Positions 1-64,000 of a stretch of 64,000 bases of DNA are shown here, one piece after another. A program made the position numbers and the translations under genes. Under the pieces are notes generated by a model. That model was not told where the DNA came from. It saw only the letters and a program-made list of their open reading frames with translations, and ran no database searches. Positions within the stretch are counted from its first letter, which is position 1. Each line of letters starts with the position of its first letter. The DNA comes from Bacteroidota bacterium (lineage in GTDB: Bacteria > Bacteroidota > Bacteroidia > Bacteroidales > F082), in contig JACNJS010000021.1 in assembly GCA_014382445.1 (NCBI GenBank), positions 1 to 64,000 on the forward strand, in the 5' to 3' direction.

Positions 1-132
1 GCAAAAATCAAAACTTTTGACTCAGGCTACAAGATGGGGTTGGTAGTGGGGATACCTTTGTTTACTATATTCACACATATAATAAATGATTCGGTAATTC
101 CACTAGTGGTAATGGCATCCGCTTCCAATTGA
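1..132 (+). CDS. C-terminal tail of an unidentified membrane protein (partial)
   Basis: An open frame runs from base 1 to a TGA at 130-132, giving 43 codons. It contains a strongly hydrophobic stretch (GLVVGIPLFTIFT, about residues 13-25) and a second, weaker hydrophobic run. It therefore looks like the last membrane segment and tail of an inner-membrane protein whose start lies left of the window. I do not recognise the family. The frame is too short for coding statistics to be convincing, so chance cannot be excluded. It ends 50 bases before the tRNA-Arg gene on the same strand. Confidence 0.4.
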   Translation, partial: AKIKTFDSGYKMGLVVGIPLFTIFTHIINDSVIPLVVMASASN

Positions 133-160
133 GCATCAGAAAATTTTTACGAAAAAATAC

Positions 161-168
161 TATTTTTG
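161..168 (+). promoter_or_regulatory. Probable -7 box of the tRNA-Arg promoter
   Basis: TATTTTTG fits the Bacteroidetes housekeeping -7 consensus TAnnTTTG and lies 14 bases before the tRNA 5' end. No clear TTTG is visible about 20 bases further upstream, so the call rests on the -7 box and its position only. Confidence 0.4.
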
Positions 169-182
169 CACTTCAAATTATT

Positions 183-254
183 GGCCCCATAGTTCAAGGG
201 ATAGAATGGAAGTTTCCTAAACTTTAGATCCAGGTTCGAGTCCTGGTGGGGCTA
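183..254 (+). tRNA. tRNA-Arg (anticodon CCT)
   Basis: The sequence folds as a complete cloverleaf. The acceptor stem GGCCCCA pairs with TGGGGCT with a G-U first pair. The anticodon stem GAAGT/ACTTT encloses the loop TTCCTAA with anticodon CCT. The T arm CAGG-TTCGAGT-CCTG is canonical and the discriminator base is A254. No CCA is encoded. The anticodon decodes AGG, a common Arg codon in AT-rich genomes. Confidence 0.95.
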
Positions 255-268
255 CTGATTATGTTTGA

Positions 269-886
269 TTACTGTATCAAACTCAACCCTTCAACGGCCG
301 ATTTATTATTTGGTTGATTTAATAATGCTTTGTTAAACAACACTTTTGCTTTTCGCATTTCCCCCATTTTAAAGTAAGTCCACGCCGACATAATAATTGA
401 ATCGTAATCGAAAGGGTAATGGTTTAATAGCTTTTCAAAATATTTTGCTGCTGTTTTATAATCTCCTTTACCATAATAAATTAACCCAAGCCTGTAGTTG
501 GCTGTATAATTTTCGGAATCCATGGCTAATATATCATTATATGTGTTTTCAACCTGAGTCCAGTTACCCATTGCTGCTGCCGGATTAACAATGCCAAACC
601 TGGCTTCAATAGAAAGAGGGATTAGTTGAATACACCTTTGATAATAAGGTGTTGATTCATTAAACAAACCCGATAAATAATGTAACCATCCAAGGCGTAA
701 ATTTATTTCATACGAATCTTGGTTGTAAACATCTTTAAGTACGTTAATGGCTTCTGCGTATTCACCATCCTGCTCCAGCTTATACGATTCTGAAAACGCC
801 TTCTGCATTTTTTCATCATTTTGCGAAAAACTGTTGATTGCTATAATGAATAGCAACAAGAAAATTATTTTTTTTAGAATTTCCAT
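269..886 (-). CDS. Secreted tetratricopeptide-repeat protein
   Basis: The 205-residue product begins with a lipid-free signal peptide (about residues 1-22, ending in SFSQ). The remainder is about five degenerate TPR units, visible as W/L-G-Y/F-A-P periodicity: EDGEYAEAINVL, LSGLFNESTPYY, GKGDYKTAAKYFEKLL, KMGEMRKAKVLFNKAL. TPR proteins act as protein-protein scaffolds, here probably in the periplasm. The start overlaps the end of the upstream barrel gene by 13 bases, so the two are translationally coupled. It is the last gene of the three-gene operon headed by the urea-transporter/M23 fusion. Specific function is unknown; a role in assembling or localising the other two products is inference. 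Confidence 0.85.
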   Translation of the reverse strand: MEILKKIIFLLLFIIAINSFSQNDEKMQKAFSESYKLEQDGEYAEAINVLKDVYNQDSYEINLRLGWLHYLSGLFNESTPYYQRCIQLIPLSIEARFGIVNPAAAMGNWTQVENTYNDILAMDSENYTANYRLGLIYYGKGDYKTAAKYFEKLLNHYPFDYDSIIMSAWTYFKMGEMRKAKVLFNKALLNQPNNKSAVEGLSLIQ

Positions 887-2439
887 TTTAAACCTCCGAA
901 TATACTTGGTGTTTGGTAATTAAACGTGTTATTAATTAAATTGTTATTTTGGTTTTGATTTGCTCCTTCATCCGAAATTTCATTAAAAATGCCTTCGTAC
1001 GCAATATATTGATAAAGCAAATTTAGTTCCATATGTTTACCGATGAATATTTTAAAGGTTAATCCGCCTTTAAATCTCATTTTATCCGCCTGATTATATA
1101 CTACAAACCCATTTGATATATTGGCGTTGTTAAGATTACCTATGGTTAAATCAACTTCTCCCCAAAGACGACGATATAATTTACTGCCTAATTTCTGATT
1201 AATTATGAGCCTGTTTTCATTCCATCCGTCATCCCATCTTTGCGCAAACCAGGTTAAACCTGAAGCTCCATAAAAAGAAGCGTGCTTGTTTAAATAATAG
1301 AACGCAGATATTCCAAGTTGATTTTGATTTAACCCATTAAGTGATGAAATACTTCCGTTTAAGTTAAAGGTAATATTGTTATAATCCTTTTCAATGTTTA
1401 CTCCAAATACATAATTAAAAAAAGATGAATCGGTTCGCGTAAACTGAAGTTCATCATAAGTATAAGTGATAAATTCCGGGGAATTTCCAATTACGTAGTA
1501 GCTCGTATCAGTAACACTTGTTTGCACCGTATCAGCCTTAATATTTACCGATTTAACCATAACCAAATTTGAAAAAAGCGTAATCGCCCACCCTGTTTCA
1601 AATTGAAATCTTGAGTTAAGATATATCTCATCCTGTTTTATAGTTTCATCAAACGACTTACGAAAAAATTCAGGATCATTTGAAAAGAAATTTTGGAATC
1701 CCCAATCCTCTCGCTGAACTGAATCTAATACAATAGGGGCTTCAATATATTGAAAACTTATTTTCTTTTGAATTTGAAGTCGGTTATATCCTGCGTATAG
1801 GCTAACTACAGGTGACAAGTTAAAATTGACTCCTGCATAAAAGTCAGATTTATCACCTATTAGTATTTGAGATCCGGCAAGAGTATCATCGGTATTATTA
1901 ATTATAAACTTGTCGTTTAATGCAAAGTTATTTGAAAATGAGTAACCACCACCAGCGTATAATGCTTCAACGGGTTTTCGTTTTTCAGGAATAAGGGACA
2001 ATGTATTGTTAGAAAAACTCATGCCTAACCTGTATGCCCTTGTGTTTTTACCAAGTAACTTATAAGTGTCGTATAGATAAAGCTGAGCAGTTTGGTCCTT
2101 TGAGTTAAATATCAACGCCTTTTCAAAATGATCGGCTGCTTCCGGCAATCTGCCAAGATAATAGGCAGCTATTCCCATCCTCATCCTTAAATAGTAATAA
2201 TCTATATTTTTATTTAGAGCTCTATCTCCGGTATAAATAACCTTCTCCCAGTCATGATTAATATAGTGAGTATAAGTAACTGAATCAAGTATTCGATAAT
2301 CGTTGCCTACAAATATCTGACCCGATAAATGCTGTGTTCCTGTAAGTACTATTAAACTTATTAAGAGTGCTTTGCAAAACATGGAGGTAACTGTTATTCT
2401 GAACAACGTGAAAAATCTCATCAACTTGAAATTAAGCAT
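874..2439 (-). CDS. Outer-membrane beta-barrel protein with N-terminal TPR
   Basis: The 521-residue product has a signal sequence (cleavage probably near residue 40; a second ATG seven codons in gives a tidier signal peptide). TPR-like helices follow at about residues 85-135 (LGRLPEAADHFEKALIF). About 350 residues of alternating amphipathic strands complete it, rich in aromatic residues and ending in GGLKWKF, the terminal-aromatic signature of outer-membrane barrels. It is the middle gene of the operon, 13 bases after the urea-transporter/M23 fusion and overlapping the TPR gene downstream. The family is not one I can name. The context suggests an outer-membrane partner of the fusion protein, perhaps a pore or a surface anchor. 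Confidence 0.8.
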   Translation of the reverse strand: MLNFKLMRFFTLFRITVTSMFCKALLISLIVLTGTQHLSGQIFVGNDYRILDSVTYTHYINHDWEKVIYTGDRALNKNIDYYYLRMRMGIAAYYLGRLPEAADHFEKALIFNSKDQTAQLYLYDTYKLLGKNTRAYRLGMSFSNNTLSLIPEKRKPVEALYAGGGYSFSNNFALNDKFIINNTDDTLAGSQILIGDKSDFYAGVNFNLSPVVSLYAGYNRLQIQKKISFQYIEAPIVLDSVQREDWGFQNFFSNDPEFFRKSFDETIKQDEIYLNSRFQFETGWAITLFSNLVMVKSVNIKADTVQTSVTDTSYYVIGNSPEFITYTYDELQFTRTDSSFFNYVFGVNIEKDYNNITFNLNGSISSLNGLNQNQLGISAFYYLNKHASFYGASGLTWFAQRWDDGWNENRLIINQKLGSKLYRRLWGEVDLTIGNLNNANISNGFVVYNQADKMRFKGGLTFKIFIGKHMELNLLYQYIAYEGIFNEISDEGANQNQNNNLINNTFNYQTPSIFGGLKWKF

Positions 2440-2452
2440 CTACTTTTTTGTT

Positions 2453-4651
2453 TTAAAATTTTCGTGAAGCGATAATTGATTTTTCATTTTCATTGATGGT
2501 GAATTTCGCTATTCCCTTATTTCCGGCAATAAGTGTAAAATCCAATTTCCTCACTGTTAATTTTCCCATTCCGAAATTTGCCTGCGATCTTAGCGTAACC
2601 CGGTTTTCGTTTACTAACTCCTCCATTTTGGAATACTTTACCGAATAATCTGCCCTTAGGAATTTATAGAAGGGTATCGCGAAATCCTGCAATACCAATA
2701 ATTTTTTATCAGGGAACACATTAAGTGGATACGAATCGTGGATTTCCATATTATTATAGTAGGCCATTGTAAGCTTGAAAGATGACAGGTAAAAATAATA
2801 AAGAAGAGAATTTGCACCGCCCTTATAATATGTAAAATAAAATACATCACCAATACTTTTAAACCAGGCTGTATCGCCGGTTATATTACATGCAATACTG
2901 GTATTGTTATAAATATCTGATTCTACACTCCAAATGTGTTCTTTTTTAAGACCATTTTCTTCGGTTTCAAATTTTATTTCAGCGCCAGGTGTAAAATTAA
3001 ATGCATACTTAAGCGTATCATTTGGTACTGCATTTGAAACAATTATGTTATTCTCTGGTTTGCATGCAGTCCTAAAAGAGTAACTTTTATCATCACGTAT
3101 AATGAGTGACGAAAAAGGATAATCAATTGTATTAGATCCAATTGTTGGTGTGGCCTGAAATTGCATATGCAAGTGTGGATATGGTGATCTGCCTGAATTT
3201 CCTGAATGACCAATTATTTCGCCTTGCTTAACTGTTTGTCCGGGCACTACTTTTATGCTATCTTTTTTAAGATGACTTACTTGCGTGTAAAAATGTTCGG
3301 CATGCTTAATTACAACGCTATTACCCCAGTTATTATCTATATCTATATTCCCGATAAAATTATCTTCAATTCCCGATCTAACTTCTTCAACTATGCCATC
3401 ACCCGGTGCAACTACAGGCTTATTAAAACAATAATATTGTTCAGAATAAACACCATTTCCTTCGTATGAGTTTCCTTCATCATCAAAAATTTCAAAATCC
3501 CATGCATGGCGCCATTTGTCCTTATGTGTTATTTCACCATTATGCGCTTGTGTTATTTTCCACTCACCCCAAAAGGGCAATTTCATTGAAAATAGAGGTA
3601 ATATTCCAAACCGTTTCATATAACTGTAGTTGGAGTAAGCATGCAGTTCTGGTGAATTTTGTTGCACTGCAACAATGGCTATTTTATCAAAATTCCTCTC
3701 TCTGAATTTTAATACATAAAGGAAGAGGATAACAATTATATTAAATGGCAATGAGAATGCCGAAAGCTGAAAATTAGCAAGTAACACCGATGTGCTCGAT
3801 AAAGTAATGGCTACCAATGGGGTCAACAATATTACCCAAATTACAGCTCTTCTCGATGGTACTACAAAAAACCCTCCAACAGCAATGGAGGTTAATATGT
3901 AGTTAAAGCCAATGTAACTGTAACTGAGTTCGCTAATATTTGCGCCAATAACAAGGTAGAAATAATAAGCTGAGAAAAAGCCAATGAGCGACATCAAAAA
4001 AGCTATCCTTGAATAATATACCAGGCCTATTGCAAGCAAAATTCCGGCAAACATATGGTACTGAAATAATATTGCACTAAGTGATTTAAAATATATGCGA
4101 AGTGCTTCAGGGAAGTTCAAATTATTAAACCATTCGTACAGGTTCACCATTGTTGCTCCACCAATGGCATACATATCGTTAAGGTAATAAATTCCTCTTT
4201 CACTAACTTCAAGTGCTGAATAACCTTTTGTGGCAATAATAACCATCCATATTCCAAATAAAAACGGAATACTTAAATACGGTAAACCATACTTTCCTAT
4301 AATACCTTCAAGGCTGATGGTAATCATAAAGGTTAGTATGGAGATAAAAATTAATATGATATAAAACTCAACGCTGGGCTGATAGTATATTCCTATTCCC
4401 AAACCAACCATTAATGCATTAAAGCCATATGCACCGCTAATAACTTTTTGGCGGTTCATACCCATAATAATTGCTGTAAGGTTAGCTATAATTACAGCTG
4501 CTAAACCTGCAATTCCTGCGTAAAGATCAAAAAAAGTTACCAGTATTAATATGATCGCGAAAAACCGATTCTTTGAAAAGAAAACCTGTGCATAACTATT
4601 AAGCACACAGTTTGCTACATTTAAGTATGATTGTTTTGAGCCTTTAAACAT
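2453..4651 (-). CDS. Urea transporter domain fused to an M23-type peptidase domain
   Basis: The product has 732 residues. Residues about 1-310 form a polytopic membrane domain with the features of the urea transporter (UT/SLC14) family: an early QVFFSKN-type helix, GLAAVIIAN, GAYGFNALMVGLG and a second related half, FNYILTSIAVGGFF. From about residue 345 an M23 (LytM-like) fold follows, with PVVAPGDGIV, HAEHFYTQVSHL and the HxH motif in HLHMQF (about 492-496). The upstream zinc motif is HAWD near residue 380, one residue shorter than the usual HxxxD, so catalytic activity is uncertain. The last 200 residues are an unassigned beta-rich domain. UT channels pass urea down its gradient; M23 enzymes cut peptidoglycan cross-links. 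It heads an operon with a barrel protein and a TPR protein. No urease genes are nearby. Confidence 0.85.
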   Translation of the reverse strand: MFKGSKQSYLNVANCVLNSYAQVFFSKNRFFAIILILVTFFDLYAGIAGLAAVIIANLTAIIMGMNRQKVISGAYGFNALMVGLGIGIYYQPSVEFYIILIFISILTFMITISLEGIIGKYGLPYLSIPFLFGIWMVIIATKGYSALEVSERGIYYLNDMYAIGGATMVNLYEWFNNLNFPEALRIYFKSLSAILFQYHMFAGILLAIGLVYYSRIAFLMSLIGFFSAYYFYLVIGANISELSYSYIGFNYILTSIAVGGFFVVPSRRAVIWVILLTPLVAITLSSTSVLLANFQLSAFSLPFNIIVILFLYVLKFRERNFDKIAIVAVQQNSPELHAYSNYSYMKRFGILPLFSMKLPFWGEWKITQAHNGEITHKDKWRHAWDFEIFDDEGNSYEGNGVYSEQYYCFNKPVVAPGDGIVEEVRSGIEDNFIGNIDIDNNWGNSVVIKHAEHFYTQVSHLKKDSIKVVPGQTVKQGEIIGHSGNSGRSPYPHLHMQFQATPTIGSNTIDYPFSSLIIRDDKSYSFRTACKPENNIIVSNAVPNDTLKYAFNFTPGAEIKFETEENGLKKEHIWSVESDIYNNTSIACNITGDTAWFKSIGDVFYFTYYKGGANSLLYYFYLSSFKLTMAYYNNMEIHDSYPLNVFPDKKLLVLQDFAIPFYKFLRADYSVKYSKMEELVNENRVTLRSQANFGMGKLTVRKLDFTLIAGNKGIAKFTINENEKSIIASRKF

Positions 4652-4738
4652 ATATTTTGTTAACTGTCAAAATTACCAATTATTAGGTAGTATACTAAAC
4701 CTGAATTCCGAAGTTGGACTTTACTTAATTTTTCATGC

Positions 4739-4815
4739 TTCTGTCTTCTAACTTCTGTCTTCTAACTTCTAACTTCTGTCTTCTGACTTCCAACTTCTGT
4801 TTTCTGACTTCCAAC
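4739..4815. repeat. Tandem 7-bp repeat (11 units)
   Basis: Eleven consecutive heptamers of the form TTCTAAC / TTCTGTC / TTCTGAC / TTCCAAC fill this stretch with single-base variants, and a twelfth degenerate unit follows. It lies between the decarboxylase stop codon (4824) and the urea-transporter/M23 start (4651). The units are purely polypyrimidine-biased on this strand. Spacers are absent, so it is not a CRISPR. It is a simple minisatellite likely to vary in copy number. Confidence 0.85.
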
Positions 4816-4823
4816 TTCCTCAC

Positions 4824-6182
4824 CTACAATTCAAACTTCTCAAGATGTTCCGGAACCTTTTCAACATCGAGTAAATTTTGCAGACTTTCGCCTTCCCGAA
4901 TAACATGAGGTTTACCATCTATATCAATCATTACAATTTTAGGGCGTAAGGTAATAAATTGCATCCATTGTGTCATGTTGTAAGCTCCTACATTATGAAT
5001 AACAACATGATCTCCCTTATTTAGCAACGGAAGGCTGATTTGCTCGCGAATTACATCAATATTCATGCAAAGCGGACCATACAATACTGTTTCTTCAGTA
5101 TATTGTGTAAAAGGCTGAGCCGGTGTAATTTTATGATCATACCAAAATGATGTAAAAAGTATGTTAACACCTATATCAAGGATTGTACTCCTGCGCCCAT
5201 CCGACAAGCGTTTATTCGACAATACAGAGCCAAGTAAAAATCCTGCATCATCTACAAGGGCTCTTCCGGTTTCGAGTATTAACAGGGGTAACTTATCGGG
5301 TCTGAAATTACTATTTATTAATGCACTGGTTATTGCTTCGGCAAATTCATTTATTGAAGGGCTAATATCAACACCAGGCAAATAGCCACCCTTAAGAGTA
5401 TTGTTTGAAGCAAAACCGCCTCCCATGTCGATGTAGTTAACCTCATGGTTGTATTTTTCTCTTACGCCTATTGCCAGCTCCGCAAGTTTGTAAGCAGCAA
5501 CAGAATAAGCATTTGGTGAAAGCATGAAAGTACCTATATGGGTATGAAGTCCCACCAGTTCCATCACGTCCGAACGCATTATTTTATTAAGAGCATCCCA
5601 GGCTTGCCCATTCTCAAAATTAAAACCAAACCTATCCCACATTGGGTAAATTCCGGTATCCATGTTTACCCTTATGGCAACTTTGGCAGTGATATTTAAG
5701 TTAGTGGCAATTTCTTTGATGGCATAAAATTCATCAAAATGGTCGATGTGGATGATTGAGTTATTGCTAATTGCTTTGTGCAAATCATCATCAGATTTAT
5801 CGGGACCATTAAAAATTATTTTTGAACCTTCAACCCCGTTATGAATGGCTTTATCGTATTCAAACCCCGACACTACTTCTGCCCATGAGCCTTCCTGATG
5901 AAAGGTACGGCAAACGGCATCCATATAATTGGTTTTATACGACCACGCAAACTGAACTTTAGGATAACGCGTTTCAAACGCTTTGCGAGCCTTACGTACA
6001 TTGCTACGTATCGTTTTTTCCGACAGTACAAATACAGGTGATCCATATTTGCTAATCAAATCTGCTACAGCAACCCCGTCGATATGAGTTTTTGGTGCAT
6101 ACTCAGTGCGCATTCCAAATTTGTTTGGCATGCTACTTTCAAGCTTTTTTATAAGTGGTCGTTCGTATCTAAATTTATCCAT
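4824..6182 (-). CDS. Fold-type III PLP-dependent decarboxylase (DAP/ornithine decarboxylase family)
   Basis: The 452-residue product has the alanine-racemase-like barrel plus C-terminal beta domain of the Orn/DAP/Arg decarboxylase 2 family. Visible are the PLP lysine K83 (WSYKTNY), the barrel motif HTHIGTF (213-219), the phosphate loop GGGF (254-257), ETGR (304-307), the active-site cysteine C372 in GPLCMNID, and GAY (399-401). Canonical DAP decarboxylase has CES-D after GP and a different GAY context, so the substrate is unlikely to be plain diaminopimelate. The ATG at 6182 is preferred: a longer frame exists only from a TTG at 6236, and the first residues from 6182 (MDKFRYERP) look like a real N-terminus. 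It is the third gene of the PqqD/ATP-grasp operon, which suggests it acts on an amino acid or peptide made there. Confidence 0.85.
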   Translation of the reverse strand: MDKFRYERPLIKKLESSMPNKFGMRTEYAPKTHIDGVAVADLISKYGSPVFVLSEKTIRSNVRKARKAFETRYPKVQFAWSYKTNYMDAVCRTFHQEGSWAEVVSGFEYDKAIHNGVEGSKIIFNGPDKSDDDLHKAISNNSIIHIDHFDEFYAIKEIATNLNITAKVAIRVNMDTGIYPMWDRFGFNFENGQAWDALNKIMRSDVMELVGLHTHIGTFMLSPNAYSVAAYKLAELAIGVREKYNHEVNYIDMGGGFASNNTLKGGYLPGVDISPSINEFAEAITSALINSNFRPDKLPLLILETGRALVDDAGFLLGSVLSNKRLSDGRRSTILDIGVNILFTSFWYDHKITPAQPFTQYTEETVLYGPLCMNIDVIREQISLPLLNKGDHVVIHNVGAYNMTQWMQFITLRPKIVMIDIDGKPHVIREGESLQNLLDVEKVPEHLEKFEL

Positions 6183-6256
6183 TTTTTTGTTATTTAGTTG
6201 CAACGAGGAATGTCCGTTGTTGCTGTTGATGTACAACAGTATACTGTTAATAATTA

Positions 6257-7300
6257 TTATAATTCTCCGGTGGTTGATATTTTTTCAAATTCCTCAATAT
6301 CAACAATCATTTCCCAGGAATATCTTATGAACATTTTACCGGCTTTAAAGGTAGTAATTGGTTCAACTTCATTGCCTAATGCCAGGTTAACGATTAATTC
6401 AGGTATATTTTGACCAACCCCAACTGCCAGATAAACCCAGGCCGGAATTCGTGGATTTATTTCAAGTAGGTAAAACTTACCATCTTTATTTTTCATTAAT
6501 TCCAGCTCAAAGGCTCCTCTCCACTTTGTTTCTTTTATAAAATGATGGGTTAAATCCAATAACTTACTATCAGTAATTGCAATACCTCCCCATGCTTTAC
6601 CAATTTCGGTAATATATTGCTTACGCATTGGTACAGCCGATAATGTGTTACCATTGCCATCGCCAACACCGGTTACATTAAATTCAGATCCATGTTTAAA
6701 TTCCTGAATAATAATGGGCAACCCCCATTTTGCTGAAATTTTATTAAAATGTGTTTGCAGTTGGTCCTTATTATATGCAATTTTTGCATCATAATGTTTA
6801 CCTTTTACAACAATTGGCCACTCAAAATCATCCTTGTGTTTTCTAAAATCCGCAACTGAATATATCGACTCGCTTTTGGGAACATTTATATTATATTTCT
6901 TACCAAACTTTGGAAGATTAACTTTCAACCTTTCTTCAAACTGATCGAGTGTGGGCATAAACATATTAATCCCCATCTTTTTAAGCTTTGGTTCAAGCTT
7001 GATGAATGAAAATAATTCAGCATCGAAATTTGGAATAATAACATCCAATGATTCTTTTTCGTGAATGTAAGTTAATCGCTCCAAAAGCAAGTCGGTGCCG
7101 GAAGTGGGATATGGTATCTGGTAAGTACGATCAACTATATCGTGCATGTAAATACCTGGCTCCAGCGATTCGTATGCCAACCCTATAATGCTGGCTTCAA
7201 ACGAACTAGCCTCAAGCAAGCCACGTATAACAGCAACACCTGGCCCGGGATTATCGATAGCATTTAACCCTGTAACTCCAATTTTAATTTTAGGCCGCAT
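6257..7300 (-). CDS. ATP-grasp ligase (carbamoyl-phosphate-synthase large-subunit-like)
   Basis: The 347-residue product shows an N-terminal Rossmann-like pre-ATP-grasp domain (KIGVTGLNAIDNPGPGVAVI) and then ATP-grasp motifs. These are the nucleotide-binding lysine region WPIVVKGKHYDAK (161-173), the hinge IIQEFKHGSEFNV (197-209), and the metal-binding residues in GAFELELM (262-269) and LLEINPR (278-284). Such enzymes activate a carboxylate as acyl phosphate and join it to an amine or thiol. Start: an ATG at 7300 is chosen over a TTG at 7312; it still overlaps the PqqD gene end by 11 bases, indicating coupled translation. Substrates cannot be read from sequence. The PqqD-like partner points to peptide or amino-acid modification. 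Confidence 0.85.
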   Translation of the reverse strand: MRPKIKIGVTGLNAIDNPGPGVAVIRGLLEASSFEASIIGLAYESLEPGIYMHDIVDRTYQIPYPTSGTDLLLERLTYIHEKESLDVIIPNFDAELFSFIKLEPKLKKMGINMFMPTLDQFEERLKVNLPKFGKKYNINVPKSESIYSVADFRKHKDDFEWPIVVKGKHYDAKIAYNKDQLQTHFNKISAKWGLPIIIQEFKHGSEFNVTGVGDGNGNTLSAVPMRKQYITEIGKAWGGIAITDSKLLDLTHHFIKETKWRGAFELELMKNKDGKFYLLEINPRIPAWVYLAVGVGQNIPELIVNLALGNEVEPITTFKAGKMFIRYSWEMIVDIEEFEKISTTGEL

Positions 7301-7544
7301 TTTGATTTTCAATTAATGAGTATAGTTTTAACAAATTAATGAAGTCCGACACATCCTTGTCAATAGTTACAATATCAGCATTGTATCTGCCAATAAGTAC
7401 CTGATTAATTTCGTTAATTGATTTTTCCTGTTTTAGCATTTCAATTATTTCAACGCCAATCGGATTTACCGTATATGACTCTCCCGTAGTAGGGTTAAAA
7501 ACAAATCCTGAATCGCTAACTGCTATATTTTTATTTATGTTCAT
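7290..7544 (-). CDS. PqqD-like peptide-binding (RRE-fold) protein
   Basis: The 84-residue product matches the PqqD family. It has an N-terminal strand pair with FVFNPTTGESYTVNPIG, then helices of the type EIIEMLKQEKSINEINQVLIGRYN and DVSDFINLLKLYSLI. PqqD proteins are winged-helix RiPP recognition elements that present a leader peptide to a modifying enzyme. This one is first in a three-gene operon with an ATP-grasp ligase and a PLP decarboxylase. I found no convincing precursor-peptide gene in the flanking DNA, so the ligand may be encoded elsewhere or may not be a ribosomal peptide. The ATG at 7544 is the only sensible start. Confidence 0.8.
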   Translation of the reverse strand: MNINKNIAVSDSGFVFNPTTGESYTVNPIGVEIIEMLKQEKSINEINQVLIGRYNADIVTIDKDVSDFINLLKLYSLIENQNAA

Positions 7545-7954
7545 AGTACGTGTGATTTTAGAATAAAAATTATTAGTAGCATTATAACCTATAAGTAGAT
7601 GATTAATTATACTCTTCTAATTTTTTAACAGAATTTTATGTTGCAATAGTACTACTTCGGTTTTGTACAGGTGTTATGAAATTTCACAATAATTGTATAA
7701 GATTTTAGAGTAGACCTTGTCTGAATTAACTAATCCAATTACCTAATCATGTTACATACATAACCTAAAATTACAAAAAAAAGAGGACCTAAACTTATAT
7801 TTAGATAAAAAACTTTTCTTGGAAAACATACTCATATATCAATCAAAATGTCATCATCCATTTTTTACATAATTTTAACAACACATTTTTACCACATGTG
7901 CAATGTACTGCGTTACTTTGCGTTTAGAATGCTTTATCTATGAATTGAATCTTA
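7545..7954. other. Divergent intergenic region between the pqqD-like operon and the TonB receptor
   Basis: About 410 bases without a supported gene. It must hold two divergent promoters. A near-consensus -7 box (GTTACTTTG around 7912-7920) precedes the TonB receptor gene by about 35 bases. No clean TAnnTTTG is visible for the minus-strand operon. The only minus-strand ATG close to the pqqD-like gene opens a 13-codon frame, so no precursor peptide is supported here. Confidence 0.6.
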
Positions 7955-10270
7955 ATGTCAAAAAAAATCATTTGTTTAACCATTTTGACCCTGTTAGCAC
8001 AATTACTTCTGGCTCAGGATAAATTTACCATAAGTGGCCATGTAAAGGATGCTTCTTCAGGCGAAGGCCTCATTGGAGCAACTATTTATATTGAGGAGAT
8101 GAAAGGTGGGGGCGCCACCAACGATTATGGTTTTTATTCGTTAACAATGCCTAAAGGTAAATATCACATTCGATACAGTTATATTGGCTTTGAGTCAACA
8201 GTCCTTACGATTGATCTCAACAAGAATCAAGTTCATGATATCGAAATGAAGATTCTTGAATCTACCTTGGGGGAAGTCGTGATTAAAGGGCAGGCCGATA
8301 ATGAGAATATCAGATCTGCCGAAATGGGTGTTGTTAAGATGGATATAAAAGAAATCGAAAAAATACCAGTACTATTTGGTGAACAGGATATTATCAAAAC
8401 ACTAACACTAATGCCCGGAGTAAGCAGCGGTGGAGAAGGGAAAGGTGGTTTTTATGTTCGCGGTGGCAACACCGATCAAAATCTGATACTGTTGGATGAA
8501 GCACCGGTTTACAATGCCAATCATTTAATGGGTTTCTTTTCTGTATTTAATTCTGATGCACTAAAAGATATCAAATTGTACAAAGCCGGTATTCCAGCAC
8601 AGTTTGGAGGAAGGCTTTCCTCAGTTCTTGATGTTCATATGAAAGATGGAAACTCGAAAAAATATACTGTTTCCGGCGGTTTAGGTTTGATTTCATCACG
8701 ACTTACAATTGAAGGCCCCATTGTTAAGGATCAGGGATCGTTTATTATATCCGGACGCAGAACATATGCAGATATCCTTCTTGGGATGGTAGACAAAGAT
8801 TTTAGCGATGTTGATTTATTTTTCTATGATTTGAATGCAAAGGCAAACTATAGAATTGGAGAAAAGGACAAGGTTTTTATCTCAGGATATTTTGGCAGAG
8901 ATAAGTTGGGGACAGAAAATTTTGGATTTAACTGGGGCAATACTACCGGAACATTGAGATGGAACCATATTTTCAATAATCGTTTATTCTCAAATACATC
9001 TTTTATCTACAGTAGTTACGATTACGAGATAAACGTTAACCGTAGCAATTCCGACTTTAGGATTACATCAGGCATTGAAGATTATCATTTTAAACAGGAT
9101 TTCACTCTTTTTGCAAGCACAAACAATAATATTAAGTTTGGTTTTGATGTAATTTATCACATTTTCAAACCGGGAGAATTAAAATCATTTGGTGATACGG
9201 AATTGAACAATATAATTATCGACAAAAAACATGCTTTTGAGAGTGGGTTATATCTCTCCAACGAGCAAAAAATTGGATCACGGATAATGCTTGAATATGG
9301 TATCCGATTATCTATGTTTAATGAAGTTGGTCCGGGGACCATTAATCAATACGATGTTAATGGAAATATAATTGATGAAAAGGAATACTCCGATCTGGAA
9401 CTTATTCAATCATACTTGATACCAGAGCCTAGGTTTTCGATGAGCTACGTATTAAACGAACAAAGCTCACTTAAAGCTTCATATCAGCGTAATGCCCAGT
9501 ATATTCACTTATTGTCGGCTGCAACATCTGATAATCCTACAGACGTTTGGATGCCCAGCAGCTCGGTAATTAAACCCGAAAAAGCAAATCAATATTCAGT
9601 AGGATATTTCCGAAACTTTATGGATAATATGTTTGAGTCTTCCATAGAAGTATACTATAAAGACATGTACGACCTGGTGGATTATCAGGATGGAGCCGAT
9701 GTATTACTCAATGAACATGTGGAAGCAGAGTTGGTTTTCGGTAATGGAAGGTCGTATGGCATTGAGTTACTATTTAAAAAACGTATCGGAAAGTTTACCG
9801 GATGGGTTGGATATACTCTTTCGAAAACGGAACATAAGTTCGATGCAATAAACAATGGTGCTTGGTTTTCAGCACGCCAGGATAGGACTGACGATATTTC
9901 GATTGTAGGAATGTATGACATCTCAAATAAATTATCAGTTTCGGCTACCTGGATTTATTATACCGGCGATGCTGTTACTATGCCCAGCGGACAATATACA
10001 ATTGATGGAAATGTAATTCCATACTATACCGAACGAAACGGCTACCGAATGCCGAATTATCATCGTCTCGACCTTGGTTTAACGCTTAAGGGTAAACAAA
10101 CCAAAAAATTTCAATCCAGTTGGAATTTTTCAATATACAATGCCTATGCACGTGAGAATGCTTATTCTATTTCATTTCAGGAAAGTGAAACCAATCCCGA
10201 AGTGATGGAAGCAGTTCAATTCTCACTTTTTTCAATAGTTCCGTCAGTAACCTGGAATTTTAAATTTTAA
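7955..10270 (+). CDS. TonB-dependent outer-membrane receptor with CarboxypepD_reg-like domain
   Basis: The 771-residue product has a signal peptide (about 1-20, ending LLLAQ) and a carboxypeptidase-regulatory-like beta-sandwich (about 24-105, ISGHVKDASSGEGLIGATI). A plug domain follows with FYVRGGNTDQNLILLDEAPVY (about 168-188), then a 22-strand-type barrel ending in SVTWNFKF. These receptors import bulky ligands across the outer membrane using TonB energy. There is no SusD partner; instead a DUF4249 lipoprotein follows by 4 bases, a common Bacteroidetes pairing. The ligand is unknown. The ExbB/ExbD genes at the right edge of the window could energise it but are 50 kb away. Confidence 0.92.
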   Translation: MSKKIICLTILTLLAQLLLAQDKFTISGHVKDASSGEGLIGATIYIEEMKGGGATNDYGFYSLTMPKGKYHIRYSYIGFESTVLTIDLNKNQVHDIEMKILESTLGEVVIKGQADNENIRSAEMGVVKMDIKEIEKIPVLFGEQDIIKTLTLMPGVSSGGEGKGGFYVRGGNTDQNLILLDEAPVYNANHLMGFFSVFNSDALKDIKLYKAGIPAQFGGRLSSVLDVHMKDGNSKKYTVSGGLGLISSRLTIEGPIVKDQGSFIISGRRTYADILLGMVDKDFSDVDLFFYDLNAKANYRIGEKDKVFISGYFGRDKLGTENFGFNWGNTTGTLRWNHIFNNRLFSNTSFIYSSYDYEINVNRSNSDFRITSGIEDYHFKQDFTLFASTNNNIKFGFDVIYHIFKPGELKSFGDTELNNIIIDKKHAFESGLYLSNEQKIGSRIMLEYGIRLSMFNEVGPGTINQYDVNGNIIDEKEYSDLELIQSYLIPEPRFSMSYVLNEQSSLKASYQRNAQYIHLLSAATSDNPTDVWMPSSSVIKPEKANQYSVGYFRNFMDNMFESSIEVYYKDMYDLVDYQDGADVLLNEHVEAELVFGNGRSYGIELLFKKRIGKFTGWVGYTLSKTEHKFDAINNGAWFSARQDRTDDISIVGMYDISNKLSVSATWIYYTGDAVTMPSGQYTIDGNVIPYYTERNGYRMPNYHRLDLGLTLKGKQTKKFQSSWNFSIYNAYARENAYSISFQESETNPEVMEAVQFSLFSIVPSVTWNFKF

Positions 10271-10274
10271 GCAA

Positions 10275-11102
10275 ATGCAAAAAATACTTAAATATAGTTG
10301 GCTATTCATATTTATCAGCTTTACTTTGGTTTCATGCGAAAAAGTAATTGACCTCGATCTAAATACTGCCGAACCAAGGTTGGTAATTGAAGGGAACATA
10401 ACTTCTAACCCCGGTCCCTATTTAGTGTCATTAAGCACCTCAGGTGATTATTATACAACTCATGGTATTAATCCTGTATCAGGTGCGAATATTATTATTA
10501 GTAATGAATTAGGTCATGCCGACACACTCTTTGAATTTAAACCTGGAATTTATCATACGAGTACCTTAACTGGTGAAACAAACCGGACATATACCATCGT
10601 TGTTGACTATAATGGCAAAGAGTATTCAGGTTCAGAAACCCTTCCACATAAAGTTTATATTGACTCACTAAGTTATGAAAAAATGGAATTTACCGGACCC
10701 GGTGGAGGTGGTGGAGAAGACAAACCCCGATATTCTATTTATTGTACTTTTTTAGATCCTATTGAAACTGTAGATTATTACCGTTTTGATATATTAGTGA
10801 ATGGCATTCCAATGGGGGGATTTAGAAGCTATTACTACCTTGCAAGCGACCAGCTTTTTAACGGCCATATTGTACAATATCCCATTAGGTGGGTTGAATC
10901 TCAACCAGGAGACACAGTTACCATTAGCTTGCACACTATCGGCTTCAATACATGGGAATATTTCAGGACTTTAAATGATGCATTGAGCGGCGGCGGAATG
11001 GGAAGTACTCCTTATAATCCTATTACAAACCTCAGCAACAATGCGTTGGGCTATTTTGGAGCTTATGCAATTGATTCTAAAAATTTAGTGGTAGGACAAT
11101 AA
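10275..11102 (+). CDS. DUF4249-family lipoprotein
   Basis: The 275-residue product carries a lipoprotein signal (LVSCEKVIDLDL, Cys about residue 21). It has the typical DUF4249 start: VIDLDLNTAEPRLVIEGNIT, a short beta-sandwich with a GANIIISNELG motif, and an SETLPHKVYIDSLSYEK segment. The family is found almost only next to TonB receptors in Bacteroidetes and is thought to sit at the outer membrane as an accessory subunit. It is 4 bases downstream of the receptor gene, so the two are co-transcribed. A glycine-rich segment (GPGGGGGE) interrupts the middle. The molecular role of the family is not established. Confidence 0.82.
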   Translation: MQKILKYSWLFIFISFTLVSCEKVIDLDLNTAEPRLVIEGNITSNPGPYLVSLSTSGDYYTTHGINPVSGANIIISNELGHADTLFEFKPGIYHTSTLTGETNRTYTIVVDYNGKEYSGSETLPHKVYIDSLSYEKMEFTGPGGGGGEDKPRYSIYCTFLDPIETVDYYRFDILVNGIPMGGFRSYYYLASDQLFNGHIVQYPIRWVESQPGDTVTISLHTIGFNTWEYFRTLNDALSGGGMGSTPYNPITNLSNNALGYFGAYAIDSKNLVVGQ

Positions 11103-11228
11103 ATCGCAATAAAATTGAATAAAATCGAGCATGATATCTTTAATTATATTATCTTATTATGTAAATAATCTTACAGATATTTGCAAAATTCTATTTTAAG
11201 AATAACTGAGGCAAAATACTGGCGGCTA

Positions 11229-12071
11229 ATGAAAACAAAAAAAAATAAAAATGAAGATAAACCTAAAAATCGAGTTAGAAAACCACAGAAAAGCTCCATA
11301 AGAAACACGGATGGAGGTGCATCAAAACAGAAAACCGATAAAGATGCACATGATACTATAAAATTAATACGGCTTAATAAATATATTGCAGATGCAGGTA
11401 TTTGCTCCAGAAGGGAAGCTGATAAACTTATCGAAAAGGGAGATATCCATGTAAATGGGAAAGTAGTTACTCAGGTTGGCACTAAAGTAAACCCGGGTGA
11501 TATTGTGAAATACAACGGGAAAATATTAAGAGGTGAAAAACTCAGATATTTATTGCTGAATAAACCTAAGGGTTTCTTAGTAACATCCGATGACCCCCAG
11601 GATAGGCGTACGGTTATGAATTTGGTTGAAAAAGCTTGCGATGAAAGGATTTATTCGGTGGGCAGGCTCGACAGAAACACAACCGGTTTGTTGCTTTTTA
11701 CCAACGATGGGGAACTAACTACACGCTTAACTCATCCAAAACATGGGGTGAGGAAATTATATCATGTTGTACTCGACAAACCTTTACTGAAAAATGATTT
11801 ACTTAGGATAATGGAGGGTATTGAACTTGAAGATGGTATTATTAAACCCGATAAAATAAACTGGGTAACCGATGAAATGGACAAAAGACATGTTGGTATT
11901 GAGTTGCATTCAGGAAGGAACAGAATAGTACGACGAATATTTGAGCATCTGCATTACGAGGTTATTAGACTCGACAGAGTGATTTTTGCAGGATTAACAA
12001 AAAAAGACCTGCCACGAGGAAAATGGAGGTTTCTGGAGGATAAGGAGATAAATATTCTGAAAATGATTTAG
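11229..12071 (+). CDS. RsuA/RluB-family rRNA pseudouridine synthase
   Basis: The 280-residue product begins with a 45-residue Lys-rich tail. An S4 RNA-binding domain follows (IRLNKYIADAGICSRREADKLI with HVNGKVV), then the RsuA/RluB catalytic domain with GRLDRNTTGLLL containing the catalytic aspartate. These enzymes isomerise specific uridines in 23S or 16S rRNA; RluB acts on 23S U2605 in E. coli. Length and the S4 domain favour RluB. The ATG at 11229 is used; the frame extends upstream only to a TTG at 11181 with unconvincing residues. The basic N-terminal extension is common in Bacteroidetes homologues and probably contacts rRNA. Confidence 0.9.
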   Translation: MKTKKNKNEDKPKNRVRKPQKSSIRNTDGGASKQKTDKDAHDTIKLIRLNKYIADAGICSRREADKLIEKGDIHVNGKVVTQVGTKVNPGDIVKYNGKILRGEKLRYLLLNKPKGFLVTSDDPQDRRTVMNLVEKACDERIYSVGRLDRNTTGLLLFTNDGELTTRLTHPKHGVRKLYHVVLDKPLLKNDLLRIMEGIELEDGIIKPDKINWVTDEMDKRHVGIELHSGRNRIVRRIFEHLHYEVIRLDRVIFAGLTKKDLPRGKWRFLEDKEINILKMI

Positions 12072-12170
12072 TTGAATTCCGTAGTCAAGATAAGGAAGCT
12101 CAAAATTGGAAAAAGGTAAAAGTACGTCACTTGAAATTACCAATCGCTATAAACTAATCTTAATAAAAAA

Positions 12171-12197
12171 TTTGGTCAAAATTTTTATATACCTTTG
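12171..12197 (+). promoter_or_regulatory. Promoter of the DUF5684-type gene
   Basis: TACCTTTG at 12190-12197 matches the Bacteroidetes -7 box TAnnTTTG exactly, and a TTTG sits at 12171-12174. The 15-base spacing is shorter than the usual 19-21, so the upstream element is uncertain. The -7 box is 25 bases before the ATG. Confidence 0.5.
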
Positions 12198-12222
12198 ATG
12201 TTTTAACTTAATAATTAAAGCT

Positions 12223-12609
12223 ATGGATAATGAAATGTGTAATTTTGAAAGTATCGGATTAGGAACCTGGTTATTTATAATTTTTATTATCGCTTTTTAC
12301 CTATACGTTTACTGGCGTATTTTTGAAAAAGCCGGTAAACCTGGCTGGGCAGCATTAATTCCAATTTATAATACTCTTATGCTATTGGATATTGTTGGTA
12401 AGCCATGGTGGTGGATACTACTATTTCTGATTCCTGTTGTTAACATTGTATTTGCTGTTTGGATGACAAACCTCTTATCCCTAAGTTTCGGTAAAGGCGT
12501 TGGTACTACCCTGGGATTACTATTCCTCAGTTTCATTTTTTACCCTATTCTTGCATTTAGCAATGCTGAATATAAAGGGCCGGCCGGCATTCAGACTGAG
12601 GGTAGTTGA
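12223..12609 (+). CDS. Small integral membrane protein (DUF5684-like)
   Basis: The 128-residue product has four predicted membrane segments (about 15-33, 45-58, 62-80 and 92-110). Its recognisable motif, WRIFEKAGKPGWAALIPIYN followed by GKPWWWILLF, is typical of the DUF5684 membrane family often annotated near signal peptidases. There is no signal-peptidase catalytic domain here. It is a single-gene unit with its own promoter and a shared terminator downstream facing pta. Function is unknown. Confidence 0.8.
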   Translation: MDNEMCNFESIGLGTWLFIIFIIAFYLYVYWRIFEKAGKPGWAALIPIYNTLMLLDIVGKPWWWILLFLIPVVNIVFAVWMTNLLSLSFGKGVGTTLGLLFLSFIFYPILAFSNAEYKGPAGIQTEGS

Positions 12610-12626
12610 AAATAGCCTCTTAGTTA

Positions 12627-12657
12627 AAGTTTGAGTTTTAGTAAAAAACTTAAACTT
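12627..12657. terminator. Bidirectional terminator between convergent genes
   Basis: AAGTTTGAGTTTT and AAAACTTAAACTT form a 13-bp stem with one mismatch and a four- to five-base loop. A/T tracts lie on both sides of the loop. It sits between the DUF5684-type gene (+) and pta (-), which converge here. Confidence 0.6.
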
Positions 12658-12708
12658 GTGGGATAGTTCATTTTGTGTATATTTATACTTTAACGATTAA
12701 TATACACA

Positions 12709-14796
12709 TTATTGCTCTTGTGCCTGAATAGCCGTAATTACCACAGTATTTACAATATCGGTAACCAGGCATCCACGACTTAAATCGTTAACTGGCTTAT
12801 TCAACCCTTGTAATACCGGACCAATTGCCACTGCATTTGCCGACCGCTGTACTGCCTTGTAAGTGTTGTTTCCCGTATTTAAATCAGGGAATATAAATAT
12901 GGTTGCTTTACCCGCTACTTCACTGTTGGGCATTTTTGTTTTTGCTACTGAAGCGTCAATTGCTGCATCATATTGAATAGGTCCTTCTATTTTTAAATCG
13001 GGACGTAGTCGCTTAACAATTTCGGTTGCTTCCCTTACTTTTTCAACTTCTTTGCCTTTGCCTGAGCTACCTGTAGAATACGACAGCATTGCTATTCGTG
13101 GCTCAATTCCAAACATAGATGCTGTTTTAGCCGAGCTAATGGCTATGTCGGCAAGTTGACGAGCGTCCGGATTTGGATTAATAGCACAATCTCCATAAAC
13201 CAGTACCCGATCTTCCAAACACATTAAAAACGAACTCGACACAATTGAAATCCCCGGTTTTGTTTTAATAATCTCAAAGGCAGGCCTGATTGTGTGCTGT
13301 GTTGTGTGCGCAGCTCCTGAAACCATTCCATCAGCATGACCTTTGTGAACCATCATTGTACCTAAGTAACTAACATCGTACATTAGCTCTTTAGCTGCTT
13401 CTTTCGAAATGCCTTTGTGTTTACGTAAACGAAAATACTCGGTTGCATATTCTCCAATTAGGTCATTATCGTAGGGATCAATAATAAAAGCTCCTGCAAG
13501 ATTGATATGCAAAGCTGCAGCCCTTGTTAATATCTCCTCCTCATTACCAAGTATAGTTAAATCAACAACATTCCTTCTCAGCAGAATACTTGCAGCACGT
13601 AGTACCCTGTCATCATTTCCTTCAGGGAGAACAATGTGTTTACGATTTTGTTTAGCACGGTTAAACAGCTCATACTCAAACATAACAGGTGTAACAACAT
13701 TTGAACGGGCAATAGTTATCTTTTTGGCTAATTCTTTAATATTAACATGTTTCTCAAAAAGTCCCAGAGCTGTTGCAATCCGTTGTTCATTTTCAGGAAG
13801 CAGCAAAGGTCGTACATTGTTTACAGCAGCAGCAGCCGTAAATGTGTCCGAGTCAACTGATAGTATTGCAATAGGTAATTTTTTCAAGCCATAAATCAAC
13901 TGTTTAAAATTATTTGCCGGTTCAAATCCACAAGTAAGCAGAATTCCTGCTATTTTGGGATAATTATCACTTAGTAGTGTTAACGACAATCCCATTAGTA
14001 CATCTAACCTGTCGCCGGGAGTAATAATTAAAGTTCCTTCACTTAGGTGATTTAGAACATTATCAATGTTCATTGCTGCAACTTTAAAATCAACTACATC
14101 ATAGCTAAGGCTGTCTTTATCTCCATAGAGTTGCTTTGCATTAATTGCATCCTTAATCTGGCGCATTGTTAGTTTTTGTAACGACGGTTCTTCGGGTATT
14201 ACGCAATTTACACCGCTTTCAGGCATGCCTTTTTGCAATATATGTCGTATTGATTCAACATCATCTTTTTGCGCGCGGTTAACAATTGTCCCTAATTGTA
14301 TACATTTCTCACGCGCCAATATCCGCCTCATAATCTGTATTGATTCGGAGACTTCTGAAATATCTTTATTAAAACCACTAACAATGGTTATTATAGGGCA
14401 ACCCAGGTTATTAGCAACGCGTAAATTAAAATCAATTTCATAAGTACTCAAATGGCTTCTAAAATCACTACCCTCAACCAAAATGAAATCGCACCTTTGT
14501 TCGAGCAACTTGTATTTATCAAGAATAGATGTATATACTCCCTCTGTATCACCGGTTTGATGAAAATCAAGCATTTCATTACTGGTTAATCCATACATCG
14601 ACGCATATTCAAAATCAAGATTATAGCGTGATGAAATAAGCCTGATATGATTATCCATAACTTCACCAGATCGAACTATTGGACGGAAGAAACCAATCTT
14701 ATCAATATGACTCGAAAGAAAATCCATTATCCCCAATATGATCATCGACTTGCCGGCTTCTGCTTCTGCTGCTGCTATATATAAGTTTTTTGACAT
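12709..14796 (-). CDS. pta: Phosphate acetyltransferase, long form
   Basis: The 695-residue product is the long Pta type. It has an N-terminal P-loop-like domain (AEAEAGKS at about 10-17, resembling dethiobiotin synthetase folds), a DRTGG-type regulatory domain (about 205-320), and the C-terminal PTA catalytic domain (from about 375, HIVLPEGNDDRVLRAA; SYSTGSSGKG; GPIQYDAAIDASVA). It interconverts acetyl-CoA and acetyl phosphate in the cytoplasm for acetate production or assimilation. The usual partner acetate kinase gene is not adjacent: the upstream neighbour is a divergent GNAT-like gene and the downstream one a convergent membrane protein. A shared terminator separates it from the latter. 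Confidence 0.95.
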   Translation of the reverse strand: MSKNLYIAAAEAEAGKSMIILGIMDFLSSHIDKIGFFRPIVRSGEVMDNHIRLISSRYNLDFEYASMYGLTSNEMLDFHQTGDTEGVYTSILDKYKLLEQRCDFILVEGSDFRSHLSTYEIDFNLRVANNLGCPIITIVSGFNKDISEVSESIQIMRRILAREKCIQLGTIVNRAQKDDVESIRHILQKGMPESGVNCVIPEEPSLQKLTMRQIKDAINAKQLYGDKDSLSYDVVDFKVAAMNIDNVLNHLSEGTLIITPGDRLDVLMGLSLTLLSDNYPKIAGILLTCGFEPANNFKQLIYGLKKLPIAILSVDSDTFTAAAAVNNVRPLLLPENEQRIATALGLFEKHVNIKELAKKITIARSNVVTPVMFEYELFNRAKQNRKHIVLPEGNDDRVLRAASILLRRNVVDLTILGNEEEILTRAAALHINLAGAFIIDPYDNDLIGEYATEYFRLRKHKGISKEAAKELMYDVSYLGTMMVHKGHADGMVSGAAHTTQHTIRPAFEIIKTKPGISIVSSSFLMCLEDRVLVYGDCAINPNPDARQLADIAISSAKTASMFGIEPRIAMLSYSTGSSGKGKEVEKVREATEIVKRLRPDLKIEGPIQYDAAIDASVAKTKMPNSEVAGKATIFIFPDLNTGNNTYKAVQRSANAVAIGPVLQGLNKPVNDLSRGCLVTDIVNTVVITAIQAQEQ

Positions 14797-14929
14797 TTTG
14801 ATTTATCAGGTTAGCCGATTATTGATTCAAACTGCAAAAGTATAATGATTATCGTTACAAATCAGTTTATGATTCAATTCCTATTTTATAATAAGTTTTC
14901 ATATTTTTGGGTTTTACTAAATTGCAAGT

Positions 14930-16105
14930 ATGAATAATAATTACACTTTAACAGAGGTTTCAAATAAACGAACCATCAGGGAGTTTCTTGATTTTCCATC
15001 AACTCTTTATAAAGACGACAAAAATTGGATTAGGCCGTTAGACATAGATATCGAGAAGATTTTTAATCCGAAAAAGAATAGATTATTTAAAAGAGGCAAG
15101 GCGATAAGATGGATATTGAAAGACGCAAATCATAAAGTTATCGGAAGAATTGCAGCCTTTTATGATGAAAAAACGGCCATAAAAAATGATCAGCCAACTG
15201 GGGGTTGTGGTTTTTTTGATTGCATTAACGACAAAAACACAGCAAAAATTCTGTTTGATTCCTCAAAACAATGGCTTGAAAAACAAGGAATGGAAGCGAT
15301 GGACGGCCCGATAAATTTTGGTTCGCGCGAACATTTCTGGGGGTGCTTATCGGATGGGTTCTATGAACCTGTTTACAATATGCCATATAATCACTCATAT
15401 TACAATGAACTTTTCGAGAGTTATGGCTTTAAAAATTATTTTAATCAGTTTACTTTTCATGCGCCCTTTGCAGCTGGTAATCTCGATCCTGTTATAAGCG
15501 AAAACGCTGCAAGCATAAGAAAAGATCCAACAATTACATTTGAGTTTCACAATAAGAAAAATCCCCAAAGAACCGCCGACTATTTTATGAAGATTTTTAA
15601 TGCTGCCTGGGCTAAATTTCCAGGTGTTAAACCTGTAACACAAGAACAGGTAAATGCGCTTTTTAAATCGATGAAGCAAATCATAGATCCAAAACTGATA
15701 ATCTTTGCTTTCCATAATAATTCACCCATTGCGTTCTTCATAATGATTCCTGATTTGTACCAAATAATCAGAAAATTCAACGGAAAATTTAACATCATTA
15801 ACAAACTTCGGCTTCTATACTACCTTAAGGTTAGAAAAGTATGCACCAGATCGTTGGGGTTGATATTTGGTGTAATTCCCGAATTTCAAGGGAAAGGCAT
15901 AGCTGAGGGTATGATAGTATTTATGGAAGATGAAATTACTAAAGGAGTAAATTATACCGATCTTGAGATGAACTGGATTGGCGATTTTAACCCAAGAATG
16001 ATAAAACTTGTTAAAAAAATAGGAGGAAAAGTTAGAAAAACTCACATTACCTATAGATATCTTTTCGACAGAAATAAGGAGTTTAAGCGTGCAAAAATAT
16101 TGTAA
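14930..16105 (+). CDS. GNAT-superfamily N-acetyltransferase-like protein
   Basis: The 391-residue cytosolic product belongs to a Bacteroidetes family usually annotated as GNAT or hypothetical. Visible are an N-terminal region FLDFPSTLYKDDKNWIRP, a first half-domain with VIGRIAAFYDEK and MDGPINFGSREHFWG, and a C-terminal GNAT-like core with LGLIFGVIPEFQGKGIAEGM (about 300-320). In that core QGKGIAEG corresponds to the acetyl-CoA pyrophosphate loop Q/RxxGxG/A. The substrate is unknown. It is divergent from pta and is followed 74 bases later by a DUF1295 gene on the same strand, which may or may not be co-transcribed. Confidence 0.8.
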   Translation: MNNNYTLTEVSNKRTIREFLDFPSTLYKDDKNWIRPLDIDIEKIFNPKKNRLFKRGKAIRWILKDANHKVIGRIAAFYDEKTAIKNDQPTGGCGFFDCINDKNTAKILFDSSKQWLEKQGMEAMDGPINFGSREHFWGCLSDGFYEPVYNMPYNHSYYNELFESYGFKNYFNQFTFHAPFAAGNLDPVISENAASIRKDPTITFEFHNKKNPQRTADYFMKIFNAAWAKFPGVKPVTQEQVNALFKSMKQIIDPKLIIFAFHNNSPIAFFIMIPDLYQIIRKFNGKFNIINKLRLLYYLKVRKVCTRSLGLIFGVIPEFQGKGIAEGMIVFMEDEITKGVNYTDLEMNWIGDFNPRMIKLVKKIGGKVRKTHITYRYLFDRNKEFKRAKIL

Positions 16106-16179
16106 CAAAATTACACCTGTCGAATAAATATCAATTTAAATTCTCACCTTTGTAATTAGAAACACCAAACTAATTAACA

Positions 16180-16995
16180 ATGAAACAGAAAGTAAAAGAC
16201 CTGCTCCATATCCTGGTAATATATTTAATTGCATTGTTTGCTGCCATATTAACATTAAAATATACACCTATTGCAAACATATTATGGAAAACAGCATTGG
16301 CTGATTTCATTGCCATGGTTATTGTTTTTGTTTTTAGCTTAAGACACAAAAACTCAAGTGTTTATGATCCATTCTGGAGTGCTGCTCCTGTTTTTATAGT
16401 TATTTATTGGCTTTTCAACTCAGGCCAAACGGATTTTTATTATAAAATCATATGGGTGGTGATCCTTATCTGGGGAACGCGATTAACCTGGAATTGGATA
16501 TTAAGATGGGATGGTTTTGAAGATGAAGATTGGCGTTATATTAAAATTAAAAAGAAAACAGGGAAGTACTATTGGCCGGTGAGTTTTTTAGCCATTCACT
16601 TATTGCCCACCGCTTTAGTATTTGCGGGGCTTGTGCCTTTGTTCTACGCTTTTAATTCAACAGAAACTTCGCCTACATCATGGTTTACAGTATCCGCAGT
16701 TTTTATTACTATGGTCGCAATTTATCTTGAGAAAACCGCAGATGATACATTACGACAACATATTAAATCAGGAAACAGCAGTACCGAATTATTACAAAAA
16801 GGGTTTTGGGGCGTTATGAAATACCCAAACTACGCAGGTGAGGTTGGCTTTTGGTGGGGAATATATGCTATGAGTATTGTGGTAGATTTTTCACTGTGGT
16901 GGACAATATTCGGGCCCGCATCAATAACACTGCTTTTTGTTTTTGTAAGTATTCCGATGATGAAAAAACGACTGGCTAATAAAACTTATAAGTGA
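16180..16995 (+). CDS. DUF1295 / steroid-5-alpha-reductase-like integral membrane protein
   Basis: The 271-residue product has six or seven hydrophobic segments and the DUF1295 signature: YDPFWSAAPV, WGTRLTWNWILRWDGFEDEDWRY (shown here in two parts as WGTRLTWNW and GFEDEDWRY), and a C-terminal PNYAGEVGFWWGIY that resembles the NADPH-binding tail of 5-alpha-reductases and isoprenylcysteine methyltransferases. It is probably an inner-membrane reductase of unknown substrate. A degraded copy of its leader and first 40 codons is present at 18503-18655. It converges with the substrate-binding-protein gene downstream. Confidence 0.85.
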   Translation: MKQKVKDLLHILVIYLIALFAAILTLKYTPIANILWKTALADFIAMVIVFVFSLRHKNSSVYDPFWSAAPVFIVIYWLFNSGQTDFYYKIIWVVILIWGTRLTWNWILRWDGFEDEDWRYIKIKKKTGKYYWPVSFLAIHLLPTALVFAGLVPLFYAFNSTETSPTSWFTVSAVFITMVAIYLEKTADDTLRQHIKSGNSSTELLQKGFWGVMKYPNYAGEVGFWWGIYAMSIVVDFSLWWTIFGPASITLLFVFVSIPMMKKRLANKTYK

Positions 16996-17108
16996 TCAAA
17001 TATCTCCACAAATCGAATTATACTCAATAGTTATTTTTTCATCAGTATAATGCACCATCCATTCCGATAATCGTAAAATTTAAATGGAATATTCATTATT
17101 GATTTTTT

Positions 17109-18407
17109 TTATGGAATGACTGTTATAATCGAAAATTCATAATGTTCACTTGGCTTTATTACCTTAAAAACAGCATATGCAGTTTTTGTATTTCCTTCTT
17201 CATCAATATCGCAGTTTCCACTTGCACCGGTATAATTAACGCCGCCCATTTGACAGTTGCTTTTCATTAAGCTCCATCCCATTTCAGGTGACACCTCTGT
17301 ATTCCCGCCACTATCGTTAGAAACTGGTCGTATAAAATCATTAAGCATTTCCCTGAAAGTAGTCAGATCGGATATGCCGGTTTCTTGTAAGGTTTTCTCA
17401 ATGGCTAACGCATAGAGATATCCTATATCATAAAATTGAGCATTATAGGATGCAACCTGTTGTTCATACTTTTCCCATAATTTGGTTTGAAAATAAATAA
17501 AGGCATTACTTGTCGTATCTGCTGAAGGGAATGCTCCGAAATTTTTAGGATGCCCGTTAATCTCACCTACCATATAATGAACAGGAGCCTGAAAAAGTTC
17601 ATTTGTATAGAGCCCATCACAAAGTATAAAAGTAAGGCTGTCTAGTACATTATTACGATTCATTTCCGTCAGTCTGGTAAAAAAAGTAATAAAGGCTGTT
17701 GGGTTCAACATCGAAACGAATACTGCATCTGGATTTCCCGAAAGTAATTGATCTATTTTTGTTAAATAATCTGGGTCATCTGAAGAAAAGTTAACAAGAG
17801 TTTCTGAACCACTTCCAAATGCTTCTTGAAATGATTGCCCCAGATCAATAGAATAGGCGTCCCCCTCTTCAACGGCAATGGCTACATTTGCCAAATCATA
17901 AAGCACGGCTTGAGCAGAGAGCACATTCGCTTCGAATCCATCAGGCGGACAAAGGCGCTGAAAATAATCGGATATTCCTGTTAATTGTTTTGAGGTTGCA
18001 GCACCAGAAATTGTAGGAAAATAATCGGGAATACTTATATTTTCAACAATACCCAATGAAGAAGATGAAAAACAACTCACGAATCCAACCAGGTTTTTGC
18101 TTTGGTCAATTATTTCCTGACCTGCGGCAGCGGCAGCAATTCTTCGGTCGTTTCCTTCCGAACTTTTTATAACAAGATTTATCTTATAATTTTCGCCAAT
18201 CCAACCATTCTCATTTATCTCATCAATGGCCATTTCTAACGCATTTTGGCGTAATAAGCCTTTTTCCATATCAAGTGGCAAGATAACACCCAGGCTTATA
18301 TTAATGGGAGTAATTACAACAGGATCATCATTTTTGCATGACATAAAGCCAATGATAATAAATAATATTAGTGCTGATAGTAATGGGATAACAATTGATT
18401 TTTTCAT
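17109..18407 (-). CDS. Periplasmic branched-chain-amino-acid-type substrate-binding lipoprotein
   Basis: The 432-residue product has a lipoprotein signal (FMSCKNDD, Cys about 24). Next comes a type I periplasmic-binding fold of the LivJ/AmiC class: ISLGVILPLDMEKGLLRQNALEMAIDEINE, then FVSCFSSSSLGIVE and FPTISGAATSKQL. Such proteins bind amino acids, amides or similar small ligands. No permease or ATPase subunit of an ABC transporter is adjacent, so it is an orphan receptor in this neighbourhood. It lies alone on the minus strand between the DUF1295 gene and a degraded copy of that gene's beginning. Ligand and partner are unknown. Confidence 0.85.
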   Translation of the reverse strand: MKKSIVIPLLSALILFIIIGFMSCKNDDPVVITPINISLGVILPLDMEKGLLRQNALEMAIDEINENGWIGENYKINLVIKSSEGNDRRIAAAAAGQEIIDQSKNLVGFVSCFSSSSLGIVENISIPDYFPTISGAATSKQLTGISDYFQRLCPPDGFEANVLSAQAVLYDLANVAIAVEEGDAYSIDLGQSFQEAFGSGSETLVNFSSDDPDYLTKIDQLLSGNPDAVFVSMLNPTAFITFFTRLTEMNRNNVLDSLTFILCDGLYTNELFQAPVHYMVGEINGHPKNFGAFPSADTTSNAFIYFQTKLWEKYEQQVASYNAQFYDIGYLYALAIEKTLQETGISDLTTFREMLNDFIRPVSNDSGGNTEVSPEMGWSLMKSNCQMGGVNYTGASGNCDIDEEGNTKTAYAVFKVIKPSEHYEFSIITVIP

Positions 18408-18502
18408 AGCTATTGTTTTTGGTTCATTATCAATGATCTTGTAAAATTATTACATTTAAAAGTAGAATACAAGAATTTTTCAGTAAAACACTTCCATCCT
18501 TC

Positions 18503-18655
18503 TAATTTAATTCTCACCACAATAATTAGAAATGCCAATCTAATTAACAATGAAACTGAAAGTAAAAGACCTGCTCAATATCTTGGTAAAATATTTAATT
18601 GCATTGTTTGCAGTCATACTATCATGAAAATATACACCTATTGCAAATATATTGG
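18503..18655 (+). pseudogene. Degraded duplicate of the leader and 5' end of the DUF1295 gene
   Basis: This stretch aligns with about 16136-16288. Over about 143 positions I count roughly 17 mismatches, near 88% identity, including the non-coding bases before the ATG. The copied frame reads MKLKVKDLLNILVKYLIAL, then a TGA at codon 26 where the original has TTA. Homology ends abruptly after the codons for YTPIANIL. It is therefore a pseudogene fragment left by a segmental duplication and later deletion. Its ATG is at 18550. Confidence 0.8.
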
Positions 18656-18991
18656 TGCAATTTTGGGATTTAAAATTAGTCTTAGTTTTTTATCGCTTCC
18701 TCTTATTGGAATAAGTTCTTTTTATAGTGATATATTTTCAATTAGTGAAAGGATTGGTGATTTTATTATCAATGTGAGTGAGGCCATTGAAGAATATCAG
18801 AAAACCGAATAGCAAGGCAATTATTTAGGACTGCAAACATATAAACAAACCTAAAACTATTTATCTTGCTGATACACTGATATATAAACAAGTTGACCAT
18901 TCTTGGGGTACATTAAAATTGATAATACATTTTGCAGAATATTTTTTCAATTTGAATTGTCAATGGCTTATGATTCGAAAAAAAAGATAAA
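18656..18991. other. Gene-poor stretch after the DUF1295 relic
   Basis: No supported gene. A 62-codon frame (18624-18812) starts inside the relic in another phase; its tail is a plausible hydrophobic-plus-charged peptide but nothing supports expression. The rest is AT-rich and shows no clear hairpin. Confidence 0.5.
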
Positions 18992-19024
18992 TTGTAAATC
19001 CCTGAAAATAAATGCATACCTTTG
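18992..19024 (+). promoter_or_regulatory. Promoter of the RRM / cold-shock operon
   Basis: TTG at 18992-18994 and TACCTTTG at 19017-19024 fit the Bacteroidetes -33/-7 pattern, with spacing of 22 bases. Transcription would begin near 19031, leaving a leader of about 110 bases before the ATG at 19142. Long leaders are typical of cold-shock genes. Confidence 0.55.
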
Positions 19025-19141
19025 CAAAAAATTTCAAGTTTGAAAATTTGCGCTTTAATTTACTAATTCTCCTTCCATTATTAGTTATCATTGTTCTCTT
19101 TTTTAAACCTGAATTTTATAAACAATTTAAAAGTAGAAACT

Positions 19142-19393
19142 ATGAATATTTATGTAGGAAACCTTGATTTCAAGGTAGATGAAAGTGATTTAGAGACTTT
19201 ATTTGAAGAGCATGGAACTGTAAGTTCAGCAAAAGTGATCGTCGACAAATTCAGTGGCAGAAGTAAGGGCTTTGGGTTTATCACAATGGACAACCAGGAT
19301 GAGGCTAGCAATGCAATTAAAGAATTAAACGGTACCTTATTAAAAGATCGTGAAATAGTTGTTAATGAGGCAAAACCTAAGAGAGAATTTTAA
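19142..19393 (+). CDS. RRM-type RNA-binding protein
   Basis: The 83-residue product is a single RNA-recognition motif. RNP2 is IYVGNL (residues 3-8) and RNP1 is KGFGFITM (42-49), with the aromatic residues needed for RNA stacking. The ATG at 19142 is preferred because the family begins with MNIYVGNL; upstream residues of the open frame are unrelated. Small RRM proteins of Bacteroidetes bind single-stranded RNA and have been implicated as post-transcriptional regulators in organisms without Hfq. It is the first gene of an operon with two cold-shock-domain genes 19 and 223 bases downstream, so a role at low temperature or in RNA folding is likely. Confidence 0.93.
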   Translation: MNIYVGNLDFKVDESDLETLFEEHGTVSSAKVIVDKFSGRSKGFGFITMDNQDEASNAIKELNGTLLKDREIVVNEAKPKREF

Positions 19394-19412
19394 TATTTAA
19401 GAGAATATTTTA

Positions 19413-19613
19413 TTGATAGTAGGAAAAGTAAAATGGTACAATAATGTTAAAGGATTCGGCTTTATTGAGTCGGAAACTGGCGATGATATTTTTGTTCACC
19501 GAACTAGTTTGGCAAGCCCTTATAAAGGACTTCAGGCTGAAGAGGAAGTTACTTTCGAAATCAAACAGGGCGAAAAGGGCCTGGTTGCTATTAACGTTTC
19601 ATCAGTAAATTAA
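19413..19613 (+). CDS. CspA-family cold-shock protein (TTG start)
   Basis: The 66-residue product is a minimal cold-shock domain. RNP1 is KGFGFI (13-18) and RNP2 is DIFVHR (25-30). It binds single-stranded nucleic acid and melts RNA structure. The only usable initiation codon is TTG at 19413: an in-frame TAA lies at 19398-19400 and no ATG or GTG precedes the conserved GKVKWYN. It is the middle gene of the RRM/cold-shock operon, 19 bases after the RRM gene and 3 bases before the next. Confidence 0.9.
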   Translation: MIVGKVKWYNNVKGFGFIESETGDDIFVHRTSLASPYKGLQAEEEVTFEIKQGEKGLVAINVSSVN

Positions 19614-19616
19614 ATT

Positions 19617-20069
19617 ATGGGTAGATCACAAGAAACATTTAACAAAAAGGAAGTAAGAAATAAAAAAGAGAAAAAGAGAAAAGAAAAAGAGAAAAAGAGG
19701 CTGGCCAGGAAAGAAAATGATAAAACAACCAGCCCTGATGACATGATCGCTTATGTAGACGAAAATGGCATGCTCTCTTCAACACCTCCTGATCCTAACA
19801 AAAAGAAGGTTGTTAAAGCAGAAAATATTGACCTTGCTATGCCTAAACGCGACTCTGGTCAAAATGCTGATCCCATCAGAAAAGGAATTGTAACATTTTT
19901 TAATGATTCGAAAGGATATGGATTTATAAGGGATTTGGAAACACAAGAAAGTGTTTTTGTACATGCAAACAGCTTAACAGAAGAAATAAGTGAGGATAAT
20001 GTTGTAACCTTTGAAATAGTGTTGGGACCAAAGGGTGCCTCTGCAACACAAGTAAAACTTTTTAAGTAG
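19617..20069 (+). CDS. Cold-shock-domain protein with a highly basic N-terminal extension
   Basis: The 150-residue product begins with a Lys/Glu/Arg-rich extension (residues about 10-35, dominated by KKE/KEK repeats). A disordered acidic-to-neutral linker follows (36-85), then a C-terminal cold-shock domain with KGYGFI (99-104) and SVFVHA (112-117). This architecture is common in Bacteroidetes. The basic tail probably adds RNA or ribosome affinity. It is the last gene of the operon, followed by a possible small RNA. Confidence 0.9.
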   Translation: MGRSQETFNKKEVRNKKEKKRKEKEKKRLARKENDKTTSPDDMIAYVDENGMLSSTPPDPNKKKVVKAENIDLAMPKRDSGQNADPIRKGIVTFFNDSKGYGFIRDLETQESVFVHANSLTEEISEDNVVTFEIVLGPKGASATQVKLFK

Positions 20070-20124
20070 ATTACGTTAGTACAATAATTAATATTAACTT
20101 AACATAAGAAACCACTATTGATTA

Positions 20125-20256
20125 TATTTTTGCATCATAAAACAAAGAAAAAAATTTCTTTGCAGAATTGGAGCGGCAATTGCCAAGTTAAAGTATATCG
20201 TCGCCAACTATAATTGAAATTTGAAGTCAAAACCTGTTTTCTATCAGGTTTTTTTT
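20125..20256 (+). ncRNA. Candidate small RNA downstream of the cold-shock operon
   Basis: A consensus -7 box TATTTTTG at 20125-20132 is followed by about 115 bases without an open frame and then a strong terminator at 20229-20256. Inside are two self-complementary segments: AAAGAAA/TTTCTTT around 20144-20162 and the palindrome GGCAATTGCC. No -33 element is clear, so an alternative is that this is just the 3' untranslated region of the operon. Confidence 0.35.
20229..20256 (+). terminator. Rho-independent terminator
   Basis: AAAACCTG (20229-20236) pairs with CAGGTTTT (20245-20252) across an eight-base loop, followed by further T residues. It ends the cold-shock transcription unit or the candidate small RNA. 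Confidence 0.8.
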
Positions 20257-20304
20257 ATAGGAGAATAGATGCTATTTCTAAACTCTTCTGGGTTTCCAGG
20301 CGAG

Positions 20305-21204
20305 TTATTTATTCTCATCAATATTGTAACTTTTCCACCGACGTTCCTCTCGCACAAGCAACAAATCAAATTTATTAGGCTGCAATATGTTTATATCTAT
20401 TTGCTGCTTTTTTATTGGATGTAAAAACCGGAGTCCCACAGCCGATAAAAACAAACCTTTCCCTCTTAATAAGGGGCCACTACCATAGTGTTGGTCACCT
20501 ACAATGGGAAATCCAATTTCTGCCATATGAATGCGTAATTGGTGTGTACGGCCTGTGAGCGGAAATAAATCAACCAGCGATAACCATTGAGTTTTTAAAG
20601 AATGACAACGACTTACAACCTTATACTTAGTATAAGCTTCTTGTCCGTTAATGGCAGTGTTTATTTCACCTGAATCCGGAGGTTTACCTGCCACTATTGC
20701 CCGATACCGTTTCTTCACTTCACGTTTTTCGAGCCGTTGCCCTAATGTCATAACGGCTAATGCTGTTTTGGCTACCAGTAGTAATCCTGAAGTTGGTACA
20801 TCAAGTCGGTGCACCGGACGTGGCCATTTTAAAGCATCGGACTCCTTGGACGGATTGATGTTAGTCATCAGAGCATTTTGGATGGTGTAATATTTATTTC
20901 CGCTAACTTCAATCCCCGCCGGCTTATTAATAATAGCAAGGTGTTCGTCTTCAAATACTACTTCAAGTTTATAAACAAGGGGTTTTGGAGGTTTGAGCTC
21001 TAAATCTATTAAAGTAATTTCTTGCCCTTCTTCCACCCAATTACTCTGATGTCCGGGTTGATTATTTACTAACAATTCTCCCCTTTTGATGACTTTTTTC
21101 ATGCTTGCACGTGATGGAACAGTTGTAAAAACTTCCAGTGCATAATCCAGCAAACGTAGTCTGGCTATTTTTTTCGAGACAGTATGATGTTGAATAATTA
21201 GCAC
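20305..21204 (-). CDS. RluA-family pseudouridine synthase
   Basis: The 299-residue product has an N-terminal S4-like segment (SRASMKKVIKRGELLVNN). The RluA catalytic domain follows with VHRLDVPTSGLLLVAK, in which the aspartate is catalytic, and GRTHQLRIHMAEIGFPIVGD. It would isomerise uridine in rRNA or tRNA; which site cannot be told. The start is a GTG at 21204, since no ATG occurs before the conserved S4 residues. It lies 36 bases downstream of tadA on the same strand and is probably in that operon, which would group two RNA-modifying enzymes. Confidence 0.9.
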   Translation of the reverse strand: MLIIQHHTVSKKIARLRLLDYALEVFTTVPSRASMKKVIKRGELLVNNQPGHQSNWVEEGQEITLIDLELKPPKPLVYKLEVVFEDEHLAIINKPAGIEVSGNKYYTIQNALMTNINPSKESDALKWPRPVHRLDVPTSGLLLVAKTALAVMTLGQRLEKREVKKRYRAIVAGKPPDSGEINTAINGQEAYTKYKVVSRCHSLKTQWLSLVDLFPLTGRTHQLRIHMAEIGFPIVGDQHYGSGPLLRGKGLFLSAVGLRFLHPIKKQQIDINILQPNKFDLLLVREERRWKSYNIDENK

Positions 21205-21240
21205 AAGGTTTAAATTTTATATCTATCTTTATTGTGCTTG

Positions 21241-21696
21241 TTATTTCTTGAGATTTCTTTTTTTCAAGAAAAAAGTCGTTAATAAACGGCCGCACTCCTC
21301 TTCCATCACTCCTCCTGTAATATTTGTTTCAGAATGAAGAACCGAATCACCAATTTTGGAATATCCACGTTTAGGGTCGTATGCACCAAAAACAATTCTG
21401 CCAATTTGTGTCCAATACGAAGCTCCGGCACACATCATGCACGGTTCCAGAGTAACATAAAGAGTACAATCACCAAGATATTTCCCTCCAATAAAATCGG
21501 CGGCGGATGTAAAAGCCTGCATTTCAGCGTGTGCTGTTACATCGTTCAGCGTTTCGGTTAAGTTGTGAGCTCTGGCAACAATCTGGTTATTACAAGCAAT
21601 TATTGCACCTACAGGAACCTCATCTCTTTCAAAAGCGGTTAAGGCTTCTTTGAGGGCTTCCTTCATAAAATATTCGTCGGAAAAAGTAGTTAGCAT
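21241..21696 (-). CDS. tadA: tRNA-specific adenosine deaminase
   Basis: The 151-residue product is a cytidine-deaminase-fold enzyme with the zinc signature HAE (H56, E58) and PCMMC (C86, C89). VPVGAII and the C-terminal basic tail are typical of TadA. It converts A34 to inosine in tRNA-Arg(ACG). A guanine-deaminase or generic nucleoside-deaminase role is less likely, given the TadA-like length. The ATG overlaps the end of the upstream symporter gene by 7 bases, so the two are translationally coupled. Confidence 0.88.
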   Translation of the reverse strand: MLTTFSDEYFMKEALKEALTAFERDEVPVGAIIACNNQIVARAHNLTETLNDVTAHAEMQAFTSAADFIGGKYLGDCTLYVTLEPCMMCAGASYWTQIGRIVFGAYDPKRGYSKIGDSVLHSETNITGGVMEEECGRLLTTFFLKKRNLKK

Positions 21697-23105
21697 GGTT
21701 GCTTTTTTCTAAAAAAAGTTATGCCAATTATCAAAACAATTGCTGCTATAATAAAGGCAGGAATAAATGATGATTTAGCTGAAAACTGTTCGGGATATAA
21801 TATACCCCATGTAAACAAAATAATATTAACAATAAAACCCGATAATATGCTTGCTAATGCCGCTTTACGATGCTTAAAAGCATTTTTTGAAACTAATGCA
21901 AATAACGTTATAGGAACAAAAAGGGCTATTGTTGAAATTCCAACAACCATCAGGTCTACAATATATGGGAAAACCAATGATACAAACAATGCAATTATTC
22001 CAAAACCAACAGTTGTAAATCTAATCATTGAATACATTATAGTCTCTCCTTTTGGTTTACCCCATCCTGCAAAATCTTTAACGGCAGATATTGATATAAT
22101 ATTCAAAAAGCTATCACCCGACGACATAAGTGCCGAAAGTAAACCAACAATCGCAAAACCAAAAATGAACCCGCTGCTATGCCTGTCGATAAAAATATAA
22201 GCTACATCTTTTGGGTCTAACGATTCGTTAGATATAATTCGAATTGCTATTCCTACAGCAGGAAAAATAATATAAAAAGGCAGCATTCCCAGGCCTGAAA
22301 TTATACTAACTCTCCGTGCTGTTTTCTCATTTTTAGCGGCCAAAATACGCTGCCAGATGTCCATCCGCACTAAAACCGACCATGAGAGAAAAAGTGGCAA
22401 CGCAACTAAAAATATCCATCCATAATACGAGCCATTAAGCATATTTGCAGGCAATTCTTCCAGTCGGTTAAACATGTCAGTATCATCAACAATACCCGGA
22501 ATAAAAATTAATATTATCATAATTATAATTGCAACAAACTGGATCATGTCTGTTATAATTACTCCCGAAAGTCCTGCAATAGCAGTATAAAGGATAACAA
22601 TAACGGCCGAAATAATGGCAGCAGTTGTATAGCCAATATCAAATGCAAATTTCAGCAAACTTGCCATTGCCACAAACTGTGCTGCAAGTAAAAAAAAGAA
22701 GATAAATATATTTACACCACTTACTGTTGCTGAGAAAACTTTAGTGAATCCAGGATTATCACTTGATGTATAATTGTGGTTTAGAAAGTGAGGCAAGCTG
22801 TATATTTTCTTTTCTGCACCAAAGGTTCTTATCTTTCCTGCAAAAAAGAACATTATCATAAAACCTATTACATAGGCTATGCCAATGCCAACCGCAGCTA
22901 ACCCCGACTCGTAACCCATTGCCATTAAACCTATCGATGTTCCTCCGCCAACAAAGGTTGCAAGTACTGTAAACACAAGCGGAAGGGTTCGGGTATTACG
23001 GTTATTTACCAGATATTGCTCTAAGTCGGAAGTTTTAATGTGACGTAATGATAATACAATTACGACGAGCAAATAAAGTACAATCCAAAATATTAACCAG
23101 TTCAT
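21690..23105 (-). CDS. Sodium:solute symporter family transporter
   Basis: The 471-residue product has about 13 hydrophobic segments and the SSS-family features: an early GGGTSIGLMAMGYESGLA region, an ITDMIQFVAIIIM helix, and LLSALMSSGDSFLNI near TM8 corresponding to the sodium-binding segment. It imports an unknown organic solute with sodium. The ATG at 23105 is chosen; the frame extends to a TTG at 23123 with no supporting residues. It is the first gene of a minus-strand unit with tadA and the RluA-type gene. Confidence 0.9.
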   Translation of the reverse strand: MNWLIFWIVLYLLVVIVLSLRHIKTSDLEQYLVNNRNTRTLPLVFTVLATFVGGGTSIGLMAMGYESGLAAVGIGIAYVIGFMIMFFFAGKIRTFGAEKKIYSLPHFLNHNYTSSDNPGFTKVFSATVSGVNIFIFFFLLAAQFVAMASLLKFAFDIGYTTAAIISAVIVILYTAIAGLSGVIITDMIQFVAIIIMIILIFIPGIVDDTDMFNRLEELPANMLNGSYYGWIFLVALPLFLSWSVLVRMDIWQRILAAKNEKTARRVSIISGLGMLPFYIIFPAVGIAIRIISNESLDPKDVAYIFIDRHSSGFIFGFAIVGLLSALMSSGDSFLNIISISAVKDFAGWGKPKGETIMYSMIRFTTVGFGIIALFVSLVFPYIVDLMVVGISTIALFVPITLFALVSKNAFKHRKAALASILSGFIVNIILFTWGILYPEQFSAKSSFIPAFIIAAIVLIIGITFFRKKQPC

Positions 23106-23180
23106 ATTATCAATTCTTATCAATTATAATTGGTTAAAATTCTATTCAAAAATAGAATATTTAATTCAATGCCAAATTGG

Positions 23181-24122
23181 TTACAGCAGGAAGTCAATAT
23201 TTCTTCTCAAACACTGATATCCGGTGCGCTTAATGGCAGAGTCATTAAAAAGTGTGTTAAACTGCTGGTTATCCAATTTTTCCCAATGTGTTTTAGTCAT
23301 GCTCTTAAGATTTACACTTGGTTCGAATAAGGGTTCTTTGTGAGGTGAAGAAAACCTGTTCCATGGACAAACATCCTGACAGATATCGCAACCAAAAATC
23401 CAGTGGTTAAATTTTCCCCTCAGCTTAGCAGGAATGGAAGCACCTTTATATTCAATTGTTAAATATGAAATGCAGTTACGTGCATCTACATAGTTTTCTT
23501 TTATAGCATTAGTAGGGCAGTCATCAATACATTGGGTACATGAACCACAATAACTTTTGGGGTCAATATTGTCTTTATAATGAAGCTCAAGATCGATTAT
23601 TATATGTCCGATAAAGAAAAAGGACCCCCCTTCTTTATTAATCAGGAGCGTGTTTTTGCCAATAAAACCTAATCCACTTTTGTGTGCCCATGCACGATCA
23701 AGTACCGGTGCGGAATCGACAAATACACGTGCATTACATTTCCCCATTTTTTCTTCAATAATATTTAACAGCTTATTTAGCTTTTCCTTAATAATAAAAT
23801 GGTAGTCTTTGCCATATGCATATTTTGAAATATGATAATTGTCGGTTGAGGATAGTTTATGGCCAGGATAATAATTGTAAAGAACTGTTATTACTGATTT
23901 AGCATTGTCAACAAGAAGTTCAGGGTTATAGCGTTTTTTCTTATTTCTTTCAAGGTAACTCATTTCACCATGATTACCTTGCGATAACCAATGTTCCATT
24001 TTTGCTGCCTCGTTATCAAGGTATTCAGCCTTAGAAATGCCACAATCAAAAAATCCGATGCCTTTAGCGTTGGTTTTAATAAAATCACTTAAATATTGCT
24101 TATTTAACGATTGTAGTGGCAT
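23181..24122 (-). CDS. queG: Epoxyqueuosine reductase
   Basis: The 313-residue product carries the QueG layout: a cobalamin-binding N-terminal domain with GFFDCGISKAEYL, ARVFVDSAPVLDRAWA and GFIGKNTLLI, then two ferredoxin-type 4Fe-4S motifs, CGSCTQCIDDCP and CDICQDVCPWN. It reduces epoxyqueuosine to queuosine at tRNA position 34. The ATG at 24122 gives a 10-base gap to ruvB and an N-terminus of family length; a longer reading from 24182 would overlap ruvB by 50 bases. It follows ruvB on the same strand and is probably co-transcribed. Confidence 0.93.
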   Translation of the reverse strand: MPLQSLNKQYLSDFIKTNAKGIGFFDCGISKAEYLDNEAAKMEHWLSQGNHGEMSYLERNKKKRYNPELLVDNAKSVITVLYNYYPGHKLSSTDNYHISKYAYGKDYHFIIKEKLNKLLNIIEEKMGKCNARVFVDSAPVLDRAWAHKSGLGFIGKNTLLINKEGGSFFFIGHIIIDLELHYKDNIDPKSYCGSCTQCIDDCPTNAIKENYVDARNCISYLTIEYKGASIPAKLRGKFNHWIFGCDICQDVCPWNRFSSPHKEPLFEPSVNLKSMTKTHWEKLDNQQFNTLFNDSAIKRTGYQCLRRNIDFLL

Positions 24123-24132
24123 TTGTGACCAG

Positions 24133-25155
24133 TCAAAAGAGTTTTCTCTGTTTCGTTTCTTTAGTCTTGCCAAGATGGTCATAAGCTAATTGCGTTGCTT
24201 CCCTACCCCTTGGGGTACGCATTAAATATCCTTCCTGAATAAGGAAAGGCTCATAAACCTCTTCAATTGTATCACTCTCTTCACTAACAGCAGTGGCTAT
24301 TGTTGTAAGCCCCACAGGGCCACCTTTAAATTTATCAATAATAGTGGTTAGTATTCTGTTGTCCATTTCATCCAAGCCGTTTTTGTCAACATTCAGAGAT
24401 TTTAAAGCATATTGTGAAATCTCAACATCAATATTACCATTGCCAACAATTTGTGCGAAGTCACGTACACGGCGCAGTAATAAGTTGGCTATACGAGGAG
24501 TACCCCTGCTTCTTCCCGCAATTTCATTGGCCGCCAGGTCATCAATATTAACTTTTAATATAGTTGCTGAGCGTTTTATAATTAGAGCCAGTGTAGAGGC
24601 ATTATAATATTCAAGTCGTGAGTTAATTCCAAACCTTGAGCGAAGTGGAGCAGTAAGAAGTCCCGACCGTGTTGTAGCTCCAATAAGAGTAAAAGGATTA
24701 AGTTTAATTTGAACAGACCTGGCATTTGGGCCTGTTTCAATCATTATATCAATTTTAAAGTCCTCCATAGCTGAGTATAAGTATTCTTCAACAACAGCAC
24801 TTAAACGGTGGATTTCATCTATAAAAAGAACATCATTATCATTTAGGTTAGTTAGTAGTCCGGCCAGATCTCCCGGCTTATCAAGTACCGGTCCTGATGT
24901 TGAAATTATATTAACACCCAGTTCATTTGCAAGTATATAGGATAATGTTGTTTTACCAAGTCCAGGAGGGCCATGTAACAGAACATGATCCAGAGCATCG
25001 CCACGTTGCTTTGCCGCTTCCACAAATATTTTAAGATTATTAACAATCTTGGGTTGTCCTGTGAAATGATTAAAATATCCAGGTCGAAGAGTGTTTTCAA
25101 ATTCTTTTTCTACGTTGCTTAAACTTGATCCCGATGCGTCAAGATTTTCATTCAT
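24133..25155 (-). CDS. ruvB: Holliday junction branch migration helicase RuvB
   Basis: The 340-residue product is a RuvB AAA+ ATPase. It has Walker [10 protein letters not shown] (62-70), Walker B DEIH (113-116), sensor 1 GATTRSGLL, and a C-terminal winged helix with [17 protein letters not shown]. The hexamer drives branch migration of RuvA-bound Holliday junctions. ruvA and ruvC are not adjacent, as is usual in Bacteroidetes. It is the first gene of a unit with queG. Confidence 0.97.
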
Positions 25156-25381
25156 TAATAATAAATTTATTGTAACAAAAATAGATGAAAATCACATAGC
25201 AATTCAACATTTTGGAATGTTCGGGATTCATTTGTTCTTTATGAGCCAATATTTTTGATCAATTTGGTGAAATAAGTTTAATAGTTCTAATAAATTTTTG
25301 TTAAATTAGCAGCGTTGATAAACTGTTGTTATAGATGTATAAAAATACGGTTTGCATATTATCGCGTAAAACCTTACAACA

Positions 25382-26212
25382 ATGAAAACAATTCTTGTTG
25401 CCATCGACTTTTCAAAAAATGCAGAACATGCTCTTGAGTATGCGATTATGTATGCAGAAAAGTTATCGGCTTCAATTTATTTGATATGGGTTGATGACAA
25501 TGTGACTGATGAAACCGTACTAGGAACTATTAGTGGAGAGCTCAGGATAGAAAAGAGAGCATATCTGAAACATCTAAATACAGAATATAAAGATAGAATT
25601 TTGGGGGGGAAGTTTGAAGTAATACTTCGGAAGGGAAGAGTGTATCAGGAAATAGCAAAAGCCGCCAGTAAAATTAATGCAGATATGATATTTGCCGGAA
25701 CACATGGCGTTTCGGGTTATGAGCAACATTGGATTGGCAGTAATGCTTACAGGGTCGTTACACAAGCACCATGTCCTGTTTTTACTATTCGGAGTAGTTA
25801 TCAGTTTGGTAGCTCAATCAGTAAAATCCTTCTTCCATTAGACAGCTCTTTAGAAACAAAACAAAAACTACCTTTTGTTGCTGATCTCGCTCTTGAATTT
25901 AGCGCCACAGTATATTTACTTAAAGTGTATAATACAACTATAAATGTTATCAAAAAGAGGATAGATAAATTTGGAGACGAGGCAGTTAGTTGCCTAACTG
26001 AGAGGGGAGTAGATTTTATTATAGAGAAAATTGAGGCTAACAATGTGGCTGTTTCAATTATTGAATACAGTAACAAAAATGATATTGACCTTATCGCTAT
26101 TATGACTGATCAGGGAGTAACAACTGCAAATAAATTTTTAGGGCCATATTCGCAGCAGCTAATTAATAATTCAACTATTCCCGTGGTAAGTGTAAGGGCA
26201 AAAGTGCATTAG
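25382..26212 (+). CDS. Tandem universal stress protein (two UspA domains)
   Basis: The 276-residue product consists of two Usp folds. The first starts ILVAIDFSKNAEHALEYA and ends with the nucleotide-type loop GTHGVSGYEQHWIGSNA, followed by PVFTIR. The second is more divergent (about 148-275), with SKILLPLDSSLETKQK. The family binds ATP or acts in stress signalling. The C-terminal domain's glycine loop is degraded, suggesting that only the first domain binds nucleotide. It leads an operon with a SPOR-type protein and a second tandem Usp. Confidence 0.9.
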   Translation: MKTILVAIDFSKNAEHALEYAIMYAEKLSASIYLIWVDDNVTDETVLGTISGELRIEKRAYLKHLNTEYKDRILGGKFEVILRKGRVYQEIAKAASKINADMIFAGTHGVSGYEQHWIGSNAYRVVTQAPCPVFTIRSSYQFGSSISKILLPLDSSLETKQKLPFVADLALEFSATVYLLKVYNTTINVIKKRIDKFGDEAVSCLTERGVDFIIEKIEANNVAVSIIEYSNKNDIDLIAIMTDQGVTTANKFLGPYSQQLINNSTIPVVSVRAKVH

Positions 26213-26232
26213 TTATTTGTAATAAAAAAATT

Positions 26233-26673
26233 ATGAAAAGAATAGCAGGGTTAATATTTTTAATTGCTTTTATCGTTGGCAGTCTGTTTTCACAGAATAC
26301 TGACGAAAGCAGAGTTATTGTTATTGGGGATACCAGGATCGACAATCTGGTTCAATTGCATATTGAACATAATAAAAAATATCCTGAATTCCAGGGTTAT
26401 AGAATTCAAATACATATGGCATCAGGGAATGATGCACTTGTTATAACTGAGGAAGTAAAATCGGGTTTTTCGAAAAAGTACCCTGATATACCCGCTTATC
26501 TAACTTTTGGAGAACCGAATTATCGGGTACGTGTAGGCGATTTTAGAACCCGTTTAGAAGCTGAGAAGTTTCTAGAAAAAATAAGCAGAAAATACCCCGG
26601 AGCATGGGTAACTCAAGATTATATCAATCCGCCAGATTTACAGAAATTTAAAAACACCAATAGCTATGAATAA
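26233..26673 (+). CDS. Secreted SPOR-domain protein
   Basis: The 146-residue product has a signal peptide (about 1-21, ending GSLFSQ). A single SPOR-like domain follows with YRIQIHMASG, YLTFGEPNYRVRVGDFRTRLEAEKFL and YPGAWVTQDYI. SPOR domains bind glycan strands stripped of stem peptides, at division sites and other remodelling points in the periplasm. It lies 20 bases after one tandem Usp gene and overlaps the next by 8 bases, so all three are co-expressed. The link between cytoplasmic Usp proteins and a periplasmic glycan sensor is unusual. Confidence 0.85.
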   Translation: MKRIAGLIFLIAFIVGSLFSQNTDESRVIVIGDTRIDNLVQLHIEHNKKYPEFQGYRIQIHMASGNDALVITEEVKSGFSKKYPDIPAYLTFGEPNYRVRVGDFRTRLEAEKFLEKISRKYPGAWVTQDYINPPDLQKFKNTNSYE

Positions 26674-27499
26674 AGTCATTCTTGTGGGCATCGATTTCTC
26701 CGATTGTTCGATCAACGCCCTTGAACATGCAATAACAATCGCAAGGAAAGCAAACGCCAGTATCGCAATGGTATGGATTAATCATCTGGATTATTCCAAA
26801 GAGATCTTCTCTGTTGAACCTCAAAATATAGAGAAGGAAGTAACAAAACGATTTGAAGCTCTTGTTAAGAAATTCAAGTATCATTTGCACGGGGAGGAGT
26901 TAAAGTACTATATCAGAAAGGGGAAAGTATATAAAGAAATATGTAAAGTGGCAAATGAAATTGAAGCTTTTTTAGTTGTAATTGGAACTCACGGGTCATC
27001 AGGCTTTGAAGAATTTTGGATCGGCAGCAATGCTAACCGTATTATTACTGCCAGCACACGTCCAATAATTACTATTCGTAATGGCGTTGATGCAGGTACC
27101 GATTTGAAAAAAATTGTTATGCCATTAGATAGTACAATAATCACAAGGCAAAAATTACCGGTAACAGCATTATTGGCAAAGTACTTCAAATCTGAAGTAC
27201 ACATTCTGGGCATGTTTACTACAAGTTCCGACGATATCAGGTTCCGGATTCGTAATTATGTGGTTCAAGCGGAGGAATATTTTGCTGAAAATGATATCAC
27301 TTATAAATCAAAATTTATTGAAGCTGATAATATTACTGATGGAACCCTTAAGTATGCAAAAAAAATAAAGGCCAATCTTATATCAATAATGACTGAACAG
27401 GAAACTACGACTGCCAATCTTCTTCTTGGCCCGTACGCATCGCAAATGGTTAATCATTCACCAATCCCGGTCCTTAGCATTCATGCTAGTAAATACTAA
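26666..27499 (+). CDS. Tandem universal stress protein (second copy)
   Basis: The 277-residue product is a paralogue of the Usp encoded two genes upstream. It shares the start VILVGIDFSDCSINALEHA, the nucleotide loop GTHGSSGFEEFWIGSNA, and the same degraded second domain with KKIVMPLDSTIITRQK. Its ATG overlaps the SPOR gene by 8 bases. Duplication of the Usp gene on both sides of the SPOR gene suggests the two proteins form a heteromer, which is inference. It ends 30 bases or so before a weak terminator hairpin. Confidence 0.9.
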   Translation: MNKVILVGIDFSDCSINALEHAITIARKANASIAMVWINHLDYSKEIFSVEPQNIEKEVTKRFEALVKKFKYHLHGEELKYYIRKGKVYKEICKVANEIEAFLVVIGTHGSSGFEEFWIGSNANRIITASTRPIITIRNGVDAGTDLKKIVMPLDSTIITRQKLPVTALLAKYFKSEVHILGMFTTSSDDIRFRIRNYVVQAEEYFAENDITYKSKFIEADNITDGTLKYAKKIKANLISIMTEQETTTANLLLGPYASQMVNHSPIPVLSIHASKY

Positions 27500-27506
27500 A
27501 TAAACC

Positions 27507-27534
27507 ACTATGGACTGAAAGTACCATAGTTTTG
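27507..27534 (+). terminator. Possible terminator of the usp-SPOR-usp operon
   Basis: ACTATGG (27507-27513) pairs with CCATAGT (27524-27530) across a ten-base loop and is followed by only a short T run. It is eight bases after the second Usp stop codon. The weak T tract keeps confidence low. Confidence 0.45.
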
Positions 27535-27590
27535 TACTTTGAATTAAATTCGTGATTCATATCTTTCAATAATTTGACCAATAAATTATA

Positions 27591-29141
27591 CTACCTTTTT
27601 ATTATATCACCATTCTTATTAAAGAAATGGTATTCCATTAACTGATAATCGTTTATTGGACGAATTTTAATCCACTTTTTGTATTTTAAGAACCAACGCA
27701 TTTGGGTTGACATAAAGCTTTTTGTAAGGAAGGCATCAATATATGGATGAACACATAGGGTTAACATCTTCTCATTCTGATCGTGGATTAAATAATTGAG
27801 ATTATTTTCAATATCATCAAGGAGGATCATGCTCGACTTAATTTCTCCTGTTCCATTACAGGTTGGGCATTTTTCAAGGACAGGCACAATCATTTCGGGT
27901 CTTACTCTTTGCCTTGTTATTTGAACCAGACCAAATTTACTTGGAGGAAGTATTGTATGTTTGGCCCTATCTTTCGACATTTCTTCAATTAATTTTTGAA
28001 ATAATATCTTTCGGTTTTTGGCATCGTGCAAATCAATAAAGTCGATAACAATAATGCCTCCCATATCTCTTAACCTTAGCTGACGCGCAACTTCGGTAGC
28101 AGCTTCCATGTTAACAAGAAGTGCATTTTCTTCCTGAGAGTTCTCTTTATTTACCCGATGGCCACTATTTATATCAATTACATGTAAGGCCTCTGTGTGC
28201 TCTATAACCAAATAAACCCCACTTCTTATGGTAACAGTTTTGCCAAAGGAGCTCCTAAGTTGTTTTCCAATATTATAATAATCAAAAATGGGGACTCGTC
28301 CCTTATACCGTTTTACGATATCAATTTTGTCGGGAGCAATGGTGCTTATGTACGCTTTTGTTTCTTCATACAAAGTAGGATCGTTAACGTGAATCGAATT
28401 AAATGACTCATTTAACAGATCCCTTAGTATTTGTGATGTGCGATCAAGCTCGCTTAGTACTTTATGAGGTGCTTTAAGTTGCGATAATTTTTTAATGATA
28501 CTCTCCCATTTTCCGGTAAGATCACGAAGATCAGCATCAAGCTCGGCAACTTTTTTGTTTTCGGCAACAGTGCGAATAATTACTCCATAATTTTCAGGCA
28601 GTATGCTGGTTATTAGCCTCTTTAAGCGGTTACGTTCGGCACTGCTTTTTATTTTTTGTGAAATGGAAATTTTATTGGAGAATGGTAAAAGTACCAGAAA
28701 CCGACCGGGGAAAGATATTTCTGTTGAAATCCTTGGCCCTTTTGTGGAGATAGGTTCCTTCGCAATTTGAACTAAAATCTGCTGTCCGGAAATTAATACC
28801 TGCGTTATTTTGCCAGTTTTTTCAATATCCTTTTCGCGCCTAAGCGTTTCGTGAGATGTGAGATTAGCTTTCCCTAATACACCAAGTTTTACATACTTAT
28901 TGAAAGTACGTATTTGCGGACCAAGATCGAGATAATGCAAAAAAGCATCCTTTTCATAGCCAACGTCAACAAAAGCAGCATTAAGGCCGGGCATTATTTT
29001 TTTTACCTTACCTAAAAAAACATCACCAACAGTAAATTTATTGTTGATTTGTTCCCTATGTAATTCAACTAGATTTTTGTCCTCAAGTAATGCAATGTTA
29101 ACCTCCGATAAATTCGAATCAATAATTAATTCTCTGTTCAC
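27591..29141 (-). CDS. rng: Ribonuclease E/G family endoribonuclease
   Basis: The 516-residue product matches RNase G. It has an S1-like N-terminal domain (GDVFLGKVKKIMPGLNAAFVD, FLHYLDL), the RNase H-like core, and the catalytic aspartates in VIDINSG (about 318-324) and IVIDFIDL. The zinc-link cysteines lie in CPTCNGTG (about 423-430). It cuts single-stranded AU-rich RNA and matures rRNA ends. The only initiation codon in place is GTG at 29141; an ATG one base off would read straight into a stop. It lies downstream of HU and the COX24-like gene, separated from them by a terminator. Confidence 0.93.
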   Translation of the reverse strand: MNRELIIDSNLSEVNIALLEDKNLVELHREQINNKFTVGDVFLGKVKKIMPGLNAAFVDVGYEKDAFLHYLDLGPQIRTFNKYVKLGVLGKANLTSHETLRREKDIEKTGKITQVLISGQQILVQIAKEPISTKGPRISTEISFPGRFLVLLPFSNKISISQKIKSSAERNRLKRLITSILPENYGVIIRTVAENKKVAELDADLRDLTGKWESIIKKLSQLKAPHKVLSELDRTSQILRDLLNESFNSIHVNDPTLYEETKAYISTIAPDKIDIVKRYKGRVPIFDYYNIGKQLRSSFGKTVTIRSGVYLVIEHTEALHVIDINSGHRVNKENSQEENALLVNMEAATEVARQLRLRDMGGIIVIDFIDLHDAKNRKILFQKLIEEMSKDRAKHTILPPSKFGLVQITRQRVRPEMIVPVLEKCPTCNGTGEIKSSMILLDDIENNLNYLIHDQNEKMLTLCVHPYIDAFLTKSFMSTQMRWFLKYKKWIKIRPINDYQLMEYHFFNKNGDIIKR

Positions 29142-29250
29142 ATTGTTTAATTTTTTAATTAATTAAATAACAACCTAAACGCAGGTAGCAATTTAAATAA
29201 ATGAAGTTGATATTCGGCAGGACAAACAGTGTGGGTGTTGGGAGGAATCG

Positions 29251-29295
29251 AAAAAATAATAATAACACAAGACTATTTAAAAGCCTTGTGTTATT
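29251..29295 (-). terminator. Terminator of the HU / COX24-like operon
   Basis: On the minus strand an 11-bp stem (AATAACACAAG with CTTGTGTTATT, at 29285-29295 and 29261-29271) encloses a 13-base loop and runs into a T-rich tract (complement of 29251-29260). It lies 16 bases after the COX24-like stop codon. Confidence 0.85.
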
Positions 29296-29310
29296 TTACG
29301 AAAGAAAAAA

Positions 29311-29400
29311 TTATTTCTTCTTATGCCTGTTCTTCCTTAAACGTTTTTTACGTTTATGGGTAGCCATCTTGTGCCTTTTCCTCTTTTTTCCGTTTGGCAT
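29311..29400 (-). CDS. 29-residue AURKAIP1/COX24 (mS38-like) basic protein
   Basis: The reading from an ATG at 29398-29400 to a TAA at 29311-29313 gives 29 residues, starting MPNGKKRKRHKMATHKRKKR and ending RKNRHKKK. This is the tiny, almost entirely basic COX24 C-terminal domain family seen across Bacteroidetes. It is related to mitochondrial ribosomal protein mS38, so a ribosome-bound role is likely. It is easily missed because of its size. It lies 30 bases downstream of the HU gene and is followed by a strong terminator, which supports co-transcription with HU. Confidence 0.88.
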   Translation of the reverse strand: MPNGKKRKRHKMATHKRKKRLRKNRHKKK

Positions 29401-29430
29401 AATTAATTAGTGTTAATAGTTAATAACAAG

Positions 29431-29709
29431 CTATTTAGCTTTTACTTCGTTTACGAAAGTTTTCGCTGGTTTAAAAGCAGGAATATTATGTGCAGGGATA
29501 ATAATGGTAGTGTTCTTAGAAATATTCCGACCTGTTTTTTCAGCTCTTTTCTTAATAATAAAACTACCAAATCCTCTCAAATAAACATTCTCACCATTAA
29601 CCATTGTGTCTTTTACGGCTTCCATGAAAGACTCTACTACAGCCTGTACAGCCACCTTTTCAACGCCAGTTTTATTGGCGATTTCAGTTACAATTTCTGC
29701 TTTTGTCAT
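29431..29709 (-). CDS. HU-family DNA-binding protein
   Basis: The 92-residue product matches HU/IHF in length and sequence: MTKAEIVTEIANKTG, the turn GFGSFIIKKRAEKTGRN, and the DNA-inserting arm region with PAHNIPAFKPAKTF. It has the A-x-N-I-P arm tip where HU normally has the proline that kinks DNA. It bends and compacts DNA as a dimer. It is the first gene of a two-gene unit with the COX24-like gene and has its own promoter. Confidence 0.95.
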   Translation of the reverse strand: MTKAEIVTEIANKTGVEKVAVQAVVESFMEAVKDTMVNGENVYLRGFGSFIIKKRAEKTGRNISKNTTIIIPAHNIPAFKPAKTFVNEVKAK

Positions 29710-29757
29710 CTCAAAGTTATTTTAAATAATTAAAAATTAGTTTCTTAGTTTGGTGGG

Positions 29758-29765
29758 CAAAAGTA
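29758..29765 (-). promoter_or_regulatory. -7 box of the HU promoter
   Basis: On the minus strand TACTTTTG matches TAnnTTTG and lies 49 bases before the HU ATG. No convincing TTTG is visible 20 bases upstream of it. Confidence 0.45.
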
Positions 29766-29965
29766 AAACATTTTTTTTAAAGTAATGTTATTTAATTGAG
29801 TATTTTTTATTTATAATTAGTTCTTTATTAGTAATTTCGGGTATGGAGGGTTGCTTTTTTGCTTTAAATATTCATTTTTGTTTAGGAATAGTTTGGTAAT
29901 ACGAGCATTTTTGCTGGAAAAATACCTAATTTTGATTACTGAAAATAATATAAATATTTTACAAA

Positions 29966-30427
29966 ATGGCTGGATTAAACAAAGTAATATTGATAGGACA
30001 TATCGGGAAAGACCCTGATACTTTTACTTTTGATGATGGAACAAAAAAAATTAGCTTTTCGCTTGCAACTACCGAAAGTTATATGGACAGAACTACAAAT
30101 GAATGGAGAGATCAGACCGAATGGCATAATATCGTGGGTTACCGATATTTGGCAGAAAAAAATGTAGCAAAGGGTGATCTGATTTATGTGGAGGGAAAAA
30201 TCAAAAACAGAAAATACAATGATCGGGATGGTAATGAAAGGTATATTACCGAAATATTGGCTGAGAAAATAAATATGTTGGCCCATCCCAAAGGTGTAGA
30301 TAGAAACAGTGAGTCAGACCCAGGAAATTATGGTAATCAAGGAAACCCATCTGCCGCAAATGATGAACAGGTTAAATCCGAGACTTCTGAAAATTCCACC
30401 ACTCCTGAAGATGACCTCCCGTTCTAA
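29966..30427 (+). CDS. ssb: Single-stranded DNA-binding protein
   Basis: The 153-residue product has an OB fold (about 1-110) with LNKVILIGHIGKDPD, TEWHNIVGYRYLAE and GDLIYVEGKIKNRKY. A disordered Ser/Asn/Glu-rich tail ends in the acidic tip DDLPF, which recruits SSB partner proteins. It coats ssDNA in replication and repair. A -7 box TAATTTTG sits at 29927-29934. It starts a unit with gldE and gldD, the conserved Bacteroidetes order, although mutY, often found just upstream, is absent. Confidence 0.97.
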   Translation: MAGLNKVILIGHIGKDPDTFTFDDGTKKISFSLATTESYMDRTTNEWRDQTEWHNIVGYRYLAEKNVAKGDLIYVEGKIKNRKYNDRDGNERYITEILAEKINMLAHPKGVDRNSESDPGNYGNQGNPSAANDEQVKSETSENSTTPEDDLPF

Positions 30428-30507
30428 ACAACAGGAGGTTGGTACGCAAGTATTGTTTTTCTTAGTAATTTTGCCGATAATATTTTTTAATTTAAAAAAT
30501 CATTTTG

Positions 30508-31848
30508 GTGGATGTTGAAACAGATTCTTTTCTAACCCTGCTGATTATAATCTCAGAGAATTTCTTTTTAGGGTTCACTACTGATATTGTTATTGCACTA
30601 TTGGTGATTATTATTCTTTTGCTTTTCTCGGGTTTGATTTCAGGATCAGAAACAGCTTTTTTTTCACTTTCGCCTTCCAACATAGATGCGTTAAAGGTTA
30701 GGAACGGAAAAAAGGACAAAGCAATATTGCAGCTTCTTACTAAACCTAAACAGCTGCTGGCAACAATACTTATTTCTAATAATTTTATTAATGTTAGTAT
30801 TGTTATTCTATCAACTTATATAACTGTAAACTTGTTTGATTTGCAGTCGAACAAAATTTTGATATTTTTTATTCAGGTTGTGGTTGTTACATCTGTATTG
30901 CTTATCTTCGGAGAAATTATCCCTAAAATACTGTCCAATAAAGAACCTGTGTCCGTTGCAACCCTTATGGTTTTACGGATGACGTTTTTAATTTGGTTTT
31001 TTAAACCATTAAGCAGTATCCTTGTTTCTTCAACTTCTTTTATTGATAAGAGAATGGGGAAAAAGGGTCATAATATTAGTATGAGCGATCTTTCGGATGC
31101 TATTGAAATTACATCCGACACCAGCGTAACCGACGATGAAAAATTCATACTTAAAGGAATTGCAACTTTTGGCGAAAAAGAAGCAAGTGAGATAATGGTT
31201 TCACGAGTAAATGTTACAGCAATTGATTGCAAATTAAGCTTTAATGAAGTAATTGACGTAGTGCTTAAATCGGGTTTTTCGCGAATACCGGTATATGATG
31301 AAACTCTTGACAAAATATCGGGCATATTATATATTAAGGATTTATTATCGTGTTCAGGAGATAATGAGGACACTGGTTGGCAAAAGCTTATCAGGAAACC
31401 AGTTTTTTTTGTGCCTGAAAACAAGAAAATTAACGATTTGCTGCAAGAGTTTAGAGATAAAAAGATACACGTAGCAATTGTTGTTGACGAGTATGGAGGA
31501 ACTTCAGGTATTATTACTCTCGAAGATATTATTGAGGAGATTGTTGGTGAAATAAGCGATGAGTTTGATATGGAACCACATCAGTTTAAATACGAGAAGA
31601 TTTCTGATAATACATATATATTTGAAGCAAAAACACCGATTGTAGATTTTTGCAAAATACTTAATCTGAATGATGAAATATTTGATGATGTAAGGGGTGA
31701 GTCGGACTCCTTGGGAGGTCTGATTTTAGAATTTGAAAGTAAGATTCCGGAATCCGGTTCAGTTGTCAGCTTTAAGCAATTCAGGTTTGAAATTACTGAT
31801 GCCGATCAACGAAAAATTAATGAAGTAAAGGTAATAATTAATGATTAA
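30508..31848 (+). CDS. gldE: Gliding motility-associated protein GldE (CNNM/CorC type)
   Basis: The 446-residue product has an N-terminal CNNM/DUF21 membrane domain (LLFSGLISGSETAFFSLSPSN, FGEIIPKILSNKEP). Paired CBS domains follow (MVSRVNVTAIDC; HVAIVVDEYGGTSGIITLEDI), then a CorC/HlyC C-terminal domain. Relatives transport or sense Mg2+ and Co2+. GldE in Bacteroidetes supports GldD and type IX secretion/gliding. The start is taken as GTG at 30508; only a TTG precedes it and no ATG is in frame. It overlaps gldD by 8 bases, so the pair is coupled. Confidence 0.93.
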   Translation: MDVETDSFLTLLIIISENFFLGFTTDIVIALLVIIILLLFSGLISGSETAFFSLSPSNIDALKVRNGKKDKAILQLLTKPKQLLATILISNNFINVSIVILSTYITVNLFDLQSNKILIFFIQVVVVTSVLLIFGEIIPKILSNKEPVSVATLMVLRMTFLIWFFKPLSSILVSSTSFIDKRMGKKGHNISMSDLSDAIEITSDTSVTDDEKFILKGIATFGEKEASEIMVSRVNVTAIDCKLSFNEVIDVVLKSGFSRIPVYDETLDKISGILYIKDLLSCSGDNEDTGWQKLIRKPVFFVPENKKINDLLQEFRDKKIHVAIVVDEYGGTSGIITLEDIIEEIVGEISDEFDMEPHQFKYEKISDNTYIFEAKTPIVDFCKILNLNDEIFDDVRGESDSLGGLILEFESKIPESGSVVSFKQFRFEITDADQRKINEVKVIIND

Positions 31849-32443
31849 AAGGCTGCCAAGTAAATTGATTTACAGCCTGTTAGTAGTGGCAATTGTTTTT
31901 ATGGCTTCGTGCAGCCAAAATTACACACCATTACCAAGGGGTTATTTCAGGATAGAACTTCCTGAGCGTAATTATATAATGTCGGACACTACTTTTCCTT
32001 ACTATTTTGAATATCCAGAATATGCCAAATTACAAGGCTCACCACATAACCCCAATCAAAAATATTGGATTAACATTGAATATCCACAGTTTAAAGCAAC
32101 TGTTCATTTAAGTTACAAAAGTATTGATGACAATCTTATTACCTACCTCGAAGATGCTTATACACTAGTCTCGAAACATATTCCCAAGGCAGAGGAAATA
32201 AACGACAGCCTTATAGTGGATAATGATAGAAACATATATGGATTAACCTACAAAATAGAAGGCAACGGTGCAGCATCACCCTATCAGTTTTTTGTAACCG
32301 ACAGTGCCTCACACTTTTTAAGAGGAGCTCTTTATTTTAATATAATACCAAATAACGATTCACTTGAGCCGGTTATTGATTTTATAACAAGCGATATCGA
32401 ACATCTTATCAACACTCTGAAGTGGAATGATGATGCGAATTGA
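31841..32443 (+). CDS. gldD: Gliding motility lipoprotein GldD
   Basis: The 200-residue product has a lipoprotein signal (MASCSQNYTPLPRGYFRI, Cys about 24) and the GldD family sequence PRGYFRIELPER, FPYYFEYPEYA, YWINIEYPQFKATVHLSYK. GldD is a membrane-anchored component required for type IX secretion and gliding in flavobacteria. It also occurs in non-gliding Bacteroidales. It directly follows and overlaps gldE. Two other products of this window (the S41 peptidase and the repeat protein) carry type IX sorting domains, consistent with a working secretion system. Confidence 0.92.
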   Translation: MIKRLPSKLIYSLLVVAIVFMASCSQNYTPLPRGYFRIELPERNYIMSDTTFPYYFEYPEYAKLQGSPHNPNQKYWINIEYPQFKATVHLSYKSIDDNLITYLEDAYTLVSKHIPKAEEINDSLIVDNDRNIYGLTYKIEGNGAASPYQFFVTDSASHFLRGALYFNIIPNNDSLEPVIDFITSDIEHLINTLKWNDDAN

Positions 32444-32462
32444 TTTTAGTCGCCTAAAATTA

Positions 32463-33731
32463 TCACTCCGAATAAAAATTAATCATATTCTGAATTGCTT
32501 TTGAGCAAACAGGACAAAAACTATCTCCTCCAAAGCTTTTCATCATACAATCGTGCATTGGTCTGTAAACACCTTTGGCCACAAATCCGCCACCTTCAAA
32601 AACACCAACTTTGTTCTTATACTTTTCAGTATCAGGAGTGGGAATTGGAATTCGTTTTTTAACCATATCCTTCCATTTACTATCAAAATCAATGAGAGTG
32701 GTAATATTTGATTCCCATGGTTCGGCATTAAGATTGTAAAAATCATTGTATGAGGTTGAGGAATTGTAATATTCATCAGCAAGGCCCACAAACCCATGCC
32801 CTAGTTCGTGAATAAAAATCTCGGATGATTTTTCGTTGCTGTTAACGCTAACGTTGTAATAATTGTAAATGGCACCACCCCCGTATTTTTTGTTGTTGAC
32901 CAAAATATAAATTTGATCGTATGGAGCATTTGCTGCAAGGTCGCGCACACTTTTGTTGTCAATGGTCATGCAATACCTTTCGCTGTCGAAAGTGTAAAAA
33001 CTGGTGTTGAGAATTGTTTTTTTCCAAACATCGTCGGCAGGAATATCATTTCCTGAATCATCACTAGGGGCCAATATACCTCTGATATTAAATTTGTCTT
33101 TATTTTTATCATAAGGCGCATATTCAAAAAGGCCTTCGGCAAATACTCGGCAATCATCAATAAAAAGCCCCATCTCTTCTTTTGAATATCCATCAGGTAG
33201 AATTAAGATATCAACATTTTTATCCGTAGCCCCTGATATATGAACATCAAACGAAGGATATACTAATCGTTGGTCACATTTGATGAAATAGTTTTCTGGA
33301 TTTACTTTATATCTGAATTTTTCCTCAAATATCCCATCCCTGTTTCGGGAGTATAATACTACATCAACATTTTGTTTCGGATATGGGAAAACAACGGCTT
33401 CTGAAAAAGACCGTTTGGTTTCGCTTGCCTCATTTGTTGTTTGCCATTCGCCAAAAAGTGTAGAATATCCCCTTGAGTAAAGTAACGAATCATTGGAAGT
33501 ATTAACTACTTTAACATAATATTTGCCGTACTCAAAAGTATCAACAAGATTTACTTTAGAGCCTCCCCAATACGGTTCCTCAATAAGCTCATCGAAATAA
33601 TAATCTTCCTCACCGGTATTACCACTATGGTAATAATCCATACGCAGGGTTTTGTCATGAAAAAACTTGTCGAATTGGGCAAAACCAACCAAATTAACAG
33701 CAATTAGTGTAATTAAAATAAGATGTTTCAT
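32463..33731 (-). CDS. M64-family (IgA peptidase-like) metallopeptidase
   Basis: The 422-residue product has a signal peptide (about 1-18) and an N-terminal beta-sandwich (about 20-165). The M64 catalytic domain follows with VDILILPDGYSKEEM and the zinc motif HELGHGFVGLADEYY (about 306-320); HELGH provides two ligands and the aspartate beyond it the third. A cysteine-rich tail near the C-terminus (MHDCMMKSFGGDSFCPVC) is typical. M64 founder members cleave IgA, but in free-living bacteria the substrate is unknown. Its ATG is 10 bases from the efflux outer-membrane gene stop, so it appears to be the last gene of the RND operon. The gene converges with gldD. Confidence 0.9.
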   Translation of the reverse strand: MKHLILITLIAVNLVGFAQFDKFFHDKTLRMDYYHSGNTGEEDYYFDELIEEPYWGGSKVNLVDTFEYGKYYVKVVNTSNDSLLYSRGYSTLFGEWQTTNEASETKRSFSEAVVFPYPKQNVDVVLYSRNRDGIFEEKFRYKVNPENYFIKCDQRLVYPSFDVHISGATDKNVDILILPDGYSKEEMGLFIDDCRVFAEGLFEYAPYDKNKDKFNIRGILAPSDDSGNDIPADDVWKKTILNTSFYTFDSERYCMTIDNKSVRDLAANAPYDQIYILVNNKKYGGGAIYNYYNVSVNSNEKSSEIFIHELGHGFVGLADEYYNSSTSYNDFYNLNAEPWESNITTLIDFDSKWKDMVKKRIPIPTPDTEKYKNKVGVFEGGGFVAKGVYRPMHDCMMKSFGGDSFCPVCSKAIQNMINFYSE

Positions 33732-33740
33732 TTTATCTAT

Positions 33741-35147
33741 TTATTTTGGTAATTGATTAGAAACTTTTTCTTCATCAGGCGATAACCATCCTCCTCCGAG
33801 AGCTTTATAGAGCTTCACATAAGCATTTAACAGATTCATCCTTGTTTGTGTGAAATTTAATTGAGCATCAAATAACTGTCGCTGTGAATCCATTACTTCG
33901 AGATAACTTGTCTCACCTAATGAATACCTGTTTTCTGAAAGCATCTCTGCATTTGCTGCCGCCTCATAACGCATTTCCTGTGCCAGAATTTCTTCTTTCA
34001 ATGTTTCAATACTTATCAGTGCATTCTCAACCTCGCTAAATGCCTGTAATACTACACTTTCATATTCATATAACATTGCTTCGGCTTCGTATCTTGCCAT
34101 TTCGACTCTTTTTTTATTTTTCCCAAATTGAAAAACAGGACCTAATAAACTCCCACCTACCGACCAGGCTAACCCTCCCGTAGTAAGTGTGGACAGATCG
34201 TTGCTTGCAGCACCAAGTAATCCTGTTAAATTTAGCGATGGAAACCTCATTGCCTCCGCTACTCCAATTTGAGCATTTTGCGATTGTAACAATGCTTCTG
34301 CCTGCTTAATATCCGGGCGTCGTTCTAACAGCTGTGATGGTAATCCTGTTGGGATATCAGGTGGGACTGCCATGTCAAAAAGACTTGTTTCTGTTGTGAT
34401 GTAACGAGGATTATGACCAAGAAGAACACTGAGTGAATTTTCGGTTTGCGCAATGGCTCTTTTATACTGTGGAATTGCTGCCGCAGAAATGGCTCGCTGA
34501 ACCTGTGATTGGTTTAAATCAATTTCTGCAATAATGCCCCACTTATATCTTGCTTCGATAATTAGTAACCCACTATCGCGTGAAGCAAGTGTGTTTTCGG
34601 AAATAAGCAACTTCTCTTTATTGTTAAGAAGCTCAAAATAAGTGCTGGCAACATTTGCTATTAAACTCATTTGAATAGTACGCATACCGTATTCACTCGC
34701 CAGAAGGTTAGCCTTTGCAGCTTCGGTCAACCTAATGTAACTACCCCAAAAACCAATTTCCCACGACAATTCAGGGTAAGTAAAAAAGCTATTTGATGCC
34801 GTTGGTTGTTTAATGCCTGCATAATTACTTTTGGAGGCACCCGCCGAATACCCAAGCGAGGGCCATTGGTCGGCGTTTGTATATCCTATGTTTGCCCTTG
34901 CGGCTTCAATTCTGGCAGCAGCAATAAGTACATCTTTGTTTTCATTAAGTGCTGTTTTAATTAAAGTATCAAGAACCGGGTCGTTAAATAATTCCCACCA
35001 TTGTAAATTAATAACCGTATCAGTTGCAAGTGCATCAAATCGAAATTTTTCTGGAGAGTTATAATCAGGCTTCTGAAAATCCGGCCCTAATATACAGCCT
35101 GACAGGAGGATGGTTATTACAAATGTGAGCATTATAATCTTTTTCAT
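33741..35147 (-). CDS. RND efflux outer-membrane lipoprotein (NodT/OprM family)
   Basis: The 468-residue product has a lipoprotein signal (LLSGCILGPDFQKPDY, Cys about 18), two OEP repeat halves with long coiled-coil helices, and the family motifs PSLGYSAGAS and RRPDIKQAEALL. It forms the trimeric outer-membrane duct of a tripartite efflux pump whose adaptor and pump genes are upstream. A transposase gene (35171-35635) and a cluster of REP hairpins separate it from the pump gene. It may still be in the same transcript. Confidence 0.95.
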   Translation of the reverse strand: MKKIIMLTFVITILLSGCILGPDFQKPDYNSPEKFRFDALATDTVINLQWWELFNDPVLDTLIKTALNENKDVLIAAARIEAARANIGYTNADQWPSLGYSAGASKSNYAGIKQPTASNSFFTYPELSWEIGFWGSYIRLTEAAKANLLASEYGMRTIQMSLIANVASTYFELLNNKEKLLISENTLASRDSGLLIIEARYKWGIIAEIDLNQSQVQRAISAAAIPQYKRAIAQTENSLSVLLGHNPRYITTETSLFDMAVPPDIPTGLPSQLLERRPDIKQAEALLQSQNAQIGVAEAMRFPSLNLTGLLGAASNDLSTLTTGGLAWSVGGSLLGPVFQFGKNKKRVEMARYEAEAMLYEYESVVLQAFSEVENALISIETLKEEILAQEMRYEAAANAEMLSENRYSLGETSYLEVMDSQRQLFDAQLNFTQTRMNLLNAYVKLYKALGGGWLSPDEEKVSNQLPK

Positions 35148-35170
35148 TACAATATTATTTTTTCAAAAGT

Positions 35171-35635
35171 CTAACTAAAAAAATCAAACAGGTACTTATT
35201 ATTGAATTCGATTTCGAACTGCTTAAGAAAATCGATGTACTCTTCTCTAAATGTTGTTTTTCTGTGATGCTGTTCCTGGTATTTGATGTAATTGTATACG
35301 TTATCAATATGTGATCTGCTGTAAGAAAAAGCACCATATCCGTCTTGCCATTGGAACTTCGATCCGAACCAATTTTTGTTGTTGATGAATAGAGAAGAGC
35401 TTCTTTTCAATTCCCATACTGTATCTGAAATGGTTATGGATGGACTTATTCCGAGAAAAACATGTACATGATCAGAAACTCCATTAATGATGATTGACTT
35501 GTGTTTTAAATTTGTAGCAATGCCACTCATATAACTAAACAACTCTGAGCGGATATTTTCCTTTAATAATCTGTCTTTGTATTTAACTGCAAAGATCAAT
35601 TGGACATATAATTGCGTAAAAACACCTGGTTTCAT
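35171..35635 (-). CDS. REP-associated tyrosine transposase (IS200/IS605-like, TnpA_REP)
   Basis: The 154-residue product is a Y1-type HUH transposase. It has HVH at 56-58 (DHVHVF) and the catalytic tyrosine, most likely Y116, in YNYIKYQEQHH. It lacks any accessory TnpB. Length and the adjacent hairpins with short GTA/TAC loops mark it as a RAYT, which is domesticated and mobilises REP palindromes rather than itself. It is inserted in the efflux operon between the pump and the outer-membrane subunit. The frame is intact, so it may be active. Confidence 0.9.
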   Translation of the reverse strand: MKPGVFTQLYVQLIFAVKYKDRLLKENIRSELFSYMSGIATNLKHKSIIINGVSDHVHVFLGISPSITISDTVWELKRSSSLFINNKNWFGSKFQWQDGYGAFSYSRSHIDNVYNYIKYQEQHHRKTTFREEYIDFLKQFEIEFNNKYLFDFFS

Positions 35636-35656
35636 ATTTTTGTTTTTATCAATAAA

Positions 35657-35812
35657 TCGCCTACGGCGAATATCGTTAATTATGTTTTCTTACAATAATT
35701 ATAACCGCTACGCGGTAATAATTATTTGATTGTGTTTTTTGCCCGTAGGGCATTAAATATTTGTAAAAATCAATAAAAGAGTGATTTATTCCCCGTCGGG
35801 GATTAATCACTC
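35657..35812. repeat. Cluster of four REP-type hairpins next to the transposase
   Basis: Four palindromes with three-base loops occur in a row. TCGCC-TAC-GGCGA is at 35657-35669. A 15-bp stem AACCGC-TAC-GCGGT with AT flanks is at 35694-35726. TGCCC-GTA-GGGCA is at 35740-35752. ATTCCCC-GTC-GGGGATT with long GAGTGATT flanks is at 35779-35812. The last overlaps the stop codon of the pump gene. Each differs in stem but shares the CTAC/GTAG/GTCG core layout, as expected for REPs handled by a RAYT. Confidence 0.8.
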
Positions 35813-38800
35813 ATTTGTATTATCTGAACTACTCTCAACTTCCAAAGCCATCATCTTATCCCTCCTCTTTTCATATCCCGAAATTTTCCCTATAAACACA
35901 AAAAGCATCGGGTACATAAATACACCTAGGAATGTTGCCACCGACATACCTCCAATTAGAGCCATTCCCATCACTTTTCTGGCTTCAGCTCCCGAGCCTG
36001 ATGCGATTACCAGCGGAAAAACTCCGAAAATGAATGCAAAAGCTGTCATAAGAATAGGCCGGAACCTCGCTTTGGCGGCACTTATTGCTGAGGCCATGAG
36101 GTCTTTACCCGTTTTAAACTCATCATTAGCAAATTCAATTATCAGAATTGCATTTTTGGCTGCCATTCCCACCAGCATCACCAATGAAATTTGTGCAAAA
36201 ATGTTGTTTTCAAAAGTAGGGCTGATAAGCCTTGAAACCCAAAGGGCGAATAAGGCACCAAATATTGCAAAAGGTGTTCCCATTAAAATACTGATCGGCA
36301 GTGACCAACTTTCGTATTGTGCCGATAGTATTAGAAATACAAACACCAGCGAAAATGTTAATATCATGATTAATGAACCTGAGGCTTTTTTTTCCTGAAA
36401 CGACATAGCATTCCAGGCATAACCCATGTCGTTGGGCAATACCTCCTCTGCTACCTCTTCCAATGCTGTCATTGCCTGGGCGCTCGTATAACCAACACCC
36501 GGATTACCAGTAATTTCCACAGCTCTGTATAAGTTAAACCTATTAGTATAATCAGGACCTGATATGTCTTTTACGGTTACCAAAGTCGCCAAAGGCACCA
36601 TCTCCCCAATGTTATTTTTTAGAAAGAAGTTATTTATTTGTTTTTTATCAACCCTGTATTGTGGCTCAGCCTGAATATAGGTTTTATATAATCGACCAAA
36701 CCTGGTAAAATCGTTTACATACGAACCTCCCATAAACGCTCCTATTGTATGGTATAGTTCATCCAGCGGAACACCAAGTTTAAGTGCCTTTTCTTTGTCA
36801 ACATCAATATATCGCTGGGGTACATTTGCCTGGAAAGTGGTAAAAGCCCTTGATATTTCAGGCCTGCTATTTGCTTCTTCAACAAATTTTGCTGTATTTT
36901 CTGCAAGATAGCCGGGCGTGTTACCTCCCTTATCCTGGATCATAATACTAAAACCTGACCCATGACCCAGTCCGGGCAATGCAGGTGGGCCAAAGGCAAA
37001 TACCTGAGCTCCAAGAATTTTTGTAAACAATATTGGGTTTAGCTGGTTGATAATATCTTCTGCCGTACGGCTCCTCTCATCCCACGGCACCAAATTAATA
37101 AACATAAACCCCGTATTTGAGGCTGATGCACCTGAAAGCATACTGTAACCTGCTGCTGTTGTTACGTACTTTACTTCGGGTATTTCCATAATAAGTTTCT
37201 CAACTTCTTTGGTAATAGCATTCGATCGTTGCAGAGAAGCTGCATCAGGAAGCTGAATGTTAACAAAGAAATAGCCCATATCTTCTTCGGGAATAAACCC
37301 TCCAGGAACCAAGGTTCCAAATAATGCTGCTGCTAAGCTTATAATAACTATGAATACTAAACTGCGTTTTAATTTACGAGCTACAATATATGTGAAACTC
37401 ATATAAGTGTCGGTGGTTTTGCCCATATATTTATTGAACACACCAAAGAACCTCCCTAAAAATCCACCATATGGAGTTGGGTTTTTTAATAATAATGATG
37501 ATAAAGCAGGACTCAATGAGAGAGCGTTTATCGAGGAAACTATTACGGAAACCACTATTGTAATTGCAAACTGCTGATATAAACGACCGGTTATCCCTGC
37601 CATACCTGCAACCGGGATAAATACTGCTATTAAAACAAGAGTAGTGGCAATTATTGGCGCTGACACTTTTCGCATTGCTTCAATAGTGGCTTGTTTTGCA
37701 CTCATTCCCTTAGCAATGTTTACCTGTACTGCTTCAACAACAACAATAGCATCGTCAACTACAATGCCAATGGCAAGTACTAATCCGAGTAATGAAAGAA
37801 CGTTGATAGTAAATCCCAAAACGGGGAAAAAGATAAAAGCTCCTACCAGTGAAACCGGAATAGCTATGGTAGGAATAAGAGTTGCCCGCCAGTCCTGGAT
37901 GAAAATAAAAACAACAAACACTACCAGGCAAATGGCTACTATCAATGTAATTACAATGTCTCTAATGCCGGCAGTAATGGGTAGTGTTGCATCTAACGAA
38001 ACGTCGTATTTAATGCTTTCAGGAAAACTCTCTGCCAGTATTTCCATTTCTGCAATTACTTCTTTACTTAGTTCAACAGCATTTGAACCCGGAGACTGGT
38101 ATAGCGCAATAACAGCGCATGTTTCTTTATTTAATCGGGTATAGGCGTCGTATGATTCAACACCAAGGTCGATTGTGGCAATATCTTTTAACTTTACCTG
38201 TGATCCTTCAGGTGTAGTTCTGATGACAATATCGCCAAAAGTTTCGGGCGAACTAAACCTAGCGGGCAAACGTACAGAGTAGGTAAATTCAGTACCTGGC
38301 GGGGCTGGTTCTGCGCCAAATTTTCCGCCCGGAACAATAACATTTTGCTGATTAATTGCATTTTGTATCTCCGAAACAGTAATTCCCATTTGTGCAAGCC
38401 TATCGGGCTTTACCCAAATTCGCATTGAGTAATCGGATGCGCCAAGCACATTAGTCCTTCCAATTCCTTTAATTCGTGAGAGCTGATCTTTGATGTTAAT
38501 AAGAACATAGTTTCCTAAAAAATCCTGATCATATCTTCCATCGGATGTAAGAGTTATCAGCATCAAGATATTAGGTAGAGATTTCTCGGTAGTAACACCA
38601 AATTTGGTAACCTCTGCCGGTAATTTAGCAGACGCTGCACTAACGCGATTTTGTGAAAGTACGGTATTCATATCGGGGTCGGAACCAATAACAAACGAAA
38701 TATCAATCGACATTGTACCATCATTGGCATTAGTCGATTTCATATATATCATATTGTCAACTCCGTTGATTTGCTGTTCAAGAGGAGTAGCTACCGATTC

Positions 38801-38986
38801 TTCAACAGTTATAGCATTTGCGCCGGAGTAATTTGCTCTAACCTGTACCACCGGAGGTGTGAGGTTTGGATACTGCTCAAGCGGTAAACCCGACAACATT
38901 ACAAGTCCTAAAATAAGTATAACAATTGCAATTACCATTGCAACAATAGGTCTGTGTACGAAAAAAATTCCTTTAGTTTCAGACAT
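35807..38986 (-). CDS. RND-family efflux pump inner-membrane subunit (HAE1 type)
   Basis: The 1059-residue product is an AcrB/MexB-like transporter with 12 membrane helices and two large periplasmic loops. The start FVHRPIVAMVIAIVILILGL is canonical. The TM4 proton-relay motif GIVVDDAIVVVEAV is intact, as are later signatures GLVLAIG and GMAAKNAILIIEFA. It exports hydrophobic compounds or drugs using the proton gradient. It follows the adaptor gene by 11 bases. The downstream duct gene is separated by a transposase and REP hairpins. No transcriptional regulator gene is adjacent. Confidence 0.96.
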   Translation of the reverse strand: MSETKGIFFVHRPIVAMVIAIVILILGLVMLSGLPLEQYPNLTPPVVQVRANYSGANAITVEESVATPLEQQINGVDNMIYMKSTNANDGTMSIDISFVIGSDPDMNTVLSQNRVSAASAKLPAEVTKFGVTTEKSLPNILMLITLTSDGRYDQDFLGNYVLINIKDQLSRIKGIGRTNVLGASDYSMRIWVKPDRLAQMGITVSEIQNAINQQNVIVPGGKFGAEPAPPGTEFTYSVRLPARFSSPETFGDIVIRTTPEGSQVKLKDIATIDLGVESYDAYTRLNKETCAVIALYQSPGSNAVELSKEVIAEMEILAESFPESIKYDVSLDATLPITAGIRDIVITLIVAICLVVFVVFIFIQDWRATLIPTIAIPVSLVGAFIFFPVLGFTINVLSLLGLVLAIGIVVDDAIVVVEAVQVNIAKGMSAKQATIEAMRKVSAPIIATTLVLIAVFIPVAGMAGITGRLYQQFAITIVVSVIVSSINALSLSPALSSLLLKNPTPYGGFLGRFFGVFNKYMGKTTDTYMSFTYIVARKLKRSLVFIVIISLAAALFGTLVPGGFIPEEDMGYFFVNIQLPDAASLQRSNAITKEVEKLIMEIPEVKYVTTAAGYSMLSGASASNTGFMFINLVPWDERSRTAEDIINQLNPILFTKILGAQVFAFGPPALPGLGHGSGFSIMIQDKGGNTPGYLAENTAKFVEEANSRPEISRAFTTFQANVPQRYIDVDKEKALKLGVPLDELYHTIGAFMGGSYVNDFTRFGRLYKTYIQAEPQYRVDKKQINNFFLKNNIGEMVPLATLVTVKDISGPDYTNRFNLYRAVEITGNPGVGYTSAQAMTALEEVAEEVLPNDMGYAWNAMSFQEKKASGSLIMILTFSLVFVFLILSAQYESWSLPISILMGTPFAIFGALFALWVSRLISPTFENNIFAQISLVMLVGMAAKNAILIIEFANDEFKTGKDLMASAISAAKARFRPILMTAFAFIFGVFPLVIASGSGAEARKVMGMALIGGMSVATFLGVFMYPMLFVFIGKISGYEKRRDKMMALEVESSSDNTNE

Positions 38987-38997
38987 ATGAATACAAT

Positions 38998-40176
38998 TTA
39001 TTGTGGATTTGTTCTGTTTTCAAACTGAGTAACTTTTGCAACTACAGGCATTCCAGGTTTTACTTTTTGAAGTGCATTAATAACAACTTTTTCATTTGCA
39101 TTAAGACCGCTTTCAATAATCCAATAATCTTCATATTTAGGTCCTGTAACTACCTGTCTACTTTCAACCCTGCTGCTATCATTAATAACATAAACCGAGT
39201 GAGCACTCTGCAATTCCATTACACAGCGCTGGGGAACAATTAAAGCATCAGTTATTTCATCCATTTTGGCCCTTACTTTTGCAAATTGTCCAGGTCGTAA
39301 TAGTTCGTCGGGGTTTGGAAAAGAAGTTTGAATAAGCAATGAACCTGTTTCAGGATTAACTTCCCTGTCGATGAATTTAACCCGTCCGGTGTGTTTAAAT
39401 GTAGAGCCATCTGATAAAATTAATGTTAGCTTACCATCTTTATTTTCTTTTTCAATATAATTGGCATCCTTCTCTTGCTTCGAACTTTCAATAAACCTAC
39501 GTGCAATGCCGAGATAATCAGCTTCAACGAGAAAAAACTCAACATGGACTGTATCGATGGTTGATATTGTATTTAAAATTACAGGGTTGGGGGCCTGTCC
39601 TACAAATTCGCCTACATTAGCCTGCGTTTTACCAATTAATCCTGAAATTGGAGAAATAATACGACAATATCCCAGATTAATATTTGCCAGCCGCACACTC
39701 GATTCAACAGCTTTAACATTGGCTGCCGCAGCATCGTACTGGGCGTGAGTCGCATCAAGATCGCTTTGACTTACAGCATTTATTTTAGCAAGAGGGACTA
39801 TCCTTCCAAGATCACTTTCAGCTTTTGCAAGGTCTGTTTTTGCTTCAGCAAGCTTGCTCATTTCAACTGCAAGTTGGGCTTCTAATGATTGAGGGTCAAC
39901 AGTATAAAGTAGCTGTCCTTTTTTTACCCAGGTGCCCTCATTAAAATGAATAGCATCTAAAAATCCGCTTACTCTTGTCCTTATAGGAATATCGTATTGC
40001 CCATAAACCTGCCCTATAAACTCCTGATATATAGGAACATCTTTTTGAATAACTTCAACAACAGGGATTTCGAGAAGATGCCGGGGTTCTTGTTTTTTTT
40101 CGCCACATGAGCTAATTATCAATAATATCAGCATAATAATGCTGTACTTTATTTGAATAATAATTGATTTATTCAT
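38998..40176 (-). CDS. RND efflux periplasmic adaptor (membrane-fusion protein)
   Basis: The 392-residue lipoprotein (ISSCGEKKQEP, Cys about 24) shows the MFP order: lipoyl half-motif VYGQYDIPIRTRVSGFLDAI, alpha-hairpin with VDPQSLEAQLAVEMSKLAEAKTDLAKAE, second lipoyl half INLGYCRIISPISGLIG, and beta-barrel ending PGQFAKVRAKM. It bridges the pump and the outer-membrane duct. It is the first gene of the operon, with its promoter in the 429-base region shared with the divergent two-component gene. Confidence 0.94.
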   Translation of the reverse strand: MNKSIIIQIKYSIIMLILLIISSCGEKKQEPRHLLEIPVVEVIQKDVPIYQEFIGQVYGQYDIPIRTRVSGFLDAIHFNEGTWVKKGQLLYTVDPQSLEAQLAVEMSKLAEAKTDLAKAESDLGRIVPLAKINAVSQSDLDATHAQYDAAAANVKAVESSVRLANINLGYCRIISPISGLIGKTQANVGEFVGQAPNPVILNTISTIDTVHVEFFLVEADYLGIARRFIESSKQEKDANYIEKENKDGKLTLILSDGSTFKHTGRVKFIDREVNPETGSLLIQTSFPNPDELLRPGQFAKVRAKMDEITDALIVPQRCVMELQSAHSVYVINDSSRVESRQVVTGPKYEDYWIIESGLNANEKVVINALQKVKPGMPVVAKVTQFENRTNPQ

Positions 40177-40605
40177 AGCAGCTTTTTTATGTGAGAATGA
40201 GGATATTTACTTTCGTAGAATACAAATATATTAAAATATTATGAACCGTTTTTCAATATTATTGTTTGTTGGGCTTATGTGAAAACAAAACTTGCGCTAT
40301 GTAGCAAATAGCAATAATGCATATTAAAAAACCGCCAACTTATTAGTTAGTGGACCCACCAGGACCAGTGATATTTTCTAATGCGCTGAATATCAATTAC
40401 CTTAAGATTACAAAATCAAAAATAGGGTAAAAATCAGAGTAAAATGTTTGGCAGTAAAATTTTGTGAATTCTTCCTCTAAAATTAATCCGCATTTTGATA
40501 GTTATTGATCTTGTAAACTGCATCCATAACTTCAATTGAATCAGAGTACAAATTACCTGTCATTCGAATTTTCGTATATTTATTGATTATTTTTCATTTC
40601 AATCC
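40177..40605. other. Divergent intergenic region between the efflux operon and the hybrid two-component gene
   Basis: Holds no supported gene. It must carry promoters for both directions; no clear TAnnTTTG was found for either. A relic of a tRNA 3' end lies at 40350-40365 (listed separately). No TetR or MarR-type regulator is encoded here. Confidence 0.6.
40326..40365 (-). repeat. Relic of a tRNA(CAT) 3' end with part of its terminator
   Basis: GTGGACCCACCAGGAC at 40350-40365 is identical to 46849-46864, the last 15 bases of the intact minus-strand tRNA plus one flanking base. The bases to the left (40326-40349) also resemble the left arm of that tRNA's terminator (AAAAACC, CAAC, AGTTA in order), with the rest deleted. 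Nothing right of 40365 matches tRNA. The two copies stand 6.5 kb apart in the same orientation. Confidence 0.7.
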
Positions 40606-43600
40606 ATGAATAAGCATCTTAAAATACCTACATTGATTATTATCATGCTTATTCATTCTATTGGGAGCATCTATTCACAACCTGAGAAATATAAGTTTCG
40701 GCATATAACACCAAAAGATGGATTGTCTTCACATAATGTTCATGTTATAATGAAAGATTCATGGGGATTTATGTGGTTTGGGACAAGTGATGGATTGGAT
40801 CGATATGACGGATACAATGTCAAATCTTTTAAAAACAATCCGGAGGATTCTACATCAATTTCCAATAATGTTATAACAACAATATATGAGTATAATTCCA
40901 CAGAATTATTTGTAGGAACTAGAAAGGGAGGATTAAACCGATTTCATTTCGACTCAGAGAAATCTATCAGATATCAGCACAATCCAAATGATTCATCCTC
41001 TCTCAGCAATGATCAAGTTAATGTGATTTGCAGTGACACTTCCGATCTGCTTTGGGTGGGAACTCAAAACGGACTTAATTTATTTGATCCATTTAATGGA
41101 ACATTTAAAGTGTTTAAGCAGGATGTTAACAATTGGCAAAGTAGAAAAAATCAGATTAACGAAATTTATTGTGATCATTCCGGAATTTTGTGGATTGGTA
41201 CAAATGACGGTTTATTTCAATTTAACAGAAGAAATCATGACTTTAAAGCTGTGGAATTAACAGCTTCAACAACATATATTGGAGAGGGTGAAAGAATCAT
41301 TAATACAATTGTTGAAGATCAAGATCATGTTCTTTGGGTGGGAACTGATTTTCTTATTTTTAAGATAATTGATGGACAGCAAAAATGGGTTGGAATACAA
41401 ACAGAAAGAGCCAGGTATCCTTCTAATTACTTTATTAATGATATTGTTAAATATAGCGATAAGAATATCAAAGATTTATGGATAGCAACATTAAGTGGTT
41501 TAAACAAGTACAATCAAAAATCAGGATTATTTACTCATATATACAGAGATTCGGATAATAGCTCAAGCTTGTCGAGTAATGCTATTGTTTCGCTCTTTCT
41601 GGATAACAACCGTTTGCTTTGGATTGCTGGTGAAGACGGGATTGATATGCTTGATTTAAACAACCCTCCTTTTCATCATATTATCCAGCCAGTTGGAAAA
41701 TTTAGAAAGTCGTCCATTGCTTTTTTTGAGGATACTGATGGGAGTTTTTGGATCGGGTCTCCTAATGCAGGCTTAATAAATTATGACAAGGATTTAAAAC
41801 TAATTAAACAATGCACCCTTGTACTTCCGGATGGCAATATTCCATCAAATTACAGCGTATTTGAAATCCTGGAAGATTCAAAACACTTTATGTGGATTGG
41901 AATGAACCGACCTTTACCTGGTATATATCTGTTTGATAAAGAAAAGGAATCATTTACAAAAATTCCTTGTGATACCTCGAATAATCATCCTGAACCAAAA
42001 GAAATGAAGGCTATGGTTGAAGACCATAATGGCATTGTTTGGTATGGTACGAATTCAGGCTTATATTGGTTTGATAACACAAATTTTGACTCTTTATTTA
42101 TTAGGTATGTTGATAACGAAATGCTTTCTCATTCATGGATAAATGATTTATACATAGACAATAATGGTGATCTCTGGGTCACATCCCTAGCTGGTCTTTT
42201 TCGGCTTCCAAAGGAAAATAAGAAATCAATGGATTTTATCGAATTTAGTTCTGATAATATTGGAGATGAAAGTTATCAAGGAATGCCACTTGGTATTATC
42301 CAAACAAAAAGTGGGTTGTATTTCTTGGGGACTACTGAAGGATTATATGCTTTTGATCCTGCTTCTTATAAATTTTCTAAAATAGAAAAGGAAAGTGAAC
42401 TTATTGGTGAAAACAAAAAATTTTCAATTATAGAGGATAAACATAAATCTTTATGGTTGAATACATGGAAAGGTCTTATCCGGTTTAATCCTCAGTCACC
42501 TGAAAATGAAAGCCCAATACTATTCGATATTTCAGATGGATTACCTTTTGAAGGTTATAATGGGTCTGATCCCTACCTCAGCAAAGATGGTAGAATATTT
42601 GTGCCAGGAAAAGGAGGCAAACAGGATGGTTTTTTTTACTTCCACCCGGATAGCATAAATTATAATAAAAATATTCCTCCTATAGTTGTTACACGATTTT
42701 TGGTTAATGATGTTGCTATTAATCTGTATGATAGAAATTTTTCAAAGAAATATATAGACCTCAATTACAACCAAGACTTCTTTTCATTTGAGTTTGCTGC
42801 GCTTGATTATATTAATCCTGAAAAGAACAATTATGCGTATTATCTCGAAGGATTAGAAGATAGTTGGATTTATTGTGGAAAGAGGAGGTTTGCAAATTAT
42901 ACAAATGTCCCCCCCGGGAAATATATATTCAGGGTAAAAGGGTCTAATAATGATGGGTGCTGGAATGAAACAGGTGCTTCCATTTTCATCAGAATTCATC
43001 CACCACCCTGGGAAACATGGTGGGCCTACTTATTGTATGTTCTGTTCGTGCTGGGATTATTTTATGCATGGAGGCAGTATGACCTTAAGCGCCATAGATT
43101 AAAAAAACAACTTGAGGTAGAATACCTTGAAAAGGAAAAACTCAGTGAGCTTGCCAGTATGAAATCAAGGTTTTTTGCGAATGTTTCTCATGAATTCCGT
43201 ACACCTTTAACTTTAATCTTAGGACCACTTAGAAACCTGAAGAAAGAAGTTGTGTCTGATAAAGGCAAAAAAGATTTGAGTATTATTCAACGAAATTCTA
43301 TCAGACTGCAGCAGCTTATCAACCAATTGCTGAATCTGTCGAAGCTTGAATCTGGTAAAATGAAACTTCAGGTACAAAAGCTAGATGTTATTCAATTGGT
43401 AAATCGGTACACCCAAAATTTTGAATCCCTTGCTACACAAAAAAAGATTATACTTAAATATTTGCATGATGAGGATGCGATTTTTGTTTGGATTGACACA
43501 GATAAGATAGAAAAGATATTATATAATCTATTGTCCAATGCTTTTAAATTTACCCCTAAAGGGGGTTCGATTACGATTAGAATTAGCATGGCGGCAAAAG

Positions 43601-44745
43601 ATAATATCAATAAAAAAGAAGTTCATATATCCATTTCGGATACAGGCATGGGTATTAGAAAAGATCAATTGCCTCATGTTTTTGACAGATTTTACCAGGC
43701 AAGTGCTTCGCATAAATCAGATTTGGAAGGAAGCGGTATTGGGTTGGCTCTGGCAAAAGAACTTGTAGAATTACACCATGGCAAAATTAGTGTTAGCAGT
43801 CAAGAAGGAATAGGAAGCGTCTTTAACATATTCCTGCCAATGGGGGATGAACATCTGGAAGATGGTGACAAATTAATGCTGCCTAAACAGATAGATAATC
43901 AAGAAGTGATTGAAGAAATTATTGCTGAAAGTCATGAACCTGACTCTGATAATCATAAAGAAATATTACAGTCTAAGCCAATCCTGTTAATAGTTGAAGA
44001 CAATTCTGACCTGAGATTATATATTCGAGGTCACCTCGAAGAGGATTATAATATAGTTGAGGCTTTTAATGGAAAACTAGGATTCTCGCAGGCTATTGAG
44101 ATAATTCCTGATTTGATCCTCAGCGACGTGATGATGCCTGAAATGGACGGTTACGAGCTATGCTCCATAATCAAAACCGATGAGCGTACAAGTCATATCC
44201 CATTGATTCTTTTAACGGCCAGGGTGGCCCAGGAGAGTAAAATTGAAGGATTGGAAACCGGTGCAGATGATTTCCTTACGAAGCCTTTTGACCCTGAAGA
44301 ATTACGTATACGGATCCGTAACCTAATCAATCAGAGAAAGAGCCTAAAGGAGAAGTATATAAGGGATGTTCGATTGAAAGAAATTCATGAAGGGAGTGAA
44401 AATGAAGTTCATATTTCCATCGACCAAAAATTTCTCCTTAGGGCTCGGGAAACGGTGAAAAAATATTTATCAGATGATTCTTTTGATATAGCTGTCTTCA
44501 GCAGTGAAATGAATTTGAGCCGTACACAACTCCACAGAAAATTACGAGCACTGATTGATCAATCTGCAACAGAATTTATACGAACGGTCAGGTTGAACGA
44601 GGCATCAGTGTTACTCAGGCACAAAACCGGAAACATTTCAGAAATTGCCCTGGAAGTTGGATTTTCCAATCCCGGGTATTTTGCCGAATGTTTCAAAAAG
44701 CAATTCGGAATACTCCCCTCACAGTACGCTAAAAAGTTCAGTTAA
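40606..44745 (+). CDS. Hybrid two-component system regulator (HTCS)
   Basis: The 1379-residue product combines sensor, kinase and regulator. After a signal peptide (1-25) comes a periplasmic two-domain beta-propeller of Reg_prop repeats (to about 690; repeated WFGT-DGL/WVGT-NGL motifs) and a Y_Y_Y domain (about 715-795). One membrane helix follows (about 803-823), then HisKA with NVSHEFRTPLTL (His near 862), HATPase (GSGIGLALAKEL), a receiver domain with LSDVMMPEMDG (phospho-Asp near 1174), and an AraC-type HTH (about 1275-1379). HTCS proteins sense glycans or peptides and activate nearby genes. No SusC/D pair is adjacent; the only neighbour likely to be controlled is the S41 peptidase gene downstream. 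Confidence 0.95.
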   Translation: MNKHLKIPTLIIIMLIHSIGSIYSQPEKYKFRHITPKDGLSSHNVHVIMKDSWGFMWFGTSDGLDRYDGYNVKSFKNNPEDSTSISNNVITTIYEYNSTELFVGTRKGGLNRFHFDSEKSIRYQHNPNDSSSLSNDQVNVICSDTSDLLWVGTQNGLNLFDPFNGTFKVFKQDVNNWQSRKNQINEIYCDHSGILWIGTNDGLFQFNRRNHDFKAVELTASTTYIGEGERIINTIVEDQDHVLWVGTDFLIFKIIDGQQKWVGIQTERARYPSNYFINDIVKYSDKNIKDLWIATLSGLNKYNQKSGLFTHIYRDSDNSSSLSSNAIVSLFLDNNRLLWIAGEDGIDMLDLNNPPFHHIIQPVGKFRKSSIAFFEDTDGSFWIGSPNAGLINYDKDLKLIKQCTLVLPDGNIPSNYSVFEILEDSKHFMWIGMNRPLPGIYLFDKEKESFTKIPCDTSNNHPEPKEMKAMVEDHNGIVWYGTNSGLYWFDNTNFDSLFIRYVDNEMLSHSWINDLYIDNNGDLWVTSLAGLFRLPKENKKSMDFIEFSSDNIGDESYQGMPLGIIQTKSGLYFLGTTEGLYAFDPASYKFSKIEKESELIGENKKFSIIEDKHKSLWLNTWKGLIRFNPQSPENESPILFDISDGLPFEGYNGSDPYLSKDGRIFVPGKGGKQDGFFYFHPDSINYNKNIPPIVVTRFLVNDVAINLYDRNFSKKYIDLNYNQDFFSFEFAALDYINPEKNNYAYYLEGLEDSWIYCGKRRFANYTNVPPGKYIFRVKGSNNDGCWNETGASIFIRIHPPPWETWWAYLLYVLFVLGLFYAWRQYDLKRHRLKKQLEVEYLEKEKLSELASMKSRFFANVSHEFRTPLTLILGPLRNLKKEVVSDKGKKDLSIIQRNSIRLQQLINQLLNLSKLESGKMKLQVQKLDVIQLVNRYTQNFESLATQKKIILKYLHDEDAIFVWIDTDKIEKILYNLLSNAFKFTPKGGSITIRISMAAKDNINKKEVHISISDTGMGIRKDQLPHVFDRFYQASASHKSDLEGSGIGLALAKELVELHHGKISVSSQEGIGSVFNIFLPMGDEHLEDGDKLMLPKQIDNQEVIEEIIAESHEPDSDNHKEILQSKPILLIVEDNSDLRLYIRGHLEEDYNIVEAFNGKLGFSQAIEIIPDLILSDVMMPEMDGYELCSIIKTDERTSHIPLILLTARVAQESKIEGLETGADDFLTKPFDPEELRIRIRNLINQRKSLKEKYIRDVRLKEIHEGSENEVHISIDQKFLLRARETVKKYLSDDSFDIAVFSSEMNLSRTQLHRKLRALIDQSATEFIRTVRLNEASVLLRHKTGNISEIALEVGFSNPGYFAECFKKQFGILPSQYAKKFS

Positions 44746-44881
44746 TCCTACCTCATAATTCTTTTAAGATAAGAATTGGATAAGATGGAACATATCCTGT
44801 ATTCTTTGCAACATGGATGGTAGATATGATAGTCCCCTTGGTATTAATTTTATAGAAAATTAAACATTAATATCGCATATT

Positions 44882-46729
44882 ATGAAAACAATTACCAGAC
44901 CTTCAACAATTTGTATGATCTTATTGTTAATGTTATTCACTCCTATGAAGGGCCAGGAGCTTTCAACCGAAGCTCTTGAAAATGCACCTTACTTTTTTAG
45001 TAAGCAGTTTTCGAAACAAACATTGCCTATTGGCTATATTAAGAAAAGCCCAGGACATTTATCAAAAAGTAATTGGAATGCTATAATAGATTCAACATGG
45101 GGCCCTGGCTTACCTGTTGATGAAAAGCTTGAGATATTTGATCTTTTTTGGCAAACCATTGATGCGGAATTTGCATGTTTTCAGGATTTGATAGTTAACT
45201 GGAATTCTCTCGATTCATTATATCGTAGTGAAATAGAGGATACGGTTAGCAGAGGGCGATTTGCAGCTATCATGAATCATTTGGCAATGGCATTAAAAGA
45301 ATCACATACAAATTGTGAAGACAAAAGCGTATGTAATTACACATCTTCAGCTCCAGGAGTACCTTTGTTATGGGTTGGAGCCTGGGGCGACAATGGGCAT
45401 TTTGGTGCAGGATTAACTCCACTTGCAGATAGCTCTCTGCTTGTTTACAAAGCCATTGCTGATCATCCCTTGGGGTTAGTGCCTGGCGATATTGTATTAG
45501 GCTATGATGGTGTTCCATGGAAAATTCTCTATCAGGATCTCTTAGCCGCACAGTTGCCAATACATGGCTGGTGGTGGGGAAGCTCTGAGAGTTCATATCT
45601 CCATTCGTGGTTAATTAGTTGCGGGTTAAACTGGCACCTTTTTGATACTATTGATATTTATAAATATGGTTCCGGGAATACAATTCATTTATCAACAAGC
45701 CCTTTAGCAGAGTTAGATACAGTATTTTTCTGCACAGAGCAAATGGATGTCTCAGGAGTGCCTATGCCAGATTACTATAATGAACAATTATTCAATTATG
45801 GAATCATTGATGGGACACAAATCGCATACATTTATAGTTGGGGGTGGTTCTGGGATGCTGAAGATGAATTTTATAATGCTGTTGATGACATTATGAATAA
45901 TTATGAAACAACCGGATTGATAATTGATTTTCGGATGAATTATGGTGGAAATATGTTCCTAAGTAATCCTGGATTAAGTTTACTCTTTAATACTATTGAT
46001 ACAACCATTGGGGTGGCTAGACGATCAGATCCTAATAATCATTTTGCGATGGCACCTTATACGCCCCCATCAGCTTACATAATTCCAGGTGATTCATTGA
46101 TATATTATGATAAACCGATTGCTGTCTTAACAGGTCCTGGTGCAATCAGCTCAGGTGATCAGGTAGCACTGAGAATGAAATTCCACCCTAGATCACGATT
46201 TTTTGGAAAATCAACTGCAACTGCCTTTAATGGCCCAACAGTTTTAGACCTTGGTAAAGGAGCATGGTATTGTCGTTATGCTAGAGGTGATGCTTATTTA
46301 GTTACGGAACCTGAAAATTATTTGACACATGATGAATTTGAAGTCGATGTTGATGTTTGGCATAATCCCGATGATGTTGCCCTAGAAATTGATGCGGTTG
46401 TGCAAGCCGCAGTTAGTTGGATCGATAGTATAGTTGTTGATATTAGTGAATCAAATCGAGCGTTACCCATGATTAATATATTAAAATGCTACCCAAACCC
46501 ATTTTCCACATCCACAACAATTGAATACATACGTACAAAACAAGGTAATACCTATATAACAATATTCAATCACCTTGGTAAAATTGTTGAAAGAGTAGAA
46601 CTAGGGATTTCTCAAGTGGGGAAACAACAATATTTGTGGTACTCATCTGACTTGCCTAACGGCATATATTTTGTTCAGGTGAGAGCAGGGCAAGAGGTGG
46701 CTACCAGGAAGATTGTTAAGATGAGATAA
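44882..46729 (+). CDS. Secreted S41-family peptidase with type IX sorting domain
   Basis: The 615-residue product has a signal peptide (about 1-24). An N-terminal helical cap with ESHTNCED follows, then a PDZ-like segment (LGLVPGDIVLGYDG) and the S41 catalytic core with LIIDFRMNYGGN and AVLTGPGAISSGD, where the second serine of ISSGD is the likely nucleophile. The final 75 residues are a type IX secretion C-terminal domain (CYPNPFSTSTTIEY, ending GIYFVQVRAGQ). It is therefore probably exported and anchored at the surface. S41 enzymes process proteins by tail recognition. It is 136 bases downstream of the HTCS gene and is the best candidate for its target. Confidence 0.88.
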   Translation: MKTITRPSTICMILLLMLFTPMKGQELSTEALENAPYFFSKQFSKQTLPIGYIKKSPGHLSKSNWNAIIDSTWGPGLPVDEKLEIFDLFWQTIDAEFACFQDLIVNWNSLDSLYRSEIEDTVSRGRFAAIMNHLAMALKESHTNCEDKSVCNYTSSAPGVPLLWVGAWGDNGHFGAGLTPLADSSLLVYKAIADHPLGLVPGDIVLGYDGVPWKILYQDLLAAQLPIHGWWWGSSESSYLHSWLISCGLNWHLFDTIDIYKYGSGNTIHLSTSPLAELDTVFFCTEQMDVSGVPMPDYYNEQLFNYGIIDGTQIAYIYSWGWFWDAEDEFYNAVDDIMNNYETTGLIIDFRMNYGGNMFLSNPGLSLLFNTIDTTIGVARRSDPNNHFAMAPYTPPSAYIIPGDSLIYYDKPIAVLTGPGAISSGDQVALRMKFHPRSRFFGKSTATAFNGPTVLDLGKGAWYCRYARGDAYLVTEPENYLTHDEFEVDVDVWHNPDDVALEIDAVVQAAVSWIDSIVVDISESNRALPMINILKCYPNPFSTSTTIEYIRTKQGNTYITIFNHLGKIVERVELGISQVGKQQYLWYSSDLPNGIYFVQVRAGQEVATRKIVKMR

Positions 46730-46774
46730 AGGTAATTAGATTTTTTCGTCAACATTGACAAAAATTCTAACAAC

Positions 46775-46804
46775 TTGCAAATTAAAATAACTACTTTATC
46801 TTTG
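46775..46804 (+). promoter_or_regulatory. Consensus promoter pointing into the tRNA terminator
   Basis: TTG at 46775-46777 and TATCTTTG at 46797-46804, spaced 19 bases, match the Bacteroidetes promoter well. Transcription would start near 46811, which is the first base of the terminator stem. Any product would be a short RNA or would read through antisense to the tRNA. Confidence 0.4.
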
Positions 46805-46810
46805 AAACGT

Positions 46811-46845
46811 AAAAACCTCACAACCAATAAGTTATGAGGTTTTTT
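46811..46845. terminator. Bidirectional terminator downstream of tRNA(CAT)
   Basis: AAAAACCTCA pairs with TGAGGTTTTT in a 10-bp stem with a 14-base loop. A- and T-tracts on both arms allow it to work in either direction. It ends the minus-strand tRNA transcript. Confidence 0.8.
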
Positions 46846-46849
46846 AATG

Positions 46850-46923
46850 TGGACCCACCAGGACTTGAACCTGGGACAACCTGATTATGAGTCAGGGACT
46901 CTAACCAACTGAGCTATAGGTCC
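46850..46923 (-). tRNA. tRNA with anticodon CAT (tRNA-Met or tRNA-Ile2)
   Basis: On the minus strand the acceptor GGACCTA pairs with TGGGTCC. The anticodon stem CCTGA/TCAGG holds the loop CTCATAA with anticodon CAT, and the T arm CCAGG-TTCAAGT-CCTGG is canonical. The discriminator is A (complement of 46850). The lack of three G-C pairs in the anticodon stem excludes initiator tRNA. Elongator Met and lysidine-modified Ile2 cannot be separated by eye. Confidence 0.93.
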
Positions 46924-47106
46924 CGTTATTTCAAGCCTGCCTAACGACAGTCAAGCAAATTCGAAACTGAACGAATTCAAATTCGGGCTGCAAAATTAAT
47001 AATAAATATCTGTTATTAGTATTTTTTGCGCAAATATTTTGATGCAATCAATATCAGCTTCCGTAAATCGCAATAAGAAAGAAATAATACTGTTGTGTTA
47101 TTTGCT

Positions 47107-47385
47107 CTATCGGCAAGTTCCCTTCGATCCGCCTCCATAAAAGATGGAAATACCAAGGATGAAACCAAAGTTGTACCAGCCACCATTGTTGTTAACTTCA
47201 TAAATACCAACATTATCACTAAACAAACTTATGATAAATGTAAAAAGGGAAATAAATCCGTGCCATAGGCCCATTAAAAATCCCGCAGTTTGTTCATTGA
47301 AATTTTCACTGCCCGGGGCACAGGAAGTGACTAAGAAAGTCATTAGAATAAATAATAACCAAAGATTGATTTTCGATTTTTTCAT
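47107..47385 (-). CDS. Conserved small membrane lipoprotein of unknown function
   Basis: The 92-residue product has a lipoprotein signal (LVTSCAPGSENF, Cys about 22) and a hydrophobic centre. A repeating pattern GFLMGLWHGFISLFTFIIS and VGIYEVNNNGGWYNFGFILG follows and ends in a glycine-rich tail. I have seen this pattern as a widespread bacterial family without function. It stands alone between the tRNA and the Cache lipoprotein gene on the same strand. A shorter frame overlapping its end in another phase is not supported. Confidence 0.75.
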   Translation of the reverse strand: MKKSKINLWLLFILMTFLVTSCAPGSENFNEQTAGFLMGLWHGFISLFTFIISLFSDNVGIYEVNNNGGWYNFGFILGISIFYGGGSKGTCR

Positions 47386-47452
47386 GATTAATATATTAAT
47401 TCGTTGTTTTAGAATTTTCGAAAATAGTTAAATACCTTGCTGTTATCTAATT

Positions 47453-48430
47453 TTAATTCAGATAAAAGCCTGCTCCGATAAAATAGTCAGTATTTGGTAT
47501 TTGCATTACATACGTAACTTTCACTTCTTCGTTCCCGCTTGCCGGGTTGTTCCAATAATACTCATAATATCCTGAACCTGCTGATTCAACAATGTCAATC
47601 ATATCGCGTATAATAAATGCTCCATTTATGTCCTGGATGTCAAAAATGCTTTCTCCCTGAAGTTCCGGGTTGGCACCATGAGCAATGTTTATACCATTTA
47701 GATTGTTGATGAAGAAATATCCAGAGCCATCGTCAAAAAAGCGAATATGATCGATAAAATCACGGCAAAATTCAATCCTGTCATTTTCTTCAGTATAAAT
47801 ATTCTCGAAAATTCCTGCAATTCCTTTAGCCATGGTAGATGTAGCTTCCTTTAAAATAATTTCTAAAGCACCAAAATAATCATAATAATTATTTGCAGGT
47901 TCACCATAAAAACCCGCACCAATAAACCAATTTGCTGATGAAATAGCTGTTACAAAACTTAACTTTCGCTCATTAACACCAGTAGTAGGGTTTTTGCGAT
48001 AATATTCAACATACCCATATCCCGAATACCTAACTGTTTCAACCATTTCCCGAATAAAGTACTTGCCATTTTCATCCTGCACATCAATTCGGGAAGTGCC
48101 TATAAGATCAGGGTTTATGTGGGCAACCACCCATGCATCGCGTAATGTTTCAACGAAAAAATAACCTGATTCATCAGCAAAAAAACGGGCTTCATTCACA
48201 AAAGCCTGACTAAAATGCGCCCTGTTAGTACTATCTGTAATGGTATTTGAAAAAACTGTTTCAAACCCTGTACTAACATTTGTAGTATTAATTTCTACTA
48301 TTGATTTATCCAGGCTGTACTGAGAAATCAACTGGTCTCCGGGTTCAAGGCAGTCGCAGGTTGTACACGATCCGAAAATAAATAATGCTAATAAAATTAT
48401 GGGTATAATTAGCAATTTTAATGTTTTCAT
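47453..48430 (-). CDS. Lipoprotein with two Cache sensor domains and no output domain
   Basis: The 325-residue product has a lipoprotein signal (FGSCTTCDCLEPGD, Cys about 22). Two homologous Cache-like domains follow (about 75-175 and 220-325). Each has FVEARFFAD/FIDHIRFFDD, ESGYFFVETL/GSGYFFINNL, the box DVQDENGKYFIREM/DIQDINGAFIIRDM, GYGYVEYY/GSGYYEYY, and FIGAGFYG/FIGAGFYLN. Cache domains bind small organic ligands outside the cell. Here no transmembrane helix or signalling module follows, so it must act by partner contact or ligand capture. Its neighbours give no hint: a small lipoprotein downstream and a divergent HAD gene upstream. Confidence 0.85.
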   Translation of the reverse strand: MKTLKLLIIPIILLALFIFGSCTTCDCLEPGDQLISQYSLDKSIVEINTTNVSTGFETVFSNTITDSTNRAHFSQAFVNEARFFADESGYFFVETLRDAWVVAHINPDLIGTSRIDVQDENGKYFIREMVETVRYSGYGYVEYYRKNPTTGVNERKLSFVTAISSANWFIGAGFYGEPANNYYDYFGALEIILKEATSTMAKGIAGIFENIYTEENDRIEFCRDFIDHIRFFDDGSGYFFINNLNGINIAHGANPELQGESIFDIQDINGAFIIRDMIDIVESAGSGYYEYYWNNPASGNEEVKVTYVMQIPNTDYFIGAGFYLN

Positions 48431-48569
48431 TTTAGGGGGTTCAGTTTAAATGCAGACGCTAAAGTAGTTAAATATAATATTATTAGCATGCAGTATGTGT
48501 AAAAAAACTACGGATTTCTATTCGTTCTTATCAATTTATTACTTTTATTTGCTATATATAAAAGACCAA

Positions 48570-49214
48570 ATGGACATAAAAAACATAATCTTCGATTTTG
48601 GCGGTGTTGTACTGGATATCGATCCGCAATTAACTATTAATGAATTTGTTAAATTTGGCTTTAACGACTTCGATAAACTGATGACTTCTGAATTCATCGA
48701 TGAAATAATAGGTAAGTTTGAGCGCGGGATAATAACCCCTGAGGTGTTTCGAACAAAACTCAGAACTTTTTTAGAAATTGAAATTACCGATCAGCAATTG
48801 GATGATGCCTGGAATTCGTTGCTCTTTGATATCCCAAAAGAAAGAATTGAAATTATTGAAAACGCGAAGAAAAACTACCAGATTTTTCTATTAAGCAACT
48901 CAAATGAGATTCATTATGATTTATTTGTAAGAGATTTACAGTTGCGCTTTGGTTATCATGAATTCGATGAGCTGTTTCATAAGGCATATTTTTCGTTCGA
49001 CCTGCATTTGCTCAAGCCAAATCCTGAAATTTATGAATTTGTGATTTATCAGCATGGATTAGTACCAGAAAACACCTTATTTATTGACGACAAGACCGAA
49101 AATATTGAGGCTGCAAAAAAACTTGGGTTAAAAACCTATCAATTAAATAAACCAGAAAGAGTAAGAGATATATTTAAGGATGGTAAGCTTGTTTCTAATC
49201 TTGATATCAGATAA
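48570..49214 (+). CDS. HAD-superfamily hydrolase
   Basis: The 214-residue product has the HAD motifs: IIFDFGGVV (aspartate motif I; note the second Asp is replaced by G-G), SNSNE (motif II), the lysine in LLKPNPEIYEF (motif III), and LFIDDKTENIEAA (motif IV). It resembles the YihX/epoxide-hydrolase N-terminal group, which dephosphorylates sugar phosphates such as glucose 1-phosphate. The ATG at 48570 is chosen since the family begins just before IIFDFGG; a longer frame from 48495 is unlikely. It is transcribed alone and converges with dusB. Confidence 0.85.
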   Translation: MDIKNIIFDFGGVVLDIDPQLTINEFVKFGFNDFDKLMTSEFIDEIIGKFERGIITPEVFRTKLRTFLEIEITDQQLDDAWNSLLFDIPKERIEIIENAKKNYQIFLLSNSNEIHYDLFVRDLQLRFGYHEFDELFHKAYFSFDLHLLKPNPEIYEFVIYQHGLVPENTLFIDDKTENIEAAKKLGLKTYQLNKPERVRDIFKDGKLVSNLDIR

Positions 49215-49271
49215 TTACTTAATTAGATGGACTTCAGGTTTTTGGTTTAAAGTGTTGGGTTTGGAGGATGG

Positions 49272-50249
49272 TTACTTATAAAATAATCTTATTTCTTCAA
49301 GTATTATTATGATCTGATCGATAGTAACAGCCTCCATCAACTTTAATCTAAACGGTTTAAAATTTGGGTATCCTTTAAAATAATTCCCCCAGTGCTTTCT
49401 TATTTCAAGTACTCCCCTTTTTTCTCCTTTCCACTCAACAGATTTTTCCATCTGAATTTTACCAATTCTTATCCTTTCCTCTATATCAGGTGATTGCAAT
49501 ATTTCTCCGGTGTCCAGATAATGTTTTATTTCGCTAAATATCCAGGGGTTCCCATAAACACCGCGACCTACCATAAGCCCGTCAACGCCAAAATTATCTT
49601 TAAAATATTTTGCTGATACTCCATCAACAATATCACCGTTCCCAAACACGGGAATTTGCATTCTGGGATTATTTTTCACCTCTCCTATTAATGTCCAATC
49701 CGCCGGAATACTTAGTTTTTGTGTACGTGTACGACCATGAATTGTAATCGCTTTTACACCAACATCCTGCATTCTTTCAGATATATCAATAATTTCCTTG
49801 TGTTGGTCATCATATCCAAGGCGCGTCTTTATAGTTACCGGTAGTGAAACAGAATTTACTACTGCCTGTGTCATCTTAACCATTTTCGGAATATCATTTA
49901 GTATGCCCGACCCGGCACCCTTAGCAACAACCTTTTTTACAGGACAGCCATAATTAATATCAATTAAGTCGGGATTGGCACGCTCGGCGTACTGGGCTGC
50001 TTTTACCATGGAGTCAATATCATGACCGAATATTTGAATTCCTATTGGGCGTTCAAATTCTTCAAAATCAAGCTTTTTAACACTTTTAACTGCATCCCGA
50101 ATCAACCCTTCTGATGATATAAATTCTGTATACATAACATCTGCTCCAAACATTTTACATATATACCTAAAAGGAGGATCGGTTACATCTTCCATGGGTG
50201 CAAGTAAAATTGGAAACTCACCAAGGTTTATTTCTCCTATTTTTACCAA
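49272..50249 (-). CDS. dusB: tRNA-dihydrouridine synthase
   Basis: The 325-residue product matches DusB. The start is PILLAPMEDVTDPPFRYICK, then INYGCPVKKVVAKGAGSGIL, the catalytic cysteine in YGCP, VKTRLGYD-like IKTRLGYDD, IHGRTRTQ and FGNGDI. It reduces uridine to dihydrouridine in tRNA using FMN. The initiation codon is a TTG at 50249; an in-frame stop lies shortly upstream and no ATG precedes the conserved region. It is transcribed alone, divergent from the CPBP protease. Confidence 0.92.
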   Translation of the reverse strand: MVKIGEINLGEFPILLAPMEDVTDPPFRYICKMFGADVMYTEFISSEGLIRDAVKSVKKLDFEEFERPIGIQIFGHDIDSMVKAAQYAERANPDLIDINYGCPVKKVVAKGAGSGILNDIPKMVKMTQAVVNSVSLPVTIKTRLGYDDQHKEIIDISERMQDVGVKAITIHGRTRTQKLSIPADWTLIGEVKNNPRMQIPVFGNGDIVDGVSAKYFKDNFGVDGLMVGRGVYGNPWIFSEIKHYLDTGEILQSPDIEERIRIGKIQMEKSVEWKGEKRGVLEIRKHWGNYFKGYPNFKPFRLKLMEAVTIDQIIIILEEIRLFYK

Positions 50250-50298
50250 CGATAGTTTGATTTAAGTAAAGGCTTCAATAAATTCTTTGCAAAAATAT

Positions 50299-50306
50299 TA
50301 ATTTTG
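50299..50306 (+). promoter_or_regulatory. -7 box of the CPBP protease promoter
   Basis: TAATTTTG matches TAnnTTTG and lies 26 bases before the ATG. No well-spaced -33 element was found. Confidence 0.45.
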
Positions 50307-50332
50307 CACTTCTTTAAAAATCATTCATATTA

Positions 50333-51268
50333 ATGAGAAGAACAGCGTTTTTAAGTTCACTATCGCCATTTGGGAAGCTACTATTGCTTTTTGGTATTGT
50401 AATAGTATTTGCCGTCGTTACAGCATTTGCCGGTCTGGTAGCCGGTATGGTAATTTATAATGCCACACTCGCGGAGCTTTCAAATTTCATTTCTAATCCT
50501 GTTACGCCTAATGCTGTTTCCTTCCTTAAATTTTATCAAATGATTAACCAGATTGGTATATTTATATTGCCAGTTTTTTTCTATACGTTTTTAGTAAGCA
50601 ACTCTTCATTTAAGTATCTTTCAGTTAATAAAGCACCCATGCTAATTAGTATATTGGTGGGTGGGCTGGTTATTTATACAATATTACCAACTAACAATTA
50701 TTTAGATGAATTAAACAGAAATATGAACCTCCCTGATTTTCTTTCAGGCATTGAAGATTGGATGCAGGAAAAGGAAAATAAAGCAAGAAAATTAACAGAA
50801 ATATTGCTTAGCACTAGCTCTATTACCGGATTAACTATCAATATTATTATAGTGGCTATAATACCTGCTATAGGTGAAGAATTGTTATTCAGGGGGTTGT
50901 TATTAAAGCTTTTTAACGAACTTGCCAAAAACATTCATATTGCAGTATTAGTATCGGCGATAATATTTAGCGCCATTCATTTTCAGTTTTATGGATTCCT
51001 GCCAAGGTTAATGCTGGGCATGATATTAGGGTATTTATATGTCTTCACCGCTAATCTTTGGGTTCCGATTTTTGTCCATTTCCTAAATAATGCCTCTTCA
51101 ACAATAATATATTATCTTCATTATAATGGTTATATTAAAATTTCCATGGAAGATTTCGGGGCTTCATCAAATGTTGCGTATATAATAGGAAGCTTGCTCA
51201 TCACCCTATGGCTTATGTCGTTGATTTACCAAAAAGAAGGAAGCAACAGAATTACAAAGACAAGATAG
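50333..51268 (+). CDS. CPBP-family intramembrane glutamic endopeptidase
   Basis: The 311-residue product has about eight membrane segments. The CPBP/Abi motifs are GEELLFRGLLL (Glu-Glu then Arg, about 182-192), FSAIHFQFYGF, and PIFVHFLNNASST near the C-terminus. The paired glutamates and the two histidines form the active site. Such proteases process prenylated proteins or bacteriocin-type peptides; the substrate here is unknown. It is followed by a strong bidirectional terminator. Confidence 0.9.
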   Translation: MRRTAFLSSLSPFGKLLLLFGIVIVFAVVTAFAGLVAGMVIYNATLAELSNFISNPVTPNAVSFLKFYQMINQIGIFILPVFFYTFLVSNSSFKYLSVNKAPMLISILVGGLVIYTILPTNNYLDELNRNMNLPDFLSGIEDWMQEKENKARKLTEILLSTSSITGLTINIIIVAIIPAIGEELLFRGLLLKLFNELAKNIHIAVLVSAIIFSAIHFQFYGFLPRLMLGMILGYLYVFTANLWVPIFVHFLNNASSTIIYYLHYNGYIKISMEDFGASSNVAYIIGSLLITLWLMSLIYQKEGSNRITKTR

Positions 51269-51300
51269 GAAAGCCTTAAAAATCAGGAATAAACAAAAAA

Positions 51301-51332
51301 GAGGCTGTCTCGATTACTTTTGAGACAGCCTC
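51301..51332. terminator. Bidirectional terminator, first of two near-identical copies
   Basis: GAGGCTGTCTC and GAGACAGCCTC form an 11-bp perfect stem around a ten-base loop (GATTACTTTT). A-rich bases on the left and a T-containing tract on the right serve both directions. It separates the convergent CPBP and barrel-OmpA genes. The same stem recurs at 62256-62287. Confidence 0.88.
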
Positions 51333-51355
51333 CGTTTCCATGAAAAATCAAATTT

Positions 51356-53854
51356 CTACTTCATATTAACAAGCGCATTAAAGTCGACATTGTTATAATA
51401 TTTCAAAAACTCTCTATTAGTTGCAGCAACACCGGCTACTTCAGGATCAGCTTTAATTGACTGTCCTAAGTAATCCAACATATTGGATTTATTATCCTGA
51501 CGAGCAGCAGTAATAGCGAGTAAGAATAATGTTTCGGCATCCTGTGGAGCACAGTTGAAAGTCTTCTCGGCTCCGGTTGTATTACCATTTAGCAATTGTG
51601 CAAGACCAAGGTTAAAGTCGCATGACGCTCCGGCAAGGAGAGTTTCGGCTTTTGCATAGTCGCCAAGACCTATGTTAGCAAGACCAAGGTTATAATTTTC
51701 ATCACCGCCAAGTTCTTTTGCTTTAGTGAAGCATCTCTCAGCTTTGCTATAGTTTCCGGTTAACATATTATATACGCCCATGTTATTATTCATCTCGAAA
51801 GAATTTTCATTCAGTTCAAGACCTACTGTTAACAGTTCCTTGGCAATTTCAAGATTGCCTTCTGCCAATTCCACAGCGGCAGCGTTACTAACTGATCTCC
51901 AACATTTAGGGTAGTATTCAATTATTGAACCATAAATAACTTTTTTAACACCATTGTCATCGGTAAGTGTTGCAGCATAGAATAATTCTTCTATGTCAAG
52001 CGATTGTGGACTTGAGGTTGAAAGTTCAGCTAATTCAGCATCTGTTTTCTTAGGCTCAAATGTATTAACTTTGATTTCGGCCCGCCTTAACGGAGGAAGA
52101 ATATCACGCTCTATTTCTGGATAAATAAGTATCATGTTCCTTATTTCTTCCTCTTTCTTGGTTTGGTCAGCAGAGTTAATAACATTTAAGATTGCATTTT
52201 TGTCTTTGATATCAGAATTCTTCACGGCCTTCATAAAACCATTCCAATCCGGACCGTTTGAAGTAACAACAAAATCAATTCCTTCAGTAACAATTAGCTC
52301 ATTTTTCTTTGCGGCTTTGGTGATTTTACTTTCCATATACTTCAGTGCTGTTTGAGCTCTGCGCTCTGATAGCCCCTTATTGAAAGTTTCTTCTCCCTCA
52401 GGTGAAGCCCAGCCATCGATTGTTATATCATCCAGCAACCAGCCTTTTTCCATATCCCCAATATTATTTTTAAGAGCATTGAGGTTATTTTCATCTATGT
52501 TAAGAGGAAGTTTCCAGTTTAGATCAGCGAGGTTAACTTTAAAGAACAGATTTGCTTGCTTAGTACTAATAGTAACTTTTTGATATGCATCGGATGCCCA
52601 TGCTAACAATTCGGTATTGCGTAAATATTTTGAAGTGTGAATGACACCATCAGCAAGTTTTCTCTCCGGAGCAACAAAAACTTTACTTCCGCTAGCCTGG
52701 GCTGCGGCACAGTTTTCATAAACTTCGCCATCGTAAGTATAAACAACCGGCGCAACTACGAATTCGCTCATATTCATTGCAGGATCATAAGGAATTTTAC
52801 TAATGTAGATAAATGAACCGCCATTTGAGTAGCTAACAAGAGTACCATCGCCCGTTACATCTTCACCTTTAAAAAATAAAGTTGAAAAAGCTGTTTCACC
52901 GCCGTCGTACTTCAACACAGGAGTAAAACACATAACTGCTTTCTTGTCGAAATATTTAGGAGGAAAGGTTCCTTTAATTGTAACTTCAATTTCATCACCC
53001 TTTTCTTCCAATGGATTTGGGATGGCTTGTATCTGAACTTTTTCGAAGTTTGCAGCCATGTTTTTATTTTTGTTGCCACCGAATTTGAAGCGTGCACCTA
53101 AGTTAATATGTGAATAAACGTCATTTTTAACTTGCATTGCTCCATGAAGAACACCATCGGCATAATCGGTATCCATCCATGTATATGAATAATCGCCATA
53201 TATGTCCCACTTATCGTTTACATTAAGGTTGATGTTAACTCCAAGCGGAACAGTGAATTCGATATTTCTATCGTTAAGCCCGTTTCCTGTTCCTCCCGAT
53301 TTAATACCTTTTTGCCCCTGTGATGCAATTATAGCATCTGTTGCAAGATCAAAAGTTTGTGATTGCCACTGGGTTTGTCCAAAACCGGCATGAATACCAA
53401 AGTCGATAAGTCTGTCGTTGTAACCGCTAATTAGGTTTGACAAATTGATACCTACATTTAGGTTTCCACCGTAATAATCGGCAAGAAAATACATATCTCG
53501 TCCCCATTGCGCATTAGGAACAGATAATGTTGGTACATCTTTCTTTTCCCCTTCGAAGAATCCTCTCTCTAAATCAGCATAAACGCTAAAAACTGAAGTA
53601 AGTTGACGTCCAAAACCAAGGGCACCATTAATATTAGTATGGCCAAAATCAGGTGCGAAATCATACCTGCTTAAATCAGCATGTGACCATGTAGGCCCAA
53701 TTTCACCTTCAACAAACCAATAGGGTGAAAAAGAAGAAGATTTTTTTTCTGCATTTTTATCTCCACCATCTTCCTGAGCAAAGAATGTTAGAGGTAAAGC
53801 CATAATAAAACTTAGTATTAAGGCTTTCGTGAAAATAGAATAAGATTTTTTCAT
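51356..53854 (-). CDS. Outer-membrane protein with barrel, OmpA-like and TPR regions
   Basis: The 832-residue product has a signal peptide (about 1-26, ending TFFAQ). An N-terminal porin-like barrel follows (about 45-270; GNLNVGINLSNLI, GDYSYTWMDTDYA), then a middle segment with the OmpA-family motif DGWASPEGEETFNKGLSERR (about 490-510). The C-terminal third holds TPR units (TNYSKAERCFTKAKELGG-like segments LTGNYSKAERCFTKA, LGDYAKAETLL, NGNTTGAEKTF). The OmpA motif suggests peptidoglycan contact. The architecture joins an outer-membrane anchor, a wall-binding region and a protein-binding tail in one chain. It is a single gene with its own promoter and a shared terminator. Confidence 0.85.
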   Translation of the reverse strand: MKKSYSIFTKALILSFIMALPLTFFAQEDGGDKNAEKKSSSFSPYWFVEGEIGPTWSHADLSRYDFAPDFGHTNINGALGFGRQLTSVFSVYADLERGFFEGEKKDVPTLSVPNAQWGRDMYFLADYYGGNLNVGINLSNLISGYNDRLIDFGIHAGFGQTQWQSQTFDLATDAIIASQGQKGIKSGGTGNGLNDRNIEFTVPLGVNINLNVNDKWDIYGDYSYTWMDTDYADGVLHGAMQVKNDVYSHINLGARFKFGGNKNKNMAANFEKVQIQAIPNPLEEKGDEIEVTIKGTFPPKYFDKKAVMCFTPVLKYDGGETAFSTLFFKGEDVTGDGTLVSYSNGGSFIYISKIPYDPAMNMSEFVVAPVVYTYDGEVYENCAAAQASGSKVFVAPERKLADGVIHTSKYLRNTELLAWASDAYQKVTISTKQANLFFKVNLADLNWKLPLNIDENNLNALKNNIGDMEKGWLLDDITIDGWASPEGEETFNKGLSERRAQTALKYMESKITKAAKKNELIVTEGIDFVVTSNGPDWNGFMKAVKNSDIKDKNAILNVINSADQTKKEEEIRNMILIYPEIERDILPPLRRAEIKVNTFEPKKTDAELAELSTSSPQSLDIEELFYAATLTDDNGVKKVIYGSIIEYYPKCWRSVSNAAAVELAEGNLEIAKELLTVGLELNENSFEMNNNMGVYNMLTGNYSKAERCFTKAKELGGDENYNLGLANIGLGDYAKAETLLAGASCDFNLGLAQLLNGNTTGAEKTFNCAPQDAETLFLLAITAARQDNKSNMLDYLGQSIKADPEVAGVAATNREFLKYYNNVDFNALVNMK

Positions 53855-54043
53855 GTTAGTGATTTTTATTATAGAAATTATTTTCCAAAATTAATAAGTA
53901 ACATAGCTTTAACAATTGTTACCAACCGTAAAGATATAACAATCTATTTGTTAATATGGCAAAAGTATAAAATATTGTTAATAATTACACATATGAATAT
54001 TATTTTTACGACAAATTATAGTAATGGTTACAAAAAACAACAA

Positions 54044-54574
54044 CTATTTCAATTTTAACACTATATCCCATAAAACAATTCCAACAGTTACGCTAATGTT
54101 TAATGAATGTTTTGTGCCCCATTGAGGTATCTCAACACAATAGTTGGACATAGCTATAATATTATCATCAACACCTTTAACTTCGTTACCAAAAATCAGA
54201 GCATAGATACTTTCATTACTGGCCTCAAAATCATAAAGCATAATACTATCTTCAACCTGCTCAATTGACACAATTATGTAATTCCTTTCCTTTAAACTTC
54301 TTACAGCTTCCTCTGTGCTTTTAAAATAAACCCACTCAACTGATTCAGTGGCGCTAAGTGCCGTTTTATGTATTTCACGATGGGGGGGCTTTGCAGTTAT
54401 GCCACATAAATAAACAGCTTCAATAGCGAATGCGTCGGCCGTTCTAAACACCGAGCCTATATTACTAAGACTTCTAATATTATCGAGGACAACAATTATA
54501 GGGACTTTTGGTGACTTCTTAAAATCATCAATACTCAACCTGTTTAACTCTTCATTTAATAGTTTTCTTCCCAT
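54044..54574 (-). CDS. SpoU/TrmH-family RNA 2'-O-methyltransferase
   Basis: The 176-residue product has the SPOUT knot motifs NIRSLSNIGSVFRTADAF, IFGNEVKGVDDNII and VEIPQWGTKHSLNISVTVGIVLW. It would methylate a ribose in tRNA or rRNA with SAM. It lacks the N-terminal extension of TrmH or RlmB, so the target is not predictable. It is transcribed alone, and a G-rich repeat lies in the upstream region shared with mutS. Confidence 0.9.
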   Translation of the reverse strand: MGRKLLNEELNRLSIDDFKKSPKVPIIVVLDNIRSLSNIGSVFRTADAFAIEAVYLCGITAKPPHREIHKTALSATESVEWVYFKSTEEAVRSLKERNYIIVSIEQVEDSIMLYDFEASNESIYALIFGNEVKGVDDNIIAMSNYCVEIPQWGTKHSLNISVTVGIVLWDIVLKLK

Positions 54575-54615
54575 TGGTACAAATTAAAGCAAAAATAATG
54601 GAATTATGAGAAAAC

Positions 54616-54682
54616 GGGGGAATAAGGGGATAGGGTATAGGGAATAGGGTATATGGGGAATAGGGGAATAAGTGTATAGGGG
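54616..54682 (+). repeat. G-rich degenerate repeat with quadruplex potential
   Basis: Eight tracts of three to five Gs are separated by AT-rich loops of 3-5 bases (once 12), each with the core GGGGAATA or GGGTATA. Four consecutive tracts meet the usual intramolecular quadruplex rule. The block is on the coding strand upstream of mutS and the template side of the SpoU gene. It is unlike the rest of this AT-rich sequence. Confidence 0.75.
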
Positions 54683-54788
54683 AATTTGGCTCACACATAC
54701 CCATTTGCATTCATCCCCTTATACTTTACTATCCAATCACCATAATTAAGAAACTTACATGTAATAATTCTAATTAAAGCAGTCTGTG

Positions 54789-54796
54789 TATATTTG
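54789..54796 (+). promoter_or_regulatory. -7 box of the mutS promoter
   Basis: TATATTTG matches TAnnTTTG and lies 37 bases upstream of the mutS start. A -33 element is not clear. Confidence 0.4.
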
Positions 54797-54833
54797 CGTA
54801 TAAATAACCATCATGGATTGCTAAAAATAATTA

Positions 54834-57467
54834 GTGGGAAAAGAAACCAAATATGCTGAAACACCTTTGATGAAGCAATATAATAGCATCAAAGCTAAAT
54901 ATCCGGATGCTTTATTGCTTTTCAGAATCGGAGATTTTTATGAAACTTTTGGTGAGGATGCTATACGAGCTGCCAATATATTGGGTATTGTTCTCACAAA
55001 AAGAAGAAATGGAGCAGCAGCATATGTTGAGCTTGCCGGCTTTCCTCATCACTCGTTAGATACATATTTGCCAAAATTAGTACGTGCAGGACACAGGGTT
55101 GCTATCTGCGACCAGCTTGAAGATCCTAAGCTTACTAAAAAAATTGTAAAACGTGGAGTTACCGAGTTGGTTACTCCGGGAGTAACACTTAATGATAACG
55201 TATTAGAGCAAAAAGAGAATAATTTTCTGGCAGCCATCCACTTAACTTCGGGAATTTCGGGAATTGCTTTATTAGACATAAGTACTGGAGAGTTTTATCT
55301 TGCAGAGGGCAATATAGAATATATCGACAAGCTACTTCAAAGCTTTTCACCAAGCGAAGTAGTTATACAACGCCAAAACCGCGGGAAGTTTTTGGAATTG
55401 ATGGGCGATAAATTTTATTTGGCATTTTTTGACGATTGGGTTTTTTCAATTGATTTTGCTAACGAATTACTTCTAAAACATTTTAGGACGTCGTCTCTTA
55501 AAGGGTATGGCGTTGAAGGCATAAATAACGGAATTATAGCTGCAGGTGCTGCGCTGCATTATCTTTTTGAAACACATCACCATAAACTAAGCCACATCAA
55601 CAAAATAAGTCGCATTGATGAAGGCAAATTTGTGTGGCTCGACAAATTTACAATGCGCAATCTTGAGCTAATTCATCCGCTAAGTCCCGGAGCTACTACT
55701 CTGCTGGATGTTATCGATAAAACCGATTCACCTATGGGTGCCCGACAAATGCGGCGATGGATTTCATTACCATTAAAGGATATTAAATCGATAAACGAAA
55801 GGCTTAATATTGTTGAATATTTGATGAAAGATGAAAGTGTTGAGTTATCAATTCATAAGGAAATAAAAAAAATAGGTGACCTTGAACGTTTAATATCCAA
55901 GGTTGTTACCTCGCGGGTAAATCCACGTGAGTTAAAACAACTGCAACGAGCGTTAGTTGCCACCGATAAATTACGAAACATCTGTAAAGATTCGGATGAA
56001 TCCGCATTAAAACAAATTGCAGAAAAGCTTAACCCGTGTTCTTCATTATCGAACAAACTCAGCATCCAGTTAAATGAAGAACCACCGGTGCTGATTAATA
56101 GAGGCCGAGTTATTGCTGATGGTGTTTCACCTGAACTTGATGAGTTAAGAGCAATTTCCACTTCAGGAAAAGATTATTTGAAAGGGCTTCAACAACGTGA
56201 AGTTGAGCTAACCGGAATATCGTCGCTTAAAGTAGGTTTCAATAATGTTTTTGGCTACTACCTGGAAGTTACTCATACCCATAAGGAAAAGGTTCCAGCC
56301 GAATGGCACAGAAAACAAACACTTACCGGATCGGAACGATATATAACTGAAGAGCTAAAGGAATATGAGCAGAAAATACTCGGGGCAGAGGAAAAAATAA
56401 TCGCCATTGAGCAAAAGATATTTGAAGAAATTGTTCACTATGCAGCTGAGTTTGTAACACCTATCCAGTTAAATGCTTCACTTATTGCCGGATTGGACTG
56501 CCTAGCCTCATTTGCCAAAATATCAAAGGATAATAATTATGCAAGGCCCGAAATAACCAATGATTATGAACTACACATAAAAAAAGGAAGGCATCCAGTT
56601 ATTGAAAGCAACCTCCCTCCAGGTGAAGAATATATCGCCAACGATGTGTACCTCGACAATCAGAACCAGCAGATAATAATACTTACCGGACCAAATATGT
56701 CAGGTAAATCGGCACTATTAAGGCAAACCGCTCTAATTGTGTTACTAGGACAAATGGGCTGTATGGTACCGGCAACTTCAGCGAAAATAGGACTTGTTGA
56801 TAAAATATTTACAAGGGTTGGGGCTTCAGATAACATTAGTTCGGGTGAATCAACATTCATGGTTGAAATGAATGAAACCGCGAGCATTCTTAACAATATT
56901 TCTAACAGAAGCCTTATACTGTTAGATGAGATTGGAAGGGGCACCAGCACTTATGATGGTATTTCGATAGCCTGGTCGATTGCTGAATTTCTGCATAACC
57001 ATCGTGCCTATCGAGCTAAAGTGCTTTTTGCCACTCATTATCATGAGCTTAACGATATGTCGCTAACGATGAAGCGGGTTAAAAACTATCATATAAGTAT
57101 TAAAGAACACGGCAACACCATAATCTTTATACGGAAAATGAAAAAAGGTGGCAGTGCACATAGTTTTGGAATACACGTTGCAGAAATGGCTGGTATGCCG
57201 AAAAAAGTACTGGACAGAGCAAAACAAATGTTATTAATTCTTGAGAAAAATCAAAGGGGTGAACCAGGCGACAGGCGAAGTGGGGAACTTAACAAAATTG
57301 TAAAATCAACATCTGCCGACGACAACCTGCAGCTCAGCTTCATCCAGTTAGATGATCCATTGTTGCATCAAATTAAAAACGAGATTCTTAACATCGATAT
57401 TGACACACTTACTCCTGTTGAAGCTTTGATGAAACTAAATGATATTAAAAAAGCATTAGGTTCCTGA
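54834..57467 (+). CDS. mutS: DNA mismatch repair protein MutS
   Basis: The 877-residue product is a full-length MutS. It has the mismatch-reading motif GDFYE (F35, E37), the connector and lever domains, the clamp, Walker A GPNMSGKS (about 620-627), Walker [17 protein letters not shown], and a C-terminal helix-turn-helix. It detects base mismatches and recruits MutL. The start is a GTG at 54834; the ATG upstream at 54813 is out of frame and reads into a stop. Gene context upstream includes the G-rich repeat. Confidence 0.97.
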
Positions 57468-57574
57468 TGTGCAAGTTACTTCACAACTATTCCATGTATT
57501 TTATTTAGCATGACTCTTCAAGGTCTTTCCGACTTAGGAAGGTAAGGGCATTATCGAAATTTTCAAAAAATATT

Positions 57575-57603
57575 TTTGGAATTTAAAAAAAGTAGTACAT
57601 TTG
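57575..57603 (+). promoter_or_regulatory. Promoter of tRNA-Gly
   Basis: TTTG at 57575-57578 and TACATTTG at 57596-57603 are spaced 17 bases, close to the Bacteroidetes consensus. The -7 box is 38 bases before the tRNA. Confidence 0.55.
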
Positions 57604-57641
57604 CACCTCTAAATTTTGAGCGAGATTCATTTTTTAGAAAC

Positions 57642-57714
<73 letters not shown>

Positions 57715-57718
57715 CAAA

Positions 57719-57753
57719 GTCCCGAATCCGGTAAATCGGGTCGGGATTTTTTT
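57719..57753 (+). terminator. Terminator-like hairpin after tRNA-Gly
   Basis: TCCCGA (57720-57725) pairs with TCGGGA (57741-57746) with an inner CCG/CGG pair, followed by seven T residues. It ends the tRNA-Gly transcript 12 bases before the tRNA-Leu gene. Confidence 0.75.
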
Positions 57754-57766
57754 CTTTGCAATATAG

Positions 57767-57851
57767 GCTCGAGTGGTGGAATTGGTAGACACGTTGGACT
57801 TAAAATCCAATGAGCATCGCGCTCGTGCGGGTTCAAGTCCCGCCTCGAGTA
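57767..57851 (+). tRNA. tRNA-Leu (anticodon TAA)
   Basis: An 85-base class II tRNA. The acceptor GCTCGAG pairs with CTCGAGT with a G-U first pair. The anticodon stem TTGGA/TCCAA holds the loop CTTAAAA with anticodon TAA. A long variable arm (GAGCATCGCGCTC) and a canonical T arm follow. The discriminator is A57851. Confidence 0.96.
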
Positions 57852-57856
57852 CTTTT

Positions 57857-57900
57857 AAAGTCCCTAATTACTTTGTTAATAAAGTGTTGCGGACTTTTTT
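57857..57900 (+). terminator. Terminator after tRNA-Leu
   Basis: AAAGTCC (57857-57863) pairs with GGACTTT (57891-57897), with an inner ACTTT/AAAGT stem and a T run at the end. It begins six bases after the tRNA. Confidence 0.75.
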
Positions 57901-58184
57901 AGTTGTATTTTCCCAACCATTTCCCAACCACTATCCAATTACTTCAAAATTCATGCAATATTTCCCAAATTAAATACCTCAATCTCTTTTATTTCACAAC
58001 ACTATTTAAAGAGTATCTATACATATGCACCCAATCTACATATGTTATAAATCGCATTTTTGTTTTTTAAACTGTAAATGTATGTTAATGACCTTTTCGG
58101 TTTTGGTATTTATTTGATACCCCCCTCCTTGTTATTAGAATCTAAAACAAGAACTCTGATTTTATGTTTTCATTCTAAATTAAA
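57901..58184. other. Gene-poor stretch between tRNA-Leu and the repeat protein
   Basis: No supported gene. A duplicated block (TTTCCCAACCA occurs twice around 57909-57930) is present. The reading through tRNA-Leu into this area is an artefact of the tRNA. It marks the left edge of the accessory stretch that runs to 62.2 kb. Confidence 0.5.
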
Positions 58185-59702
58185 CTACCTGACAATTAAT
58201 ATCTTATGAGATAAAATAACATTGTCAACATTAGCATTCAACAAATAAATACCACAGGGCAAGGCACTTACATCTATTGAAATATCGGAAGTGAGAGTGT
58301 GGAGATTGTGTTGATTAGAACTAACCTGATTACCAAACATATCAAATAGGCTCAATAAACAAGACTTATATGCTATTGGGGAATCTATCTTTATGTTTAT
58401 GAAATTTTGGCAAGGGTTTGGATAACTATTTAAATGGGTTACCAATGAAGAATTATTTTCCTCAATACTTGTAAAATCCCGATAATATACCGTAGCACTT
58501 AGTCCTCGAGTTATCATCTCAATATCCTGCCCTCTTATCTTGATGTAAATCCATTGATTAGAAGAACTTCCTATCCAATTATTTGACTCCCATTCAAAGG
58601 CAGATGAATTTACAATCCCAAAGGAAAAAATATTTTCACATTTTCGCCTATTTTTCCATCCATCGTTGACCCATTCTTGATAGATAAGAGAAGTTAAATT
58701 ATTATCCGAGTCGTATTCATAATTGTATAGATGGAAGTTGACCCAGCTATAACTTACCCATTCTTGATATAGTTGTGTCTGAACCGTGTTATATACATTA
58801 TAACTCCATGTGTACGACCTGTCATTAACCCAACTTGTGTCTTCCCCTAATTGATATGTATATGTTAAAATATTATAATTATTATCAAAAGTTGAGATGG
58901 TCATTTCATTATTAAACCAAGTATTGTCTTCCCAATACTGAGTGGCACGAGTCAATTCGATACCATTTATGTCATAAGTTAGATACATCTTGCTACTATT
59001 GACCCATTCATTATTTTCCCAGTCTTGATATAACACATGTTCTAATGTACTATTATCATTATAATAATATTGTGAAATACGACTTTTGAACCAAGAACCT
59101 TCAGGATTATATCTTTCTTCTAACAATATTGATGTTTTACGGTTATTGTTGTATGTATATGTATTTAATCTATCATTCATAGATTCATCTTCAGATAATA
59201 TTGTTAAAACATCCCCATTAGAGTTATAAGTGTATATCCTACTCCAAATAGGCTCACTCCACTCATTATTTTCCCACCTTTGGTTTGTTCGTGTTAGCCA
59301 ATTTCCATCAGTATTATATGTGTGTGTAAGTAAGTAATTATTAAACCATTGGCCATTAGTATAATATTGAGTTAAAGTTGTTAACATATTTCCATCAGAA
59401 TTATATGTGTGAGTAAGGAACAAAGAATTTACCAATTCATCATTAACATACGTTTGAGTCAATGTTGTTAGCATATTCCCGTTATTATCATATAAATAAG
59501 TCACTTTTACATTTCCAGTAAGAGTATGAATAAACACAGAATCTACTAATACATTATTAACATTTTTATTTTTAAAATGTTTAGAAGGTTCAATTTCTTG
59601 AAAGATGTTGTCCTTTGTTAAATAAATATTTGATAATTCTGACTGACTTTGAAGTTCAACAAATGTTGATAACAATAAAAATATTAGTAATAGTTTTTTC
59701 AT
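58185..59702 (-). CDS. Repeat-rich secreted protein with type IX sorting domain
   Basis: The 505-residue product has a signal peptide (1-19, ending VELQSQ). From about residue 65 to 355 run about ten units of about 29 residues with the pattern Y-x-YN-x-x-GN-x-LT-x-x-x-Q-x-W-x-NN-x-W, resembling YD-type beta-repeat sequences. A C-terminal type IX domain follows (SYPNPCQNFINIKI, ending in CGIYLLNANVDNVILSHKIL). It is likely a surface or secreted protein. Asn and Trp content is very high. It is alone on the minus strand at the start of the accessory stretch. Confidence 0.85.
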   Translation of the reverse strand: MKKLLLIFLLLSTFVELQSQSELSNIYLTKDNIFQEIEPSKHFKNKNVNNVLVDSVFIHTLTGNVKVTYLYDNNGNMLTTLTQTYVNDELVNSLFLTHTYNSDGNMLTTLTQYYTNGQWFNNYLLTHTYNTDGNWLTRTNQRWENNEWSEPIWSRIYTYNSNGDVLTILSEDESMNDRLNTYTYNNNRKTSILLEERYNPEGSWFKSRISQYYYNDNSTLEHVLYQDWENNEWVNSSKMYLTYDINGIELTRATQYWEDNTWFNNEMTISTFDNNYNILTYTYQLGEDTSWVNDRSYTWSYNVYNTVQTQLYQEWVSYSWVNFHLYNYEYDSDNNLTSLIYQEWVNDGWKNRRKCENIFSFGIVNSSAFEWESNNWIGSSSNQWIYIKIRGQDIEMITRGLSATVYYRDFTSIEENNSSLVTHLNSYPNPCQNFINIKIDSPIAYKSCLLSLFDMFGNQVSSNQHNLHTLTSDISIDVSALPCGIYLLNANVDNVILSHKILIVR

Positions 59703-59938
59703 GATTAATCAGTTTTTGGGGTTTCCCAAAAATTAAGTAATATATTTGATTATAAACCATACTTTACTAATAAATTTATGTTGAGGTTGATACAACTTAA
59801 TTTGTTTTGTTTTCTGGTTGCCATTGTGTTTCTAATAATGTGGGCACTCTCCCTCTCCTTAATGAATTATGTATTTATGATTACCGAATCTTATGTACGT
59901 GTAATTACCAATTATTGTGTAGCTTTATTTACTGATAA

Positions 59939-59953
59939 CAAGTTGCAGACTTG
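59939..59953. repeat. Short palindromic element (copy 1)
   Basis: CAAGTT-GCA-GACTTG with AA before and C after. The stem has one mismatch (GT/GA). It shares its outer bases with the copy at 60426-60440 and looks REP-like. Confidence 0.5.
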
Positions 59954-60072
59954 CTTAATCGTGAGCAAATAGATTATATTGCTTACGGGATTATGATTGC
60001 AATATAATCATGAATAAATGAGAAGCAGATATAATACTGTTAGCATGCAAGAAGCATGGTATTTCTTTAACG

Positions 60073-60318
60073 ATGCGTAAGGAGGGGAGTGTATATCTGG
60101 TTACTTTTATTGACCGAATTGAGATTAGAAGTTTTGGGGGGGCAAAACTTATTACAAATGGTTTGGTAATTGAGGGAAGACATAAAAAAGAGATCAAAGA
60201 TCAGGTTAATACAATGCAATTATATCCTAAAATTAAATTTTCAAATCATCCAAAGAAAAAAACCAGACCTGACAATGGTATTTCATTTGCTGAGCGAAGG
60301 GGTAAAATTGAGGATTGA
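60073..60318 (+). CDS. Hypothetical 81-residue protein
   Basis: The frame starts with ATG and encodes MRKEGSVYLVTFIDRIEIRS followed by a basic tail ending in SFAERRGKIED. Composition is soluble and basic. I do not recognise a family. It lies between two REP-like palindromes in accessory DNA and could equally be a non-coding frame. Confidence 0.3.
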   Translation: MRKEGSVYLVTFIDRIEIRSFGGAKLITNGLVIEGRHKKEIKDQVNTMQLYPKIKFSNHPKKKTRPDNGISFAERRGKIED

Positions 60319-60425
60319 ACCCCAAAAATGAATTGATTAGTGAAAATTTGTTACTACATTAAAGCATTGGCCCCTTAATTTTGGCCTTGTTTAGGTTTGA
60401 GCTTGGAAGGTGAGATTGTTGGGAA

Positions 60426-60440
60426 CAAGTTACAAACTTG
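60426..60440. repeat. Short palindromic element (copy 2)
   Basis: CAAGTT-ACA-AACTTG is a perfect 6-bp stem with a three-base loop, preceded by GGGAA and followed by CGCC. It is a sibling of the element at 59939-59953, 487 bases away. Confidence 0.55.
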
Positions 60441-60479
60441 CGCCAGAGCGACGGTTGTTGGGTGCGAAAATATAAATAT

Positions 60480-60529
60480 TTTGTTACATATTTGACATCT
60501 ATTTAAATATTGTTTACTTTTGTAACAAA
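60480..60529 (+). promoter_or_regulatory. Promoter and inverted-repeat operator of the XRE operon
   Basis: TTTG at 60491-60494 and TACTTTTG at 60515-60522 are spaced 20 bases, an excellent Bacteroidetes promoter. TTTGTTACA (60480-60488) and its exact complement TGTAACAAA (60521-60529) flank it, with 41 bases from start to start (about four helical turns). The right arm overlaps the -7 box end. This is what an autorepressor of the XRE type would bind. The ATG of the regulator is at 60544. Confidence 0.7.
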
Positions 60530-60543
60530 TTAAAACTAAAACC

Positions 60544-60888
60544 ATGGATGCTATTGTAGGTAAAAACTTCAAAGCCTGGCGTATGAAGATTGGATATTCA
60601 CAAGAAGAAATTGCTAATTTTCTTGGAATTACTAGGGAAAACATAAGCTATTTTGAAAATGGGGAACGTGATATTCCTATTAAACATCTTGAAAAAATAT
60701 CTGATTTATTCGGTATTGAACCTGATCTATTATTTAACGAGGATATGTCTGTACAAGATGCTGAAATGGCTTTTGCTTTTAGAAATGAGGAATCAACATC
60801 AAATGAAACAATGGAGAATATTTCTAGATTTAAAAGAATTGTGCAAAACTATCTTATGATGAAAAGAAAGATAGATGCAACTAATTAA
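60544..60888 (+). CDS. XRE-family transcriptional regulator
   Basis: The 114-residue product has an N-terminal helix-turn-helix of the XRE class (about 8-62): NFKAWRMKIGYSQEEIANFL, then ITRENISYFENGERDIP and HLEKISDLFGIEP. A C-terminal region of about 50 residues, rich in acidic and helical residues, probably dimerises. It is the first gene of a three-gene unit with an ImmA/IrrE protease and a PIN-domain protein. A 9-bp inverted repeat around its promoter suggests autoregulation. Confidence 0.92.
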   Translation: MDAIVGKNFKAWRMKIGYSQEEIANFLGITRENISYFENGERDIPIKHLEKISDLFGIEPDLLFNEDMSVQDAEMAFAFRNEESTSNETMENISRFKRIVQNYLMMKRKIDATN

Positions 60889-60925
60889 ATCATAGAAGCC
60901 AACAGTAATATTTAGATTTTTAAAA

Positions 60926-61651
60926 ATGACGGAGCAAGAAATTAAGCAGGAGGCATTTGAGTTAAGGCGGAAATTCGGATTTTCTGGTACAGAGCCAATT
61001 CGCTTAAAAAGTTTATTACTAAAGGAAGAAATACTGACATATTTCACTCCTTTGGATGATGACTTTTCGGGAATGGCGATAGAGGCTAATAGCACAAAGT
61101 TCTTGATAATTAATTCAAATCATTCTTTAGGAAGGCAACATTTTACCATATGTCATGAATTGTACCACCTATTTGTTGATGAGGATTTTACTCCACATCG
61201 CTGTCAAACAGCTACTTTTAACAAGGCAAATAAGAGTGAATATTGGGCAGACACTTTCGCTTCTCATTTTTTATTACCTGAGTCAGGTGTGTTGGCAGAA
61301 ATACCTAAAAATGAATGGAGAAAAGACAAGATAAAGCTCGCAACTATTATAAAAATTGAACAATATTATGCCTGTTCGAGGAGAGCTTTAATTAACCGTT
61401 TACTACATCTTAGGTTAGTATCTCCTGAATACCGAAATGAATTAATTGTGAGCATAAAGAAAACGGCTCAAATGCATGGATATCCTATAAATCAATATGA
61501 AGCTGGTAATGAAGGCGAATTTTGGGGTGATTACGGTAGTTTAGCAAAAGAATTGTTTGATAATGAATTAATTTCAGAAGGAAAATATGCTTCATTAATG
61601 AAAGATATCGGAATTGATATTTTTGAAAATCTTGATGATAATGGAGATTGA
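60926..61651 (+). CDS. ImmA/IrrE-family metallo-endopeptidase
   Basis: The 241-residue product has the COG2856-type protease motif HELYH (77-81), preceded by QHFTICHELYHLF, with the third ligand probably E105 in SEYWADTFASHFLLP. Relatives cleave XRE-type repressors (ImmA, IrrE/DdrO). The C-terminal 100 residues contain a helix-rich segment and a region with YGSLAKELFDNELISEGKYA. It begins 37 bases after the XRE gene, and the next gene's start overlaps its end by 17 bases. It may be released to inactivate the XRE regulator in response to a signal. Confidence 0.9.
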   Translation: MTEQEIKQEAFELRRKFGFSGTEPIRLKSLLLKEEILTYFTPLDDDFSGMAIEANSTKFLIINSNHSLGRQHFTICHELYHLFVDEDFTPHRCQTATFNKANKSEYWADTFASHFLLPESGVLAEIPKNEWRKDKIKLATIIKIEQYYACSRRALINRLLHLRLVSPEYRNELIVSIKKTAQMHGYPINQYEAGNEGEFWGDYGSLAKELFDNELISEGKYASLMKDIGIDIFENLDDNGD

Positions 61652-62174
61652 CCCAAATGCCAAAATACTTCTTGATGCTGATGTCCTGATACATTTCATA
61701 AGGGGAAACCAAATCGGTAATTTACACCGTGTTTTTAATAATGAGCTAATTTTAATTGACATTGTATTTAATGAAGTTTTTATGGGTTCTTCGTTAAGAA
61801 CTCCTGTTGAAAACCTAATAAAATTTGGATTTGTAACTGAAATGAAGTTGGATGATGCAGGAAGTGATGTTAAACGTGAATATTATAGACTTACAGGTTC
61901 GAGAGGTGGAAACTTAGGAAAGGGAGAAAGTGCCATTATGGCTTATTGCCGATATAATGATGATGTATTAGCAAGTAGTAATCTTACAGACATAAGTAAT
62001 TATTGCGAAGAACATGGAATAACATATCTTACTACTATGGATTTTTTAGCTGAGGCTTTCAGAACTAGTTTGCTAAAAGAAGCAGAATGTGACGAATTTA
62101 TCAAAAGTGTAAAAAGCAAAGGAAGTAAACTAATAAAAGGAATTGACAAAATACGTGACTACCATACAAGATAA
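61635..62174 (+). CDS. PIN-domain protein (putative ribonuclease toxin)
   Basis: The 179-residue product has PIN-like acidic residues: D14/D16 in LLDADVLI, E47 in NEVF, E98 in GKGESAIM, and D119 in SSNLTDI. This arrangement is typical of Mg2+-dependent RNases of toxin-antitoxin systems. The start is taken as ATG at 61635; a TTG at 61614 would lengthen it and an ATG at 61641 is also possible. It overlaps the protease gene by 17 bases. The C-terminal half with EHGITYLTTMDFLAEAF continues the PIN fold. Target is unknown. Confidence 0.8.
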   Translation: MIMEIDPNAKILLDADVLIHFIRGNQIGNLHRVFNNELILIDIVFNEVFMGSSLRTPVENLIKFGFVTEMKLDDAGSDVKREYYRLTGSRGGNLGKGESAIMAYCRYNDDVLASSNLTDISNYCEEHGITYLTTMDFLAEAFRTSLLKEAECDEFIKSVKSKGSKLIKGIDKIRDYHTR

Positions 62175-62255
62175 GTTTTATTAAAATAACAAAACATAAT
62201 TGAAAGTCAAATAGCCCTTTTCTAAATGAAAAATATAAAAGCTGAAAAGAAAAAA

Positions 62256-62287
62256 GAGGCTGTCTCGATTACTATTGAGACAGCCTC
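62256..62287. terminator. Bidirectional terminator, second of two near-identical copies
   Basis: GAGGCTGTCTC and GAGACAGCCTC again form an 11-bp stem, with loop GATTACTATT, one base different from the copy at 51301-51332. A tracts precede it and T tracts follow. It separates the PIN gene and the ExbD genes. Confidence 0.88.
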
Positions 62288-62320
62288 CTTTTAATTTTTG
62301 TTATATGATATATTTGATTA

Positions 62321-62788
62321 TCAATTCTTTGCTCTTCCCTTTCGGGTTGAGTAATTGATTTTAAGTGCACCGGCTTTTCGAAGCTCTTGCTTAACATCGG
62401 TAACAATACCCATTTTAGTCATACCATGTACTTTAAGAGATGTGGTAATGAATTTGCGGTCGGCTTCATCTCTATCTTCTCTTTCCTTAGCCACAAACTC
62501 TTGAATTTCATCAATATTCGCGAAAGTATCGTTTAACTGAATACGTGAATTTGTTCCGTAAAGTTTTGATTTTACAGGCGGACCTATATAGATATAACTA
62601 ACCAATGATTTTTTATCGAGTTTTTGAACTTCGGTTGCCTGAGGCAGTTTTAGTTTAACTTTCAAACTTACTTCCCGCATTACGGTGGTTACCATAAAAA
62701 AGAACAGTAACATGAAAATAATATCGGGTAGCGACGATGTGTTAATCGATGCTGAGCCCTTCCCTTTTTTCATTTTAAATCTTGACAT
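62321..62788 (-). CDS. ExbD/TolR-family biopolymer transport protein (short form)
   Basis: The 155-residue product has one N-terminal membrane helix (PDIIFMLLFFFMVTTVMREV; the essential aspartate lies in LPDIIFML) and a periplasmic domain ending in STRKGRAKN. It pairs with ExbB-type proteins to drive TonB. It is 1 base after the other ExbD gene. No tonB gene follows within the window. Confidence 0.93.
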   Translation of the reverse strand: MSRFKMKKGKGSASINTSSLPDIIFMLLFFFMVTTVMREVSLKVKLKLPQATEVQKLDKKSLVSYIYIGPPVKSKLYGTNSRIQLNDTFANIDEIQEFVAKEREDRDEADRKFITTSLKVHGMTKMGIVTDVKQELRKAGALKINYSTRKGRAKN

Positions 62789-62789
62789 G

Positions 62790-63368
62790 CTATTTACCTC
62801 CTATATCTTCGGGTTCAGCTTCGGAAATACGCACAGGAATTGCACTATTAATCCCATTGATCTTATTCTCATCAATCAGCTGGTCGTATTTAAGCCCAAA
62901 TAACCTCATTGATAACTCATCCTTCATCTCATGAAAAGCACTTGCAAGTTCATTTTGAACAGTGATGTACATTTCATACGATGTTCCTCTATCATTTTTA
63001 AGAGAAATAATTCCCTGCGACATATCCATTTCTAATCCAAGCTCTTCAATAAACTTTGGTTTATACTCGGGATAACTTGCATCATTAGGATGAATTGCCA
63101 TAAAGTCAATCGCAATTCGTTTCAGCATACTTATATCTCCTGGTTTACCATCAATAAGTAGTCGATCGTGGCTGTTGATAAGTACCTTCAGTATATTGCG
63201 ATCTTTTACAATAATATCCTCAACATTATCCTCAACAGGAGGGGGTAGTTTTCGGGTGATACCTGTATCTACATCCATTGTTGTTGTAACAAGGAAAAAG
63301 ATAAGCAGCAAAAAAGCAATATCTGCCATCGATCCTGCATTTATTTCAGGGGCTGCCTTTCTAGCCAT
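62790..63368 (-). CDS. ExbD/TolR-family biopolymer transport protein (long form)
   Basis: The 192-residue product starts with the helix GSMADIAFLLLIFFLVTTTM, whose aspartate is essential. Its periplasmic domain is about 40 residues longer than usual, with an insertion around DMSQGIISLKNDRGTSY. It follows the small membrane-protein gene by 8 bases. Having two ExbD genes in tandem is common in Bacteroidetes and allows heteromeric or ligand-specific complexes. Confidence 0.93.
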   Translation of the reverse strand: MARKAAPEINAGSMADIAFLLLIFFLVTTTMDVDTGITRKLPPPVEDNVEDIIVKDRNILKVLINSHDRLLIDGKPGDISMLKRIAIDFMAIHPNDASYPEYKPKFIEELGLEMDMSQGIISLKNDRGTSYEMYITVQNELASAFHEMKDELSMRLFGLKYDQLIDENKINGINSAIPVRISEAEPEDIGGK

Positions 63369-63376
63369 AACTCAAA

Positions 63377-63793
63377 TTATTTAAATATTTTAATTACTGA
63401 GGAATACAGAATAGCAACAACAGTCAGGCCAAATGCAATATAAGTTGCATATAAACCTACACCAACCATTTTTGATGTTTCAGCAGTTGTTTTTAATTCT
63501 TCAAGCCTGTATTCAGTAAAATCGTTACCAGCTAAAGAGTAAGCAATTACTATAACTACAACAGCTACAGCAATACTAATCAGCATCTTAACTATATTCT
63601 GGGGATTTGTAATAAATCCGTAAATGGGTGATATAACCATTACTGCCACTCCAATTATAAGCAATATTTTGGCCCAGTTAATAAAGAGTTCTGTGTCGAG
63701 CAAATCAGCATAAAACAATACTCCGGGAATCACTGAAAGTGCCAGCAACAGGTATAGTATCCATCTTGTAATATTGGCAATATTATCTTTCAT
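63377..63793 (-). CDS. Small membrane protein of the ExbB-ExbD operon
   Basis: The 138-residue product has four hydrophobic segments (about 10-30, 38-58, 68-88 and 108-135) and no known motif. It lies between the ExbB and the two ExbD genes, a position held by related small membrane proteins in other Bacteroidetes. It may be an accessory subunit of the proton channel. Function is unknown. Confidence 0.8.
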   Translation of the reverse strand: MKDNIANITRWILYLLLALSVIPGVLFYADLLDTELFINWAKILLIIGVAVMVISPIYGFITNPQNIVKMLISIAVAVVVIVIAYSLAGNDFTEYRLEELKTTAETSKMVGVGLYATYIAFGLTVVAILYSSVIKIFK

Positions 63794-63798
63794 GACTC

Positions 63799-64000
63799 TT
63801 ATTTTTTATTGAATTGATTAAGAATATCAATAAATGCTATTGAGCTATCTTCCATATCATTCACCAGATTCTCTATTTTAGAGATAATATAGTTATAGAA
63901 AATTTGCAGGATAATAGCAACTATAAGTCCAAATACTGTGGTTAACAAAGCCACTTTGATACCATCAGCAACAACTGTAGGTGAAATATCACCGGCAGCG
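63799..64000 (-). CDS. ExbB/TolQ/MotA-type proton channel, C-terminal part (partial)
   Basis: The last 66 codons of a minus-strand gene run off the right edge and end with TAA at 63799-63801. The residues include AAGDISPTVVADGIKVALL, then TTVFGLIVAIILQIFYNYII and IENLVNDMEDSS, which are the final helices of the ExbB/TolQ family. With the two ExbD proteins it would energise TonB receptors. It is 5 bases upstream of the small membrane-protein gene. Confidence 0.9.
   Translation of the reverse strand, partial: AAGDISPTVVADGIKVALLTTVFGLIVAIILQIFYNYIISKIENLVNDMEDSSIAFIDILNQFNKK

Follow-up and report, generated by a model that had tools for sequence, protein, structure and literature searches.

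We found that the PqqD-like protein encoded in a six-gene operon appears to recognise a tail, resembling a leader peptide, on the decarboxylase of the same operon, a conclusion that is well supported by sequence comparison. The operon lies in the 64,000-nucleotide stretch of DNA analysed here (the window), is present in many aquatic Bacteroidota and was previously undescribed; no description of the gene combination was found in the open-access literature. There is strong evidence from sequence that the PqqD-like protein belongs to the YxxP-reading RREs, with the N-terminal decarboxylase tail as its putative ligand; with such a ligand a leader peptide would have become an enzyme-borne docking tail. 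For the system as a whole, we lean slightly towards a complex of ligase and decarboxylase that is guided by the RRE and coupled to a dedicated module for transport across the envelope.

The operon comprises six tightly packed genes on the minus strand (269-7544), encoding, in order, the PqqD-like RRE, an ATP-grasp ligase, a fold-III decarboxylase, a UT/M23 fusion, a TPR protein with an outer-membrane barrel, and a further TPR protein. The original prediction named the first half of this set as a compact operon. Its PqqD-like, ATP-grasp and fold-III decarboxylase genes are all present on the minus strand with Pfam matches, and the operon is conserved across Bacteroidota, but it holds six genes rather than three, those at 2453-4651, 874-2439 and 269-886 following downstream in an order kept in relatives. 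These three genes and the leader-like tail of the decarboxylase are features that the prediction did not contain. The ATP-grasp gene (6257..7300, minus strand; Pfam ATPgrasp_Ter 39.5 bits) starts at TTG 7312 in the program-made list of open reading frames; the conserved start is the ATG at 7300, and counted from there the gene overlaps that of the PqqD-like protein by 11 nt, in agreement with the overlap claimed for the first two genes. The 452-aa decarboxylase is a PLP enzyme of the alanine-racemase fold (4824..6182, minus strand; Pfam Orn_Arg_deC_N 99.5 bits). Orthologues conserve its ATG at 6182 but not the TTG at 6236, and the GPLCMNID loop that had been singled out is present and kept in them.

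The ligase, the decarboxylase and the channel-peptidase were found in the same ~45 of 149 family genomes, broken contigs aside, and the gene order was kept in 20/20 family loci. Phylum-wide, the ligase was detected in 34/395 genomes, and the PqqD-ligase-decarboxylase-channel core was kept in all 24 loci retrieved. The TPR/barrel part is rearranged in distant lineages and was undetected in a few loci there. PqqD adjoins in 124 of 125 loci, the single exception being a contig end, and the distance matrices of four operon genes correlate (r 0.78-0.95). With near-identical gene sets across the 149 genomes and PqqD almost always adjoining, co-occurrence of the three families in Bacteroidota is far above chance. 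A role in anti-phage defence was rejected; PADLOC gave no match.

The PqqD-like protein (84 aa; 7290..7544, minus strand) is a discrete RRE and carries the only PqqD domain that a profile search found in the genome. It scored 43.4 bits against the Pfam PqqD domain (RRE, PF05402; cut-off 23.4) and is of the beta3-alpha3 type, its family keeping the three-stranded sheet. Against the PQQ PqqD equivalog, TIGR03859, it scored 23.2 bits, below the cut-off of 46. The nearest solved structure was the lasso RRE TbiB1 (E 4e-4; aligned over residues 9-79). In the crystal structure of LppB, the leader is held by N33, Y60, D70 and F74 (PMC13381572). These match N27, Y54, D64 and F68 of the PqqD-like protein at one constant offset, an equivalence that rests on the residue numbers in that paper and, for Y54, D64 and F68, also on the alignment to TbiB1. 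N27 (7464-7466), D64 (7353-7355) and F68 (7341-7343; all minus strand) are conserved in 125/128, 117/124 and 122/128 proteins, respectively, and Y54 in 109/124. Judged from these alignments, the protein keeps the published YxxP-reading residues, and the PqqD-type recognition protein of the original prediction has a conserved RRE-type groove (PMC13381572). It is very improbable that the PqqD-like protein itself bears an amino acid on which the ligase and decarboxylase act, after the manner of BtrI/BtrJ/BtrK. The trio of small protein, ATP-grasp enzyme and fold-III decarboxylase is the same, and BtrK, which matches the decarboxylase at 90 bits, belongs to the FigC/DAPDC clade (PMC7857480); however, the PqqD family has no conserved Cys (0 Cys in 113/124) and no conserved C-terminus, the RRE groove being conserved instead. 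A carrier function through either the C-terminus or a Cys was rejected on these grounds.

The tail of the decarboxylase (residues 3-23, KFRYERPLIKKLESSMPNKFG; 6114..6176, minus strand) follows the conserved N-terminal pattern KxRYERPxIxK...NKFG. Within it, YERPLI (6150..6167, minus strand) conforms to YxxPx[L/V/I], the recognition motif of lasso-type RREs (PMC13381572, PMC12710340), and this motif was present in 128/128 decarboxylase tails when F was counted for Y. Y/F6, P9, I/L/V11 and K21 were each conserved in 128/128 tails and G23 in 127/128, and a variable linker follows the conserved blocks. The tail is missing from decarboxylase paralogues outside the operon, and the full motif (YxxP + NKFG) occurred nowhere else in 395 genomes; a reversed-pattern control gave zero matches.

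Position 6 of the decarboxylase and position 64 of the PqqD-like protein ranked first of 1,456 covarying column pairs, and this tail Tyr6-PqqD Asp64 pair is the equivalent of a structurally proven contact. The residue pairs were 117 Y/D, 9 F/non-D, 2 Y/N and 0 F/D. D64 was thus lost in every Y6F locus, a rule that also held in loci retrieved later. The change goes back to a single clade, for which the tree gives about two Y-to-F events, and a test on independent pairs cannot reach significance. Since Fisher's test on this covariation is inflated by relatedness, our case rests on how this pair ranks against all the others and on its having been predicted beforehand from structure.

Clustering of small ORFs revealed none that was conserved near the operon, either in 117 loci or in 21 wider loci, and returned full-length neighbours only, such as T9SS-tail proteins, the AraC regulator and an eIF2B-like gene. 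The absence of a precursor gene reported in the original prediction extends to the relatives. There is no support for a separate leader peptide as the PqqD ligand: among leader-like YxxPx[I/L/V] motifs, the decarboxylase N-terminus is the only one specific to the operon. Recognition of this tail would explain the missing precursor. Of the two alternatives first offered, reuse of the PqqD fold comes close to the tail-reading finding, and a substrate encoded elsewhere has lost ground, no other operon-specific YxxP motif having been found. A conventional RiPP system, with the RRE binding a separate precursor encoded elsewhere and the tail likeness being secondary, is distinctly unlikely. Precursors are the normal clients of RREs (PMC12710340), and a precursor with YxxP only would escape a genome search that needed both YxxP and NKFG, but the small-ORF results, the restriction of the motif to the tail and the tail-RRE covariation all speak against it.

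The tail might instead be leader and substrate at once. The RRE would bind YERPxI, the ATP-grasp enzyme would modify NKFG (e.g. at Lys21) and the decarboxylase would complete the newly attached amino acid in cis, after which the tail might be cut off and exported. Conservation indeed reaches beyond the RRE motif to K21 and G23 before giving way to the variable linker, no separate precursor was found, and MccE, which belongs to this decarboxylase clade, completes an amino-acid group borne on a peptide (PMC7857480). We nevertheless consider such an enzyme-borne RiPP unlikely, as making a single product per enzyme molecule would be costly, a conserved site of cleavage was not found and docking to the ATP-grasp enzyme explains the conserved second block equally well. 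Its fullest form, a self-leadered enzyme whose RRE-read tail is the ligation site (e.g. Lys21), is decarboxylated in cis, released and exported via the UT-M23 protein and the barrel, is slightly more doubtful.

The predicted model of the ATP-grasp protein (pLDDT 92.4) has the ATP-grasp fold, 2pn1 being the best of the matches listed (Z 30.9). Its active site is complete and conserved in an alignment of 125 orthologues, as befits the ligase that had been predicted. The closest characterised relative of the decarboxylase is the N-citrylornithine decarboxylase FigC/FslC (PDB 7kh2, 208 bits, versus 137 for the best DAP decarboxylase). The enzyme scored below the cut-offs of both NCBIfam FslC (NF041039; 245.6 bits, cut-off 500) and LysA (TIGR01048; 215.8 bits, cut-off 297.9), and 13 operon-bearing genomes carry a separate LysA above cut-off. 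It is accordingly not a standard amino-acid decarboxylase, consistent with the atypical character first ascribed to it. That it is no more than the cell's own LysA (diaminopimelate decarboxylase), with incidental neighbours, is hardly credible: there is a TIGR01048 match and no better LysA was seen in the window's genome, but the match stays below cut-off, FigC outscores the best DAPDC by 71 bits and the operon is tightly conserved. LysA identity was rejected in view of the separate LysA in the 13 genomes.

The fourth gene (2453..4651, minus strand) encodes a 732-aa protein in which a urea-transporter (UT) channel domain is joined to a periplasmic M23 metallopeptidase and a further domain at the C-terminus. 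The fusion matched Pfam UT (PF03253) at 191.9 bits (cut-off 25), was aligned to 3k3f/3me1 and scored 122.5 bits against the Yut equivalog TIGR03441, below its cut-off of 274.6. UT pore positions are partly kept, with at least one altered relative to dvUT (E to A), at what we take to be a pore position in dvUT. The Peptidase_M23 domain scored 59.7 bits (cut-off 28.7), and its metal/catalytic motifs TH, AWD, SHL and PHxH were invariant in 101/101 proteins, TH presumably providing the first metal ligand in this M23 subgroup. The fifth gene (874..2439, minus strand) encodes a periplasmic TPR domain and an outer-membrane beta-barrel of ~14-16 strands. Its predicted model (pLDDT 90.3) has helices at 48-147 followed by strands at 157-520 and, among the matches listed, resembled FadL/CymA/OmpG-like barrels (Z 18-21). 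The last gene (269..886, minus strand; Pfam TPR) encodes a TPR protein with a signal-peptide-like N-terminus; an overlap of 13 nt with the barrel gene recurs in nearly all relatives.

In relatives, the operon is often preceded by a gene for an AraC regulator whose N-terminal domain contains CxxC, and paralogues of this regulator adjoin a copper-ATPase-like and an RND-efflux-like gene. Pfam gave no match to HMA for the regulator's N-terminal domain, which leaves metal sensing as no more than a hint, and metal-responsive expression of the operon is weakly suggested. The regulator bears on a further reading, a rhizoferrin-like metallophore, in which the ATP-grasp enzyme takes the place of the NIS synthetase, the FigC-like enzyme acts as an acyl-ornithine decarboxylase, and the barrel and channel deal with the chelator. 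FigC being the nearest characterised decarboxylase also favours this reading. However, FigC holds the citryl group by H357 and R387 (PMC7857480), and alignment to 7kh2 places Ile and Gln at these positions here. In addition, no TonB receptor is conserved, and siderophore export is not a known role of UT channels. We give such a metallophore a low probability. Metallophore synthesis would be compatible with tail docking. Rhizoferrin itself is disfavoured as the product, the citryl-binding residues having been lost.

In the RRE-guided complex that we prefer, the RRE, whose gene overlaps that of the ATP-grasp enzyme, would unite decarboxylase and ATP-grasp in one assembly, and the second tail block, NKFG, probably touches the ATP-grasp enzyme. 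Following the logic of these families, the ligase would form an amide on an amino acid, most likely via the side-chain amine, and the FigC-like decarboxylase would then strip the alpha-carboxylate of the conjugate, yielding an acylated diamine-type product. The three remaining proteins, the UT-M23 fusion in the inner membrane, the TPR barrel in the outer membrane and the second TPR protein, may carry this product across the envelope. The product is probably an amide-linked, decarboxylated small molecule that is exported.

RREs serve as class-independent beacons for RiPP discovery, and each is assumed to serve a precursor peptide. If recognition of the tail is real, the way in which RREs read leaders has been co-opted for docking between proteins, or an enzyme carries its own core peptide. 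This would explain orphan RREs without precursors, supply a ready-made docking pair and represent a previously unseen way to tie a ligase and a decarboxylase together. The urea-channel/M23 fusion and TPR barrel are, in addition, a conserved and undescribed envelope module in ~9% of sampled Bacteroidota genomes.

Several known systems resemble parts of the operon. PylC (Z 25.1) and a Bacillus licheniformis L-amino acid ligase (Z 24.5) have the ATP-grasp fold and form amides between amino acids; their likeness to the operon enzyme is at the level of the fold only (~15% identity). In butirosin biosynthesis, where BtrJ is the ATP-grasp ligase, BtrI is an acyl carrier protein, whereas the small protein of the operon is an RRE with no conserved attachment site. 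Borosin precursors fused to their methyltransferase are the nearest precedent for an enzyme-borne RiPP. There, the leader/precursor is covalently part of the modifying enzyme, as the tail would be here, but the enzymes are different, no RRE is involved and the core is C-terminal. FigC/FslC of rhizoferrin biosynthesis shares with the operon enzyme a catalytic Cys followed by CM and the WxRFGF region, and acts on a conjugated amino acid (PMC7857480). The operon enzyme differs in its Ile/Gln pair and its extra leader-like tail, and the operon has an ATP-grasp enzyme where the rhizoferrin system uses an NIS synthetase. The discrete RREs of lasso/LPP-type systems (TbiB1, LppB, PbaB1, FusB1) share the PqqD fold family and the YxxPx[L/V/I] ligand motif with the operon protein, which conserves the Asp hydrogen-bonded to the leader Tyr, the Asn at the Pro kink and the Phe that splits the cleft. 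A lasso cyclase, a transglutaminase-type protease and a precursor are all missing from the operon; neither an Asn-synthetase-like cyclase nor a B2-type protease was found among its conserved neighbours or in Pfam/NCBIfam scans of its proteins. Whereas lasso/LPP-type RREs read a precursor peptide, the ligand here appears to be the tail of an enzyme.

As the original prediction had claimed, the window carries a PqqD-like gene (7290-7544), an ATP-grasp gene (6257-7300) and a fold-III decarboxylase gene (4824-6182), the first two of which overlap. All three lie on the minus strand. The decarboxylase starts at the ATG at 6182, which is conserved in orthologues; the TTG upstream is not. The operon extends further, with three more minus-strand genes downstream: directly after the decarboxylase gene, a fusion of a urea-transporter channel and an M23 peptidase (UT-M23, 732 aa, 2453-4651), then a TPR and barrel protein (521 aa, 874-2439) and a TPR protein (205 aa, 269-886). 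Gene overlaps are short, and that of 13 nt between the last two recurs in nearly all loci. A tandem array (4738-4818; period 21, ~4 copies, with periods 7 and 14 also present) fills part of the decarboxylase/UT-M23 gap. The window covers bases 1-64000 of contig 80 in a 3.47-Mb draft genome, whose only PqqD domain is that of the operon. Gene order was kept in 20 loci of the same taxonomic family, 19 with all six genes; the stretch fetched for the twentieth stops inside the fifth gene. Among 149 family genomes, ATP-grasp was present in 45 and the decarboxylase and UT-M23 in 47 each, the few mismatches being contig ends or one weak partial match. ATP-grasp was also found in 34/395 genomes sampled across the phylum (27/171 genera). 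All 24 loci fetched phylum-wide had PqqD, ATP-grasp, decarboxylase and UT-M23 in the same order, and most had the TPR gene, which in distant lineages is adjoined by a shorter barrel gene. Pairwise distances of the four main operon proteins correlate (r 0.78-0.95). Across 117 distinct loci, no other neighbouring gene came near the frequency of the six, apart from an AraC-type regulator, which lies immediately upstream in 49.

At its N-terminus, ahead of the part alignable to FigC and DAP decarboxylases, the decarboxylase has a strongly conserved tail of ~30 residues (K-x-R-Y-E-R-P-[V/I/L]-I-x-K-...-N-K-F-G), after which comes a more variable linker. Y/F6, P9, I/L/V11 and K21 were each found in all 128 of the distinct loci compared, and G23 in 127. 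The tail is missing from decarboxylase paralogues outside the operon. Discrete lasso-type RREs read the motif [Y/W]xxPx[L/V/I/F/A] (PMC13381572; PMC12710340). Elsewhere in the operon, conserved YxxPx[I/L] strings occur only inside folded domains. A DNA pattern of the full tail motif gave 16 matches, spread over 15 of the 395 genomes and every one at an operon decarboxylase N-terminus; the reversed-pattern control gave none in the 395. In one complete genome the motif region is present twice in identical form, close to the two contig ends (G272:C1:3856-3908 and 3735272-3735324), which may be a genuine duplication or reflect the overlapping ends of an unclosed circle. The boldest reading, in which this tail is itself the substrate, seems unlikely to us.

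The PqqD-like protein is by membership an RRE, and its closest solved relative is the lasso RRE TbiB1. In LppB, D70 and a pocket including Y60 grip the leader Tyr, N33 and F74 grip the Pro, and L32, F74, M78 and L83 secure the third anchor (PMC13381572). With a constant offset of six, inferred from published residue numbers, the counterparts in the window protein would be N27, V26, Y54, D64, F68, L72 and L77, all conserved in the operon family; the TbiB1 alignment backs Y54, D64 and F68. A role for PqqD as a thioester or C-terminal carrier is unlikely, because the family has neither a conserved Cys nor a conserved C-terminus. If the RRE reads Tyr, loss of the Tyr hydroxyl should free the Asp to change. 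At decarboxylase position 6 and PqqD position 64, Tyr/Asp was found in 117 of the 128 loci, Phe/Tyr in 8, Tyr/Asn in 2 and Phe/His in 1; Phe6 with Asp64 occurred in 0/128. The rule was first noticed in 111 loci and was obeyed by those fetched later. Among the 1,456 comparable PqqD-decarboxylase column pairs, which serve as a null preserving relatedness, this one ranked top. Every exception falls within one clade, in which the tree shows about two Tyr-to-Phe events; support from phylogenetically independent changes is therefore small.

The best match of the decarboxylase is the N-citrylornithine decarboxylase FigC/FslC (7kh2, 208 bits), versus 137 bits for the best DAP decarboxylase and 90 bits for BtrK; its profile scores lie under both the FslC and LysA cut-offs. 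FigC H357 and R387, which hold citrate (PMC7857480), are instead Ile and Gln, and the predicted GPLCMNID loop is present and kept in orthologues. A separate true LysA is found in 13 operon genomes, and the window genome's other fold-III enzyme is an arginine decarboxylase beside an agmatinase-like gene (both named by inspection); the operon decarboxylase is therefore a dedicated enzyme. By analogy with its clade of FigC, SbnH, MccE and BtrK (PMC7857480), its substrate is probably a conjugated amino acid. The ATP-grasp model (pLDDT 92.4) has the full fold. Its closest chain is 2pn1 (Z 30.9), which structural genomics deposited under the annotation of a carbamoyl-phosphate-synthase subunit, followed by biotin carboxylases, GAR synthetases, PylC and amino-acid ligases (Z 24-26). 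The predicted chemistry is thus ATP-dependent ligation.

The UT domain can be aligned to the bacterial urea channel (3k3f/3me1). It retains the first QVxF element, but the second-half Glu is Ala in ~90%; both are pore positions, so the solute may be other than urea. M23 motifs were invariant in 101 proteins, which makes an active peptidase probable. In its predicted model, the barrel protein has a TPR domain ahead of a FadL/CymA/OmpG-class barrel, and together UT-M23 and the barrel protein look like a small-molecule conduit.

The AraC regulator, found in 55 loci and closely preceding the operon in most, bears NMxCxCC in its N-terminal part; a Pfam scan confirmed the HTH part alone. More distant paralogues adjoin a copper-ATPase-like gene (locus L203) and an RND-efflux-like gene (L206), named by inspection. 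These features hint at regulation of the operon. The nearest homologue that the window genome carries is on another contig. Where a genome lacks the AraC gene beside the operon, a close homologue (53-55%) adjoins a PorZ-like (type IX secretion) gene, named by inspection (loci L198, L199 and L200; G000:C14, G015:C50, G034:C39). Divergent to the operon, the window encodes a TonB-dependent receptor that includes a CarboxypepD_reg domain, and after it comes a DUF4249 lipoprotein-like gene (7955-11102, plus strand), a pair common to the same-genus relative L032 and not conserved in other relatives. About 10 loci (L036, L045, L049, L059, L099, L125 and others) have a ~280-aa eIF2B/ribose-1,5-bisphosphate-isomerase-like gene (named by inspection) between decarboxylase and UT-M23. 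Directly upstream of PqqD, distant lineages (L170, L171, L172, L174, L176, L184, L185) encode a secreted FG-GAP protein that bears a type IX secretion tail (15 loci in small-ORF neighbour clustering), and about five loci (including L059, L074, L108, L119) a secreted M64-like metallopeptidase with a HEFGHGFAGLGDEY motif, by inspection.

Collectively, the predicted contact between tail and RRE is quite likely. The best reading of the whole, which we favour slightly, is that the RRE would dock the decarboxylase, via its tail, to the ATP-grasp/RRE pair. As also predicted, no conserved precursor ORF lies near the operon, which therefore, despite its RRE, is not a RiPP cluster by definition. The counterpart of an RRE-leader pair would here be formed by a discrete RRE together with a partner enzyme's N-terminus.
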